Shown in pieces: positions 1 to 43,076 of a stretch of DNA of 43,076 nt (position 1 is its first letter; every line of letters begins with the position of its first letter). The stretch spans positions 1 through 43,076 of the forward strand of contig CAIKLM010000001.1 of the NCBI GenBank assembly GCA_903828235.1, given 5' to 3'. Origin of the DNA: an uncultured beta proteobacterium. Lineage in GTDB: Bacteria > Pseudomonadota > Gammaproteobacteria > Burkholderiales > Burkholderiaceae_C. A program made the translations under genes and the position numbers. The notes under the pieces are model-generated. The model was not told the DNA's origin, made no database searches, and saw only the letters and a program-made list of their open reading frames with translations.

Positions 1-35
1 AACGTGCTGTAGGCAACATCTGGAGATCTCGCCGC

Positions 36-350
36 ATGCAACGCCGCAAGTCGCGCCGCCACCAGCTCGCCGCCCGCGCCCGCTGGCGCAACGCCGAAGC
101 CCGCGCCCAGGCCGAGCGCGACGCCGGCATCCCCGACCGCGATCCGCCCTCCGACTACCGGCAGCCCTGCACCATCGACCTGCGCGGCGCCGGTGGCCCG
201 CTGCTCACGCTGGAGCCGCGGCTCGGTTACCTGGCCTGGCGCCAGCTCGACGAGTCTGGCCAGGTCACCGACTGCGCGGCGCTCAAGACGCTGCTGCACC
301 GCCTGGCCGACAGCCTGCCGCGCGAGCTGCGCGCCATGGCCCGGGCATGA
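36..350 (+). CDS. Conserved hypothetical phage protein, 104 aa
   Basis: The frame encodes 104 residues with a very basic, Arg-rich N-terminus (residues 1-30) and a C-terminal half that looks globular (a Leu/Trp-containing segment around residues 60-90). A GGAG element at 22-25 lies about ten bases before the ATG. I do not recognise a named domain. It sits between the cassette array at the right end of the window (if the genome is circular) and the start of the head genes, in the same direction as the late genes, and is separated from the next gene by a structured region with a terminator. The basic N-terminus may bind nucleic acid or simply be disordered. It is the first complete gene in the window; no function is inferred. 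Confidence 0.6.
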   Translation: MQRRKSRRHQLAARARWRNAEARAQAERDAGIPDRDPPSDYRQPCTIDLRGAGGPLLTLEPRLGYLAWRQLDESGQVTDCAALKTLLHRLADSLPRELRAMARA

Positions 351-496
351 CCGCATCGTCAAGCGCCGCGATGTCTCGCCACGGCGAGACAAGAAACCGC
401 CGCACCGATGAGACACAACGGCCCAGAATCCCGGTCGGATCAGGTAGGTCGTGAAAGACCGCCTGATGCCACCTCCTCCTGAGCGAATGCTCTTCA
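351..496 (+). other. Structured noncoding leader with two stem-loops
   Basis: This gap has no convincing gene. It holds a perfect 8-bp hairpin (GTCTCGCC at 373-380 with GGCGAGAC at 383-390, 2-nt loop). It also holds a two-part stem-loop at 439-467 (ATCAGG with CCTGAT outside, GGTC with GACC inside). Together with the terminator just downstream this resembles a leader RNA or short noncoding RNA ahead of the structural operon. I see no good sigma-70 promoter inside it. Confidence 0.5.
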
Positions 497-528
497 CGGC
501 CCCGCGGCGCAAGCCCCGGGGCCGTTTT
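497..528 (+). terminator. Rho-independent terminator before the head genes
   Basis: An 8-bp perfect stem (CGGCCCCG at 497-504 and CGGGGCCG at 517-524) with a 12-nt loop is followed by TTTT. It lies only 20 bp before the start of the Z-like gene, with no promoter visible after it, so transcription of the head genes probably has to read through it. Confidence 0.75.
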
Positions 529-548
529 CTTGAGGCCGCGCCACCCGC

Positions 549-1328
549 ATGTACAGCGTCAGCAAGTCAGCCACCAGCGCGCGCAACGCCGCGGTGGAGA
601 TGCGCTCGCTGGTGGGCAGCACCGTGCCGGTGGTGACTGCCAAGGCACTCACCTTCACGGTGCAGCGCGCCCAGGCCGACATCAAGGCCGAGATGCCGCG
701 CGTCTTCCAGGGCGGCGCCACGCCGTACACCCTGAACGCCACCCGCATCGAAACCGCCACGGCCACCAACCTGGTGGCCCGCGTGGCCGTGAAGGACCGC
801 AGCTCCAACAACGGCACCCTGCCCGAGGACTACCTGCTGCCCCAGGTGGATGGCGGCCGCCGCAAGGAAAAGCGCTTCGAGCGCAACCTGCGCTACGCCG
901 GCGTGCTGGGCTCGGGCCAGCGGGCCGTGCTGGGCCGCAGTGTGCCGGCCAACCTGCTCACGCCGCAGGGCAACCTCAAGCGCGGCGAGATCCAGCGCAT
1001 CCTCACCGCCACGCGCACCGCTTTCGACCCCGCCCAGCGCAAGACGGGCAGCGCCCGCAGCCGCAAGAACGCGCGCAACGCGCCGTACTTCGTGGGGGGG
1101 CTGGATCGCGTCTCCATCGTCGGCGGCGAGCTGTCGGTGAAGAAGGGCGCCATGGCCCCGGGCGTGTACCGGCGCGAGCCCGGCGGCGGCATCCTGCCCA
1201 TCCTGGTGTTCGTCCGCAAGCCGCCCAGCTACCGCCCGCGGCTGGACTTCGCGGGCATCGCCCGCCGCACCGCCGAGCGCGAGTTCGCGCGCACCTTCCA
1301 GCGGCTGCTGGCCGCTGCCACCCGCTGA
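549..1328 (+). CDS. Putative minor tail / neck protein (lambda gpZ-like)
   Basis: This 259-residue protein begins with a helical segment, and its N-terminal 100 residues (alternating basic helices, a PRVFQGGATPYTLNA stretch and a short beta region) resemble minor tail protein Z and related neck proteins that complete the tail end joining the head. The C-terminal part is basic and Arg-rich. It is longer than lambda Z (about 190 residues). It stands immediately before the gpW-like and portal genes, whereas in lambda Z follows the head-completion genes, so the assignment rests on protein character rather than synteny. The Shine-Dalgarno signal is weak (GAGG at 532-535, rather far from the ATG). 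A generic phage structural protein is the alternative. Confidence 0.5.
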   Translation: MYSVSKSATSARNAAVEMRSLVGSTVPVVTAKALTFTVQRAQADIKAEMPRVFQGGATPYTLNATRIETATATNLVARVAVKDRSSNNGTLPEDYLLPQVDGGRRKEKRFERNLRYAGVLGSGQRAVLGRSVPANLLTPQGNLKRGEIQRILTATRTAFDPAQRKTGSARSRKNARNAPYFVGGLDRVSIVGGELSVKKGAMAPGVYRREPGGGILPILVFVRKPPSYRPRLDFAGIARRTAEREFARTFQRLLAAATR

Positions 1329-1341
1329 GGCACGCACGCCC

Positions 1342-1572
1342 ATGGCCACACTCACCGAGCTGCAGGCACGCCGCGCGCTCTACCTGGCCGCCGAGGCCAA
1401 GATCCTCAGCGGCGCGCAAGAGTACGAGATCGCCGACGGTGGCACCCGGCGCCGGCTGACGCGCGCCGACCTGGCCGAGATCCGCGTCGCCATCGAGCAG
1501 CTCGACCGCGACGTCGCGGCGCTGACGCCCGGCGCGCGCCGACTGTACCGCCTCGTGCCCGGCAGCCGCTGA
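1342..1572 (+). CDS. gpW / DUF6148-like head-tail connector protein
   Basis: A 76-residue protein with the gpW-type plan: an N-terminal helix (residues 3-25), a short beta hairpin with a YEIADGGTRRRLTR stretch, then a second helix containing DLAEIRVAIEQLDRDVAAL. Proteins of this type are small head-completion or connector factors acting at the portal vertex, where they stabilise packaged DNA and prepare the vertex for the tail. Its position directly before the portal matches lambda W-B order. Its stop overlaps the portal start in a TGATG, which suggests translational coupling. DUF6148 family membership is an alternative name for the same kind of protein. Confidence 0.75.
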   Translation: MATLTELQARRALYLAAEAKILSGAQEYEIADGGTRRRLTRADLAEIRVAIEQLDRDVAALTPGARRLYRLVPGSR

Positions 1573-3206
1573 TGCGCCGCACCCTCGTCGACCGCCTGGT
1601 GGAGCAGGTGGCGCCGCAGCATGCCCTGCAGCGCTACGCCGCCCGCGCGCGTATCGAGCTGCTGCACAACAGCCTGCAGGGCGCGTCGGCCATGGACGAC
1701 AGCGGCTACACCAGCACCGCCGGCGGCGACAGCTTCCTGACCCGCTGGTTCACCCAGCCGCGCAGCGCAGCCGCCGACACCCTGCGCCGCATCGGCGACC
1801 AGCGCGGCCAGGCGCGGGCCCTGGTGCGCAACCACCCGCTGGCAGCCAGCGCCATCAACACCAACGTCGCCCGCGCCATCGGCACCGGCCTGGTGTGGGT
1901 ACCCATGCCCCACCTGAAGACGCTGGGCTGGACGGTGCAGCAGGCCAAGGCCTGGGCCGAGGAGGTGAGCGCCGAGCACGCCATGTGGGCCGACAGCACC
2001 GCGTGCGACTACTACGGCGACCAGACCTTCTACGGCCTGCAGGACCTGGTCACCCGCGCGCGCCTGGAAAGCGGCGACTGCTTCAGCCTGCTGCCCGACG
2101 GCGCGCCCACGGCCCAGCAGCCCTACCGCCTGCGCGTGCAGGTGCTCGAGGCCGACCGCGTGGGCAACCGCAACAACGTCACCGACAACGGCGAAGTCTC
2201 CGGCGGCATCCGCCGCGGTGCCGACGGTCTGGTCGACGGTGTGTTCGTGTACCGCCAGCACCCGGGCTCGCTGTACTTCGGCAAGGGGAGCCCGCTGTAC
2301 GAGGGCGACTGGATCGTGCCCGTGGGCCCCAGCGGCCGGCGTCGCATCCTGCACCACTTCAAACGCCTGCGGCCCGAAATGCCGCGCGGGGTGAGCTACC
2401 TCGCGCCCGTGATGGGCCTGTTCAAGCTGCTGGGCGACTACACCGACGCCGAGGTCAAGGCCGCCGTCGTGAGCGCCTTCTTGACCATGGTGATCGAGAC
2501 GCCATCGGGCACCGGCGCGGCGCCGATCTTCGGCATGCAGGGCGCGCCAGATGCCGGCGGCGCCGGCGCTGGCCAGCAGGCCGGCGCGGCCGACGTCGAG
2601 CTCGGCCCGGGCGCCGTCATCGCGCTGGGCAAGGGCGAGAAGGCCAACGTGGTGAACCCCGGCCGCCCCAACCCGGCCTTCGGCCCCTTCGTGGAGGCGG
2701 TGCTCGACCAGCTGGGCGCCGGCACCTTCATCGGCAGCGAGCTGCTCCTGAAGAAGTTCAGCACCAGCTACACCGCCGCGCGCGCCGCCTGGCTGGATGC
2801 GTGGAAGCACCTGCTCGACGTGCGCACGCAGACCGCCGTGGACTTCTGCCAGCCCGTCACCGAGACCTGGCTGGCCGAGGCGGTGGCCAGCGGCCGCATC
2901 CGCGCGCCGGGGTTCTTCAGCGACCCGCGCATGCGCTGGGCCTACTGCCGCGGCGCCTGGCACGGCGACAGCCAGGGCAGCCTGAACCCGCGCGACGAGG
3001 TCACGGCCTTCCTGGACGCGGTGGATGGCGGCCTGACCACGCTGACGCGTGGCAGCTGGGAGCTCTTCGGGCAGGACTTCAACGGCGTCGTCGAGCAGCG
3101 AGCCGCCGACGAGGCCGCGCTGGCCGCGCGCGGCATCACCCTGCGCCCGCGCGCCGGCGCGCCCGCTGCGCAGCCCACCCGCGCGCCATCGCCCGGAGCC
3201 GCCTGA
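1572..3206 (+). CDS. Portal protein, lambda gpB family
   Basis: At 544 residues the protein is close to lambda gpB (533). Family features are an N-terminal region with RNHPLAASAINTNVARAIG (near residues 80-98), a central FLTMVIETPSG segment, the strongly conserved GYDTDAEVKAA-type helix (seen as LGDYTDAEVKAAV), and FSTSYTAARAAWLDAWK near residues 396-412. Twelve copies form the ring through which DNA is pumped by the terminase and to which the tail attaches. The C-terminus is Ala/Pro-rich and probably disordered. The start overlaps the gpW-like stop (TGATG) and its own stop overlaps the next start the same way. The assignment is secure at family level. Confidence 0.93.
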   Translation: MRRTLVDRLVEQVAPQHALQRYAARARIELLHNSLQGASAMDDSGYTSTAGGDSFLTRWFTQPRSAAADTLRRIGDQRGQARALVRNHPLAASAINTNVARAIGTGLVWVPMPHLKTLGWTVQQAKAWAEEVSAEHAMWADSTACDYYGDQTFYGLQDLVTRARLESGDCFSLLPDGAPTAQQPYRLRVQVLEADRVGNRNNVTDNGEVSGGIRRGADGLVDGVFVYRQHPGSLYFGKGSPLYEGDWIVPVGPSGRRRILHHFKRLRPEMPRGVSYLAPVMGLFKLLGDYTDAEVKAAVVSAFLTMVIETPSGTGAAPIFGMQGAPDAGGAGAGQQAGAADVELGPGAVIALGKGEKANVVNPGRPNPAFGPFVEAVLDQLGAGTFIGSELLLKKFSTSYTAARAAWLDAWKHLLDVRTQTAVDFCQPVTETWLAEAVASGRIRAPGFFSDPRMRWAYCRGAWHGDSQGSLNPRDEVTAFLDAVDGGLTTLTRGSWELFGQDFNGVVEQRAADEAALAARGITLRPRAGAPAAQPTRAPSPGAA

Positions 3207-3607
3207 TGGCCAGCAAGATCAGCACGCTCGGCGAGAGCCGCGACCTCGAGCTGCATCAGGGCGCCAGCCTGCGCCCGGTGCGCCAGTACCTCACGCGCCG
3301 GCCCACGCCGACGGCTGATCCGCAGCCCATCAACCTGACCGGCGCGCAGGTGCGCGGGCAGATCCGCAAGACCGCGCTGGCCACCGCGATCGTTGCCACC
3401 TTCGGCACGCGCATCGCCACCGTGCCGGCCGAGGGCTGGATCGAGTTCTGGTTGACCGACGAGCAGACCGCGGCCATCCCCTGCGGCGACGAGATCACCT
3501 CGCCCGAGTCGCTGTACGCCTACGACATCGAGGTCGAAGACGCGGCGGGCAACGTCGACGTCACCCTGTCCGGCGCCGTGCGCATCCGCGCGGGCGTCAC
3601 CCGCTGA
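3206..3607 (+). CDS. Small beta-rich structural protein (BppU/Ig-like)
   Basis: This 133-residue protein starts in a TGATG overlap with the portal gene. Its sequence is a series of short strands (LELHQGASL, LTGAQVRGQIRKT, IATVPAEGWIEFWLTDEQ, YAYDIEVEDAAGNVDVTLSGAVRI). The pattern, strands followed by a DIEV...G.V.TLSG.V.I ending, resembles the Ig-like N-terminal domain of phage baseplate or fibre-anchoring proteins such as BppU. It has no signal peptide or membrane segment. Its place directly after the portal and before several fibre-like genes suggests a capsid- or neck-bound adaptor for fibres. The function is inferred only from fold-like pattern and context. Confidence 0.55.
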   Translation: MASKISTLGESRDLELHQGASLRPVRQYLTRRPTPTADPQPINLTGAQVRGQIRKTALATAIVATFGTRIATVPAEGWIEFWLTDEQTAAIPCGDEITSPESLYAYDIEVEDAAGNVDVTLSGAVRIRAGVTR

Positions 3608-3626
3608 GCAACCGAAAGGCCACCCC

Positions 3627-4064
3627 ATGAGCAAGAGCAACAGCCTCGAGAACAGCTACCTGCTGCTGCTGTATAACAACACCAACATCGCCAACGTCGG
3701 CGACGCCACCGGCCTGCGCGGCAGCGTCGCGGCCGGCAGCCTGTTCTTTTCCCTGCACACCGCCGACCCCGACGAGGCCGGCACGCAGAGCACCAACGAG
3801 GTGGCCTACACCAGCTACGCGCGCGTGGCGGTGGCGCGCAGCGGCGCCGGCTTCGTGGTGACGGGCAACGCCGTCGCGCTGGCGGCCGATGTCACCTTCC
3901 CGGCCGGCACCGGCGGCAGCGGCACGGCCACGCACTGGGGCATCGGCACGTCGGACTCGGGCGCCGGCACGCTGCTCTACAAGGGCAGCATCAGCCCCAG
4001 CATCGTCTGCGGCAACGGCGTGACCCCGGCCCTGACGGCCGGCACCATCGTCACGGAAGACTGA
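3627..4064 (+). CDS. Phage fibre/decoration protein, 145 aa
   Basis: A 145-residue protein with a helical N-terminus followed by a beta-rich body containing SLHTADPDEAG, STNEVAYTSYARVAVAR and TFPAGTGGSGTATHWGIG. This combination is familiar from a family of short proteins, often annotated as phage tail fibre protein, found beside portal and capsid genes in phages of Burkholderiales and Pseudomonas. A GAAAGG element upstream of the ATG supports the start. It belongs to the fibre block between portal and protease, and the product most likely forms part of an external virion fibre or decoration. Which end of the virion carries it cannot be told from the sequence. Confidence 0.65.
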   Translation: MSKSNSLENSYLLLLYNNTNIANVGDATGLRGSVAAGSLFFSLHTADPDEAGTQSTNEVAYTSYARVAVARSGAGFVVTGNAVALAADVTFPAGTGGSGTATHWGIGTSDSGAGTLLYKGSISPSIVCGNGVTPALTAGTIVTED

Positions 4065-4077
4065 GGCGGCTGAGTCC

Positions 4078-5511
4078 ATGCCCACGCGCATCCTGCACGC
4101 GGCCACGCGCGCTGCCTACGCTGCTGCGGCGTCGCAGCAGGAGCAGTGCGAGGCCGTGCGCAGCGCGTTCGGTGGCAACGTGACCCTGCGCATCGAGGGC
4201 GCTGGCGGGCAGCACCTGCGCACCATGACGCTGGGGCCGCTCAGCATCAACACGGCCACGCCGCGCGGCATCGTCTGCGGCTCCGTGCTGGCCGACACCG
4301 CCGTGGCGCCCGCTGCGCCAGGCGCGGCCGGCATCGCGCCGACCCGGTGGGAGTTCCGCGCGGGCTCCACGCCCATCTTCGACAGCGACGAGATCGTGCA
4401 GGGGCCGATCCGCACGCTGTGCTCGCCCAGGTTCGGCAGCGTGGTGTTCACGGCCAACCCGCTGCTGCCGGTCGCGCTGCCGCCGTCGTGGTATCCCGAC
4501 GTCGGCGAGTGCGTGGCGATCCCGGGCAGCACGACCATCGGCACCGCGGTGCGCGCGATGGGCGCGAACAGCTACGCCGGCATTGACCCCGACAACATCG
4601 TAGACCCCTGGAGCGGAGGCGCGATTGTTTCTGTTGGCGGCCAGCCGTACCTCGTCGTCATGGGCGGCGGCCACGGTGACAGCGGCTGGAATGGCATCGT
4701 CAAGTTTGGGCCTCTATACGGGGCCGGCAGCAATGCGCCGGCGTGGACGCCGTTTCTTGCCGCGTCAGCCGCGGGCGATGTTGTCAGCGGCGCCACCTAT
4801 CTGGATGGCCGGCAATCTTCAGTCCACACCTACAACAACCTGGTTGGCGTCGGCGACACCCTCTTCAGCGTTCGCACCGACGGGTACTACCAGTCGGGGT
4901 CAAGCAGCCCGCTCGGCTTCGAGTTCACGCCAGCAGGGCAGACGTCGATTGCCAGCTACCCCGGCGGCGCGCAGTTCAACGCGGCTGCGCACTACAACGG
5001 CAGCGTCTACTCCATCGGCGCCAATGCCGCGTTCGATCGACTGCGCATCTACAACATCGCGACGAACACCTACACCAGCGAGGTGAATGCCGATATCGCG
5101 CTGACCAACTACGTGGGCGCTGCTGTGGACTCAACACGCGGGCGGCTGCTGGTCATCGGTGGTGCTGGCGGCGGGGCGATCAGTGACTCCGCCTACTGGA
5201 ATTTGAGCGGCCTCACGCGCACGCTCAACGTGACGCGCCCGAGCGGGTGGGTGGCCTCGCTGGAGTACGACCCCGACCGGGACGCATTCGTCTCCCTGCA
5301 GAGCGCTTCGCTGACCCTGCTGGAAGCTAGCGCGTCGGCCCTGGCCGCAGGTTCTGGGGCCACCTGGGTGGGCCGCACCTTCACGGGTTCAACGCCGCCC
5401 GCAGTTCCGGTGCAGGGCAACTTCGGCCGATTCCGTTACGTGCCCGAGCTGAAGGGCTACGTGCTGGCGCCGGGCCTTGAGGCCTCGGTCTATTTCTTCA
5501 GGAGCGCCTGA
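4078..5511 (+). CDS. Kelch-like beta-propeller fibre protein, probable receptor-binding
   Basis: The 477-residue protein has an N-terminal anchoring part (residues 1-150) and a C-terminal region (about 160-475) of repeated kelch-like strands: VSVGGQPYLVVMGGGHGDSG, TYNNLVGVGDTLFSVRTDG, LLVIGGAGGGAISDSAYW and FRYVPELKGYVLAPG. The pattern of paired glycines followed by an aromatic residue at about 50-residue spacing is typical of beta-propellers of the kelch/galactose-oxidase type. The likely role is a virion surface adhesin that binds a host glycan. The DNA of the propeller part (about 4570-5500) is visibly richer in A and T than neighbouring genes, as expected for a horizontally exchanged receptor-binding module. 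The stop overlaps the next start (TGATG). Confidence 0.65.
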   Translation: MPTRILHAATRAAYAAAASQQEQCEAVRSAFGGNVTLRIEGAGGQHLRTMTLGPLSINTATPRGIVCGSVLADTAVAPAAPGAAGIAPTRWEFRAGSTPIFDSDEIVQGPIRTLCSPRFGSVVFTANPLLPVALPPSWYPDVGECVAIPGSTTIGTAVRAMGANSYAGIDPDNIVDPWSGGAIVSVGGQPYLVVMGGGHGDSGWNGIVKFGPLYGAGSNAPAWTPFLAASAAGDVVSGATYLDGRQSSVHTYNNLVGVGDTLFSVRTDGYYQSGSSSPLGFEFTPAGQTSIASYPGGAQFNAAAHYNGSVYSIGANAAFDRLRIYNIATNTYTSEVNADIALTNYVGAAVDSTRGRLLVIGGAGGGAISDSAYWNLSGLTRTLNVTRPSGWVASLEYDPDRDAFVSLQSASLTLLEASASALAAGSGATWVGRTFTGSTPPAVPVQGNFGRFRYVPELKGYVLAPGLEASVYFFRSA

Positions 5512-6875
5512 TGGCCGCACGTTTTCCGCAGAGCACTACATCGCTCGGCTGGCGCATCAAGCCCGCGTACAGCAGCAAGATTCTTGCGATCTATTGGCCC
5601 GCAACTGCCGACAGCGTGCATCGTCTGTATTCGGCAGACACCTCAACCACGATCATTACACGGTCACCCAGTGGCGCGTCGATCAACGGCGACGGCCTGC
5701 TGACCGGGAACGTGACGGGCGCTGGCGGCTCATATTTCAGCGACTCGCAGGCAGGCGGCCTGGGAACCACTGAAAACGGCGATTACACGCTGATTGCATC
5801 GTTTTGGGGCGACCTGTTCAACGGCGTGGGCGATGTGTGGGCGATGGGTTGCGCAGCGCCGATGGACGGTTTTCTGAACCGGCAGTCGCTAAAGTCAGCG
5901 AGCTTTACCTGGGACTTTGTGCGGTCTGGTAACTCACTCGGATCAAACAACGCCGGCGGCGGTGACGATGTGCTCGGGTGGATGGTGATCGGCATCCGGC
6001 AGGTGCCGTCCGATGGCACAGCGCGGTTCCGCGCATGGGCCAACGGCGCAGAGATCACCGGCCTGCGCAGCTCCACGGCGCCGTCGTCATCGGCTACGGT
6101 GGGCGATGCGTCCAACGCGCTGCGATTCGGCGGCAGCGCCACCGGCACCGGCAATACGCGCGCTTGGCCAGAGTGCTGGATCGTCGCCACCGATCTGAGC
6201 GTGGCCGACATGGACGCGATCACGGCCGATCCAAGCATCGTGGTCGAGGTAGTGAGTGGCGACACCACCCCGCCCATCCTGACGAGCGCCACCGGCACGG
6301 GCGGCCTCGGTGTCTGCTCGGGCTCGGTCAGCACCGACGAGGGCAACGGCACGCTTCGCGCCGTGGCCACGGCCAGCGCCACGCAGCCGACCGTCGCGCA
6401 AATCAAAAACGGCCAGGATCACACCGGCGCTGCGGCCCTGCGCGTGGTGTCGCAGTCGGTCACGGCCACCGGCACGCAGACAATCGCCAGTGGCGCCATC
6501 ACGGGCGGCGCGGGCACGCGCTGGCTGCACTACCTGCACACCGACTCGGCGGGCAACGACAGCAACCGGATCAGCTCGGCCAGCTTCGAGGTGACGGCGC
6601 AGGCCACGAGCCTCGTGGTCACCGTGCCCGACGCCGCGGGCCTGACCGGCTACAGCGCGGCCGTGTTGAGCACCAGCACGCCGACCACCGGCAGCACGGT
6701 CATTCGCACAGCCACCGGGCTGACCTTCAACGGCAGCGGCCAAGTCACCATCGACATCACCGGACTGGGCATCCCCATCGGCGCGCGTCGCTGGGTCACG
6801 CTGACCAACTCCAACGGCGACCCGGCGCAGACGCCCGCGCCCAAGCAGGCCAGCGGGCCTGTGGCCGCATCGTAA
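5511..6875 (+). CDS. LamG-like plus Ig/FN3-like fibre protein
   Basis: A 454-residue protein. Residues 1-245 look like a concanavalin-type jelly-roll (strands with TTENGDYTLIASFWGD, GWMVIGIRQVPSDGTARFRAW, and the ending WPECWIVATDLSVADMDAI, which is typical of LamG-like lectin domains in phage fibres). Residues 250-350 form a domain of DTTPPILTSATGTG type seen in many phage fibres, and residues 355-450 add another Ig-like domain ending in WVTLTNSNGD. It is probably a sugar-binding surface fibre working with the preceding propeller protein, with which it is translationally coupled. The first half has lower GC than the second, suggesting a mosaic origin. Confidence 0.6.
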   Translation: MAARFPQSTTSLGWRIKPAYSSKILAIYWPATADSVHRLYSADTSTTIITRSPSGASINGDGLLTGNVTGAGGSYFSDSQAGGLGTTENGDYTLIASFWGDLFNGVGDVWAMGCAAPMDGFLNRQSLKSASFTWDFVRSGNSLGSNNAGGGDDVLGWMVIGIRQVPSDGTARFRAWANGAEITGLRSSTAPSSSATVGDASNALRFGGSATGTGNTRAWPECWIVATDLSVADMDAITADPSIVVEVVSGDTTPPILTSATGTGGLGVCSGSVSTDEGNGTLRAVATASATQPTVAQIKNGQDHTGAAALRVVSQSVTATGTQTIASGAITGGAGTRWLHYLHTDSAGNDSNRISSASFEVTAQATSLVVTVPDAAGLTGYSAAVLSTSTPTTGSTVIRTATGLTFNGSGQVTIDITGLGIPIGARRWVTLTNSNGDPAQTPAPKQASGPVAAS

Positions 6876-6890
6876 ATCGAGGACACCACC

Positions 6891-7328
6891 ATGCCCACCG
6901 ACAACGTTCCCCTGCCGCCGGCCGCCGGCCGCGTCGCCACGCGCGAGGTGCCCTACAGCGGCCAGGACGCGCACGTGCAGGCCGTCGCCCTGGTCAACCT
7001 CGACGGCCCGGACGACGCCAAGACGGCGCGCGACATCGGCGACACCAACCCGCTGCCCACGCAAGAGGTCAGCAGCCCGATCAGCCTGCTCAACCGAATC
7101 CTGTCGGTGCTGATGTCTCCGATGGGCTACGACCGCAGCATCTCGCGGCAGCGCAGCTCCGCCGTCATCGAAAGCGGCACGGTCACCACAGTGACCACCG
7201 TCACCACCGTGACCACCGTCGCCACGCTGTCCAACCTCGCCGCCATCGGCGGCTACAGCGCGCAGATGCAAGTCATGGACACCAACCGCACCGCCTGGGC
7301 GCAAAGCGTCCGCGCGCTGATCACCTAA
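6891..7328 (+). CDS. Small structural protein with Thr-Val repeats
   Basis: This 145-residue protein has a low-complexity centre in which the tripeptide TVT/TTV is repeated (about residues 96-110, DNA 7176-7226), with LSNLAAIGG after it. Such Thr/Val repeats form extended beta-spiral or trimeric stalks in fibres. The N-terminal 70 residues contain DDAKTARDIGDTNPLP, which I cannot assign. A CGAGGA Shine-Dalgarno lies before the ATG. It sits between two large fibre-type genes and is likely a connector or stalk subunit of the same surface structure. Confidence 0.55.
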   Translation: MPTDNVPLPPAAGRVATREVPYSGQDAHVQAVALVNLDGPDDAKTARDIGDTNPLPTQEVSSPISLLNRILSVLMSPMGYDRSISRQRSSAVIESGTVTTVTTVTTVTTVATLSNLAAIGGYSAQMQVMDTNRTAWAQSVRALIT

Positions 7329-7340
7329 GCCGAGGAACCC

Positions 7341-8954
7341 ATGGCCAACACCTTCAAAAAAGTGATCGACCGCATGATGTGGGTGCAGGTCGCGCCCAGT
7401 CCAAACGCGCACGCCGCCGGGACGTTCATGTGCGCTGACATGCGCTCGGACCTCTCGCGCAACCCGTTCGCCTACAACCTGGTCAGCGCTGCCATCCTCA
7501 ACCGCTACAACATCGTCACGAAGTCCTGGCAACTCGCCGTCAACCCCGGCCTGGGCGGCACCTTCGCCGCCGGTGCCGCGGCGGCCTTCGTGCCCAGCTT
7601 CGCGGCGGTGGGCACCATCGCGGCCGGCGCGACCACCACCAGCTTCACGCTCTCGACGGCGCTGCCCAGCGCGGTGGGCGTGAACATGCTGGCCAACCGG
7701 GGCGGCTCGGGCGAATACGGCTTCAAGGTCCGCCTGATCGACACGGTGGCCGGCAAGACCGAGGAGCGGTTCATCGTCGGCAACACCGGCGGCACCACGC
7801 CCACCATCACGGTCGACAACGCCTTCACGTTCACCCCCGCGAGCGGCGCGCGCTACGAGCTGCTGTCGGGCCGGGTGATGATGCTGTCGGCCGGCGCGCT
7901 GGCCGCCACCATCTGGCGCAGCTTCGAGGTGGCCACCAACACGCTGGCCAGCCTGACCAACACCAACCTGCCGGCCACCGTCGCCACCGACTCGGCCATC
8001 ATGGTGCTGGATGAGCAGTACACCCCCTTCAACCACCAGCCCGGCGAAGGCATGGTCAAGGGCACGTTCCAGTACGACAACAACATCTTCGCGCGCATGG
8101 CCCTGTCGGCCACGGCGGCCGCGGCGTCCACGCTCACCGGCCAGGCCACGCTGGGCGACGCGGTGGTGGCGGCGAACGAGTACCGAAACTTCCAGATTCG
8201 CATCGTGGCCGATGCGACCACGCCCGCGTCGGTGGGCCAGCGCCGCATCATCGCGTCGCACACGGCCGGGCCGAGCCCGGTCTACACGCTGGGCACGGCC
8301 TGGACGACCACGCCCAGCGCCGCGGCGAAGTTCCTCATCGAGCTGCCCAACCAGATCCTGCTGCGCTCGTCTGCCACCACCGCGGTGTACACCTACAACT
8401 ACAGCGACGCAGCGCAGAACAACGGCACCAACACCATCGCCGCCGGCAGCTGGAGCACCACCTACTTCGGCGCAGCCCCGGCGGTCAACGCCGCGGGGAA
8501 CCTGTGGTGCCCCAGCTTCGGCATCCAGCCCGATGCGGCGCGAAACGCGCGCCACTCGCACTGCTTCTTCTTCCGCGGCGGCGCCGTCACGCTGGACCTG
8601 CTGGACATCGCAGGCGGCACCACGGGCACGTGGTCGGGCGCGGTGGTGTACGACGGCGGCGTCAACGCCTTTGGCGCCGGCACCACCGGCTGCTACTCGC
8701 CCTTCGGCCAGGAGGGGCGCATGCACTACATCAACGTCTACACGGCAAGCGCGATCAACCAGATCTTCCGGTTCGACTGCAAGAACCGGGTATTCAGCCC
8801 GTACACGCCCACCGACTTCATCCAGACCGGCACGGCGGCCATCGGCTCGCGCATGGCGGCTTACGCGGCCATCGACGGCACCGATCGCTACGACGTGGTG
8901 CTGCTGCAGAGCCACCTCTCCACCATCAGCCAAGAGCTGATCCCGCTCGTCTGA
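7341..8954 (+). CDS. Large beta-rich virion protein, 537 aa (unrecognised fold)
   Basis: A 537-residue protein without signal peptide, membrane segment or catalytic motif that I can name. It has short strands throughout (for example WSTTYFGAAPAVNAAGNLW, SGAVVYDGGVNAFGAG, HYINVYTASAINQIFRFDCK, DRYDVVLLQSH) with the rhythm of repeated four-stranded sheets, which suggests a propeller-like or fibre-head domain. A GAGGA Shine-Dalgarno precedes the ATG by about seven bases. Proteins of this appearance occur as hypothetical structural proteins in phages of related hosts. Its place in the fibre block argues for a virion surface component. A capsid fibre and a tail-side fibre remain equally possible. 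Confidence 0.55.
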   Translation: MANTFKKVIDRMMWVQVAPSPNAHAAGTFMCADMRSDLSRNPFAYNLVSAAILNRYNIVTKSWQLAVNPGLGGTFAAGAAAAFVPSFAAVGTIAAGATTTSFTLSTALPSAVGVNMLANRGGSGEYGFKVRLIDTVAGKTEERFIVGNTGGTTPTITVDNAFTFTPASGARYELLSGRVMMLSAGALAATIWRSFEVATNTLASLTNTNLPATVATDSAIMVLDEQYTPFNHQPGEGMVKGTFQYDNNIFARMALSATAAAASTLTGQATLGDAVVAANEYRNFQIRIVADATTPASVGQRRIIASHTAGPSPVYTLGTAWTTTPSAAAKFLIELPNQILLRSSATTAVYTYNYSDAAQNNGTNTIAAGSWSTTYFGAAPAVNAAGNLWCPSFGIQPDAARNARHSHCFFFRGGAVTLDLLDIAGGTTGTWSGAVVYDGGVNAFGAGTTGCYSPFGQEGRMHYINVYTASAINQIFRFDCKNRVFSPYTPTDFIQTGTAAIGSRMAAYAAIDGTDRYDVVLLQSHLSTISQELIPLV

Positions 8955-8962
8955 GGCCTTCC

Positions 8963-9124
8963 ATGACCATTTCCGAGCTGATCATCATCGTGCGCAACCG
9001 GCTCTCGACGCTGGGGCAGCAGCGCGGCCACGCGGTGGCCATCGGCGACGTGGAGCGCGTCGCGGCGCTTGACGCGGACATCGCCGAGACCACGACCACC
9101 CTGGCCCAGCTCGAAAGCCTGTAA
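8963..9124 (+). CDS. Small helical phage protein, 53 aa
   Basis: A 53-codon frame starting eight bases after the previous stop. It encodes two predicted helices: MTISELIIIVRNRLSTLGQQRG and a C-terminal segment ending ETTTTLAQLESL. The pattern (short hydrophobic helix, then acidic heptads) is that of small coiled-coil proteins often encoded next to fibre genes. It is collinear with and tightly packed between two structural genes, which is the main support for its being real. It may help trimerise or chaperone the neighbouring fibre. No enzymatic role is suggested. Confidence 0.55.
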   Translation: MTISELIIIVRNRLSTLGQQRGHAVAIGDVERVAALDADIAETTTTLAQLESL

Positions 9125-9133
9125 GGCCCGCCG

Positions 9134-10204
9134 GTGCTGCTGCTCCTCCTCGCCGGTTCGACGCCGCCGCCGCCCACCGGCGAGGCGCTCGAGCTCAACG
9201 ACGTGTTCCTCGGTGCCGGGCTTGCGCTCGGCCCGGTGTACAACGTCGGCGGCGCCCCGGCCATCGGCACCGTCACGCCGGGCGAGACCAGCGTCACCTT
9301 CACCTACACCGGCGCGGCCACCCACCGCCGGGTCTACCTGTTCGGCAGCAGCCCCGGCGCCTGGGTGTCGATGGGCGCCAGCCCGGTCACCGTCACCGGG
9401 CTGACGGCCAACACCGAGTACCAGCTCGAGATCAGCGCCGACGGCAGCACCGTCGCCGACAGCGAGGCCTTCGGCACCACCAACCCGGCCGGCGGCGGCG
9501 GTGGCTTCCCGCAGTACGGCACGCCGGCCATCGCGGCCGGCCTGGCCACCGTCACCGCGCGCCAGGGCCGGGCCACCGCCCGCGCGGCAGCGGCAGCGGC
9601 AGCCGGCGCGGCCACGGTCAACACGCTGGTGGGCAAAGCCAGCGGCCCGGCCACCATCGCGCCCGCTGCCGGGGTGTCCACCACCGGCACGCTGGCCGGC
9701 AGGGCTACCCGCCGCGCCAGCATCGCGCCCGCAGCGGGCGTGGCCACGGCCAGCGTGCTGGTGGGCAAGGCCACCCGGCGGGCCAGCGTCGCGCCCGCGT
9801 CAGGCGTGGCCACGGGCAACACTCTGGCCGGCCGCGCCACGCGCCGGGCCACGCTGGCGCCCGCGGTGGGCACGTCCACCACCAGCACGCTGTTCTCCGC
9901 AGCTGGCCGCGCCAGCATCACCCCGGCGGCTGGGGTGGCCACGGCGGTGGCCCTGGCCGGCAAGGCCATCCGCCGCGCCAGCCTGGCGGCGGCGGCCGGC
10001 TTTGCGGTCACCGGCACCCTGGTGCCCAAGAGCGGCCGCGCCAGCATCGTGCCGGCGCTGGGCCGCTCCACCACCAGCACGCTCATCCCGGTGGGCGCCA
10101 TCCCTGCGCTGCCCTGGCTGATCTTCAGCACCGAGCTGCGCCCCGATGCGGTGCTGCAGACCGAGCTGCCGCCGCCCACGGTCATCGAGACGGTGCTGGC
10201 GTGA
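9134..10204 (+). CDS. Repeat-containing fibre protein with FN3-like N-terminus
   Basis: The protein has 356 residues from a GTG start nine bases after the preceding stop; no in-frame ATG gives a better product. Residues 10-118 resemble a fibronectin type III-like domain (strands VTPGETSVTFTYTGAATH, VTVTGLTANTEYQLEI). A glycine-rich hinge follows, then about seven tandem 21-22-residue repeats (residues about 173-319) with a consensus close to ASIAPAAGVAT..TLAGRATRR, and a short C-terminal tail. The repeats suggest a regular fibre or solenoid. This is the last gene before a strong terminator and closes the fibre block. Confidence 0.6.
   Translation: MLLLLLAGSTPPPPTGEALELNDVFLGAGLALGPVYNVGGAPAIGTVTPGETSVTFTYTGAATHRRVYLFGSSPGAWVSMGASPVTVTGLTANTEYQLEISADGSTVADSEAFGTTNPAGGGGGFPQYGTPAIAAGLATVTARQGRATARAAAAAAAGAATVNTLVGKASGPATIAPAAGVSTTGTLAGRATRRASIAPAAGVATASVLVGKATRRASVAPASGVATGNTLAGRATRRATLAPAVGTSTTSTLFSAAGRASITPAAGVATAVALAGKAIRRASLAAAAGFAVTGTLVPKSGRASIVPALGRSTTSTLIPVGAIPALPWLIFSTELRPDAVLQTELPPPTVIETVLA
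9650..10090 (+). repeat. Tandem 63-66 bp coding repeats (about seven units)
   Basis: Seven diverged tandem units of 21-22 codons, each beginning with Ala-Ser/Thr-hydrophobic-Ala-Pro and most ending in a basic Thr/Gly-Arg tail, encode the repeat region of the fibre protein. Units differ mostly by conservative changes, so they are old protein repeats rather than a recent DNA duplication. Confidence 0.8.
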
Positions 10205-10227
10205 CGCAGCACCCCTTCATCAACCCA

Positions 10228-10256
10228 GAAGCCCGCCTCGCGCGGGCTTCGTCTTT
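10228..10256 (+). terminator. Rho-independent terminator after the fibre block
   Basis: A perfect 9-bp stem (GAAGCCCGC at 10228-10236 and GCGGGCTTC at 10242-10250) with a 5-nt loop is followed by GTCTTT. It separates the fibre block from the protease/capsid genes; the next start codon is only about 12 bp further on, with no promoter visible between. Confidence 0.8.
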
Positions 10257-10267
10257 CTGAGCCTGCC

Positions 10268-11695
10268 ATGACCCTCTCCGACATCGTCACCGGGCCCTGG
10301 GCGATCCTGCCCGAGACGCTCCTCGAGCTGCAGGGCATCTACGCCACCCACCTGCGGGGCGACAAGATCGACGTGCGCGCCGTCGAGGCCCGCCTGGGCC
10401 GCCCGCTGGCGTCCGAGCAGCAGCGGTACGAGCTGCTCGACGGCGGCGTGGCCGTGCTGCGGGCCAGCGGCGTGATGGCGCCCAAGGCCAACCTGTTCAT
10501 GCAGGTCAGCGGCGGCGTCAGCACGCAGATGCTCACCGCGCAGTTCGACAGCATGGCCGCCGATCCGCGCGTCAAGGCCGTGGTGTTCGCGCCCGACAGC
10601 CCGGGCGGCAACGTGCTGGGCATCCCGGCCGCGGGCAAGGCCCTGCGCGCCCTGGCCGATGCCAAGCCCACCGTCACCGTGGTCGAGGGCGTCATGGCCA
10701 GCGCCATGTACTGGGTGGGCAGCGCGGCCAACGCCGTGTACATCGACGGCGAGACCGACATGGTCGGCTCCATCGGAGTGGTGCAGCGCCTGAGCTGGGA
10801 GCCCGCCGCCGCCAACAGCATGGACCTGGTGCGCGGCCGCTACAAGCGCACCAGCGTCAACGGGCAGCCGCCCACGGCCGAGGTCATCGCCCAGGCCGAG
10901 GCGCAGCTCGACTACCTCTATTCGCTGTTCGTGGACACGGTGGCCGATCACCGCAGCACGACCAGCGATCTCGTGCTCGAGCACATGGCGGACGGCCGTG
11001 TGTTCATCGGCCAGCAAGCCATCGACGCAGGCCTCGTGGACGGTGTCTCCACGGTGTCGGCGATGGTGGAGCAGCTGGCCACCAACCCGGGCCGGTACGC
11101 CAAGCGCCGCAAGGCCGTCTTCGGCGCGGCCGATCCGGGCTCCCCTCAGTCCACTGGCGCCGGTGCTGCGCTCACGGACGACTCAACCCCCACCGCAGAA
11201 GGAGACGTCATGCCCCAGGCTGACACCCCCCAGATGACGCGTGAGTCGCTGGAGCGCGACCACGCGGCCCTGTTCGCCACGCTCCGCACCGAGTTCACCG
11301 CCGCCGGAGCCCAGGAAGGCGCCACGGCCGAGCTCGCCCGCGTCAAGGCCGTGCTGGCCGAAGGCGAGGGCATGAAGGGCCACCAGGCCCTGGTCATGCA
11401 GCTCGCGCTCGACGGCAAGACCACCGGCCCCGAGGCCGCGCAGGCCATCCTGGCCGCCGAGCGCCAGTCGCTCGCGGCCGCGGCCCGCGCGCACCACGCC
11501 GACGCCCCGGCCGCCGCGCCGTCGGCCCCGGCCGCCGACGCGCAGCCCAAGCCCGAGCCCGCCGCGTTCGACGCGGCCAAGGCCGCCAGCGTCGCCGACA
11601 AGGCCCGCCAGCTCGTCGCCGATGCGCGGGCCCAAGGCCGCACCCTCACCACGTCCCAGGCCGTCGCCCAGGTGATGGCCGCCGACCACACCTGA
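10268..11695 (+). CDS. S49-family capsid maturation protease (lambda gpC-like)
   Basis: A 475-residue protein. The N-terminal half is an S49 (SppA/gpC-type) serine protease with DSPGG at residues 110-114, the likely nucleophile Ser145 in GVMASAMYW, and a candidate general-base Lys193 in GRYKRTSVNG, giving the Ser-Lys dyad of this family. The C-terminal third is Ala/Pro/Glu-rich and helical, the scaffold portion. As in lambda C-Nu3, the protease acts inside the procapsid, processing portal or scaffold before DNA packaging. It is followed directly by decoration and capsid genes, as expected. It starts just after a terminator without its own visible promoter. Confidence 0.9.
   Translation: MTLSDIVTGPWAILPETLLELQGIYATHLRGDKIDVRAVEARLGRPLASEQQRYELLDGGVAVLRASGVMAPKANLFMQVSGGVSTQMLTAQFDSMAADPRVKAVVFAPDSPGGNVLGIPAAGKALRALADAKPTVTVVEGVMASAMYWVGSAANAVYIDGETDMVGSIGVVQRLSWEPAAANSMDLVRGRYKRTSVNGQPPTAEVIAQAEAQLDYLYSLFVDTVADHRSTTSDLVLEHMADGRVFIGQQAIDAGLVDGVSTVSAMVEQLATNPGRYAKRRKAVFGAADPGSPQSTGAGAALTDDSTPTAEGDVMPQADTPQMTRESLERDHAALFATLRTEFTAAGAQEGATAELARVKAVLAEGEGMKGHQALVMQLALDGKTTGPEAAQAILAAERQSLAAAARAHHADAPAAAPSAPAADAQPKPEPAAFDAAKAASVADKARQLVADARAQGRTLTTSQAVAQVMAADHT
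11210..11695 (+). CDS. Nested scaffolding protein (lambda Nu3-like internal start)
   Basis: An in-frame ATG at 11210 inside the protease gene is preceded by a strong Shine-Dalgarno (AAGGAGACGTC before the ATG), which would have no purpose unless used. It yields a 161-residue protein identical to the protease C-terminus: helical, acidic/Ala-rich (LERDHAALFATLRTEF, LARVKAVLAEGEG) with a Pro/Ala linker and a basic C-terminal helix, the composition expected of a capsid scaffold. In lambda, Nu3 is made in exactly this way from within C. Proteolytic removal by the S49 protease would follow. Internal initiation is inferred from the ribosome-binding site and the family precedent. Confidence 0.75.
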   Translation: MPQADTPQMTRESLERDHAALFATLRTEFTAAGAQEGATAELARVKAVLAEGEGMKGHQALVMQLALDGKTTGPEAAQAILAAERQSLAAAARAHHADAPAAAPSAPAADAQPKPEPAAFDAAKAASVADKARQLVADARAQGRTLTTSQAVAQVMAADHT

Positions 11696-11711
11696 TCAAG
11701 GAGCCCATCCC

Positions 11712-12095
11712 ATGACCATGCGCAACCAGGGTCTCGTCAAGACCTTCAACAGCGGCGCCGCCATCGCGCGCAGCCGCATCGTGCAGTTCGGTGCCGACGA
11801 GCGCACCGTGATCCAGTCCGCCGCCGCCACCAACTCGCACATCGGCGTGGCCGATGACGTCGCCCCCCCGGGCGCCGGCGAGCCGGTGGACGTGGTGATG
11901 TCGGGCGTGGCCACCGTCGAGTACGGCGGCAGCGTCACGGTCGGCGCGCTGCTGACGGCCAACGCCACGGGCCAGGCCGTCGCTGCCACCGCTGCGGCGG
12001 GCTCGAACGTCCGCGTCATCGGCATCGCCATGGTCGGCGGCGTCTCCGGCGACCTGGGCGCGGTGCTGCTGAGCCCCGGCAGCTTCCAGGGCTGA
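11712..12095 (+). CDS. Capsid decoration (cement) protein
   Basis: A 127-residue protein with the plan of head decoration/capsid cement proteins (lambda D or DUF2190 type): a flexible N-terminus, then strands with IGVADDVAPPGAGEPVDVVMSG, VEYGGSVTVGALLTANATGQAV and VRVIGIAMVGGVSGDLGAVLL. Such trimers bind the expanded capsid surface and stabilise it against internal DNA pressure. An AAGGAG Shine-Dalgarno precedes the start. It lies between the protease/scaffold and the major capsid gene, the lambda C-Nu3-D-E order. The conserved glycine-rich C-terminus fits DUF2190 better than classical gpD. Confidence 0.8.
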   Translation: MTMRNQGLVKTFNSGAAIARSRIVQFGADERTVIQSAAATNSHIGVADDVAPPGAGEPVDVVMSGVATVEYGGSVTVGALLTANATGQAVAATAAAGSNVRVIGIAMVGGVSGDLGAVLLSPGSFQG

Positions 12096-12123
12096 TTCAC
12101 CCAACACCTGAGGACTCATCACC

Positions 12124-13083
12124 ATGAGCATGAACTTCCCATTCCCGGTACAGCAGCAGCTGACCGCCATCGCCCTGGCCTACCGCAACGAGCGGTACGT
12201 GGCCGACGAAGTGCTGCCGCGCACCCCGGTGCCGGCGCGCGAGTTCAAGTGGCAGCAGTTCAACCGCGACGAGCTGTTCACCGTGCCCGAGACGCAGGTC
12301 GGCCGCAAGGGCGAGCCCAACGAGGTGCAGTTCAGCGGCACCGAGCAGGCCTCGTTCGTCAACGACTTCGGCCTGGACGACGTCGTGCCCAACGAGGACA
12401 TCGCCACCGCCCCCCCGGGCTACGACCCGCTGGGTCGCGCCACCGAAGGCATCGCCGAGCTGGTGGCCCTGGACCGCGAGCGTCGCGTGGCCAACCTGGT
12501 CACCGCGCTGGCCACCTACCCGGTGGCCAACCGCGCCACGCTGTCGGGCACCAGCCAGTGGTCGGACTTCACCAACAGCGACCCCTACACCGCCATCATG
12601 ACGGCCTTCGACGGCATGCTGATGCGGCCGAACGTGCTGGTGATGGGCCGCCGCGTGTACAGCCGGCTGCGCGTGCACCCGCGCATCACCGCCGCGCTGG
12701 CGCCGTCGGCCAACGGCAACTCGGGCACCAGCAACGCCGCCGGCCGCCCGGCCACCACGATGGCGCTGGCCGAGCTGCTCGAGGTGGACCGCATCATCGT
12801 CGGCGAGAGCTGGGTCAACACCGCCAAGCCGGGCCAGACGGCCAGCATCCAGCGCGTGTGGGGCAACCACGTGGCGGCGCTGCACATCAACCCGGCGGCC
12901 AGCATCCGCGGCAACGCCATCACCTTCGGCTTCACGGCCGAGTGGGGCAGCCGCGTGGCGGGCAGCATGCCGGAGCCCAAGAACGGCCTGCGCGGCGCCC
13001 AGCGCGTGCGCGCCGGCGAGTCGGTGCGCGAGCTGGTGGTGGCCAGCGACGTGGGCTTCCTGTGGCGCGACGCGGTGGCCTGA
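12124..13083 (+). CDS. Major capsid protein (lambda gpE-like)
   Basis: A 319-residue protein recognisable as a phage major capsid protein of the lambda gpE / HK97-fold group. The N-terminal segment is FPFPVQQQLTAIALAYRNER, followed by VADEVLPRTPVPAREFKW, a DDYGLDD-like motif (FGLDDVVPNEDIATAPPGYDP), ERRVANLVTALATYPVANR and MRPNVLVMGRRVYSRLR. Several hundred copies build the icosahedral head. Length is close to lambda E (341). Position after the decoration gene and before head-completion genes agrees with lambda order. No prohead signal is cleaved visibly from the sequence. Confidence 0.92.
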   Translation: MSMNFPFPVQQQLTAIALAYRNERYVADEVLPRTPVPAREFKWQQFNRDELFTVPETQVGRKGEPNEVQFSGTEQASFVNDFGLDDVVPNEDIATAPPGYDPLGRATEGIAELVALDRERRVANLVTALATYPVANRATLSGTSQWSDFTNSDPYTAIMTAFDGMLMRPNVLVMGRRVYSRLRVHPRITAALAPSANGNSGTSNAAGRPATTMALAELLEVDRIIVGESWVNTAKPGQTASIQRVWGNHVAALHINPAASIRGNAITFGFTAEWGSRVAGSMPEPKNGLRGAQRVRAGESVRELVVASDVGFLWRDAVA

Positions 13084-13085
13084 TC

Positions 13086-13289
13086 ATGGGCAAGTACACC
13101 GTCACCCACCTGGGCCCCGTCAACCACGACGGGCGCGACTACGCCGAGGGCGAGACCATCGAGCTGGACGACAAGGCCGCCGCGGCGGCCGTGGCGTCTG
13201 GCGCGCTGGTCGACGCCGCCAAGGCCAAGGCCGAAGCCAAGGCGAAGGCCAAGGCCGAAGCCGACGCCGGCGGCCAGCCCCAGGCCTGA
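13086..13289 (+). CDS. Small head protein, DUF7210/FI-like position
   Basis: A 67-residue protein starting three bases after the capsid stop. The first 40 residues form a compact beta domain (YTVTHLGPVNHDGRDYAEGETIELDD) of the type found in small phage proteins between capsid and head-completion genes. The rest is an Ala/Lys-rich low-complexity helix (KAKAEAKAKAKAEAD). In lambda this slot holds FI, a packaging accessory protein with a similarly charged and Ala-rich composition, but similarity here is positional only. The repeated GCCAAG codons explain the DNA low complexity. Confidence 0.65.
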   Translation: MGKYTVTHLGPVNHDGRDYAEGETIELDDKAAAAAVASGALVDAAKAKAEAKAKAKAEADAGGQPQA

Positions 13290-13297
13290 GCACGCCC

Positions 13298-13636
13298 ATG
13301 CTCGACCTCCAAGCCGACATGGCCGTCTTCTTCGACGAAGAGGGCTTCGCCGTGTCGTGCGTGCGCGAGAGGCCGGGCCAGGATCAAGCCAGCTTCAGCG
13401 CCATCGTCAGCACCGCTGACGAGGCGCAGTTCGAGGGCGAGATCCAGGCCCCCAGCCACCGGCTGCTGTACGCCACGGCAGCGGCCGACGTGCGGCGCGG
13501 CGACACGCTCACGACCACCGCCACCAACACAGCCGGCGCAAGCCAGGCCCCGCAGCAGTGGCGCGTGACGCGCGACCCGCAACGCACGCTCGACGGGCTG
13601 CAGTCGGTGGCCTACCTCAAGCGACTGGCCGACTAG
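13298..13636 (+). CDS. Head-tail joining protein, lambda gpFII-like
   Basis: A 112-residue protein whose pattern fits the gpFII family: an N-terminal acidic segment (MLDLQADMAVFFDEEGFAV), a strand with FSAIVSTADE, then LLYATAAADVRRGDTLT and a C-terminal WRVTRDPQRTLDGLQSVAYLKRL, matching the usual end D..G...L.L. The protein caps the filled head and provides the tail-binding surface. Its place after the capsid genes and before the tail-terminator candidate is that of FII. Sequence conservation of the family is low, so the call rests on length, terminal motifs and order. Confidence 0.75.
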   Translation: MLDLQADMAVFFDEEGFAVSCVRERPGQDQASFSAIVSTADEAQFEGEIQAPSHRLLYATAAADVRRGDTLTTTATNTAGASQAPQQWRVTRDPQRTLDGLQSVAYLKRLAD

Positions 13637-13638
13637 CC

Positions 13639-14103
13639 ATGCAGCACAGCACCGCCTTCCTCATCGTCGAGGCCATCGGCCTGCAGCTGGCCGCCATGGC
13701 CAGGCAGCAGGGCGTTCTGCACCTGGACAACCCTGCGCTGCCGCTGAACCTGCGCTACGTGGACGAGAAGCGCGACCGCGCCATCTTCCACCTGCAGGCC
13801 GGCGACAGGCTGCTGGGCAAGCCAGGGCAGCGCGACCAGCGCAGCGTCCGCATTCTGGTGGGCGCTGCGGCGCTGACCGAGAAGTCGCGGCGCGACGCCG
13901 ACGCGCTGCACTTCCTGGCCCGGATGGCCATGCGCGGCGACGCCTGGCGCGCCGTCGTGCGCGCCCAGGTGGGGCAGGAGCTGGCCGCAGGGCCGGCCAG
14001 AGAGGTCGACATCGAGGGCCAGCTCACGGCCGTCACCACCGAGGGCGCGGGCTTCATCAGCGCCTTCGAGATCGAGTACCAGCAACCCTATCCGGTGGCC
14101 TGA
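13639..14103 (+). CDS. Putative tail-completion / terminator protein (gpU position)
   Basis: A 154-residue protein that begins two bases after the previous stop. It shows alternating helices and strands, including LHLDNPALPLNLRYVDEKRDR, RSVRILVGAAALTEKSRRDADALHFLARM and a C-terminal FISAFEIEYQQPYPVA. The strand-rich centre with an acidic C-terminal strand is what tail terminator proteins (gpU class) and their neighbours look like, and it directly precedes the tail tube gene, which is the gpU position in lambda. I do not recognise a diagnostic motif, so a generic minor tail assembly protein is the cautious label. Confidence 0.6.
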   Translation: MQHSTAFLIVEAIGLQLAAMARQQGVLHLDNPALPLNLRYVDEKRDRAIFHLQAGDRLLGKPGQRDQRSVRILVGAAALTEKSRRDADALHFLARMAMRGDAWRAVVRAQVGQELAAGPAREVDIEGQLTAVTTEGAGFISAFEIEYQQPYPVA

Positions 14104-14130
14104 ACGGGGCCACCACAAGGAGATCTTTCC

Positions 14131-15108
14131 ATGCCAGGATTCATCGGTTCCGGGAACGTGCACATCAACCAGCGGGACCCCTCCACGGGGCTGTACCGCG
14201 GTTGGGTCGGTCCCCTCTACGCCAGCGCGTTCGAGCCGCGAGCCAACGCCGAGCGGCTGACGCTGCCCAGCAAGGGCCGCAGCGACTTCCGCCAGATCAT
14301 CGGCGCCGTCACCATCGGTGGCGAGCCGACGTTCCGCATGACGCTGTCCGATGCCAACAAGGACGCCATCCGCATGCTCTTCCTGGGCACCGAGTCGGCG
14401 TTCGCGCAGGCCTCGGGCTCGGTCACGGGCGAGCAGGTGCGCGGCTTCACGGGGCAGAACATCCGCGTCGCCAACCGCAACATCAGCACCCCCACGCTGT
14501 CGGGCGCGGGTGCGGTGGTCACCGGCTCGATCGCCACCACCACGCTCACGGTCACGGCGGTCACGTCGGGGCAGCTGTACGTGGGGCAGACGATCACCGG
14601 CGGCACCATCACCGCCGGCACCACCATCACGGCCCTGGGCACGGGCACGGGCGGCACGGGCACCTACACGGTGAGCGCGTCGCAGACGGTGGCCAGCACC
14701 ACGGTGACGGCCACCGGCCCCACCTACGTGCTGGGCACCGACTTCACGCTGCTCAACGCGCGCGTCGGCTTCCTCAGCATCGTGACTCCCAGCACGCTGG
14801 CCACGCATGTGGCCAACGCCGGCGCCGCTGGCCTGCCCCTGGTGGCTGGCTACACGCGGGCGGCCACCAGCGGCTGGAACATCGCCGCGGCCACGCAGCC
14901 CAGCCTGCGCGCCTGGATCTACTTCGACGGCCGCAACCAGGAAAGCGGTGCGGACATCGAGTGCGAGATCTACGAGGTGGTGCTCACGCCCGACGCCGGC
15001 TTCGACTTCCTGGCCGACGACTGGAACGAAGTGCCGCTCACCGGCGCCATGGTCACGCCGGTGGGCCGCACCATGCCGTTCGAGGTGCGCGGGCTGACCA
15101 CGTCCTGA
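14131..15108 (+). CDS. Major tail tube protein with inserted beta domain
   Basis: The protein has 325 residues. The N-terminal 125 and C-terminal 130 residues resemble tail tube (gpV-like) proteins: [40 protein letters not shown], and a C-terminal [22 protein letters not shown]. Between them (about residues 127-196) lies a Thr/Gly-rich insert containing [18 protein letters not shown] and [18 protein letters not shown], a beta module that recurs in many unrelated phage virion proteins. Hexamers stack to form the tail tube; the insert would project from its outside. An AAGGAGAT Shine-Dalgarno is close to ideal, as expected for an abundant protein. Confidence 0.8.
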
Positions 15109-15122
15109 TCGACCTGATCGCC

Positions 15123-15167
15123 AGGTGCTGAGCACCTGAGCCCGGCGCGCCGCACCGCGGCGCGCCG
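15123..15167 (+). promoter_or_regulatory. Two strong hairpins between tail tube and tape measure
   Basis: AGGTGC (15123-15128) pairs with GCACCT (15132-15137). Directly after it CGGCGCGCCGC (15143-15153) pairs perfectly with GCGGCGCGCCG (15157-15167) around a 3-nt loop. No run of T follows, so it is not a standard terminator. It may stabilise the tail tube mRNA or reduce expression of the tape measure, whose GTG start lacks a clear Shine-Dalgarno. Confidence 0.6.
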
Positions 15168-15196
15168 CCCAACACCCAACCCCGAGCCCACCACCC

Positions 15197-18100
15197 GTGA
15201 CCGGCCCGAAGATCCGCTACGACATCGAGGCGACCACCTCCGGCCAGGCCGAGGTGAACAAGCTCGCCGCCGAGCTGGAGCGGCTCGACGACGCCGTCGA
15301 CCCCGCAGCGGCCGCGCGGGCCCAGGCCCTGGCCGCCGAGCTGCGCAAGCTGGGGCAGCAGCAGGAGGCCATCAGCGCCTTCACCGCGCTGAAGCAGCGC
15401 ACCGAGGCCGCGCGCGGAGAGCTCGAGCAGGCGCAGGCCGCGGCCCAGAGGTTCGGCCGCGAGATCGCCGCCAGCGGCACCCCCACCCGCGCCCAGGCGG
15501 GGCAGATGGAGAAGCTGCGCGACGCCGTGCGCAGCGCCAAGGCCGCGGTGCAGGAGCAGACCGCGGCGCTCGACCAGTCGCGCCGCACGCTGGGGTCGCT
15601 GGGCGTCTCCACCACCACGCTGTCGGCGCAGCAGCGCCAGGTGCAGCAGGCCATGGCGGCCACCGCGGCGCAGGCGCGCTCGGTGGTGACGGCCTACCAG
15701 CAGCAGGGCACGGCTGCGCAGGCCAGCGCCGCGCAGCAGGTGCGCGCGCAGGCCACCGTGCGCGAAGGCGTCAGCCAGCTGGCCGAGCAGCTGCGCGGGC
15801 TGCAGAACGTGGCCGCCCTGGGCCTGGGCGGCGGCGTGCTGGGCACGCTGGGCGCCGACCTGGCCCGCGTGGCCGACCAGTACAGCAACCTGGGCGCGCG
15901 CATCCGCCTGGTCACCGGCGACGGGGCGGCCTTCACGAGCGGCCTCGAAGGCGTGTTCGAGGTCTCGCGGCGCACCAGCAGCGCGCTGGACGAGACCGCC
16001 ACGCTGTTCGCGCGCATCAGCCAGGCCGGGCAGCAGCTGGGCCTGGGGCAGCGCGACGCGCTGGCGCTCACCGAGACCATCAACCAGGCCATCCAGCTCA
16101 GCGGCGGCAGCGCCGACTCGGCCCGGGCCGCCATCATTCAGCTGGTGCAGGGCCTGCAGAGCGGCGTGCTGCGCGGCGAAGAGTTCAACTCGGTGCTCGA
16201 GCAGAGCCCGCGCCTGGCCAAAGCCTTGTCGGACGGCCTGGGCGTGACGACCGACGAGCTGCGCAACCTGGCCCAGCAGGGCGCGCTCACCACCGAGGTC
16301 GTCATCAGGGCACTGCAGGGCCAGAGCGCCGCGCTGCAGCGCGAGTTCGACGTGCTGCCGCAGACGGTGGGCCGGGCCATCCAGAACCTGAGCACCGAGT
16401 GGACGCGCTACATCGGCCAGGCCGACCAGGCCGGCGGCACCAGCGCGCAGGTGGCCAAGGCCATCACCCTGCTGGCCGACAACCTGCAGACGGTGGGCAA
16501 CGCGCTGGCCGTGGCCGGCCAGGCCGCCCTGGCGTACAAGGCCGCCGGCCTGGCCGCCACCGTGCTGGGGCAAGTGGCGGCCGTGCGGGCGGCCACGGTG
16601 GCGCAGGCGGCCGAGACAAGCGCGCGCACGGCGGCCACCGTGGCCACCGCGGCCAACACCGTGGCCCTGGGGGTCAACACCGCGGGCAAGGGCGCCAACG
16701 CGGCCGCCGCCACGGCGCTGGCGGCCGCCGAAGCCCGCGCCGCGGCCGCCGGCGCTGCGGCCAACGCGGGCATCCTGGCGCGCGCCAGTGCGACGGCCCG
16801 GCTGACCGGCGGCCTGGGGCTTGCCGCCACCGCCGCCGTGGTGTTCGGCGACCTGGTGGTGGACGCCTTCCGCAGCGCGGGCACGGCCATCGGCGAAGGC
16901 GCCGCGCGGCTGGCCGGCTACCGCGACCGCAGCGCAGAGCTCGAGGAGCAGCAGCGCAAGCTCGACGAGAGCGCGCGCGCCGCCGGTGCGGCGCTGGCCG
17001 AGCAGTCCGCCAAGGCGCAGCGCGCGGCCGAGGCGGCCTTCGGCCTGAGCAAGGAGGCCAAGGCCCTGGTCGGCGAGTTCGACCAGCTGGTGCTGAAGGG
17101 CGAGCCCGCGGCGGTGGCGCTGGAGAAGCTGGCCGGGGCCCTGAAGCTGGACAGCCTGGTCGGCATCCAGGCCGCCGGCGCCGCGCTGGACGAGCTGGCG
17201 CGCCGCGGCGTGGTGGCGGGCGAGCAGATCGCGGCGGCGCTGGCCCGCGCGCTGCAGGGGCAGGACCTGGGCGTCTTCGAGACCAAGGCCCGCGCCGCCT
17301 TCGACAGCAGCGAGCAGGGCGCGCGGCGCCTGCAGGCCGCCATCGAGGCGGTGGACCGCGAGGCCCTGCGCCGCGCCGGCACCAGCGTCGAAGAGCTGGC
17401 CACGGGCTTCAGCAGCGCCTTCAATGCCGCGCTGAACGACGTGGACGCGCTGGCCAATGCGCTGGAGCGGGCCGGGGTGGAGGGCGAGCGCGCCGGCGCG
17501 CTGCTGAGCGGGCAGCTGGACAAGGCGCTGGAGGCCGCCAAGACCGAGCAGGCCGTGCAGGCCGTGATCGGCAGGCTGAAGGACCTGGGCCTGCAGGGCC
17601 GCATCAGCGGGCGCGAGCTGGCCGAAGGCCTGAGCGCCGCGCAGGGCCGGCTCGACGACCTGCGCACCGGCGTCAACAGCATCGCCGAGGCCATGCGGCG
17701 CTTCGGCCTGACCAGCCGCGACGAGCTGCGCCGCACGGCGGCCGACTCGCGTGCGGCCTGGGAGCTGATCCGCAGCGACGCCACGCTGACGCTGGCCGAG
17801 AAGCGCACCGCGTTCAAGAAGTACGCCGAAGACGCCATCGCGGCCAACGGCGGCGTGGTCAGCAGCAGCCTGGAGGTGGAGGCCCGCATCCTGGGCGTGG
17901 AGCTGCAGGCGGACAAGGCCGGCCGCGCGCTGAAGGACGGCTTCGATGGCGCCACCGACGCCATCGGCCGCACGCGCGACAAGGTGGGCGAGCTGCGCGT
18001 GGAGCTCAACGACCTGGGCGAGGTGATCAACAGCTCGGCCGCCGGCATCCTGGACCCCGGGCCGCTGCGGCCGCCCAGCAGCCCCGCCGGCGGCCCGCGG

Positions 18101-18637
18101 GGCGGCACTGGCGGCGGCGGCGGCGGTGGTGGCGCGGGTGGTGGCGGGGCCGGCCCGTCGCAGCGTGTCAGCGACAGCTACGGCGCCGACGGCGTGCGCG
18201 TGGCCGGCGGCTACCAGCTGCCGGCGCCGCGCCTGCCCGGCAGCTGGACCTTCGTGCCCGACCAGCGCGTGCGCGGCGGCGTCAGCGTGGCCCAGGCGCT
18301 GCAGGGGCAGTACACCAGCGGCAGCTTCAACGGCCAGGCCGGCCTGCCGGTGGACGGCGTGGGCATCTGGGTGCGGTCGGACAGGTCCGGCGGCGCCGCA
18401 ACGCCCGGCACGCCCTTCGGTGGCCCGGCCGGTGGAAGCCCGCCCGCGCCGGCCACCGGCGGCGGTGCTGCGGCGCCGCTGCCGCCACCGGGCGCAACGC
18501 CGTCGACGCAGCGCGAGCTGACCGTGAAGCTGGACCTGGACTTCTTCGGCTCGCGCGTGCGCGGGCGCACCGACGACGCGTTCGCGGACAGCTTGATCCT
18601 GGCCCTCGAGGCCGCGCGCCGCGGCGCTGGAGGCTGA
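15197..18637 (+). CDS. Tail tape measure protein
   Basis: The protein has 1146 residues from a GTG start with no clear Shine-Dalgarno. Residues 10-200 are long coiled-coil helices (ELERLDDAV, ELRKLGQQQEAI). Residues about 215-405 match the tape-measure core domain: VADQYSNLGARIRLVTGD, SRRTSSALDETATLFARIS, IIQLVQGLQSGVLRGEEFNS and LQREFDVLPQTVGRAIQNLS. Two Ala-rich hydrophobic stretches follow (about 435-480 and 530-565). The remainder is helical with a Gly-rich hinge (about 965-985) and a C-terminal globular part. It sets tail length and is ejected with DNA. It follows the tail tube gene directly; the usual frameshifting tail-chaperone genes are missing. Confidence 0.92.
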   Translation: MTGPKIRYDIEATTSGQAEVNKLAAELERLDDAVDPAAAARAQALAAELRKLGQQQEAISAFTALKQRTEAARGELEQAQAAAQRFGREIAASGTPTRAQAGQMEKLRDAVRSAKAAVQEQTAALDQSRRTLGSLGVSTTTLSAQQRQVQQAMAATAAQARSVVTAYQQQGTAAQASAAQQVRAQATVREGVSQLAEQLRGLQNVAALGLGGGVLGTLGADLARVADQYSNLGARIRLVTGDGAAFTSGLEGVFEVSRRTSSALDETATLFARISQAGQQLGLGQRDALALTETINQAIQLSGGSADSARAAIIQLVQGLQSGVLRGEEFNSVLEQSPRLAKALSDGLGVTTDELRNLAQQGALTTEVVIRALQGQSAALQREFDVLPQTVGRAIQNLSTEWTRYIGQADQAGGTSAQVAKAITLLADNLQTVGNALAVAGQAALAYKAAGLAATVLGQVAAVRAATVAQAAETSARTAATVATAANTVALGVNTAGKGANAAAATALAAAEARAAAAGAAANAGILARASATARLTGGLGLAATAAVVFGDLVVDAFRSAGTAIGEGAARLAGYRDRSAELEEQQRKLDESARAAGAALAEQSAKAQRAAEAAFGLSKEAKALVGEFDQLVLKGEPAAVALEKLAGALKLDSLVGIQAAGAALDELARRGVVAGEQIAAALARALQGQDLGVFETKARAAFDSSEQGARRLQAAIEAVDREALRRAGTSVEELATGFSSAFNAALNDVDALANALERAGVEGERAGALLSGQLDKALEAAKTEQAVQAVIGRLKDLGLQGRISGRELAEGLSAAQGRLDDLRTGVNSIAEAMRRFGLTSRDELRRTAADSRAAWELIRSDATLTLAEKRTAFKKYAEDAIAANGGVVSSSLEVEARILGVELQADKAGRALKDGFDGATDAIGRTRDKVGELRVELNDLGEVINSSAAGILDPGPLRPPSSPAGGPRGGTGGGGGGGGAGGGGAGPSQRVSDSYGADGVRVAGGYQLPAPRLPGSWTFVPDQRVRGGVSVAQALQGQYTSGSFNGQAGLPVDGVGIWVRSDRSGGAATPGTPFGGPAGGSPPAPATGGGAAAPLPPPGATPSTQRELTVKLDLDFFGSRVRGRTDDAFADSLILALEAARRGAGG

Positions 18638-18638
18638 C

Positions 18639-19031
18639 ATGGCCCATACCCTGACCTTCAGCGGCACCACCATCGTGCTGCCCCAGCACCTGCTGTGGAC
18701 CAACGAGTTCGCCTGGCTGCCCGTGAGCATGGCCGCGCCGCGCTACAGCGTGACCGGCGCGCTGCTGCTGGAGAGCGGCCTGCGCCAGGCTGGCCGCCCC
18801 ATCGAGCTGGGCGGCGAGTCGGGCTGGGTGCTGCGCTCGACCCTGCTGAGCCTGCGCGACTGGGCCGCGGTGCCGGGCCGGCAGTTCGCGCTCGTCGTCC
18901 GCGACGAGCCGGCCCGCACGGTGCGCTTCGACCACGCCGCGGGCGCCATCGTGGCCGACCCCGTCGTGGAGTTCTCAGACCCCGCGCCCAGCGACTTCTA
19001 CCGGCTGGTGCTCCGTTTCATCGAGGTGTGA
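18639..19031 (+). CDS. Minor tail protein, 130 aa (post-tape-measure)
   Basis: A 130-residue beta-rich protein immediately after the tape measure gene (GGAGG Shine-Dalgarno inside the end of that gene). Strands such as TLTFSGTTIVLPQHLLWTNE, RYSVTGALLLESGLRQAGR and FALVVRDEPARTVRFDH alternate with turns, and the C-terminus is DFYRLVLRFIEV. Its location corresponds to the first tail-tip gene (lambda M position), and the fold pattern would suit a distal tail ring subunit. I cannot name a family from sequence alone, so the role in tail-tip assembly is inferred from order. Confidence 0.6.
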   Translation: MAHTLTFSGTTIVLPQHLLWTNEFAWLPVSMAAPRYSVTGALLLESGLRQAGRPIELGGESGWVLRSTLLSLRDWAAVPGRQFALVVRDEPARTVRFDHAAGAIVADPVVEFSDPAPSDFYRLVLRFIEV

Positions 19032-19034
19032 TCC

Positions 19035-20513
19035 ATGCCCATCGTCGCCGCCGACCTCAAGTTCTTCAGTTCCGAGCGCATGATCGACGCGCTGGCCATC
19101 CTCACCGGCTCGGTCGGCGGTGGCGGCTACGCGGCGGGGCCGGTGCTGCAGGACGGCGTCACCGGCAACGTGTTCCCGCCGGCGGGCCCGTCTGACCTGG
19201 TCGGCGGCCGGCGCCGCATCCGCCTGGTGTACCCGGCCGTGCTGAGCAACGAGAACAGCCGCGCCCTGGCCTGCGGCGCCGCGGTGCTGCGGCGCGCCAC
19301 CAGCAGCGCGGTGGATCTGCTGGCGGTGGCCGCGGCGTCGCTGCCGGCGGTGCGTGCGTTCGCGGGGCTGAGTGGGTCTGAAGACCTGCGCGACACCTAC
19401 ACGATGGCCCGGCTGCTCGACTACTGGGGCACGCCGCTGAACAACGGCCTGGCGGGCTACCCGGCGGTCAGCTTCTCGGCGCCGCTGAACACCACGGGCG
19501 GCAACGCCGTCACGGCCGGCGGCGGCAGCATCCCGGTGGACATCGTCGTCGGCGACAAGGTGGCCGCCAGCGTGGGTGGCGTGGTGGTGGCCAGCTGGCG
19601 CACGGTGACGGCGATCGCCGGCGGCCAGCTGACCTTCGGCGGTACCGGCCTGGCCGGGGTGACCGCCAGCACCAGCGTCACCATCACGCGCTACGCGCGC
19701 ACGCCGCTGGCCCGCATCAGCGCCCCTGCGGCGCTGACGGCCGGCGTGGCGGCCAATGCCTCGACCGTGACGGTGGCGCCGGCGGCGCTGGAGACGCGGT
19801 CCTGGCCCGTCAACGCCACCAGCGCCACGCCGGGCGGCATCACCATCGTCACCAGCCAGCTCGGCACCACCTACGACGGCAGCTGGCCCGGCAGCCGCAA
19901 CGGCGTGCTGCCGGCCTTCGGCGTGGGCTTCCCGGTGTTGATCGACGACCTGACCAACGGCACCGCGCCCGAGGTGCGCATCGTGCAGTCGGTGAACTAC
20001 CAGACGGGCCAGCTCACCTTCACGACGCCGCTGACCAACGCCTACACCACCGGCAGCATCGTCAGCACGCTGCTGGACTGTGGCGAGTGGCAGGCTCAGG
20101 TCAGCCTGCTGCCCTTCAGCCAGCAGGCCTGGACGCGCACCTGGGCCGACCAGCCGTCGGGCCCCACCATCACCCCGCGCTACACCGGCATCATCGGCAT
20201 GAACAACGCCGGCGGCATCGACGACCGCTGGGCCCTAGTGTTCACCTCGGCCACGGCCTTCAACTTGGTGAGCGAGCGCTCGGGCCAGATCGCCGCGGGC
20301 AACACCGCCAGCAACTTCCTGCCGCTGAACCCGCTGACCAGCCAGCCGCTGATGAGCCTGCCGGCCAGCGGCTGGGGCAGCGGCTGGCTGCCGGGCAACG
20401 TGCTGCGCTTCAACACCCGCGGGGCGCACAGCGGCGTCTTCTACGTGCAGAACATCTCGCCCGGCGCCACGGGGGCCGACGAGGGCGAGCTGATCATGCG
20501 CTGCGAGGCCTGA
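19035..20513 (+). CDS. Tail-tip structural protein, 492 aa
   Basis: A 492-residue protein with a helical and strand-mixed N-terminus (IVAADLKFFSSERMIDALAI, a segment RRRIRLVYPAVLSNENSRAL, and DTYTMARLLDYW). Long beta-rich domains follow (GGGSIPVDIVVGDKVAASV, GGITIVTSQLGTTYDGSW) and a C-terminal GVFYVQNISPGATGADEGEL. No enzyme motif is visible. It lies between two tail-tip genes with spacing of three bases on each side. A structural role in the tail tip or baseplate-like organelle is the reasonable inference. Lambda-type L, K and I genes are absent, so this phage builds a different tip. Confidence 0.6.
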   Translation: MPIVAADLKFFSSERMIDALAILTGSVGGGGYAAGPVLQDGVTGNVFPPAGPSDLVGGRRRIRLVYPAVLSNENSRALACGAAVLRRATSSAVDLLAVAAASLPAVRAFAGLSGSEDLRDTYTMARLLDYWGTPLNNGLAGYPAVSFSAPLNTTGGNAVTAGGGSIPVDIVVGDKVAASVGGVVVASWRTVTAIAGGQLTFGGTGLAGVTASTSVTITRYARTPLARISAPAALTAGVAANASTVTVAPAALETRSWPVNATSATPGGITIVTSQLGTTYDGSWPGSRNGVLPAFGVGFPVLIDDLTNGTAPEVRIVQSVNYQTGQLTFTTPLTNAYTTGSIVSTLLDCGEWQAQVSLLPFSQQAWTRTWADQPSGPTITPRYTGIIGMNNAGGIDDRWALVFTSATAFNLVSERSGQIAAGNTASNFLPLNPLTSQPLMSLPASGWGSGWLPGNVLRFNTRGAHSGVFYVQNISPGATGADEGELIMRCEA

Positions 20514-20516
20514 CGC

Positions 20517-22634
20517 ATGCCGCAGCTCACCGCACGCCTGCGCACGCCCTGGGCCGCGTCGGCCGCGCTGTGGGGCGAGCCGCTGACCACGCCGTGGGGG
20601 CTGGCAGCCGCCCTGTGGAGCACCGGCGGCGCCTACACCCCGCCGGCCCCGCCGGCCGGGGGCACGCCGGTGGCGCCTTCCACCGGCGCGCGCATCACCG
20701 TGCCGGCGGCGGCCGTGTACGACCTGGTGCACACCCTGCAGGTGACCGACCTGCGCACCGACACCGCGCTGCCGGTGACCAGCGTGAGCATCGGCACCGA
20801 CCGCGACTCGGCCTTCTGGACGCTGCGCGCCAGCGGCAGCCTGGAGCTGATGACCCTGCTGACGGCCGGCGAGCAGCCGGCGCGGGTGCGGGTGGTCATC
20901 GACGGCGCGCAGTGGGACTTCCTGGTCGAGGCGGTGACGCGCTCGCGCCGGCATGTGGCCACCGAGGTGTCGGTGGAGGGGCGCAGCCTCTCGGCGGCGG
21001 CAGGCAGCCCCTACGAGCCCGAGCGCCAGTGGTCGCTGGAGGGTGACACCACCGGCGCCCAGCTGGCTGCCGCGGCCAACCTGTTCACCGAGCTCGACGT
21101 GCTGTTCGAGCTGGACGACTGGCCCGTGCCGGCGGGCGTGTTCAGCTTCACCGGCACGCCGCTGGGGGTGGTGCAGCGCGTGGCCGAGGCCGCCGGGGGC
21201 ATGGTGATCAGCCGGCGCACGGGCTACGGGGTGATCGTGCGGCCGCGCTACGCCGTGCTGCCCAACGAGTGGAGCACCACCGCGCCCGAGCTCGAGCTGC
21301 CGCTGGACGTGCTGGACAGCGAGAGCTTTCGCGTGGCCGACCAGCCGCCCTATGACGGGGTGGTGGTTTCCGGCCAGCAGCAGGGCGCGGTGGGGCTGGT
21401 GCGGCTGGCGGGCACCAGCGGCGGCTTCCAGGCCCCGATGGTGACCGACCCGCTGCTGACCGACGTGATTGCGCTGCGCCAGCGCGGCCAGGCGGTGCTG
21501 GGGCAGGGCGGCAAGCAGCAGGTGCACACACTGAGCCTGCCGGTGGTGACCGTGGCCGGCGCCGCCGTGGTGCCAGAGCCGGGCTGGCTGGTGCGCGTGG
21601 CCGATGCGCCGGCCTGGGTGGGCCTGGTGACCGGCGTGCAGGTCGAGGCGCAGCTGGGCAGCGCGGTGCTGACCGTGACGCTGGAGCGGCACACCGCCGC
21701 CATCGAGGGCACCGTGACGCCGCTGCCGCCCACCAGCACGCCGCTGGCCTTCAGCGGCAGCATCCCCAACGTGCAGGTGGCGCCAGGCGCAGCCGTCAAC
21801 GTGCCGCTGGCCGGCTACTGGGTGAACGGGGTTTCGCCGCGAGCCTACAGCCTGCGATCGGGCGCGCTGCCGGCCTGGCTGACCCTGAACAGCAGCACCG
21901 GCCAGCTGGTGGGCACCGCGCCAGGCGCGCCAGAGACCAGCGCCCCACTGGCCGTGCGGGCCACGGACAGCATCAACAGCACGGCGGACTCGAATGAGTT
22001 CACGGTGGGAGTGGTGAGCGCGGAAACACTTGGCAATCTGGCCGTCAGCTGCGACTTCACCGGCGCCAACGGGCAGACCGCCGGCGTTGCAAATGCCGGC
22101 TCGCTGGGCGGCTCGCTGCTGTGTCAGCTTGGGACTGCGATCAGCACAGCCCAGGCCTTCAGCGCATCGAGTTCGCTGTTGCTCGCGCTAAACAGCGCGG
22201 CGCTGACTGGTGCATTCACTGGCTACAGCTACGGCCCGATCGCCCCGGCGTTCGAGTTCGAGTTCATGATTCGCGTGTCGTCGGCGGTCACGTCAGGCGT
22301 CACTGTTGCGGCCGTCAGGACGTCCACAGCTTCGCCCGATACGGATGTTGCCATCGAGGTCGTCTCAGGCCAGCTCAGGGTGTACGAATACTTCAGGACG
22401 ACGACCATGCCCTCGCAGACGTTTGCTCTGAACACGTGGCACAAGATCATGGTCAAGCGCAGCAGCACAGCAGCTAATCTGGTGATATCAGTCAACGATG
22501 TCCCGATTCAGACCTTCAGCGAGTCGGCCGGAAGCAGTACGAGCTTTGAAGAGCTCGGATGGGCGCAGGAAACAGGCAACGCCACGGGCGTGTACATCGA
22601 CAACGTGAGGCTGAGGCTCCCCGCCCTGACCTAA
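20517..22634 (+). CDS. Tail hub/spike protein with Ig-like and lectin-like C-terminus
   Basis: A 705-residue protein with three parts. Residues 50-400 resemble a tail hub: strands with LHTLQVTDLRTDTALPVTSV-like pattern, FWTLRASGSLELMTLLTAGE, a segment LAAAANLFTELDVLFELDDW and GMVISRRTGYGVIVRPRYA, in the style of baseplate hub proteins. Residues about 408-495 form a putative Ig (He_PIG) domain with SLRSGALPAWLTLNSSTGQL. Residues about 506-705 look like a concanavalin/LamG-like lectin ending in YIDNVRLRLPALT. The lectin part (DNA from about 21,970) is richer in A and T than the hub part. It probably carries receptor binding at the tail tip. Confidence 0.65.
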   Translation: MPQLTARLRTPWAASAALWGEPLTTPWGLAAALWSTGGAYTPPAPPAGGTPVAPSTGARITVPAAAVYDLVHTLQVTDLRTDTALPVTSVSIGTDRDSAFWTLRASGSLELMTLLTAGEQPARVRVVIDGAQWDFLVEAVTRSRRHVATEVSVEGRSLSAAAGSPYEPERQWSLEGDTTGAQLAAAANLFTELDVLFELDDWPVPAGVFSFTGTPLGVVQRVAEAAGGMVISRRTGYGVIVRPRYAVLPNEWSTTAPELELPLDVLDSESFRVADQPPYDGVVVSGQQQGAVGLVRLAGTSGGFQAPMVTDPLLTDVIALRQRGQAVLGQGGKQQVHTLSLPVVTVAGAAVVPEPGWLVRVADAPAWVGLVTGVQVEAQLGSAVLTVTLERHTAAIEGTVTPLPPTSTPLAFSGSIPNVQVAPGAAVNVPLAGYWVNGVSPRAYSLRSGALPAWLTLNSSTGQLVGTAPGAPETSAPLAVRATDSINSTADSNEFTVGVVSAETLGNLAVSCDFTGANGQTAGVANAGSLGGSLLCQLGTAISTAQAFSASSSLLLALNSAALTGAFTGYSYGPIAPAFEFEFMIRVSSAVTSGVTVAAVRTSTASPDTDVAIEVVSGQLRVYEYFRTTTMPSQTFALNTWHKIMVKRSSTAANLVISVNDVPIQTFSESAGSSTSFEELGWAQETGNATGVYIDNVRLRLPALT

Positions 22635-22636
22635 CC

Positions 22637-22918
22637 ATGACCGCCAACCTTTTCCGCCGTCTCCAGGCCCTGCTGCCCCCGCCCCCGGTGCTGGTGGGGC
22701 GCGTGGTGGCCCACAACAGCGACGACACCAGCACCATCGAGCTGCCCGGCGGCCTGGCCACCGGGGCTTTCGATGGGCTGCTGCAGACCGGCGGCATCAT
22801 CGTGGCGCGCGGCCGGGGCGTGCCGGTGGGGCAGAACGCCTTCGTGCGCGACGGCCTGGTCGAATCCCAGGCGCCCGACGCCGAGCCGGTGGACATCCCC
22901 ATCGGACGGGTGGTGTGA
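22637..22918 (+). CDS. Small tail-tip protein, 93 aa
   Basis: A 93-residue protein starting two bases after the hub stop. After a short basic helix and a run of prolines it forms a compact beta domain: PVLVGRVVAHNSDDTSTIELPGG, IIVARGRGVPVGQNAFVRDG, ending IPIGRVV. The pattern of five or so strands with a GRGxxVGQ..FV..G turn resembles small OB-like proteins found beside phage tail hub genes, which plug or cap the tip. It is the last gene of the tail operon before the independently transcribed moron. The OB-like reading is tentative. Confidence 0.6.
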   Translation: MTANLFRRLQALLPPPPVLVGRVVAHNSDDTSTIELPGGLATGAFDGLLQTGGIIVARGRGVPVGQNAFVRDGLVESQAPDAEPVDIPIGRVV

Positions 22919-22923
22919 GCGCC

Positions 22924-22952
22924 TTGCCACGCCCTGCCGTGCTGCCTACGAT
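22924..22952 (+). promoter_or_regulatory. Sigma-70-like promoter of the DUF4124 moron
   Basis: TTGCCA (22924-22929) and TACGAT (22947-22952) are separated by 17 bp, a good -35/-10 arrangement in a GC-rich background. The predicted start would leave a leader of about 20 nt before the ATG at 22980, which includes GGGGA as Shine-Dalgarno. Confidence 0.65.
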
Positions 22953-22979
22953 GTGGCACTGACACGCAAGGGGAGCCCG

Positions 22980-23582
22980 ATGAACCTGCCGCTGCAACTG
23001 TGCGCCCTGCTGCTGGCCCTGCTGGCCAGCCTGGCGCCCGCCACAGCCGCCGCCCAGTCGCTGTACAAGTGCACCGGCCCCGGCGGGCAGGTGGCCTTTC
23101 AGCAGACGCCGTGCACCGGCGCGGGCAAGGCCGAGCAGCTGCAGGTGCCGGCGCCCAACATCGTCGAGGGCAACCCCGCCGGTGAAGCAGGCCTGCGCGC
23201 GGCCATCCAGCGGCGCGAAGCCGCCCGCGCAGCCCTGGCCCGTGGGCAAGTCATCGACGGCCTGAGCGAGCGCGAGGTGGTGCAGCTGCTCGGCTCGCCC
23301 ATGGTCGTGAACAGCGACTTCGTCAACGGGCGCGAGAGCCGCCAGCTCGTCTACCGCTACGCCGACGGCAGCACCCGCTACGTCTACACGCGCGACGGCA
23401 TCACCTACGCCAGCCAGTACCGCGAGGGCTACGGCCGCACCAGGCCAGCCCCGGCGCGAACATGCTTCACCGACGAGCAGATCCAGGGCGCCGACGTGAA
23501 CGCCGGCAGCCTGTTGCACTCGCCGCCCGAGCGCGAGCGCCGGCGCGCCGAGGTGCAGCGCATGAAGCTGAACCGCTGCTGA
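22980..23582 (+). CDS. Secreted DUF4124-domain protein (moron)
   Basis: A 200-residue protein with a clear signal peptide (hydrophobic core LCALLLALLASLAPATAAA, cleavage near residue 25). A DUF4124-type domain follows, beginning SLYKCTGPGGQVAFQQTPC, which has the two cysteines typical of these periplasmic proteins. A helical region comes next, then VVQLLGSPMVVNSDFVNGRE with RQLVYRYADGSTRYVYTRDG, an SmpA/OmlA-like beta hairpin. DUF4124 proteins are mostly chromosomal in betaproteobacteria. The gene has its own promoter and terminator between the tail and lysis operons, so it may be expressed in the lysogen and alter the envelope (inference). It plays no evident part in virion assembly. Confidence 0.8.
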   Translation: MNLPLQLCALLLALLASLAPATAAAQSLYKCTGPGGQVAFQQTPCTGAGKAEQLQVPAPNIVEGNPAGEAGLRAAIQRREAARAALARGQVIDGLSEREVVQLLGSPMVVNSDFVNGRESRQLVYRYADGSTRYVYTRDGITYASQYREGYGRTRPAPARTCFTDEQIQGADVNAGSLLHSPPERERRRAEVQRMKLNRC

Positions 23583-23603
23583 CACCGCCCCATCAACCAC
23601 TTC

Positions 23604-23635
23604 AGCCCGCCCGCGGAAACGCCGGCGGGCTTTTT
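23604..23635 (+). terminator. Rho-independent terminator of the moron
   Basis: AGCCCGCC (23604-23611) pairs with GGCGGGCT (23624-23631) around a 12-nt loop and is followed by a T run (23631-23635). It closes the moron transcription unit just before the lysis genes. Confidence 0.85.
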
Positions 23636-23654
23636 CATGCCCAGGAGCCTGACC

Positions 23655-24101
23655 ATGACACCCGACGCGCCGCCCGTCGCAGGCCAGCGGCACCGAATGC
23701 TGCGGTACGGCCTCATCGCCCGCGTGGTGCTGCTCACCCAGGCCGGCACCACGGCGGCGCTGGCGTGGGCCAGCCCGGGCAGCCTGAGCGCGCAGCTGCT
23801 CGAGGCCGGCGGCGAGATCGGCCGCGGCGTGCTGCTGCTGATGACGACGATGGTCGCCATCGGTTGGCTGGACGTGATCGTCAACGACTGCCTCTCGCGC
23901 CGATGGACGCTGCCGTTCACCGAGGCGCACGAGCACAGCGCCTACCTGGGGCTGGGGGCGCTGTACTGGATGCAGGCCATGGCCGGAGCCGGCATGGTGT
24001 CGCAAGGGGGGTGGGTGCTGCTGCTGCACTACGTGGTGATGGGTGCGGCGTGCTGCTGGTTCGGGTGGACATCTGCGATGCGAGGGGGGCGCCATGGGTG
24101 A
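23655..24101 (+). CDS. Membrane protein of the lysis cassette (holin/antiholin candidate)
   Basis: The ATG at 23655 is chosen because AGGAG (23643-23647) lies seven bases upstream; an earlier ATG at 23637 overlaps the terminator. The 148-residue product has about four hydrophobic segments (near residues 19-39, 57-79, 96-114 and 120-138) and a short basic C-terminus. It lies directly upstream of, and overlaps by eight bases, a holin-like gene. That places it in the lysis cassette, where paired membrane proteins often act as holin and antiholin. I do not recognise a specific family. Confidence 0.6.
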   Translation: MTPDAPPVAGQRHRMLRYGLIARVVLLTQAGTTAALAWASPGSLSAQLLEAGGEIGRGVLLLMTTMVAIGWLDVIVNDCLSRRWTLPFTEAHEHSAYLGLGALYWMQAMAGAGMVSQGGWVLLLHYVVMGAACCWFGWTSAMRGGRHG

Positions 24102-24543
24102 GCGCGACAAGGTGACGCTGCTGCGGCAGCTGGTGGCCCTGCTGGTGGGCCTGGGCTGGCTGAGCACCAGCGCCGCCGTGGCGCTGGCCACGCCGCCGCA
24201 GACGCTGCTGGAGCTGCCCTGGGCCCAGATCGCCGTGGGCTGCCTGATCAGCCTGTGGGGCGGCCTGGCCCGTACCGCCACGCGCGTGCTGAGCGCGCAG
24301 CGCGGCGGCGAAGAGCTGCGCCTGTGGCGCGAGCTGGCCAAGGACCTGATCGCGGCCAGCCTGGTGGGCTTCGTCGCCTTCGCCGTCAGCGCCTGGCAGG
24401 CCTGGAGCGTGTGGCTGCTGGCCGTGCTGCTGCCGCTGGCGGGCTACGGCGGTGCGCGGTTCCTGGAGCCGCTGACCGACGCCGCGGTACGGCGCATGAC
24501 GGGCGCCCTGGGCGGTGCGCCAGCCAAGGAGGACGACCGATGA
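24094..24543 (+). CDS. Putative holin (LydA-like)
   Basis: A 149-residue membrane protein starting inside the end of the preceding gene. Hydrophobic segments lie at about residues 9-32, 41-59 and 85-120 (the last may cross twice), separated by a basic loop containing RTATRVLSAQRGGEELRLW. The C-terminus is short and charged. Size and segment spacing resemble the P1 LydA-type holin family. Holins assemble in the inner membrane and open at a set time to release the endolysin. The stop codon overlaps the endolysin start in ATGA, supporting a shared lysis operon. Confidence 0.7.
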   Translation: MGERDKVTLLRQLVALLVGLGWLSTSAAVALATPPQTLLELPWAQIAVGCLISLWGGLARTATRVLSAQRGGEELRLWRELAKDLIAASLVGFVAFAVSAWQAWSVWLLAVLLPLAGYGGARFLEPLTDAAVRRMTGALGGAPAKEDDR

Positions 24544-25160
24544 TCAGCGTCAGGACACTCATCGCGGCCGGCGTGCCGCCGACCCAGGCCCGCCAGTTCG
24601 CCGAGCCGCTGGCCGCCGCCTGCGCCCGCTTCGGCATCAACACCCCGGCGCGGGTGGCCGGCTTCGTGGCGCAGTGCCGCGTGGAGTCGGCCGACTTCAC
24701 CATGCTGGAGGAGAACCTGCGGTACCGCACGCCCGAAGTGCTGGACCGCACCTTCAGCGCGGTGCGCGGCCTGGACGATGCGGCGCGGCTCATCAAGGCG
24801 GGCCCGCAGGCCATCGCCAACCGCGTGTACGCCGGCCGCATGGGCAACGGCCCCGAGGCCAGCGGCGACGGCTGGCGCTACCGCGGGCGGGGGCTGAAGC
24901 AGCTGACCGGCCGCGACCACTACGCCGAGGCCGCCCGCGCGCTGGCCCAGCCGTACCTCGAGCAGCCCGAGCTGGTGGGCCAGCCCGCCGACGCCGCGCT
25001 GACGGCGGCCTGGTACTGGCACGTGGCGAAGTGCAACACCCTGGCCGACGCGGCGCTGTGGGATGCCATCACCCGGGCCGTCAACGGCCCCGCCATGCTG
25101 CAGGCGGCCCTGCGGCGGCAGTATTCGCAAGAGGCCGTGCTGGCCCTGGGCCTGGCATGA
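24540..25160 (+). CDS. Endolysin, glycoside hydrolase family 19 (chitinase-like)
   Basis: A 206-residue protein with family 19 motifs. FVAQCRVESADFTMLEENLRY (shortened; the catalytic acid is Glu49 in the VES step and the second acid is Glu57 or Glu58) is followed by the substrate-groove motif WRYRGRGLKQLTGR (about residues 109-122) and a C-terminal AWYWHVAKCNTLAD segment. Phage GH19 enzymes cleave the beta-1,4 glycan backbone of peptidoglycan. There is no signal peptide, so release needs the upstream holin. The start overlaps the holin stop (ATGA) and the end overlaps the Rz start. Confidence 0.92.
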   Translation: MISVRTLIAAGVPPTQARQFAEPLAAACARFGINTPARVAGFVAQCRVESADFTMLEENLRYRTPEVLDRTFSAVRGLDDAARLIKAGPQAIANRVYAGRMGNGPEASGDGWRYRGRGLKQLTGRDHYAEAARALAQPYLEQPELVGQPADAALTAAWYWHVAKCNTLADAALWDAITRAVNGPAMLQAALRRQYSQEAVLALGLA

Positions 25161-25522
25161 GGCTGCTGGCCGCCGCCGTGGCCGCGGCTGGCCTGGCGGG
25201 CTTCGTGGCCGCCTGGCAGTGGCAGGGCGCCCGCTGGGAGGCCGCCGACGGCCGGCGGGCGGCGGCTGATGCCGAGGCCGCGCGCCTGGCGCGCCGCGGC
25301 ATGGACGAAGCGGCGGGCCGGCACGAGGCCGAGCGCGCCCGCCTGGCGGCGCAGCGCCGCGTCATCACCCGGGAGGTCGAGCGTGTCATCACCGTCGAGG
25401 CGGCTGCTGCCGCTGCTGTGTGCCTGGGCCCTGACGGCCTGCGGCTCGTTGCCGAAGCCGCCGCCGGTGGAGGTGCCGGCCAGCCTGCGCCAGCCGTGCC
25501 CCCCGCTTCAGCCGCCCGCTGA
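25157..25522 (+). CDS. i-spanin (Rz-like)
   Basis: A 121-residue protein with a single N-terminal membrane anchor (residues 3-19, LLAAAVAAAGLAGFVAAWQ) followed by a long Ala/Arg/Glu-rich helix (about residues 25-85) suited to a periplasmic coiled coil. This is the plan of Rz, the inner-membrane spanin that with Rz1 fuses the inner and outer membranes in the last step of lysis. The start overlaps the endolysin stop (ATGA). The C-terminal part overlaps the Rz1 frame, the classical overlapping arrangement. Confidence 0.8.
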   Translation: MRLLAAAVAAAGLAGFVAAWQWQGARWEAADGRRAAADAEAARLARRGMDEAAGRHEAERARLAAQRRVITREVERVITVEAAAAAAVCLGPDGLRLVAEAAAGGGAGQPAPAVPPASAAR

Positions 25523-25628
25523 CGGCAGCGGCGCGGCCGTGCTGCGCACGATGGTGGAGTGGGCCGGCCAGTATCGAGAGTGCGCCGACCGGCACGGGCG
25601 GCTGGTGGAGGCCCTCGGGCAGCGGTGA
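25383..25628 (+). CDS. o-spanin lipoprotein (Rz1-like), overlapping Rz
   Basis: A GTG at 25383 has GGGAGG (25371-25376) six bases upstream and opens an 81-residue frame shifted relative to Rz. The product has a basic N-terminus, a short hydrophobic stretch and a lipobox LTAC with Cys20 as the lipidated residue, followed by a proline-rich segment (PKPPPVEVPASLRQPCPPL). This is diagnostic of Rz1 outer-membrane spanins. The gene starts inside Rz and runs about 100 bases past its end. It acts with Rz to breach the outer membrane. Confidence 0.85.
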   Translation: MSSPSRRLLPLLCAWALTACGSLPKPPPVEVPASLRQPCPPLQPPADGSGAAVLRTMVEWAGQYRECADRHGRLVEALGQR

Positions 25629-25762
25629 AGTACCCCCTGACCACTGCGCCGAAACAGGTGGGTAAATTCTTGCCCACCTGGGCGCGTTTTCGGCACTTTC
25701 CGCAGGTGCCGCACGTGGTGCGCTACCATGGTGGCGTTGTACGCGGGAAGCGCGCTGAGGGC
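25629..25762. other. Noncoding upstream arm of attP
   Basis: No gene is seen between Rz1 and the attachment core. The stretch holds one integrase arm-type candidate (25660-25676) and a small palindrome around the CCATGG at 25728-25733. It shows no resemblance to the 5' half of a tRNA. Confidence 0.5.
25660..25676. promoter_or_regulatory. Integrase arm-type site, left arm
   Basis: GGGTAAATTCTTGCCCA occurs here and again at 25854-25870 with a single difference. Each copy is also an imperfect palindrome (TGGGTAA with TTGCCCA). Two copies flanking the attachment core at 86 and 47 bp fit arm-binding sites of a lambda-type integrase. Confidence 0.7.
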
Positions 25763-25806
25763 TTGCAAATCCGTCTAGCCGGGTTCGACTCCCGGTCGCG
25801 CCTCCA
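25763..25806 (+). other. attP core: 3' part of a tRNA-Cys gene
   Basis: These 44 bases copy the 3' part of a bacterial tRNA-Cys: anticodon loop TTGCAAA (anticodon GCA), variable region, T-arm with CCGGG/CCCGG around TTCGACT, acceptor strand TCGCGCC and discriminator plus CCA. The upstream bases do not supply matching D-arm or acceptor strands, so it is not a complete tRNA gene. Phages using a tRNA 3' end as attB carry just this segment so that integration restores the gene. The integrase gene begins nearby. Confidence 0.88.
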
Positions 25807-25814
25807 CCTATGAA

Positions 25815-25837
25815 AACGGGCCCCTAGCGGGCCCGTT
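25815..25837. terminator. Bidirectional terminator between attP and integrase
   Basis: AACGGGCCC (25815-25823) pairs perfectly with GGGCCCGTT (25829-25837). On the minus strand it is followed by TTTTC, giving a good terminator for the leftward integrase transcript; on the plus strand the T content after the stem is weaker. Confidence 0.75.
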
Positions 25838-25853
25838 CTGCTTGGTGCCCACT

Positions 25854-25870
25854 GGGTAACTTCTTGCCCA
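25854..25870. promoter_or_regulatory. Integrase arm-type site, right arm
   Basis: GGGTAACTTCTTGCCCA, 16 of 17 bases identical to the site at 25660-25676 and in the same orientation, directly abutting the stop codon of the integrase gene. Confidence 0.7.
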
Positions 25871-26824
25871 TCAGGCCCGCTTGCGGATGGCCTGCAGGGC
25901 CTCGGCCAGGCGGGTGGTGCCGTGGTGCGCGTAGCGCTTGGTGGTGGCCGTGCTCTTGTGCCCCAGCACAGCGCCGACCGTGCCCAGGTCGACGCCGGCG
26001 TTGACCATGGCGGTGGCCGCGGAGTGGCGCAGGTCGTGCAGCCGCACGTGCTGCAGCCCGCAGGCCTCGCGCGCCAGGGGCCACCAGTAGTCGATGACGC
26101 TGCGCTCGGGCATGGGCACCCGGCTGGCCGTGCTGATGATGGGCAGCGCCGGCACGATGCGTGGGCTGCCGTTCTTGGTGTCGCGCAGCACGAAGGCGCC
26201 CGGCACGCGCTCGGCGCGCTGGGCCTCGCTGACGCGCATGCCCGTCCAGTACAGCACCCGGATGAGCGCGCGCACGCCGCGGTGCGGGCAGGCCCTGGCC
26301 AGCTTCACCATCTGCGCGCGCGTCACCGTCACGTCGCGGGCGTTGCGCACGGTGGGCGCCGTCACACGGGCGCCGGGGTCGGCGTCGCCCATGCCGTGGC
26401 GCTTCCAGGCCCAGCGGCAGGCCGCGCGCAGGTAGGCGATGCGGTTCTTGATGGTGGCCGGCGCCAGGGCGCCGTGCTGGTCTTGCGCGTACTCGGCGCA
26501 CACGGCGGCCAGGTCTTCGATGGGGCGGCCTTCCCACCAGTCGCGGGTGGCCTCGAGCTCGCGCTCCTGCGCGGCGCCGTGCTTCAGCTGGGGGACCCGC
26601 TCGCGCCGGTAATGAGCGACAGCTTGATCGATGTGCCACCGAGGCTTGGCGACTCCGGTCGCAAGCGCGTACAGGGCCGCGCTTTCCTTGCGGTCGAAGG
26701 CGTCGGCTTGGGCTTGCGTCCAGCCGGCGGGCAGAAAGCGGCGGCGTCGAAGACGCTGGCCACCGACGCGGCGGCTGAACTCGAAGACGAAGCGGCCGGT
26801 GGCCTTGTCGCGGTAGATCGACAT
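25871..26824 (-). CDS. int: Tyrosine recombinase integrase
   Basis: A 317-residue protein with an N-terminal arm-binding segment (residues 1-60), a core-binding SAM-like domain (about 62-145) and the catalytic domain. Catalytic residues are visible: Arg197 in WTGMRVSEA, Lys217 in RDTKNGS, His263 and Arg266 in LHDLRHS, His289 in LGHKS and nucleophile Tyr298 in KRYAHH. It integrates the phage into a tRNA-Cys gene through the adjacent attP. It is the last gene of the leftward early operon, with its terminator and an arm site just after the stop. The ATG at 26824 is chosen because it gives the usual N-terminus IYRDKATGRFVFEF. Confidence 0.95.
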   Translation of the reverse strand: MSIYRDKATGRFVFEFSRRVGGQRLRRRRFLPAGWTQAQADAFDRKESAALYALATGVAKPRWHIDQAVAHYRRERVPQLKHGAAQERELEATRDWWEGRPIEDLAAVCAEYAQDQHGALAPATIKNRIAYLRAACRWAWKRHGMGDADPGARVTAPTVRNARDVTVTRAQMVKLARACPHRGVRALIRVLYWTGMRVSEAQRAERVPGAFVLRDTKNGSPRIVPALPIISTASRVPMPERSVIDYWWPLAREACGLQHVRLHDLRHSAATAMVNAGVDLGTVGAVLGHKSTATTKRYAHHGTTRLAEALQAIRKRA

Positions 26825-26994
26825 GATGCGCGGTAGGCGGCAACGTCCGCCGGGTGGTATCGAACAGCGCCCCGGCCGGCCCCCAGGCGGTAGCGGGGCA
26901 GGTCGGCCTCGGGGATATCGTAGACCGCCCGGGCCGACAGCCCCAGCAGGGCGCCCGCCGCCTTCGCCGTGATGAGCGGGGTGGCGTCGTCCAC
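26584..26994 (-). CDS. Excisionase-like HTH protein (C-terminal extent uncertain)
   Basis: From a GTG at 26994, residues 1-59 form a MerR/HTH-17-type DNA-binding domain: ITAKAAGALLGLSARAVYDI (helix-turn-helix) then LPRYRLGAGRGAVRYHPADVAAY (wing). Such small proteins beside integrases direct excision. The frame stays open for another 77 residues overlapping the integrase gene. That part is Ser/Ala/Pro-rich low complexity and may be only an out-of-frame reading of the integrase N-terminus. The GTG lies three bases after the upstream gene's stop. Alternatives are a frameshift joining it to the integrase, or a sequence error near 26,800-26,820. Confidence 0.6.
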   Translation of the reverse strand: MDDATPLITAKAAGALLGLSARAVYDIPEADLPRYRLGAGRGAVRYHPADVAAYRASCRSTATRPPAASSSSSAAASVASVFDAAAFCPPAGRKPKPTPSTARKARPCTRLRPESPSLGGTSIKLSLITGASGSPS

Positions 26995-26997
26995 GGC

Positions 26998-27501
26998 TCA
27001 GCGCGGCGGGGCGGCCGCGGTGATGGCCAGGCCGCGCGCCATGGCGGCGGCCTGCGCATCCTGGGCCTGCGCGCGCAGGGAGTCGGCCAGCTGCTCGGAC
27101 CACGCGGCTGCGAGCTGCGCGGTGGCCACGTCGGTGGCGCGGGCCAACTCGCTCATCACACCGACGCCCCGGCAGGCCACCTGGTAGTCCAGCGGCTCGA
27201 AGCCGATGACGCCGGTGCGGCCGTACCGCTCGACCACGCGGGTGGCCATCTCCTGCTGCGCAGCCATCTCGGCCTGGTGGCGGCCCAGCAGCTCGGCCAC
27301 CTTCGACCAGGTGAACACCGACTCGACCAGGTGCCACAGCAGCGTCTCGTTCTGCTCGCCGGCGTGGATGCCGTCGAGGTTTTCGTGGTGCGCCAGGTCC
27401 AGGTCGAGCAGCTGGCCGCGGTCGAGCTTGGGGCGCAGCCAACGCGGCACCTGGGCTGTGGGCGTGCCCGGGCGCGGCCGGGTGGACGGGCGCGAGGCCA
27501 T
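26998..27501 (-). CDS. Conserved hypothetical helical protein, 167 aa
   Basis: A 167-residue protein with a basic, proline-rich N-terminus and a mostly helical body: DLDLAHHENLDGIHAGEQNE, LLWHLVESVFTWSKVAELLG and a C-terminal Ala/Gln-rich helix. Proteins with this HxxNLDxIxxG...LLW.....TWS pattern occur as hypotheticals in early regions of phages and plasmids of Burkholderiales. Its start overlaps the stop of the ASCH gene (ATGA), and AGGAG lies upstream. It is co-transcribed with the integration genes. I infer no specific function. Confidence 0.6.
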   Translation of the reverse strand: MASRPSTRPRPGTPTAQVPRWLRPKLDRGQLLDLDLAHHENLDGIHAGEQNETLLWHLVESVFTWSKVAELLGRHQAEMAAQQEMATRVVERYGRTGVIGFEPLDYQVACRGVGVMSELARATDVATAQLAAAWSEQLADSLRAQAQDAQAAAMARGLAITAAAPPR

Positions 27502-27938
27502 CAGAACAGCCGCTCCTGGCCAGCGGCCTCGGCCTCGGCAGCTGAGCTTCCCGCGCGGTGCAGGGCGTCGTGCAGCAAGGGGGACATGGGCACGTCGAAG
27601 AAGCCGAGCTGCCCGCGCAGCTTGACCAGGGGCATGGGCTTGGGGTCGTGCATGACGAAGCCGTAGGGCCCTGTGAACCAGCGCGTGGGGTGCTGGGTGA
27701 CGCAGGCGATGAGCTGCGCCCGGCCGACGATGCCGCCGAGCTCGTACTGAGCGGGCAGCAGCGGCTGCAGATCGGGGAAGGCGTGCAGCACCGACTGCAG
27801 GCCTTCGGCATCGAACTCCAGCCCGGCGTGGATGAGCGTGTCGCCGCGGTGGCTGGTGGGCCAGGTGCGGTTCTCCACGGGCTTGTGGCCGTGGACGATG
27901 AGCCAGGCCCAGGGCTGGCGGGCGCTCAGCGCCTTCAT
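27501..27938 (-). CDS. ASCH-domain protein
   Basis: A 145-residue protein with the ASCH signature: it begins MKALSARQPWAWLIVHG, and residues 17-24 (GHKPVENR) give the GxKxxExR motif that lines the domain's cleft. Later strands (GDTLIHAG, GGIVGRAQLIACV, YGFVMHDPKPMPLVKLRGQLGFF) complete the PUA-like barrel. ASCH proteins are thought to bind RNA or modified nucleotides, and some have nuclease or amidohydrolase activity. The phage substrate is unknown. It is translationally coupled on both sides (ATGA overlaps) in the leftward early operon. A role in handling host RNA or modified bases is speculation. Confidence 0.8.
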   Translation of the reverse strand: MKALSARQPWAWLIVHGHKPVENRTWPTSHRGDTLIHAGLEFDAEGLQSVLHAFPDLQPLLPAQYELGGIVGRAQLIACVTQHPTRWFTGPYGFVMHDPKPMPLVKLRGQLGFFDVPMSPLLHDALHRAGSSAAEAEAAGQERLF

Positions 27939-28390
27939 GCCATGGGCGGCGTGTCAAGCAGCAGCTGCCGCTCGCGCTGGGTGAGGCCCGCCAGGGCTTC
28001 CTTGAGCGTGTACAGGTGCAGCGGCGCCCGCCGGATGGCATGGGCGGCGGTCAGGGCCGTGGGCTCGTCGACGATGTCGATGCCGTAGATGGCCTTGGCG
28101 CCCAGCAGCTTGGTGTGGGCGGGGATGGTGCGGGTCTGCACTTCGCGGCGGCCGTCGATGAACACCTCTTCGGGCCAGCTGACCTGGGGAACGTCGATGC
28201 GCGTGAAGGTGTCGCCGCCGAACGACTCCTGGCTGATGGCCCCGGCAATGCGCTGGTGGCCGAACAGCTCGACGATGGCCCACTGGCGCTGCGGCGCCGC
28301 GGGCGGGGGCGTGGTGGTGTCTGGGGGCACGGTGGGCTCCGGTGTGGGGGCTCGAAGAAGGGCCGCGGTGCGGCCGGCGGTGGGGGCCAT
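27935..28390 (-). CDS. Conserved phage protein, 151 aa
   Basis: After a Thr/Pro-rich N-terminal 40 residues, the protein contains WAIVELFGHQRIAGAISQES, FTRIDVPQV and TKLLGAKAIYGIDIVDEPTA, a conserved set found in many early-region phage hypotheticals of betaproteobacteria and pseudomonads. In these proteins the WxVVELFGHxxIAG start is followed by a phage-variable hairpin. The ATG at 28390 is chosen as the first after the upstream stop. It overlaps the ASCH gene by ATGA. No catalytic residues or function are recognised. Confidence 0.65.
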   Translation of the reverse strand: MAPTAGRTAALLRAPTPEPTVPPDTTTPPPAAPQRQWAIVELFGHQRIAGAISQESFGGDTFTRIDVPQVSWPEEVFIDGRREVQTRTIPAHTKLLGAKAIYGIDIVDEPTALTAAHAIRRAPLHLYTLKEALAGLTQRERQLLLDTPPMA

Positions 28391-28392
28391 GG

Positions 28393-28635
28393 TCAGACGC
28401 GGGCCTCGAGCACCGTTCCCGCGGTGGCGCGGAAGATGGTCAGCTCCTGGCGCAGCGCCTGGTCCAGGTGCGCGCGGTGGGCCGCGTCGAGCATGGCGAA
28501 GCCGTCCTGCGTCTGGTGCAGGCACAGCGCGCCGATGAAGAACACGCGGCGCAGCTCGCGCTCTTGTTCAGGGGTGCAGCCTTCGGGCAGCACCTGCTCG
28601 CGCGCGGCCAGCCACAGCTCGTGCACGGGGCGCAT
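28393..28635 (-). CDS. Small hypothetical protein, 80 aa
   Basis: An 80-residue protein predicted to be all-helical: PVHELWLAAREQVLPEGCTP, EQERELRRVFFIGALCLHQ and AHRAHLDQALRQELTIFRAT. The start overlaps the stop of the ParB-like gene in TGATG; a GTG one codon earlier (28638) is possible. A GGGGG run upstream can serve as Shine-Dalgarno. Position and overlap support a genuine early gene. No family is recognised, but the size and helical content would suit a small DNA-mimic or adaptor protein. Confidence 0.55.
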   Translation of the reverse strand: MRPVHELWLAAREQVLPEGCTPEQERELRRVFFIGALCLHQTQDGFAMLDAAHRAHLDQALRQELTIFRATAGTVLEARV

Positions 28636-30638
28636 CACAGGCCACCCCCGGCCTGCAGGTCAAACTGGGCCAGCGTGGCGCCGCCTTCCAGCGCGGCCTT
28701 CAGCCAGCGCGGCTGCAGGCCGCGGCCCGACCAGGTTTCGCCGGTGGCAGCGTTGCGGTAGCGGTAGCCGGGGTTCGGCTTGGCGGCTGCCTTGGCGGCC
28801 TTGGCGGCCTTGCCGGCCTTGGTCGGCTTGGGTGGCACCTGCTGGCCGTGCTCGGCCGCGCCGAGCTGGATGATCTCGTGGACCCTGGCCTTGGCCGTGG
28901 CCATCAGGCCGGCGGCGGGGATGTCGAGCGCGCTCAGCACGGCCTCGGGGAACTCGTCCATCGGCGAGTCGCCGCGGTAGTCCTCCGCGGCCAGCAGCAC
29001 CATGGCCATGCGCGCGGCGTGCTCGTCGGGCAGGTCCCACAGCCAGCGCTGGAGGTCTTTGAAGCGCGAGCTGCTGATGAAGGCGTCTTGCACGGCCGCA
29101 AAGGGCCAGGGCACGCCCGCCAGATAGGCGGCCTGGGACAGGCTCAGCGCGCCGTCGTCCCAGCTGAGCAGCACGCACAGCATCTGCCCCAGCTTGTGCG
29201 GCGGCAGGCCCTCGCCGCCGTCGCGCTGCATGCACGCGCCCACCTCGGCCGCGGCCAGCACGCGGAAGACGCGGCGCTCTTCCTCGACGGCGATCTGGGG
29301 CAGCATGCCCGCTGCCTTGGGCGCGTAGATGTGCGGCGGGGTCGTGAAGCTGACCAGGCTGCGCACGAAGTCTTCGCGGGCGTCGTTGACGGCCGGGCCG
29401 TCGGCGGCGGGGTCGGCTGCCTCGGGGCTGGGCGGTGGGGCCGGCGGGGCAGGGGCCGGCGCGGGCGGCTGCGGCGTGGCGCGCGAGGCCTTCTCGGCGC
29501 GCTTCTCCAGCTGTTCGCGGTGGGCCTTGATGCGGCGCAGCGCGCCCTCGAGCACGCCGGTGCCCACCGCCACCACGGGCGGCGTCGCGGCGTTGGGGTG
29601 GTCGATGGCCAGCATGTCGCTGCGTGGCACCTTGGCCCTGTCCAGTACGTCGGACACCTTCAGCGAGCTGTCGCCCAGGTGGCCAGGCACCTGCGCGTCC
29701 AGGCGCACCAGAAAGGGCCGCAGGTCGCGGCCGTCAGCGGTGCAATGGTCGCGGGCTTCGTCGTCCTGCAGCACGCGGTAGCCGCTGATGCGCAGCTCGT
29801 CGACCAGGCGCGCGCGCTGCGCGGCCTTCTTGTGGCCGAAGCAGGTGGTGTCGGTGCAGGTGTCGGCGTCGGTGATGTCGCCGAACAGCTGCGGGTTCGC
29901 GCCCGTGCGCTTGGGGCACGCCCCGCAGGCGCCGGCGGCGGGCAGCAGGGTGGCGTCGGTGGGGTCGAAGGGCGCCTGCGCCAGGCGCAGCATGAAGCGG
30001 TCGCGGATGAAGGCCGCGGCGGCCTTGGGCGTCATGGGCTCGCCGCCCCAGTCGGCCAGGTGCACCGTCACCTCGGCCTGGTGCTCGGCAGGCAGGCGCG
30101 CCACCTGCAGAGCGGTCTTCAGCGTCAGCTGCTCGGCCAGGAACGCCTGGCGCGCGGCGGGCACCAGGTTCAGCAGCGAGAGGCGCTCGTACACGCGCGA
30201 CACGCTCACCTTGCCCACGGCGGCGATCTCCTCCACGCTGAGCGCGCCGGTGGCGGCGTCGCGCATGCGGCGGTAGTGGGCGGCTTCGTCGAGCGGGTGC
30301 AGGTCTTCGCGGGCGATGTTCTCGACCAGCTGCATGGTCAGCACCTCGGCGTCGCTGCGCTCGGTGATGAGCGCAGGGATGCGGCCGGCGTGCGGGTTGC
30401 GGCCGGCGGCCTCAAGGTGGTTGGTGGCCGCCCAGCGGCGGTGGCCGGCCACGATCTCGTACAGCGGCTCGCCGTCGCGCCGGTCAGGCCAGGGGCGGGC
30501 CAGGATGGGCTGCAGCACGCCGTGGGGCTCGATGGCCGCGGCCAGGCCCTTGATCTCGGAGTCGGTGATGCGCGAGCGCGGGTTGGTGGGGCTGGGCGCG
30601 AACAGCGCCAAGGGCTGGAGAAGGTCGGTGTGGTTCAC
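28635..30638 (-). CDS. ParB-like nuclease-domain protein fused to an H-NS DNA-binding domain
   Basis: A 667-residue protein from a GTG. Residues 10-110 are a ParB N-terminal domain with AGHRRWAA at 64-71 and the segment LVENIAREDLHPLDEA at 104-119. Residues about 130-215 hold the helix-turn-helix (SVEEIAAVGKVSVSRVYERL). A cysteine cluster follows (Cys238, Cys241, Cys261, Cys266), common in ParB-like proteins of mobile elements and possibly metal-binding. A proline-rich linker (390-410), a helical domain (420-600), a Lys/Ala linker (605-620) and an H-NS-type C-terminus with TWSGRGLQPRW at 635-645 complete it. No ParA is present, so plasmid-style partition is unlikely. DNA binding, condensation or early transcription control is inferred. 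Confidence 0.82.
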   Translation of the reverse strand: MNHTDLLQPLALFAPSPTNPRSRITDSEIKGLAAAIEPHGVLQPILARPWPDRRDGEPLYEIVAGHRRWAATNHLEAAGRNPHAGRIPALITERSDAEVLTMQLVENIAREDLHPLDEAAHYRRMRDAATGALSVEEIAAVGKVSVSRVYERLSLLNLVPAARQAFLAEQLTLKTALQVARLPAEHQAEVTVHLADWGGEPMTPKAAAAFIRDRFMLRLAQAPFDPTDATLLPAAGACGACPKRTGANPQLFGDITDADTCTDTTCFGHKKAAQRARLVDELRISGYRVLQDDEARDHCTADGRDLRPFLVRLDAQVPGHLGDSSLKVSDVLDRAKVPRSDMLAIDHPNAATPPVVAVGTGVLEGALRRIKAHREQLEKRAEKASRATPQPPAPAPAPPAPPPSPEAADPAADGPAVNDAREDFVRSLVSFTTPPHIYAPKAAGMLPQIAVEEERRVFRVLAAAEVGACMQRDGGEGLPPHKLGQMLCVLLSWDDGALSLSQAAYLAGVPWPFAAVQDAFISSSRFKDLQRWLWDLPDEHAARMAMVLLAAEDYRGDSPMDEFPEAVLSALDIPAAGLMATAKARVHEIIQLGAAEHGQQVPPKPTKAGKAAKAAKAAAKPNPGYRYRNAATGETWSGRGLQPRWLKAALEGGATLAQFDLQAGGGL

Positions 30639-30649
30639 GATCGGGGCTC

Positions 30650-31015
30650 TCAGTCGTCGAGGTCGTTGGCGGCCGCGCGCTTGCGGTCGATCCAGCCCGG
30701 CTGCAGCGCGCGCTTCCAGGTGCCCAGGCGGGCCTGGGCCTCGCCCGGCGCCATGGCGCCGACAGGCGGGCGCCGCGGGCGGGCGGGCTCGTGCGTCGGC
30801 GTGGGCGGCACGGGCGCGGTGGGCAGGCGGTGCGGCCGCGTGGCCGGCGCCGACGCGCGCCCCAGGTTGCGCGCCAGCCCCCGGACGCAGTGGCCGAAGG
30901 TGGGGTGCGCCAGGGCCTCGTCCAGCGTGCGCGGGTAGCCCGGGCGCCACAGCTGCCGCAGGGCCAGCTCGAGCTGGTCGGTGGTGGGCGGGGCAGGCTT
31001 GGCGCGGGCAGCCAT
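30650..31015 (-). CDS. Hypothetical early protein, 121 aa
   Basis: A 121-residue protein with an N-terminal helical region (TTDQLELALRQLWRPGYPRT then LDEALAHPTFGHCVRGLARN), a proline-rich middle and a C-terminal KRALQPGWIDRKRAAANDL. Its start overlaps the upstream gene in TGATG and its end lies 11 bases before the ParB-like GTG, so it belongs to the same operon. I recognise no domain. The two conserved-looking helical blocks joined by a Pro-rich linker suggest an adaptor or accessory protein, perhaps partnering the ParB-like protein next door, but that is only context. Confidence 0.55.
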   Translation of the reverse strand: MAARAKPAPPTTDQLELALRQLWRPGYPRTLDEALAHPTFGHCVRGLARNLGRASAPATRPHRLPTAPVPPTPTHEPARPRRPPVGAMAPGEAQARLGTWKRALQPGWIDRKRAAANDLDD

Positions 31016-31449
31016 CACGCCACCGCGCCGGTGTACAGGCCCAGCTGCAGCGCCACGGCCACCAGAGCCGCGCCGAGCACCACCCCGGCGCCCACCTGCA
31101 GCACGCGGCCGTAGCGCGCGCCGCTGGTGAAGCCCCTGTGGAAGCCTTCGTCTTGCCCGGCCTTGTAGGCGGCGGCAACCGCGGCGTGCAGGCGTTCCTC
31201 GTTCACCGAGCGGGCGGTGTTGCCCACCGGGCGCACCAGCGCCAGGCCGCAGGTCAGCAGCTCGGCGCACTGGCCCGCCCACTCCCACAGCCACCAGGCC
31301 AGTGCGGTGGCGATGCCCACCGCCACGATCAGGTTGAGGGCTCGATTGATCCAGCGGTCGACGCGCACCACGGGGGCGCTGTACAGGCGCGCCGCCATGC
31401 GGGTGGGTTCGACGGGGATGGTGTCGTGGAAGTCGCGCGGGATTCTCAT
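31015..31449 (-). CDS. Early membrane protein, 144 aa, two transmembrane segments
   Basis: A 144-residue protein with two hydrophobic segments: LNLIVAVGIATALAWWLWEW (about residues 46-66) and VGAGVVLGAALVAVALQLGL (about 118-140). They are separated by a charged, mostly helical loop with TARSVNEERLHAAVAAAYKAG. AGGAG lies upstream of the ATG at 31449. It sits in the leftward early operon beside another small membrane protein. Early phage membrane proteins often provide superinfection exclusion or affect host envelope functions; that is a possibility from position, not shown by sequence. Confidence 0.6.
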   Translation of the reverse strand: MRIPRDFHDTIPVEPTRMAARLYSAPVVRVDRWINRALNLIVAVGIATALAWWLWEWAGQCAELLTCGLALVRPVGNTARSVNEERLHAAVAAAYKAGQDEGFHRGFTSGARYGRVLQVGAGVVLGAALVAVALQLGLYTGAVA

Positions 31450-31643
31450 GGCAGCGGGCTCCTGTGCGTGGTGGATTGCTCGATGGCGTCGATGAGGCGC
31501 ATGGCGGCGCAGCGGCCGGTGAAGCTGAGCTCCCACGCGCGCACGCGGTGGGCGACCCAGCTGAGGGCCATGCAGGTGGGCAGCAGCAGCAGGCCTTCGG
31601 CCAGCAGCAGGCGGGGGCGGATGAGGGCGGCGAGGCGGTTCAT
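31446..31643 (-). CDS. Small early membrane protein, 65 aa
   Basis: A 65-residue protein with a basic N-terminus (MNRLAALIRPR) and one hydrophobic segment (LLLAEGLLLLPTCMALSWVA, about residues 12-31), followed by a cytoplasmic-type polar tail with RCAAMRLIDAIEQS. It overlaps the next gene (ATGA) and the previous one, so translation is coupled. A single-span inner-membrane protein adjacent to a two-span protein suggests they may act together. No family recognised. Confidence 0.5.
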   Translation of the reverse strand: MNRLAALIRPRLLLAEGLLLLPTCMALSWVAHRVRAWELSFTGRCAAMRLIDAIEQSTTHRSPLP

Positions 31644-31930
31644 GCGGCCTCGGCGGCGTCCAGCTCGGGCGGCGGAAAGGGCCACGCGTCGCGGCGCTCC
31701 ACGCGGCTCTCGGCGCGGGCGATGACCGCGGCGCGCTCGTGGTGCCGGGTGGCGCCTTCGGTGCCCAGGCCCGACAGCTCGGAGCGCTGCGCGAACGCGG
31801 CCTGGCTGGCCGGCGTCATGCAGTCGAGCGCCATCGCCAGCAGGCGGTGCGCGGCCTTCAGCTCAGCCAGCAGCTGCCGCTCGAGCGGCACCGAAGGCCG
31901 GACGCCGGAAACGACCACGGGCCCGCTCAC
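31640..31930 (-). CDS. Hypothetical early protein, 96 aa
   Basis: A 96-residue protein from a GTG overlapping the upstream stop (GTGA). Central helix: LERQLLAELKAAHRLLAMAL, then TPASQAAFAQRSELSGLG and a polar C-terminus with RHHERAAVIARAESRVERRD. Coupling to both neighbours and steady codon use support expression. No domain is recognised; the amphipathic helices would suit a small regulatory or host-takeover protein. Confidence 0.5.
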   Translation of the reverse strand: MSGPVVVSGVRPSVPLERQLLAELKAAHRLLAMALDCMTPASQAAFAQRSELSGLGTEGATRHHERAAVIARAESRVERRDAWPFPPPELDAAEAA

Positions 31931-32094
31931 GGCAGCGCCCTCCGCGTCTGGGCCACAGCGTCCTGGGCCTGGCGCAGCGCGCGCTTCCAGGCCAGGTCGG
32001 TGCGGATCTCGGCCGCGCGGCGCTTCAGCGCGGCGTGCGCCTCAGCGGTCAGGAAGTAGGGGTTGGGTGCCCTGGGCGGGGTCGGAAGAGGCAT
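31927..32094 (-). CDS. First gene of the leftward early operon, 55 aa
   Basis: A 55-residue basic protein: a short Pro-rich start, then PYFLTAEAHAALKRRAAEIR and AWKRALRQAQDAVAQTRRAL, two amphipathic Arg-rich helices. The ATG at 32094 has GGAG seven bases upstream and lies about 22 nt after the predicted PL start, which argues for this start over the ATG at 32124 inside the promoter. The position corresponds to lambda N, and the Arg-rich helical character would be compatible with an RNA-binding antiterminator, but no boxB-like element has been verified, so this is only a suggestion. Confidence 0.55.
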   Translation of the reverse strand: MPLPTPPRAPNPYFLTAEAHAALKRRAAEIRTDLAWKRALRQAQDAVAQTRRALP

Positions 32095-32122
32095 GTGGCG
32101 CTCCGTCGTGTTGACGGGGCGC

Positions 32123-32151
32123 ATTGAAGCATGCTTCCGAAAGAATCGCAA
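32123..32151 (-). promoter_or_regulatory. Leftward early promoter (PL-like)
   Basis: On the minus strand TTGCGA (32151-32146) and TTCAAT (32128-32123) are 17 bp apart. The same pair with the same spacing occurs in the rightward promoter at 32828-32856. Both overlap two repressor-operator palindromes. Confidence 0.7.
32126..32137. promoter_or_regulatory. Operator palindrome, left region, site 1
   Basis: Perfect 12-bp palindrome GAAGCATGCTTC overlapping the -10 element of the leftward promoter; identical to the site at 32842-32853. Confidence 0.8.
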
Positions 32152-32161
32152 GCATGCTTGC
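32148..32161. promoter_or_regulatory. Operator palindrome, left region, site 2
   Basis: Perfect 14-bp palindrome GCAAGCATGCTTGC overlapping the -35 element, centred 23 bp from site 1 and sharing its AAGCATGCTT core. Confidence 0.8.
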
Positions 32162-32306
32162 CCAAGATGCCGCATTGATGCTCGGCGCGGGGCGCCGGCA
32201 GGGTCACATCAGAAGAGGCCCCAGCTGCCGCGGATGCACTGCACCGGCGCTGCACGGCCAGCCCTGCGGCCGGGGGGATGCCCTGGCCTGGCGGGCTGCA
32301 GCATGA
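32162..32306 (-). other. Spacer between repressor gene and left operators
   Basis: No convincing gene. The stretch is GC-rich with several short inverted repeats, but none followed by a T run on the minus strand, so I see no clear terminator after the repressor gene. In lambda this interval carries the rex genes, which are absent here. Confidence 0.4.
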
Positions 32307-32792
32307 TCACATGCGGGTTATGCCGCCTGCGGCCTGCAGTTTGGGTTGAGCGGCAGCCAGGCCAAGCAGCACCTGCGAGCGGTCATCCTCGCCGCCGCCG
32401 CGGGCCCAGCCCGAGAGGATGTCGGCGGCGATGGCGCGGGCTTCGGGTGGCAGGCGCTGCAGCAGGGCGCGCAGGCTAGTCAGGGCGGCCTCGTCGCTGC
32501 AGGTGTAGGGCGGCGGCAGCGGTTCCTGGGCCAAGAGGGCGGTGCAAACCTGCGCCAGCATGGGGCCTTCGCCGGTGGCAAGCCAGAACGGATCGACCTG
32601 CAGGAAGCGCGCCGCGCGCACGCAGTTCTCAGCGGTGTGCGCCTTCGTCTGGCCCCGCAGCACCTGGTGCACCGAGCTGGGCGAGACACCCCTGTCGCCT
32701 TCGGGGCCAACCAGATGGCGCGCGAGATCCGCGACGCTCTTCCTGGCGTGCTTCAGGGCTGTCTGGAGGCGTTCGCCGTAGGTCGTTGCCAT
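32307..32792 (-). CDS. Lysogeny repressor (CI-type, lacking S24 domain)
   Basis: A 161-residue protein. Residues 1-60 form an XRE/Cro-CI helix-turn-helix (ERLQTALKHARKSVADLARH then VSPSSVHQVLRGQTKAH). A conserved VDPFWLATGEGPML segment follows, typical of short phage and mobile-element repressors. The C-terminal 75 residues are helical and show no S24/LexA peptidase motif. It lies between two pairs of near-identical operators, transcribed away from cro, as cI is in lambda. AAGG lies upstream of the chosen ATG. Lack of an autoproteolytic domain suggests induction by an antirepressor or another route rather than RecA-stimulated cleavage. Confidence 0.82.
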   Translation of the reverse strand: MATTYGERLQTALKHARKSVADLARHLVGPEGDRGVSPSSVHQVLRGQTKAHTAENCVRAARFLQVDPFWLATGEGPMLAQVCTALLAQEPLPPPYTCSDEAALTSLRALLQRLPPEARAIAADILSGWARGGGEDDRSQVLLGLAAAQPKLQAAGGITRM

Positions 32793-32817
32793 GCCGTAGA
32801 CCTTACCGGCGGCGCTG

Positions 32818-32831
32818 CGGAGTATGCTTGC
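32818..32831. promoter_or_regulatory. Degenerate operator overlapping the repressor promoter
   Basis: CGGAGTATGCTTGC keeps the right half of the 14-bp operator (10 of 14 positions agree). It is centred 23 bp from the next site, the same spacing as in the left region. On the minus strand it contains CATACT (32826-32821), a likely -10 for the repressor gene, so it could serve as a weak autoregulatory site. Confidence 0.6.
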
Positions 32832-32856
32832 GCGGTTGGGTGAAGCATGCTTCAAT
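32828..32856 (+). promoter_or_regulatory. Rightward early promoter (PR-like)
   Basis: TTGCGC (32828-32833) and TTCAAT (32851-32856) with 17 bp between, parallel to the left promoter. Transcription would start near 32863, only about three bases before the cro ATG. Confidence 0.7.
32842..32853. promoter_or_regulatory. Operator palindrome, right region
   Basis: Perfect 12-bp palindrome GAAGCATGCTTC, identical to the left site at 32126-32137 and placed identically over the -10 region of its promoter. Confidence 0.8.
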
Positions 32857-32865
32857 ACGAGCCCC

Positions 32866-33102
32866 ATGCGCAAATCGACTGCTTTCGTTCTCCTCGGCCC
32901 GGCCGTCAAAGACGTGGCCGAGGCTGTCGGTTGCTCCGGCTCGGCCGTTCGCCAGTGGCCCGAGACGCTGCCGCGGCGCATCGCCGACCGCGTGCTGGCG
33001 GCCTGGGCCCGCAAGCACATGCCCGACGAGCTGCGCGAGCAGCTGGAGCGGGCCGAGCAGGCGGCCGGGCAAGCCCATCAGCCGCTGGCCACTGCGGCCT
33101 GA
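32866..33102 (+). CDS. Cro-like repressor
   Basis: A 78-residue protein whose first 50 residues match short Cro/YdaS-type regulators: FVLLGPAVKDVAEAVGCSGS then VRQWPETLPRRIADRVLAAW, a helix-turn-helix with the recognition helix ending in the conserved Trp-Pro. The C-terminus is polar. It is transcribed divergently from the CI-type repressor from a promoter overlapped by shared operators, so it should antagonise repressor synthesis and favour lytic growth. No Shine-Dalgarno is visible and the promoter's predicted start is next to the ATG, so the mRNA may be leaderless. Confidence 0.85.
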   Translation: MRKSTAFVLLGPAVKDVAEAVGCSGSAVRQWPETLPRRIADRVLAAWARKHMPDELREQLERAEQAAGQAHQPLATAA

Positions 33103-33308
33103 TGGGCTGGCATGAGCGTGCCCACCACCTGGTCGAGCGCGGCTGCTACCGCAGGCATGGCCTGCTGTCGGGCCTGCGCGGCGATGGCCTGCAACGTCAG
33201 CGCGAAGAGGGCCTGCTGCGCTGCGGGCATGGCGGCTTGCAGCGCGAAGGCGAAGCCGCCCAGCACGCTGATGAAGTCGTCTTCCGTCATCGGTGGTTTG
33301 GTTTTCAT
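33078..33308 (-). CDS. Small helical protein encoded antisense next to cro
   Basis: A 76-residue protein on the minus strand, convergent with cro and overlapping its last 25 bases. A near-perfect Shine-Dalgarno (AGGAGGGCACCC before the ATG at 33308) supports translation. The sequence is hydrophobic/Ala-Gln-rich helical (MTEDDFISVLGGFAFALQAA and ALFALTLQAIAAQARQQAM). The plus-strand reading of the same DNA gives an implausible Cys-rich product. Nothing is recognised. Its transcript would run against cro, so it might lower Cro level or be made only in lysogens; both ideas are inference. Confidence 0.6.
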   Translation of the reverse strand: MKTKPPMTEDDFISVLGGFAFALQAAMPAAQQALFALTLQAIAAQARQQAMPAVAAALDQVVGTLMPAHQAAVASG

Positions 33309-33474
33309 GGGTGCCCTCCTGGGGCTGGCAGTCGTGGGGATGGCCAGCGTCGCAACCCGGGCAGGGCACCCGCCCTATCCCTTCACCTGAGCTGACCATG
33401 CTGTGCTCATCCATGGCCGCACTGTGCGGCTGCTTGCCTCTCAACGCCACTCAACAAGATTGCGGGGTGTTGAG
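33309..33474 (+). other. Noncoding region upstream of the second regulator, with CTCAAC repeats
   Basis: No gene seen. CTCAACG (33440-33446) and CTCAACA (33450-33456) form a direct repeat. The second pairs with TGTTGAG (33468-33474) as a 7-bp inverted repeat ending exactly at the base before the next ATG. It may be an operator or a translational control hairpin for the regulator gene. Confidence 0.5.
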
Positions 33475-33861
33475 ATGAGCACGCAGATCGGGCTGCCGGT
33501 GGAGGTGTCCCACCACGAGCTGGCGCGCAAGCCGACGCTGGGCATGGCCATCAAGCTCTGCTACGAGGCCGCGGGCCTGGAGCCGAAGCAAGTGCTGCAA
33601 GCCATCCAGGCCGACAAGGCGCAGCTGTCCCGGTGGGAGAGCGGGCACGAGGGCGTGTGCTGGCCCAAGCTGAAGGCGCTGATGGACACCTGCGGCAACG
33701 ACGCGCCCGTGCTGTGGCAGCTGTACCGCCGCGGCTACGACCTGAGCAGCCTGCGCCGCCGCGAGAGCGACCTGGAGCGCCGCCTGCGCATGGCCGAAGA
33801 GGAGCGCGACGCGCTGAAGCGCCTGCTGCTGGGCGGCAACCCGCTGGTGGGGCCGCGTTGA
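33475..33861 (+). CDS. HTH transcriptional regulator with coiled-coil C-terminus
   Basis: A 128-residue protein. Residues about 14-75 form an XRE-type HTH: LGMAIKLCYEAAGLEPKQVL then IQADKAQLSRWESGHEGVCW, with the conserved SRWESG recognition helix. Residues 88-120 form a charged coiled coil (RRRESDLERRLRMAEEERDA). It stands after cro in the rightward early operon, the position of lambda cII or of replication regulators. A CTCAAC inverted repeat lies directly at its start. Function as a second early regulator is supported by domain and place; which promoter it controls is unknown. Confidence 0.75.
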   Translation: MSTQIGLPVEVSHHELARKPTLGMAIKLCYEAAGLEPKQVLQAIQADKAQLSRWESGHEGVCWPKLKALMDTCGNDAPVLWQLYRRGYDLSSLRRRESDLERRLRMAEEERDALKRLLLGGNPLVGPR

Positions 33862-34127
33862 CCGGCCGCGCCATCACCCCCGAGGGGGTGCACCCCGACG
33901 AGCGCCTGGGCCAGGACGACATGGCCACGCGCCGCGAGGGCGAGTTCCTGGCCGCCGCGCTGCGCCAGCAGGCCGCCCGCGCTGCCCGGGCCGGGGCCGC
34001 CACCGGCACGTGCTCCAACTGCGGCGAGCTCTGCCTGCCGCAGACGGTGTACTGCGACGCCGACTGCAGAGCCGACCACGAGAAGCGCCTGCGGGTGCAG
34101 GCGCGCCAGGGAGGCTCGGCTCGTTGA
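33858..34127 (+). CDS. Zinc-finger-like small protein, 89 aa
   Basis: An 89-residue protein probably starting at a TTG (33858) that overlaps the regulator's stop (TTGA); a GTG at 33888 is an alternative. Near the C-terminus it has CSNCGELCLPQTVYCDADCR, whose cysteines (pattern C-x2-C-x3-C ... C-x3-C) suggest a treble-clef or zinc-ribbon. Its stop overlaps the primase start in TGATG, so the two are coupled. Zinc-ribbon partners of primases are common, and a role in replication is a reasonable inference. N-terminal residues are polar and helical. Confidence 0.6.
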   Translation: MTGRAITPEGVHPDERLGQDDMATRREGEFLAAALRQQAARAARAGAATGTCSNCGELCLPQTVYCDADCRADHEKRLRVQARQGGSAR

Positions 34128-36634
34128 TGGCTGCGCCCAAGATCAGCCCCGAGCGCGCCGCGCTCGTCGAGCGCCTGGCCACAACGATGCCGCGCGCCAT
34201 GCGCGAGCGCGCGCAGTGGCTGCTGTGGAAGCTGGAAGAGGTGGAGGGCCGCAAGGGCCTGCAGAAGGTGCCGTACTACGGCGACGGCGGCAAGCGCTTC
34301 GGCGACCTGGGCAGCGCGAAAGACCGCCGCCGGCTGCTGAGCCTGGATGCCGTGCTGCAGCGCTTCACGCGCATGCCGGCGATGAGCGGCGTGGGGTTCG
34401 CCTTCCTCGACGGCGACGGCCTGGTGGGCATCGACCTGGACTGGAAGGAAGAGCCCGATGGGCAGCCGCTCGAGCACCACGAGGCCGTGATCGCGGCGTG
34501 CGACTCGTACACCGAGTTCTCGCCGTCGGGCAAGGGCGTGCACATCATCACCGAGGGCCGCTGCGACAGCTTCAAGCACGACGCGATCGGGGTCGAGGTG
34601 TACTGCGGCGGCCGGTACTTCACGTGCACCGGCGTGCGCATGGACAGCCGCGCGGCCGAGGTGATGCCCCTGGCGCCCGATGCCCTGGCCTACCTGCAGG
34701 AGATCGTCGCGGCCAGCAAGGAGGCCGCCAAGGCCGCCCGGCGCGCCGACGCCCCGCCGCCGCCGGCGGCACCGGCCCGGCCGGCGGCGGGGCCCTCTCC
34801 GCCTGGCCGACACGAGAACCCGCGCCAGCAGGGCGACGACTTCAAGCGCGTGAACCAGGCCGCCTACGCCGCGCTGGCGCGCTGGGTGCCGCAGGTCTTC
34901 AGCGAGGCCAAGCCCTGGCGCAACGGCTACCGCGTCACCAGCAAGGCCTTGGGGCGCAACCTCGAGGAAGACCTGCAGCTCACGCCCGAGGGCATCATGG
35001 ACTTCGGCGAAGAGCAGGGCATGTCGCCCATCGACGTGGTCATGAAGTGGGCGCCGGGGTGTGCTCGCCCCAAGGACGCGCTGCTGTGGCTGGCCTCGGC
35101 GCTGGGCGTGGAGGTGCAGGCCGCCAAGCCACGGCTGCGGCTGGCCACCAGCGCTGGCGCGCCAGCACCCGCATCCGAGCCGGCCGAGCCGGCTGAGGAA
35201 CCCCCGCCCCCCGACGAAGGCAACGAGCCGCCCGCGCGCAAGCGCGCTCGTGGCCGGGCTGGCGGCGCCGACGCGCCGCCAGGGGGGGAGGGGGGAGGTG
35301 TCGTCCAGCGGCTGCTGAAGAGCTTCGCGCTGGTGTACGGCACCGACCTGGTCTGGGACGGTGAGCAGCGCGCCACGATGCAGGTGAAGAACCTGCGGCT
35401 GCTGTTCGGCAGCCCCTTCGTGAACAGCTGGCTGGGGCACCCGGAGCGGCGCCTGCTGAAGCCGGAGCAGATCGTCTTCGAGCCGGGCGTCGAGGTGGGC
35501 GACGGCTGCGTCAACCTGTGGGGCGGCATGCCGACGAAGCCGGTGCCCTGCACCGAGGGCGACGTGGCGCCCATCCTCGACCTGCTGCGCCACCTGACCA
35601 GCCTGTCGGGCCGCAGCGACGAGGAGGTCGACGCGGTGTACACGCAGGTGCTGCGCTGGTGTGCGCTGATCGTGCAGCAGCCGGGCGCGAAGATCCGCTT
35701 CGCGCTGGTGTTCCACGGGCCGCAGGGCACGGGAAAGAACCTGTTCTGGGACGCCTTCCGGCGCATCCTGGGCAAGTACGGGAAGATGGTGGGCCAGTCC
35801 GAGCTGGACGATCGCTTCAACGGCTACATGAGCGGCAAGCTGCTGCTCATCGGCAACGAGGTCGTCACCCGGCAGGAGCTGTTCCACCAGAAGAACAAGC
35901 TCAAGTGGGTGATCACCGAGGACGAGATCCCCATCCGCGGCATGCACCAGGAGGTGCGCTGGGAGAGCAACCACGCGAACGTGGTCTTCCTCTCCAACGA
36001 GCTGCAGCCCGTGGCGCTGGAGAAGGACGACCGGCGCCACCTGGTCATCTACACGCCAGCGGCCGAGAGCCCGAGCCTGTACCTGCGCGTCGCGGAGTTC
36101 CTGCGCAACGATGGCGTGGGCAAGTTCATGCACTACCTGCAGCAGGTGGACCTGGGCGACTTCAACGAGTACACGAAGCCGCTGATGACCAAGGCGAAGG
36201 AGGCCCTGGTCGAGCTGGGCCTGAAGCCTGCCGAGCGCTTCGTGAACGACTGGCTGGGCGGATACCTCGGCATCCCTGTCCACCCTTGCAGCGCCACGCA
36301 GCTGTTCACGCTGTTCCGCCGATGGGCGGACAGCGAGAACGAGCGGTACATCGGCAACCAGGCCACGTTCACCCGATCGGTCGAGCGGCACGTGGGCGAA
36401 ACCGTGGAGCGCGACGAGCAAGGGCATCGGCTGCCCGTGGCGCTGACCTACAAGCCGGTGGCCGTGCGAGTCAGCCAAGCCGAGCGGCGCACGGTGCGGT
36501 GCTGGATTCCACGCGGCACCGGGCCGCTGAATGGGGTGACCGAGGGCGAGTGGATGTGGGGCTGCCTCGAAGACTTCGAGAAGCACCTCACCCGCTTCGG
36601 CCGCAAGGCCGTCGGCGAAGGGGAGGGCACCTGA
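34127..36634 (+). CDS. Primase-polymerase / SF3-type helicase fusion
   Basis: An 835-residue replication protein. Residues about 25-190 resemble archaeo-eukaryotic primase-polymerases of the NrS-1 kind: DGDGLVGIDLDWK gives metal ligands Asp103 and Asp105, SPSGKGVH at 132-139 gives the Ser-x-x-His-type nucleotide motif, and Glu157 in GVEVYCGGRYF with Arg163 follows. A Pro/Ala linker (205-235) leads to a middle domain. The C-terminal helicase (DUF5906-like) has Walker A GPQGTGKN at 530-537, a downstream LLLIGNEVV Walker B-like strand and VVFLSNELQP sensor. It likely primes and unwinds at the phage origin, with the host polymerase completing synthesis. Coupled upstream to the zinc-finger gene. 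Confidence 0.88.
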   Translation: MAAPKISPERAALVERLATTMPRAMRERAQWLLWKLEEVEGRKGLQKVPYYGDGGKRFGDLGSAKDRRRLLSLDAVLQRFTRMPAMSGVGFAFLDGDGLVGIDLDWKEEPDGQPLEHHEAVIAACDSYTEFSPSGKGVHIITEGRCDSFKHDAIGVEVYCGGRYFTCTGVRMDSRAAEVMPLAPDALAYLQEIVAASKEAAKAARRADAPPPPAAPARPAAGPSPPGRHENPRQQGDDFKRVNQAAYAALARWVPQVFSEAKPWRNGYRVTSKALGRNLEEDLQLTPEGIMDFGEEQGMSPIDVVMKWAPGCARPKDALLWLASALGVEVQAAKPRLRLATSAGAPAPASEPAEPAEEPPPPDEGNEPPARKRARGRAGGADAPPGGEGGGVVQRLLKSFALVYGTDLVWDGEQRATMQVKNLRLLFGSPFVNSWLGHPERRLLKPEQIVFEPGVEVGDGCVNLWGGMPTKPVPCTEGDVAPILDLLRHLTSLSGRSDEEVDAVYTQVLRWCALIVQQPGAKIRFALVFHGPQGTGKNLFWDAFRRILGKYGKMVGQSELDDRFNGYMSGKLLLIGNEVVTRQELFHQKNKLKWVITEDEIPIRGMHQEVRWESNHANVVFLSNELQPVALEKDDRRHLVIYTPAAESPSLYLRVAEFLRNDGVGKFMHYLQQVDLGDFNEYTKPLMTKAKEALVELGLKPAERFVNDWLGGYLGIPVHPCSATQLFTLFRRWADSENERYIGNQATFTRSVERHVGETVERDEQGHRLPVALTYKPVAVRVSQAERRTVRCWIPRGTGPLNGVTEGEWMWGCLEDFEKHLTRFGRKAVGEGEGT

Positions 36635-37039
36635 TGCGCCGCGCCTGTTACGCCGCTGTTTCGCGGCCGTTACGCCGTAAGTCCCTGTCGTTACTTGTGT
36701 TCCGCCGTTACGCGCGCGCGCCCGCATGCACTGCGATGGCGGGGCGGCGTCTCGCCTCGTTCATCCCTTCCCCCTTCCTAGAGCAACGAACCCCCCGTAA
36801 CAGCGAAACACAAGTAACGACAGGGACTTACGGCGCAACAGCAAAGCAACAGGCGGAACAGGAAGCCCGGCTGGGTCTTAACCGCCGGTCCTTGTGCCGT
36901 ACAAGCGCCGGACGAGCGGGCAGGCACCCCCTTTGGGTCCTCCCAGACCGAGGCGCCATGCGGGTAATTCGGCCCCCGTCTGCGCGCCAGTGGCTGGCGA
37001 GCCACTTTCCTGACGCCTTGCCTGACAGGAGGGCGTCAG
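36635..37039 (+). other. Repeat-rich noncoding region: replication origin or cos candidate
   Basis: About 400 bp without a convincing gene between the primase-helicase and terminase genes, and richer in A and T than the flanks at its start. It contains six GTTAC pentamers (36647, 36669, 36690 and 36707 forward; 36797 and 36814 inverted), a long inverted repeat and, at its right end, two hairpins before the small terminase gene. In lambda the cos site lies just before the small terminase gene, and origins often lie beside the initiator gene; both fit this interval. Confidence 0.6.
36673..36835. repeat. 40-bp inverted repeat with 83-bp spacer
   Basis: The left arm (36673-36712) and right arm (36796-36835) are reverse complements over 40 bp with two mismatches; 29 bp (from the CGCCGTAAG end) are perfect. 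Each arm contains GTTAC elements. Outside the arms, weaker similarity continues. No T run follows the right arm, which argues against a simple terminator. Confidence 0.85.
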
Positions 37040-37040
37040 G
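36990..37040 (+). promoter_or_regulatory. Hairpins around the small terminase ribosome-binding site
   Basis: GTGGCT (36990-36995) pairs with AGCCAC (37000-37005). CCTGACGCC (37009-37017) pairs perfectly with GGCGTCAGG (37032-37040), whose last base is the first base of the GTG start. The AGGAGGG Shine-Dalgarno (37027-37033) lies in the loop and stem, so folding would mask it. This may control translation of the small terminase. Confidence 0.6.
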
Positions 37041-37576
37041 TGGCTGCTGACATGACGATCAGCGACTGGGCCCGGTCTGTCGGCATCAGCCGCCAGTCGG
37101 CGCACGAGGCCATCAAGCGCTGCGCGATCCCCGTCACCGACGGCCGCGTGGACGCGTTGGTGGCGACCACGCTGTACCGCGCGCGCACTCGCATCCGCAG
37201 CAACACGCGCCAGGCCGAAGCCGCCCCGGCCGCGGCGGCTGCGCCGGCCTCCAGCCCGCCAGCGTCACCGGGCGCGCCGACCGCCGCCGATCACGACCTG
37301 CGCCGCAAGGCGGCCGAGGCCGACATGGCCGAGCTCGAAGCCAGGCGCAAGGCCGGCGCGCTGATGGCCGTGGATCCGGCCGAGCGCGCCGCCTTCGAGG
37401 CCTTCCGCGAGCTGCGCGACGCCACCTTCAGCGCCATCCGCAGCGCGTCGCCCCAGGTGCTGGGCCTGACCGAGGTGCGCGAGGTGCAGCACCTGCTCGA
37501 AGACGCCCTGCGCGCGGCGTATGCCGACTTCGAGGCCCGCATGCAGCACCGCCTGGCGGAGGCCGCCAAGCCATGA
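37040..37576 (+). CDS. Terminase small subunit (Nu1-like)
   Basis: A 178-residue protein. Residues 5-40 form a winged-helix DNA-binding domain of gpNu1 type (TISDWARSVGISRQSAHEAI then CAIPVTDGRVD). An Ala/Pro linker (65-85) and a helical C-terminal half (MAELEARRKAGALMAVDPAE, then FEAFRELRDATFSAIRS) for contact with the large subunit follow. GTG at 37040 is preferred over the ATG at 37052 because AGGAGGG is six bases before it. It recognises the packaging site, probably in the repeat-rich region just upstream. The stop overlaps the large subunit start (ATGA). Confidence 0.88.
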   Translation: MAADMTISDWARSVGISRQSAHEAIKRCAIPVTDGRVDALVATTLYRARTRIRSNTRQAEAAPAAAAAPASSPPASPGAPTAADHDLRRKAAEADMAELEARRKAGALMAVDPAERAAFEAFRELRDATFSAIRSASPQVLGLTEVREVQHLLEDALRAAYADFEARMQHRLAEAAKP

Positions 37577-39657
37577 ACCTGGCCGACGGCTACCGCCTGG
37601 TCATGAACGCCGCCCTGCGCGGCGCGAAGCCCGACCCCGAGCTCCTCATCGACCAGTGGGCCGAGCAGCACATGGTCGTGCCGAAGGAAAGCGCCCGGCC
37701 GGGCAAGTACCGCATCGCCCACACCCCCATGGCGCGCCGCCTGTTGCAGGTGTTGTCGCCGCGGCACCCGGCGCGCCGCGTGGTCGCCAAGGTGGCCAGC
37801 CAGATGTTCAAGACCCAGGTCGCCCTGTGCTGGCTGGGCGCCAGCGCGCACCAGGCGCCCGCCAACATGCTGGTGCTAGAGCCCACCGACAGCCTGGCCA
37901 AGCGCCTGAGCGCGCGCATCACGAAGATGATCCGCGACGTGCCCGAGCTGCAGGCCGTCTTCGCGCGGCCACGCAGCCGCGACAGCCGCAACACCGTCTT
38001 CGCCAAGGACTTCGAGGGCGGCACCATGTACATCGCCACCGCCGGCAGCGCGGCCAACCTGGCCGAGATCCCCGCCCGGTACGTGTACGTCGACGAGATC
38101 GACCGCCTCGAGCGCGACGTCGACGGCGAAGGCGACCCGGTGATGCTGGCCGAGGCCCGCACCACCACCTTCGAGCACAACTCCAAGATCCTCTACACCA
38201 GCAGCCCGGGCGAGGCTGGCACCAGCAAGATCGACCAGCTGCATGAGATGGGCACGCGCGAGGTCTACCTGGTGCCGTGCCCGCACTGCGGCCACCACCA
38301 CGAGCTGGAGATCGGCAACTTCCGCTACGAGCGCGATCCCGACAGCGGCTTCATGCACCGAGCCTGGTTCGTGTGCCCCAGCTGCGGCGCCGAGATCGAC
38401 GAGCGCCACAAGGCCCGCATGCTGCGCGGCGCGGAAGAGGGCGGCACCGCCCACTGGCACGCCCGCTCCGACGGCGACGGCGAGACCATCAGCGTCCACT
38501 GCAGCGCCTTCTACGCCGCGGTGGGCAGCATCACCTGGCTGAAGCTGGCCCGCGAGCACGCCCGCGCGAAAGAGCAGCTCGAGCGCGGCAGCCCCGAAGC
38601 CATGCAGGTCTTCTACAACACCAGGCTGGCCCTGAGCTGGGCAAACACGCTGGAGCAGACCTCGGCGCAGGAGCTGATGGAGCGCACCCGCGTGCAGCCG
38701 CGCACGCTGCCCGACTGGGCCCTGGTGGTGACCATCGCCGTCGACACCCAGGCCAACCGTCTCGAGGCGCAGGCCGAGGCCTGGGGCCCCGGCCTTGAGC
38801 ACGCCGTCATCGACTACCAGGTCTTCATGGGCTCGCCGGCAGAGCCGCCGGACTCACCCACCAGCGTGTGGGCCAAGCTCGACCAGTACCGCGCCATCCC
38901 CTGGCTGCACTCCAGCGGCGTGCTGGTGATGGCCAGCGTGTATGGCATCGACACCGGCGGCTCCAACACCCAGGACGTCTACAACTACGCCAGCGCGCGC
39001 GTGCACGTGGGCTGCCTGGCCATCCACGGCAGCAGCCGGCCCAACCGCCCCATCATCGGCCAGACCCCCACCAAGGCCGACATCGACTGGAACGGCAAGC
39101 GCGTCGAAGGCGGCGTGCTCCTGTGGACGGTGGGCACCGACAGCGCGAAGGACCACCTCTTCAACCGCTTCAAGCTCACCAGCGGCTGGGGCGCCATGCA
39201 CTACAGCGCCGCGCTGGAGCTGCCCTGGTTCGAGGGCCTGCTGTGCGAACGCCCGCTGCTGCGGCGCAAGCCCGGCGGCGGCCTCAAGCGCGTGTGGGAG
39301 AAGTTCAGCCACGCCGACCGCAACGAGCCGCTCGACCTGGCCGTCTACAACCTGGCGCTCGCGCACCACCTGGGCCTGCACCGCTGGAGCGCGCTGGACT
39401 GGCAGCGCCTGCGCGACAAGCTCGTGCCCAAGCAGATCACGCCCGACCTGTTCATCAACGCCGACACCGCGCCCGCCCCGGCCCCGGCGCCCACCGAGCC
39501 GCCGCCGCCCGCCGCCACGCCCGGCGCAGCGCCGGCGCCGGTGGAGCAGCCCGCGCCGCAGCCCCCACCCGTCGCGCCGCCACCGCCGCCTGCCTTCCCC
39601 GCCCCAGCCCCGCAGCCCGAAGGCCGCCGGGTGCTCTCACGAGGACTCAACCGATGA
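37573..39657 (+). CDS. Terminase large subunit (gpA family)
   Basis: A 694-residue protein of the lambda gpA family. The N-terminal ATPase has a degenerate Walker A (VAKVASQMFKTQ, about residues 75-86) and Walker B YVYVDEID (about 174-181). The zinc-binding pair CPHCG (236-240) and CPSCG (about 271-275) is typical of gpA relatives. The C-terminal nuclease part includes VTIAVDTQANRLEAQ (Asp in the RNase H-like fold) and VYGIDTGGSNTQDVYNY. The last 60 residues are a Pro/Ala-rich tail not usual in gpA. It translocates DNA into the prohead and cuts it at cos. Coupled to both neighbours by ATGA overlaps. Confidence 0.93.
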   Translation: MNLADGYRLVMNAALRGAKPDPELLIDQWAEQHMVVPKESARPGKYRIAHTPMARRLLQVLSPRHPARRVVAKVASQMFKTQVALCWLGASAHQAPANMLVLEPTDSLAKRLSARITKMIRDVPELQAVFARPRSRDSRNTVFAKDFEGGTMYIATAGSAANLAEIPARYVYVDEIDRLERDVDGEGDPVMLAEARTTTFEHNSKILYTSSPGEAGTSKIDQLHEMGTREVYLVPCPHCGHHHELEIGNFRYERDPDSGFMHRAWFVCPSCGAEIDERHKARMLRGAEEGGTAHWHARSDGDGETISVHCSAFYAAVGSITWLKLAREHARAKEQLERGSPEAMQVFYNTRLALSWANTLEQTSAQELMERTRVQPRTLPDWALVVTIAVDTQANRLEAQAEAWGPGLEHAVIDYQVFMGSPAEPPDSPTSVWAKLDQYRAIPWLHSSGVLVMASVYGIDTGGSNTQDVYNYASARVHVGCLAIHGSSRPNRPIIGQTPTKADIDWNGKRVEGGVLLWTVGTDSAKDHLFNRFKLTSGWGAMHYSAALELPWFEGLLCERPLLRRKPGGGLKRVWEKFSHADRNEPLDLAVYNLALAHHLGLHRWSALDWQRLRDKLVPKQITPDLFINADTAPAPAPAPTEPPPPAATPGAAPAPVEQPAPQPPPVAPPPPPAFPAPAPQPEGRRVLSRGLNR

Positions 39658-40190
39658 CCGCACCCCACGACGCCGGCGCGCGCCGCCTGGCTGCTGCTGC
39701 GCCGCCGCGCGAAGACGACGCCGAAGACGCCGACGCCGCTTCGGCCGACCGCGAGCTGCAGGCCGTCCGCCCCGACCAGCACGAGCTGGCCCTGAGCTGG
39801 GCGCACTGGTGCCGCACGCGGCACTACTACGTGAAGCCCTCGTTGCCGCCCTCGCTGCTGGGCCGGCTGCAGGCGCGCGGCAGCGTGCGCCGCGCGAAAG
39901 ACGGCCCCGACGCCATCGCCGGCGCCGAGCTGGCCGCCTTCCACCTGGCGTGGCTGGCGCAGCCGGCCGAAGCGCTCGACCGCCAGGCTTTCGCGCTGCA
40001 CTACCTGCACGGCGTGCGCAACATCAAGACGGCCGCGGCCCAGCTCGGCGTCAGCCGGAGCCACTGGTACCGCCTGGTCGCCGAGTGCCGCGCGCGCATC
40101 TGCCGGGCCAGCCAGCAGATCCTGGCCGACAACCTGGCCGCCCGCGAGCGCCTGCCGCACGCGGCGCTGCACCACAGCGCGGAGGGCTGA
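39654..40190 (+). CDS. HTH protein, possible late regulator
   Basis: A 178-residue protein. After a disordered acidic N-terminus it has a helical domain, then a helix-turn-helix: ALDRQAFALHYLHGVRNIKT followed by AAAQLGVSRSHWYRLVAECR, similar in outline to sigma-70 region 4 and to antiterminator-type phage regulators that activate late genes. The ATG at 39654 overlaps the terminase stop (ATGA). It would be well placed to control late transcription, and terminators inside the late region imply such a factor. Its place after the large terminase rather than ahead of the late promoter is unusual. Confidence 0.6.
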   Translation: MTAPHDAGARRLAAAAPPREDDAEDADAASADRELQAVRPDQHELALSWAHWCRTRHYYVKPSLPPSLLGRLQARGSVRRAKDGPDAIAGAELAAFHLAWLAQPAEALDRQAFALHYLHGVRNIKTAAAQLGVSRSHWYRLVAECRARICRASQQILADNLAARERLPHAALHHSAEG

Positions 40191-40193
40191 GCC

Positions 40194-40403
40194 GTGGCCG
40201 CCGGAGACCGCTGGCAGCTGCCCGATCAGCGAGAGGGCATCGAGGTGTCGGGCAGCCAGGGCGGGCAGCTGCGGGTGTCGGTCATCGTGCCGGGCTGGCC
40301 GTTCCCCTTGCCGCCCGAGATCTTCGCGCGGCGCCTGTGCACGCGGCTTCCGCTGCGCTACCTGCACGGCCAGGTGCCGCAGGACGAAGAGGCGCCGTTC
40401 TGA
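40194..40403 (+). CDS. Small hypothetical protein, 69 aa
   Basis: A 69-residue protein from a GTG three bases after the previous stop. A compact beta segment (GIEVSGSQGGQLRVSVIVPG) is followed by PFPLPPEIFARRLCTRLPLR and an acidic end. Its stop overlaps the next start in TGATG. No domain is recognised. Tight packing between two good genes is the main evidence that it is real. Confidence 0.5.
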   Translation: MAAGDRWQLPDQREGIEVSGSQGGQLRVSVIVPGWPFPLPPEIFARRLCTRLPLRYLHGQVPQDEEAPF

Positions 40404-41116
40404 TGGCCAAGCCGCCCCGCATGCTGGAGCTGCTCTCGGTGCCCCACCCGCGCTACTGGCGCGAGTGGGAGCTGGACTTCCTGCGCCGGCACTACCCCGA
40501 GGTGCCCACCGAGCCCATCGCCGCCGCGCTGGGCCGCCCACTGCGGAGCGTGCTGGCCAAGGCCCACGCCCTGGGCCTGCGCAAGACGCGCGAGCTCATC
40601 GCCGCCATCGCCAGCGAGCGCTCGCGCCGGCCGGGGCACGGCGGCCAGGCGCACCAGTTCAAGGCCGGCCTGGTGCCCTGGAACAAGGGCACCAAGGGCC
40701 TGGTGGGCGTGCAGCCCGCGTGCCGCGCCACGCAGTTCAAGCCCGGCACGAAACCACACACCTGGGTGCCCGTGGGCAGCTTCCGCGTCACGCCGGACGG
40801 CGTGCTCGAGCGCAAGTTCAGCGACGACCCGGGCCCGCCCAGCGCGCGCTGGCGCAACTACGCCGCGCTGGTGTGGGAGGCCGAGCACGGCGCGGTGCCC
40901 AAGGGCCACATCGTCGTCTTCAAGCCTGGCCAGAAGACGGTCGATCCGGCCCTGGTGACGCTGGATCGGCTGGAGTGCATCAGCCGGGCCGACAACGTGC
41001 GCCGCAACAGCGTGCACCAGCTGCCGCCCGAGCTGCGCGAGATCGTTCACCTTCGCGGGCGCCTCACCCGCGCCATCAACACCAAGGCCCGGCAGGGCCA
41101 GGAGCAGACCGCATGA
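40403..41116 (+). CDS. HNH endonuclease
   Basis: A 237-residue protein. Residues 15-60 resemble a Myb/SANT-like DNA-binding segment (YWREWELDFLRRHYPEVPTE). Two basic W/KG motifs (VPWNKGTKG and TQFKPGTKP) are followed by an HNH_3-type nuclease core with WRNYAALVWEAEHGAVPKGH, IVVFKPGQK and a C-terminal LECISRADNVRRNS. HNH proteins encoded beside terminases in some siphophages are needed for specific cos cutting; others are homing enzymes. Its place in the packaging cluster, coupled to neighbours by TGATG and ATGA, favours the packaging role. Confidence 0.82.
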   Translation: MAKPPRMLELLSVPHPRYWREWELDFLRRHYPEVPTEPIAAALGRPLRSVLAKAHALGLRKTRELIAAIASERSRRPGHGGQAHQFKAGLVPWNKGTKGLVGVQPACRATQFKPGTKPHTWVPVGSFRVTPDGVLERKFSDDPGPPSARWRNYAALVWEAEHGAVPKGHIVVFKPGQKTVDPALVTLDRLECISRADNVRRNSVHQLPPELREIVHLRGRLTRAINTKARQGQEQTA

Positions 41117-41412
41117 GCAAGACCCTGGACGACCTCCGCGAGCGGCTCTTTGCCGCGATCGACGGCGTGCGCGACGGCACCGTCACCGTCGACAAGGCCC
41201 GCGCCATCAACGACCTGGGGCAGGCCATCATCAACTCGGCCAAGGTCGAGGTGGACTACCTGCGCGTCAGTGCCGAGAAGAAGAGCCGCTTCCTGGCCCC
41301 GGCCGGCGCCGCGCTGCCAGCGCCGGGCGCAGCCCCCGCGGGCCCCACGCCCGTGCCGGCGCAGAACGGCATCCTGGGCATCCGGCGGCATCTGCTGAAG
41401 GATGAGGACTGA
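41113..41412 (+). CDS. Conserved small phage protein, 99 aa
   Basis: A 99-residue protein overlapping the HNH stop (ATGA). Its N-terminal half is conserved-looking helix: TLDDLRERLFAAIDGVRDGT and VDKARAINDLGQAIINSAKV. These resemble a widespread family of short phage proteins next to HNH or terminase genes, annotated as hypothetical. An Ala/Pro-rich linker leads to a C-terminal ILGIRRHLLKDED, which could be a peptide contacting another protein. No enzymatic motif. It is the last gene before the cassette region. Confidence 0.65.
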   Translation: MSKTLDDLRERLFAAIDGVRDGTVTVDKARAINDLGQAIINSAKVEVDYLRVSAEKKSRFLAPAGAALPAPGAAPAGPTPVPAQNGILGIRRHLLKDED

Positions 41413-41417
41413 GCGCC

Positions 41418-41708
41418 GTGGCTGGTCAGCTTGTTCCCGGGGTTGGGCGGCCGGCTTCGGAGCGCCGCGGCTTGCCACTGACGCCGTGGTTCTTTGGGCG
41501 GGAGGCTCCGCCGATGCGGGAAGGCCGCTACGAAGTGCGCTTCTGCGACGGCTGGCGAGGCGTGCCGTGCGAGTGGAGAAGTGGCGCGTGGTGGATCGGC
41601 GGCGGCGGGCTTTACAAGCCGATGCGGGTAGACCTAAAACGCTGGCCGCAGTTCACGTGGCGCGGCGTTAGTCAGCCGCCTAACGAAAAGGGTAACCGGC
41701 CTGCGTAG
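41418..41708 (+). CDS. Small Trp-rich protein ending inside an attC site
   Basis: A 96-residue protein from GTG at 41418 (a 64-residue version from ATG at 41514 is also possible). It contains LPLTPWFFGREAPPMREGRY, EVRFCDGWRGVPCEWRSGAW and WWIGGGGLYKPMRVDLKRW. The WF.G...P.R.G.YEVR start followed by a Trp-rich body is seen in small phage and plasmid hypotheticals. The reading frame ends inside the first attC-like site, with its last ten codons derived from it. A possible cassette boundary core, GTTGGGC at 41442-41448, lies near its 5' end. Function unknown. Confidence 0.55.
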   Translation: MAGQLVPGVGRPASERRGLPLTPWFFGREAPPMREGRYEVRFCDGWRGVPCEWRSGAWWIGGGGLYKPMRVDLKRWPQFTWRGVSQPPNEKGNRPA

Positions 41709-41749
41709 GCCGAAGGCCGTAGCGGGTCCGGTTGACCCGCCTGTTAGGC
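41678..41749 (-). mobile_element. Integron attC-like recombination site 1 (72 bp)
   Basis: Outer boxes GCCTAAC (41678-41684) and GTTAGGC (41743-41749) fit RYYYAAC and GTTRRRY and pair perfectly. Inner boxes GGTAACCGG (41691-41699) and CCGGTTGACC (41728-41737) pair with a single extra base (G41734), the hallmark extrahelical base of attC. Unpaired spacers of 6 and 5 nt lie between boxes. Read on the minus strand the extra base is in the L'' box and the tip contains GGCCTTCGGCC, as in known attC sites, so the site's polarity is probably minus. Confidence 0.85.
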
Positions 41750-41775
41750 CACATGCGGCCGAAGCGAGAAAGACT

Positions 41776-42060
41776 ATGCAAGCAACTGACGAGATGGTGA
41801 ATAGGTTCCTGACGTGGCATGTGCCGGCTGACGTGTACCCGGACGGGACGCCCGGACAACCCGGCCGCACTGGCACAAACCTGCTGACAGCATCGCAGGC
41901 GCGATACATGCTCGACCATGTGTTGGCGGGCGAACTGACGACGCTGCCGCCAGGGTTTGAAGACGAGGCGTACAAGGCCGCGCACGAAGAGTCAAACCGT
42001 GACTGGAAAGACTTTGTGCGCGGCGCGAAGTGGGCTGTCAAGCGGCTGCTGAAAGCGTGA
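41776..42060 (+). CDS. Cassette-borne small protein, 94 aa
   Basis: A 94-residue protein lying wholly between the two attC-like sites. It begins with a helix (MQATDEMVNRFLTWHVPADV), has GTNLLTASQARYMLDHVLAG in the middle and a basic C-terminus (FVRGAKWAVKRLLKA). Proteins starting TDEMVNRFL.W with GTNL.TA.QA are common phage hypotheticals. The DNA is clearly less GC-rich than the phage backbone. The Shine-Dalgarno is weak. It starts 27 bases after the attC site, is followed one base later by another small frame, and has no assigned role. Confidence 0.7.
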   Translation: MQATDEMVNRFLTWHVPADVYPDGTPGQPGRTGTNLLTASQARYMLDHVLAGELTTLPPGFEDEAYKAAHEESNRDWKDFVRGAKWAVKRLLKA

Positions 42061-42061
42061 G

Positions 42062-42187
42062 ATGTACGCGCGCCACAACCCCAACGTCTGCTTTATATGG
42101 CCCGCGCTGGCAATGGGCGTGGACGTTGACGGCCGCTACTTCCTGGAAGCTGCGTGGCTTTGCTGGGCGGTGGGTGTTGGGGCCTAA
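42062..42187 (+). CDS. Cassette-borne short hydrophobic protein, 41 aa
   Basis: A 41-codon frame starting one base after the preceding stop; its own TAA is the TAA of the GCCTAAC box of attC site 2, the way many integron cassette genes end. The product is rich in hydrophobic and aromatic residues (NVCFIWPALAMGVDVDGRYF then LEAAWLCWAVGVGA), with a possible membrane-seeking C-terminal helix. It has no Shine-Dalgarno of its own but can be translationally coupled. It could be a partner of the 94-residue protein. Evidence is positional. Confidence 0.5.
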   Translation: MYARHNPNVCFIWPALAMGVDVDGRYFLEAAWLCWAVGVGA

Positions 42188-42240
42188 CGATCGAATTCAG
42201 CCGCCCGCCGCGGCGGGTCGGCTGGAATGAGGGGTTGTGC
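42182..42240 (-). mobile_element. Integron attC-like recombination site 2 (59 bp)
   Basis: Outer boxes GCCTAAC (42182-42188) and GTTGTGC (42234-42240) bracket inner boxes TTCAGCCG (42196-42203) and CGGCTGGAA (42219-42227), which pair with one extra base. A palindromic CCCGCCGCGGCGGG tip lies between and unpaired spacers of 7 and 6 nt separate the boxes. On the minus strand it reads like a standard attC with the extra base in L''. The mismatch between outer boxes is expected where two different cassettes meet. Confidence 0.85.
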
Positions 42241-42278
42241 TTCACCCATCCGAAGCGCGAAGACAGTGGAGTGCCGAC

Positions 42279-43067
42279 ATGGCCGAGACGACAGGGATTG
42301 CCTGGACCGACAGCACCTTTAACCCGTGGATCGGCTGCACGAAGGTGAGCCCAGGCTGCGACAACTGCTATGCCTCCGTGAGCACGCCGGCCCGGAGCAT
42401 GCGCATCGTGTGGGGTGCCGGCCAGCCGCGCCACCGCACCAGCGCTCAGAACTGGAAAACGCCGGAGTTCTGGAACGGCCAGCACGAGGCGTTCAAGGCC
42501 ACGCACGGCCGGCGCCGCCGCGTGTTCTGCGCGAGCCTGGCGGACGTGTTCGACAACGAGGTGCCGAACGAGTGGCGCGCGGACTTGTTCGCGCTGATCG
42601 ACCGCACGCCACACCTGGACTGGCTGCTGCTGACGAAGCGGGTGGGCAACGTGCTGCCGATGCTGCTGGAGATTGGCCGCGAGCGGCTGCCCGTGAACGT
42701 GTGGCAGGGCATCAGCGCGGTGAACCAGGAGGAAGCGCGGCGCGACCTGCCGAAGCTGGCGCGACTGGATGCCACTGTGCGGTGGGTGAGCTACGAACCG
42801 GCGCTTGGCGAGCTGGACCTGTTTGACAGCGTGATGACAAAGGACGGCCCGCGCCAGTTGATCGAGGGCCTGGACTGGGTGATTGCGGGCGGCGAGAGCG
42901 GCCCGAAGGCGCGGCCGATCCGGCGCGAGTGGGTGGACCTGCTGCGCGAGCAGTGCGACCGCTGCGGCGTGGCCTTCTTCTTCAAGCAGTGGGGCGGCAT
43001 CAACGCGACCGCTGGAGGCTGCGAACTCGACGGCGCCGAGGTCAAGGCCTGGCCGTGCACCGCGTGA
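42279..43067 (+). CDS. DUF5131 family protein (phage Gp37/Gp68)
   Basis: A 262-residue protein that opens with the family signature AETTGIAWTDSTFNPWIGCT and a cysteine cluster Cys20, Cys27, Cys30 (GCTKVSPGCDNCYA), resembling an iron-sulfur-binding motif of radical-SAM type. Further family blocks are RRVFCASLADVFDNEVP, LDWLLLTKRVGNV, WQGISAVNQEEA and the C-terminal IAGGESGPKARP with VAFFFKQWGG. The enzymatic reaction is not established. The ATG at 42279 has GGAG upstream; an earlier GTG (42237) overlaps the attC site. The gene lies alone between attC-like site 2 and the half-site at the end of the window, so it forms a cassette. Confidence 0.88.
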   Translation: MAETTGIAWTDSTFNPWIGCTKVSPGCDNCYASVSTPARSMRIVWGAGQPRHRTSAQNWKTPEFWNGQHEAFKATHGRRRRVFCASLADVFDNEVPNEWRADLFALIDRTPHLDWLLLTKRVGNVLPMLLEIGRERLPVNVWQGISAVNQEEARRDLPKLARLDATVRWVSYEPALGELDLFDSVMTKDGPRQLIEGLDWVIAGGESGPKARPIRREWVDLLREQCDRCGVAFFFKQWGGINATAGGCELDGAEVKAWPCTA

Positions 43068-43068
43068 A

Positions 43069-43075
43069 GCACAAC
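43069..43075. mobile_element. Half of a third attC-like site (outer box)
   Basis: GCACAAC two bases after the DUF5131 stop is the exact reverse complement of GTTGTGC at 42234-42240. In integron cassettes the two outer boxes contributed by one cassette are complementary, as here. The rest of the site would lie beyond the window. Confidence 0.6.
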
Positions 43076-43076
43076 G

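What the first reader, a model, noticed from the sequence alone, without database searches (positions are those of the whole stretch)
41678..43076. Integron-type gene cassette array inside a phage genome, without an integron integrase
Seen: two complete attC-like sites (41678-41749, 72 bp; 42182-42240, 59 bp) and a half-site at 43069-43075. Each has RYYYAAC/GTTRRRY-type outer boxes, complementary inner boxes with one extra base, and unpaired spacers. The boxes that belong to one cassette are complementary (TTAGGC with GCCTAAC for the middle cassette, TTGTGC with GCACAAC for the DUF5131 cassette), a relation that chance would not produce three times. Known: attC sites are recombined by IntI as folded single strands. 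Inferred: the phage has captured, or exchanges, integron cassettes, a way to move cassettes between bacteria and to vary an accessory locus between terminase and portal genes.
Basis: partly seen in the sequence, partly recalled or inferred. Interest (0 to 1): 0.93.

Follow-up and report, generated by a model that had tools for sequence, protein, structure and literature searches.

The report
Phage cassettes with back-to-front integron sites
This phage carries a short array of integron gene cassettes whose recombination sites point backwards relative to their genes; the same layout recurs in dozens of contigs classed as viral, and related phages encode their own integron integrase, so phages likely run a cassette-swapping system of their own.

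Summary
The finding is real. Both sites are attC sites: a covariance model built from 11 chromosomal attCs of the host genus scores them at E 7.6e-10 and 4.9e-7, both on the strand opposite to the genes. The unpaired base that selects the recombining strand sits on the other arm, so each attC is inverted relative to its gene. In IMG/VR loci I count 49 inverted to 3 normal sites, and 34 to 3 new unique sites in held-back loci; chromosomal arrays give 8 to 74. About two in five long viral sites hold a Shine-Dalgarno plus ATG inside the attC, so the site lies at the gene's 5' end. Homology breakpoints that fall in viral attC sites lie nearer the predicted crossover in 13 of 13 cases. A prophage and 24 viral loci encode related integron integrases (17 of the 24 with detected arrays); those in the tree split from chromosomal ones. 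The window's phage has none. Best reading: phages keep a cassette pool of reversed polarity, probably moved by phage or host IntI in trans. No activity was tested.

The parts
41678..41749 (-). attC site 1 (72 bp). Recombining strand predicted to be the plus (gene) strand; predicted crossover 41683|41684
   Evidence: E 4.9e-7 on minus strand
42182..42240 (-). attC site 2 (59 bp); predicted crossover 42187|42188
   Evidence: E 7.6e-10 on minus strand
43069..43075 (+). GCACAAC box of a third site, cut by the contig end; pairs with TTGTGC 42235-42240
41441..41447 (+). GTTGGGC box at the left edge of the array; pairs 5 of 6 with 41678-41683; what lies to its left looks like a truncated inner arm (by eye)
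   Evidence: the same GTTGGGCGGCCGGC motif in relative L023
41418..41708 (+). ORF of the first, partial cassette (96 aa from GTG; in-frame ATG at 41514)
   Evidence: no Pfam or PHROG match
41684..42187 (+). predicted mobile unit A: attC stem 1 plus two ORFs
   Evidence: inferred from site polarity and breakpoints in other phages
41776..42060 (+). 94-aa ORF of unit A, with relatives in metagenomes
   Evidence: 122 proteins at E <= 0.001; no Pfam or PHROG match
42062..42187 (+). 41-aa ORF of unit A; its TAA stop lies inside the GCCTAAC box
42188..43074 (+). predicted mobile unit B: attC stem 2 plus DUF5131 gene
   Evidence: inferred from site polarity
42279..43067 (+). DUF5131 gene (PF07505 / phrog_2045)
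41413..43076 (+). left part of the accessory block that is absent from the empty relative L148; the block continues at 1-350
1..350 (+). right part of the same block, with a 104-aa ORF (36-350)
37573..39657 (+). terminase large subunit, left flank of the locus
1572..3206 (+). portal protein, right flank of the locus
25871..26812 (-). ordinary phage integrase (PF00589, phrog_1), not an IntI

Best explanation
The window's phage carries an array of integron gene cassettes, without an integron integrase of its own, whose attC sites are inverted relative to the genes, and these cassettes were likely captured, and are likely exchanged, by an integron integrase acting in trans. Shown: in each unit the attC polarity is opposite to the gene, in this window and in dozens of viral contigs. 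Shown: IntI genes that group apart from the chromosomal IntIs of the host genus sit in a prophage and in viral contigs beside arrays of the same kind; there intI and the attC array stand in the usual integron order and polarity, but the cassette genes are reversed. Inferred: the folded gene strand recombines, with the crossover in the RYYYAA|C box at or just after the stop codon, so the mobile unit is an attC stem plus the gene that follows it. Inferred: reversed polarity lets new cassettes enter next to intI and still be read in the direction of the phage operon, which also contains intI. In many long sites the attC carries a ribosome-binding motif and start codon, so the hairpin would double as translation start. 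The window's array would be an offshoot without IntI, stored in the late operon between terminase and portal.
For: attC identity and inverted polarity in the window. Cassette variation and empty site: relatives L022 and L023 match the window up to about 40.4 kb and again from 356, with unrelated sequence and their own attCs between; L148 joins window 41416 to 348 with 15 bp between; G045 has no block. Polarity: extra base in the L'' arm on the array strand in 52 of 52 sites detected beside IntI in 36 loci; gene-relative class there 32 normal, 4 inverted, 16 none; same-pattern chromosomal control, 45 loci, 74 normal, 8 inverted, 5 both, 53 none; viral, 80 loci, 49 inverted, 3 normal, 2 both, 46 none, or 41, 3, 2, 41 by unique site, and held-back 40 loci 34, 3, 2, 27 by new unique site; Fisher p 2e-24 for 49:3 against 8:74 (sites not all independent). 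SD+ATG inside long sites on the gene-bearing strand: 19 of 46 unique viral sites, 0 of 46 on the other strand; beside chromosomal IntI 2 of 38, one of these being the prophage L189 itself; held-back 14 of 32 and 0 of 32. Breakpoints nearer the predicted crossover 13 of 13. Prophage with IntI, three attCs and a separate integrase in G057:C246. 24 viral loci with related IntI; in 17 of them 39 attC-like sites, all in the usual polarity to IntI, genes 16 inverted, 0 normal, 1 both, 22 none. IntI tree: 16 phage against 42 chromosomal, one branch, support 98/83. TerL in 7 of the 24 IntI-bearing records, one of these weak at 18.6 bits. The prophage IntI matches solved IntI 2A3V, E 6e-85. Strand choice by the extrahelical base, and shift of the crossover to R'' on inversion, is experimental in PMC2727003 (passages seen).
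Against: No IntI over the cut-off in the window's genome or in 43 viral records, 41 of them with detected sites and many of them fragments, so a trans supply is assumed for those arrays. The left edge of the window's block is not a clean attC or GTT site, and both contig ends fall in the block, so the entry reaction is not resolved. The window's two sites are short and do not show the start codon inside the site. Many sites (41 of 87 unique in the main set) could not be classed because no called gene stop lay near. Genes were called by a simple script of mine. The relaxed scan gave 3 sites of score 10 or more in 3.35 Mb of shuffled phage sequence, so a few viral sites may be false. If any start codon is allowed, open frames starting inside long sites are common on both strands (viral 26 and 16 of 46, beside IntI 11 and 14 of 38); only the ATG with ribosome-binding motif separates the groups. 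Many viral sites and IntI loci come from near-identical contigs; the 13 breakpoints include repeats of one event (L168/L171; L397/L399/L405). Phage TJE1 has sites of the ordinary side, so inversion is not universal in phages. In the closest IntI-bearing relative (L406) no single frame stays open over the whole IntI homology, so that copy may be broken.
Confidence: 0.75

Rival explanations
1. Ordinary chromosomal cassettes were captured by the phage at a secondary site through the host's own IntI, and the inverted polarity only reflects selection for cassettes whose genes read with the phage operon.
For: 65 of 81 genomes of the genus carry an IntI match at E <= 1e-60, and the viral attC arms closely resemble chromosomal attC arms of the genus. 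Gene-inverted cassettes exist in chromosomal arrays as a minority.
Against: Inverted units dominate in viral contigs with different surroundings; if site orientation varied, ordinary cassettes should dominate in about half of the phages. The ATG with ribosome-binding motif inside the site is rare beside chromosomal IntI. The phage IntIs group apart from host IntIs.
Confidence: 0.15
2. The hairpins are remnants: the block moved into this phage by homologous recombination between phages, and the sites are no longer used.
For: No IntI in the genome; incomplete boxes at both edges; mosaic exchange is common in phages (general knowledge).
Against: Breakpoints in other phages that fall in attC sites lie nearer the crossover box, 13 of 13. 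Boxes within the two complete units are perfectly complementary although they differ between units (TTAGGC, TTGTGC), as expected of working sites.
Confidence: 0.08
3. The sites are phage transcription terminators or RNA hairpins that resemble attC by chance.
For: Phage operons contain hairpins between genes (general knowledge).
Against: Covariance-model E-values and a loss of 34 and 25 bits on the other strand, complementary boxes across each gene, no hit in five shuffles of the window, no Rfam match.
Confidence: 0.02

Closest known systems
CALINs in phage genomes (Qi et al. 2023, PMC9892861; abstract and parts 2-3 of 7 of the text seen)
   Same: Two or more attC sites without an integron integrase, in a phage; five of six tested phage sites were recombined by IntI1 in that paper.
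   Different: In TJE1, one of that paper's phages, the three sites I detect carry the extra base on the ordinary L'' side; the window's are inverted relative to the genes. No inversion, start codon inside attC or phage IntI clade was mentioned in the parts read.
Sedentary chromosomal integrons of the host genus (IntI match in 65 of 81 genomes)
   Same: Same R and L boxes and similar arm sequences.
   Different: There the gene mostly precedes attC with its polarity: 74 normal to 8 inverted in the same-pattern control.
Atypical integrons of Treponema (PMC3607928, passages and section 9 read)
   Same: intI and cassette genes are transcribed in one direction.
   Different: In Treponema intI itself is turned towards attI; in the phage integrons found here intI points away from the array as usual and the genes are turned within their cassettes.
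attC mutants with inverted extrahelical bases (Bouvier et al. 2009, PMC2727003; passages seen)
   Same: Moving the extra bases to the other arm switches the strand used and, with the central spacer also inverted, shifts the crossover to R''.
   Different: Those were laboratory constructs; here the inverted arrangement, relative to the gene, occurs naturally.

Membership tests
integron gene cassette with attC | R''/R' boxes of type RYYYAAC and GTTRRRY | tested here: met
   site 2 has one mismatch (GTTGTGC)
integron gene cassette with attC | L''/L' arms that pair with one extrahelical base; fit to an attC covariance model | tested here: met
   E 7.6e-10 and 4.9e-7, minus strand
integron gene cassette with attC | boxes at the two ends of one cassette are complementary | tested here: met
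   two units 6 of 6, a third 5 of 6
integron gene cassette with attC | attC polarity places the gene upstream on the attC top strand | tested here: not met
   (both sites minus strand, genes plus strand)
integron gene cassette with attC | cassette content varies between relatives at the same locus | tested here: met
integron gene cassette with attC | recombined by an integron integrase | not testable with these tools
   only indirect: breakpoints near the crossover box in other phages
CALIN (attC cluster lacking integron integrase) | at least two attC sites and no integron integrase nearby | tested here: met
complete integron | intI gene with attI next to the array | tested here: not met
   no IntI over cut-off in the window's genome; intI beside the array is met instead in the prophage of G057, where attI itself was not tested
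Treponema-type atypical integron | intI transcribed towards attI | tested here: not met
   no intI in the window; in the related prophage and viral loci intI points away from the array

The most novel reading that the evidence does not exclude
Phages possess their own integron system: a phage clade of IntI drives a phage cassette pool in which genes are turned round relative to their attC, so that cassettes enter beside intI and are still read by the phage operon, and the attC hairpin doubles as ribosome-binding site and start codon. The reversed polarity works as a lock that keeps phage cassettes and host cassettes in separate pools, since a phage cassette landing in a host integron would lie antisense to its promoter.
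Probability: 0.55. Interest if true: 0.93.

Novelty: new variant of a known kind. Interest (0 to 1): 0.86.

Why it matters
Integron work holds that the extrahelical base fixes cassette orientation so that the host promoter reads the gene (PMC2727003). A natural, widespread class with the opposite polarity, tied to phages and to a phage clade of IntI, would show that phages adapted the integron to their own operons. It would give phages a site-specific way to swap accessory genes, could explain why some phage assemblies break at attC sites, and predicts cassette pools kept apart by orientation. It makes the rule of Bouvier et al. (extrahelical base decides strand and crossover) testable on natural inverted sites.

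Tried and rejected
Host IntI in the window's genome: five weak TIGR02249 hits, the best at 83 bits against a cut-off of 265; judged by eye it is a XerD-type gene beside a Bug-type receptor gene. A simple GTT (attG-like) insertion at 41441: the empty relative L148 joins at 41413-41416 instead, so the left edge looks like a truncated site and the entry reaction stays open. DUF5131 homologues in the genus: 17 of 80 other genomes have a match, and none of the loci fetched for them has a detected attC, so the cargo did not lead to host integrons. The 94-aa protein had no relative in the 80 other genus genomes. A long viral attC searched in named phages gave nothing, and in plasmids two short partial matches. 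Contig-end overlap: the last 117 bases have no second copy in the genome except a 24-base match; the two ends share only AACG and were not joined. Papers: the listings show no title or abstract start that reports gene-inverted phage cassettes; that is a statement about those eight searches of an open-licence library only. The attG work of Loot et al. is recalled and was not read.

In some searches the prophage locus L189 is among the loci beside IntI; it supplies one of the four inverted sites and one of the two ATG-with-motif sites. One search includes some loci from contigs already used. The covariance model was built from sites oriented by their extra base, so its polarity rests and is not an independent definition. 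The tree left out IntI pieces that were short or identical (58 rows kept), L406 among them. One search left out three of the 39 loci with sites (L247, L266, L279). Host flanks of the prophage were judged by eye, not by a family search.

Full report
The window is a complete contig, C1 of a 182-contig bacterial draft genome. It holds a tailed-phage genome: terminase, portal, tape measure and tail genes and an ordinary tyrosine integrase. The closest named relatives lie in Rubrivivax metagenome assemblies, so the host is probably Rubrivivax-like (inference).

Observation. My structural scan (R boxes with at most one mismatch each, inner arms with exactly one bulged base) finds two sites in 43 kb and none in five dinucleotide shuffles of the window. 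With filters off it scores 42182-42240 at 48.5 bits (E 7.6e-10) and 41678-41749 at 37.1 bits (E 4.9e-7). Thirteen other loci, twelve of them terminase relatives without detected sites, gave one hit, in phage TJE1, a phage with published attCs.

Polarity. Both hits are on the minus strand while the genes are on the plus strand; on the plus strand the same places score 14.5 and 12.0 bits. The extra unpaired base lies in the 3' arm on the gene strand. In 52 of 52 sites detected beside IntI, in 36 loci of the genus, it lies in the 5' arm on the array strand. Published experiments show that this base decides which strand recombines, and that inverting it together with the central spacer moves the crossover to the other box (PMC2727003, passages).

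Relatives. L039 carries an ASCH-domain cassette and two sites after its terminase genes. L148, about 90% identical downstream and 83% upstream, lacks the whole block, from 41416 to 348 through the contig ends, with 15 bases between. In G045, 71% identical in the terminase protein, the spot holds no block. The window ends in an attC box, L039 ends in one, and L173 appears to begin in one (E 0.015).

How general is it? In these 80 loci the scan finds 100 sites in 39 loci. Classed by the gene whose stop codon abuts a box, 49 are inverted, 3 normal, 2 both and 46 unclassed; by unique site 41, 3, 2 and 41. At least one inverted site is in 23 of these 39 loci. The 40 unlisted loci, analysed only afterwards, hold sites in 18 and give 34 inverted, 3 normal, 2 both and 27 unclassed new unique sites; 13 loci have an inverted one. 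The same classifier on 36 loci beside IntI gives 32 normal, 4 inverted, 16 unclassed, and on 45 chromosomal loci found with, or chosen from, the same pattern 74 normal, 8 inverted, 5 both, 53 unclassed. In shuffled phage sequence the relaxed scan gave 3 sites of score 10 or more in 3.35 Mb; the 80 viral loci hold 0.65 Mb.

attC at the 5' end of the gene. Of the long unique viral sites (75-180 bp), 19 of 46 hold a Shine-Dalgarno-like motif and ATG inside the site on the strand opposite to the attC polarity, in a frame that runs on through the site for at least 40 codons; 0 of 46 do so on the other strand, and 2 of 38 long sites beside IntI do, one of them in the prophage L189. The held-back loci give 14 of 32 and 0 of 32. 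Without the motif, open frames from any ATG or GTG inside long sites are common on both strands (viral 26 and 16 of 46; beside IntI 11 and 14 of 38). Where it occurs, the attC arm encodes the first residues of the protein, and in 12 of the 20 listed cases (19 long sites and one short) the stop codon is the TAA of a YCTAACG box. The mobile unit is therefore best read as attC stem plus the gene that follows it.

Exchange at the predicted point. Comparing the viral loci with one another, 13 ends of high-identity blocks fall in or beside an attC. All 13 lie nearer the box predicted by the inverted polarity and none nearer the other; 11 are within 5 bases, one is 10 and one is 28 bases away. Several come from related pairs and are not independent.

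Who recombines? The window's genome, and 43 viral records of which 41 have detected sites, show no IntI over the cut-off; many of the records are fragments. But one genus genome, G057, carries a prophage on C246 with portal, terminase and tail genes and a separate integrase, between genes that look chromosomal by eye. [quoted passage not shown] This IntI matches the solved IntI 2A3V (E 6e-85) and keeps the active-site motifs as judged by eye on the printed alignment. IMG/VR holds 24 loci with related IntIs. In 17 of them the scan finds 39 attC-like sites, all in the usual polarity to intI, with genes 16 inverted, 0 normal, 1 both, 22 unclassed. Seven of those 24 records also match a large terminase family, one of them only at 18.6 bits. 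One, IMGVR_UViG_3300002461_000823, is a relative of the window's phage (terminase region 68% identical) and has a DUF5131 gene and two attCs upstream of its intI, although no single frame stays open over that intI. In a tree, the 16 phage IntIs fall on one side of a branch from 42 chromosomal IntIs (support 98/83).

Reading. In an ordinary integron, cassettes enter beside intI and are read away from it by the integron promoter. In these phages cassettes appear to enter at the same place, but the phage operon would read through the cassettes towards intI, so only reversed genes are in sense. That accounts for the polarity, the start codon inside the site and the IntI clade. It is an inference from anatomy; no recombination or expression was measured. 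The window's array would then be a member of this pool without its own integrase, stored in the late operon. How it entered is open, because its left edge looks like a truncated site and its right edge is cut by the contig end.

Comparison with what is known. attC clusters without integrase in phages were reported by Qi et al. 2023 (PMC9892861, parts seen). Treponema integrons also have intI and genes in one direction, but there intI is turned (PMC3607928). I saw no report of gene-inverted cassettes in phages in the listings of eight searches of an open-licence library.

Noticed in passing
L189, L376, L377 (G057 contig C246): A prophage carries an integron integrase and cassettes inside its early operon, besides its own phage integrase.
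   Followed up: partly
L238 (IMGVR_UViG_3300049483_000041): One viral contig has attC arrays towards both ends of the fetched stretch on opposite strands; the sites that could be classed are inverted relative to their genes at both ends.
   Followed up: no
L168, L171, L173: A second phage lineage keeps one attC and the sequence after it, while the gene before the site differs; in L171 and L173 a terminase-like gene (by eye) follows.
   Followed up: partly
G046 contigs C1 and C2: Parts of one series of attC motifs with the same spacing appear at both ends of C1 and at the end of C2, as repeated arrays or an assembly effect.
   Followed up: no
window 27501-27938, minus strand: A gene that looks like an ASCH-domain gene by eye sits in the early region of this phage; an ASCH gene is a cassette cargo in L039, so similar gene types may occur in and outside cassettes.
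   Followed up: no
window 36-350: A 104-aa ORF with no Pfam or PHROG match belongs to the block that the empty relative lacks.
   Followed up: no
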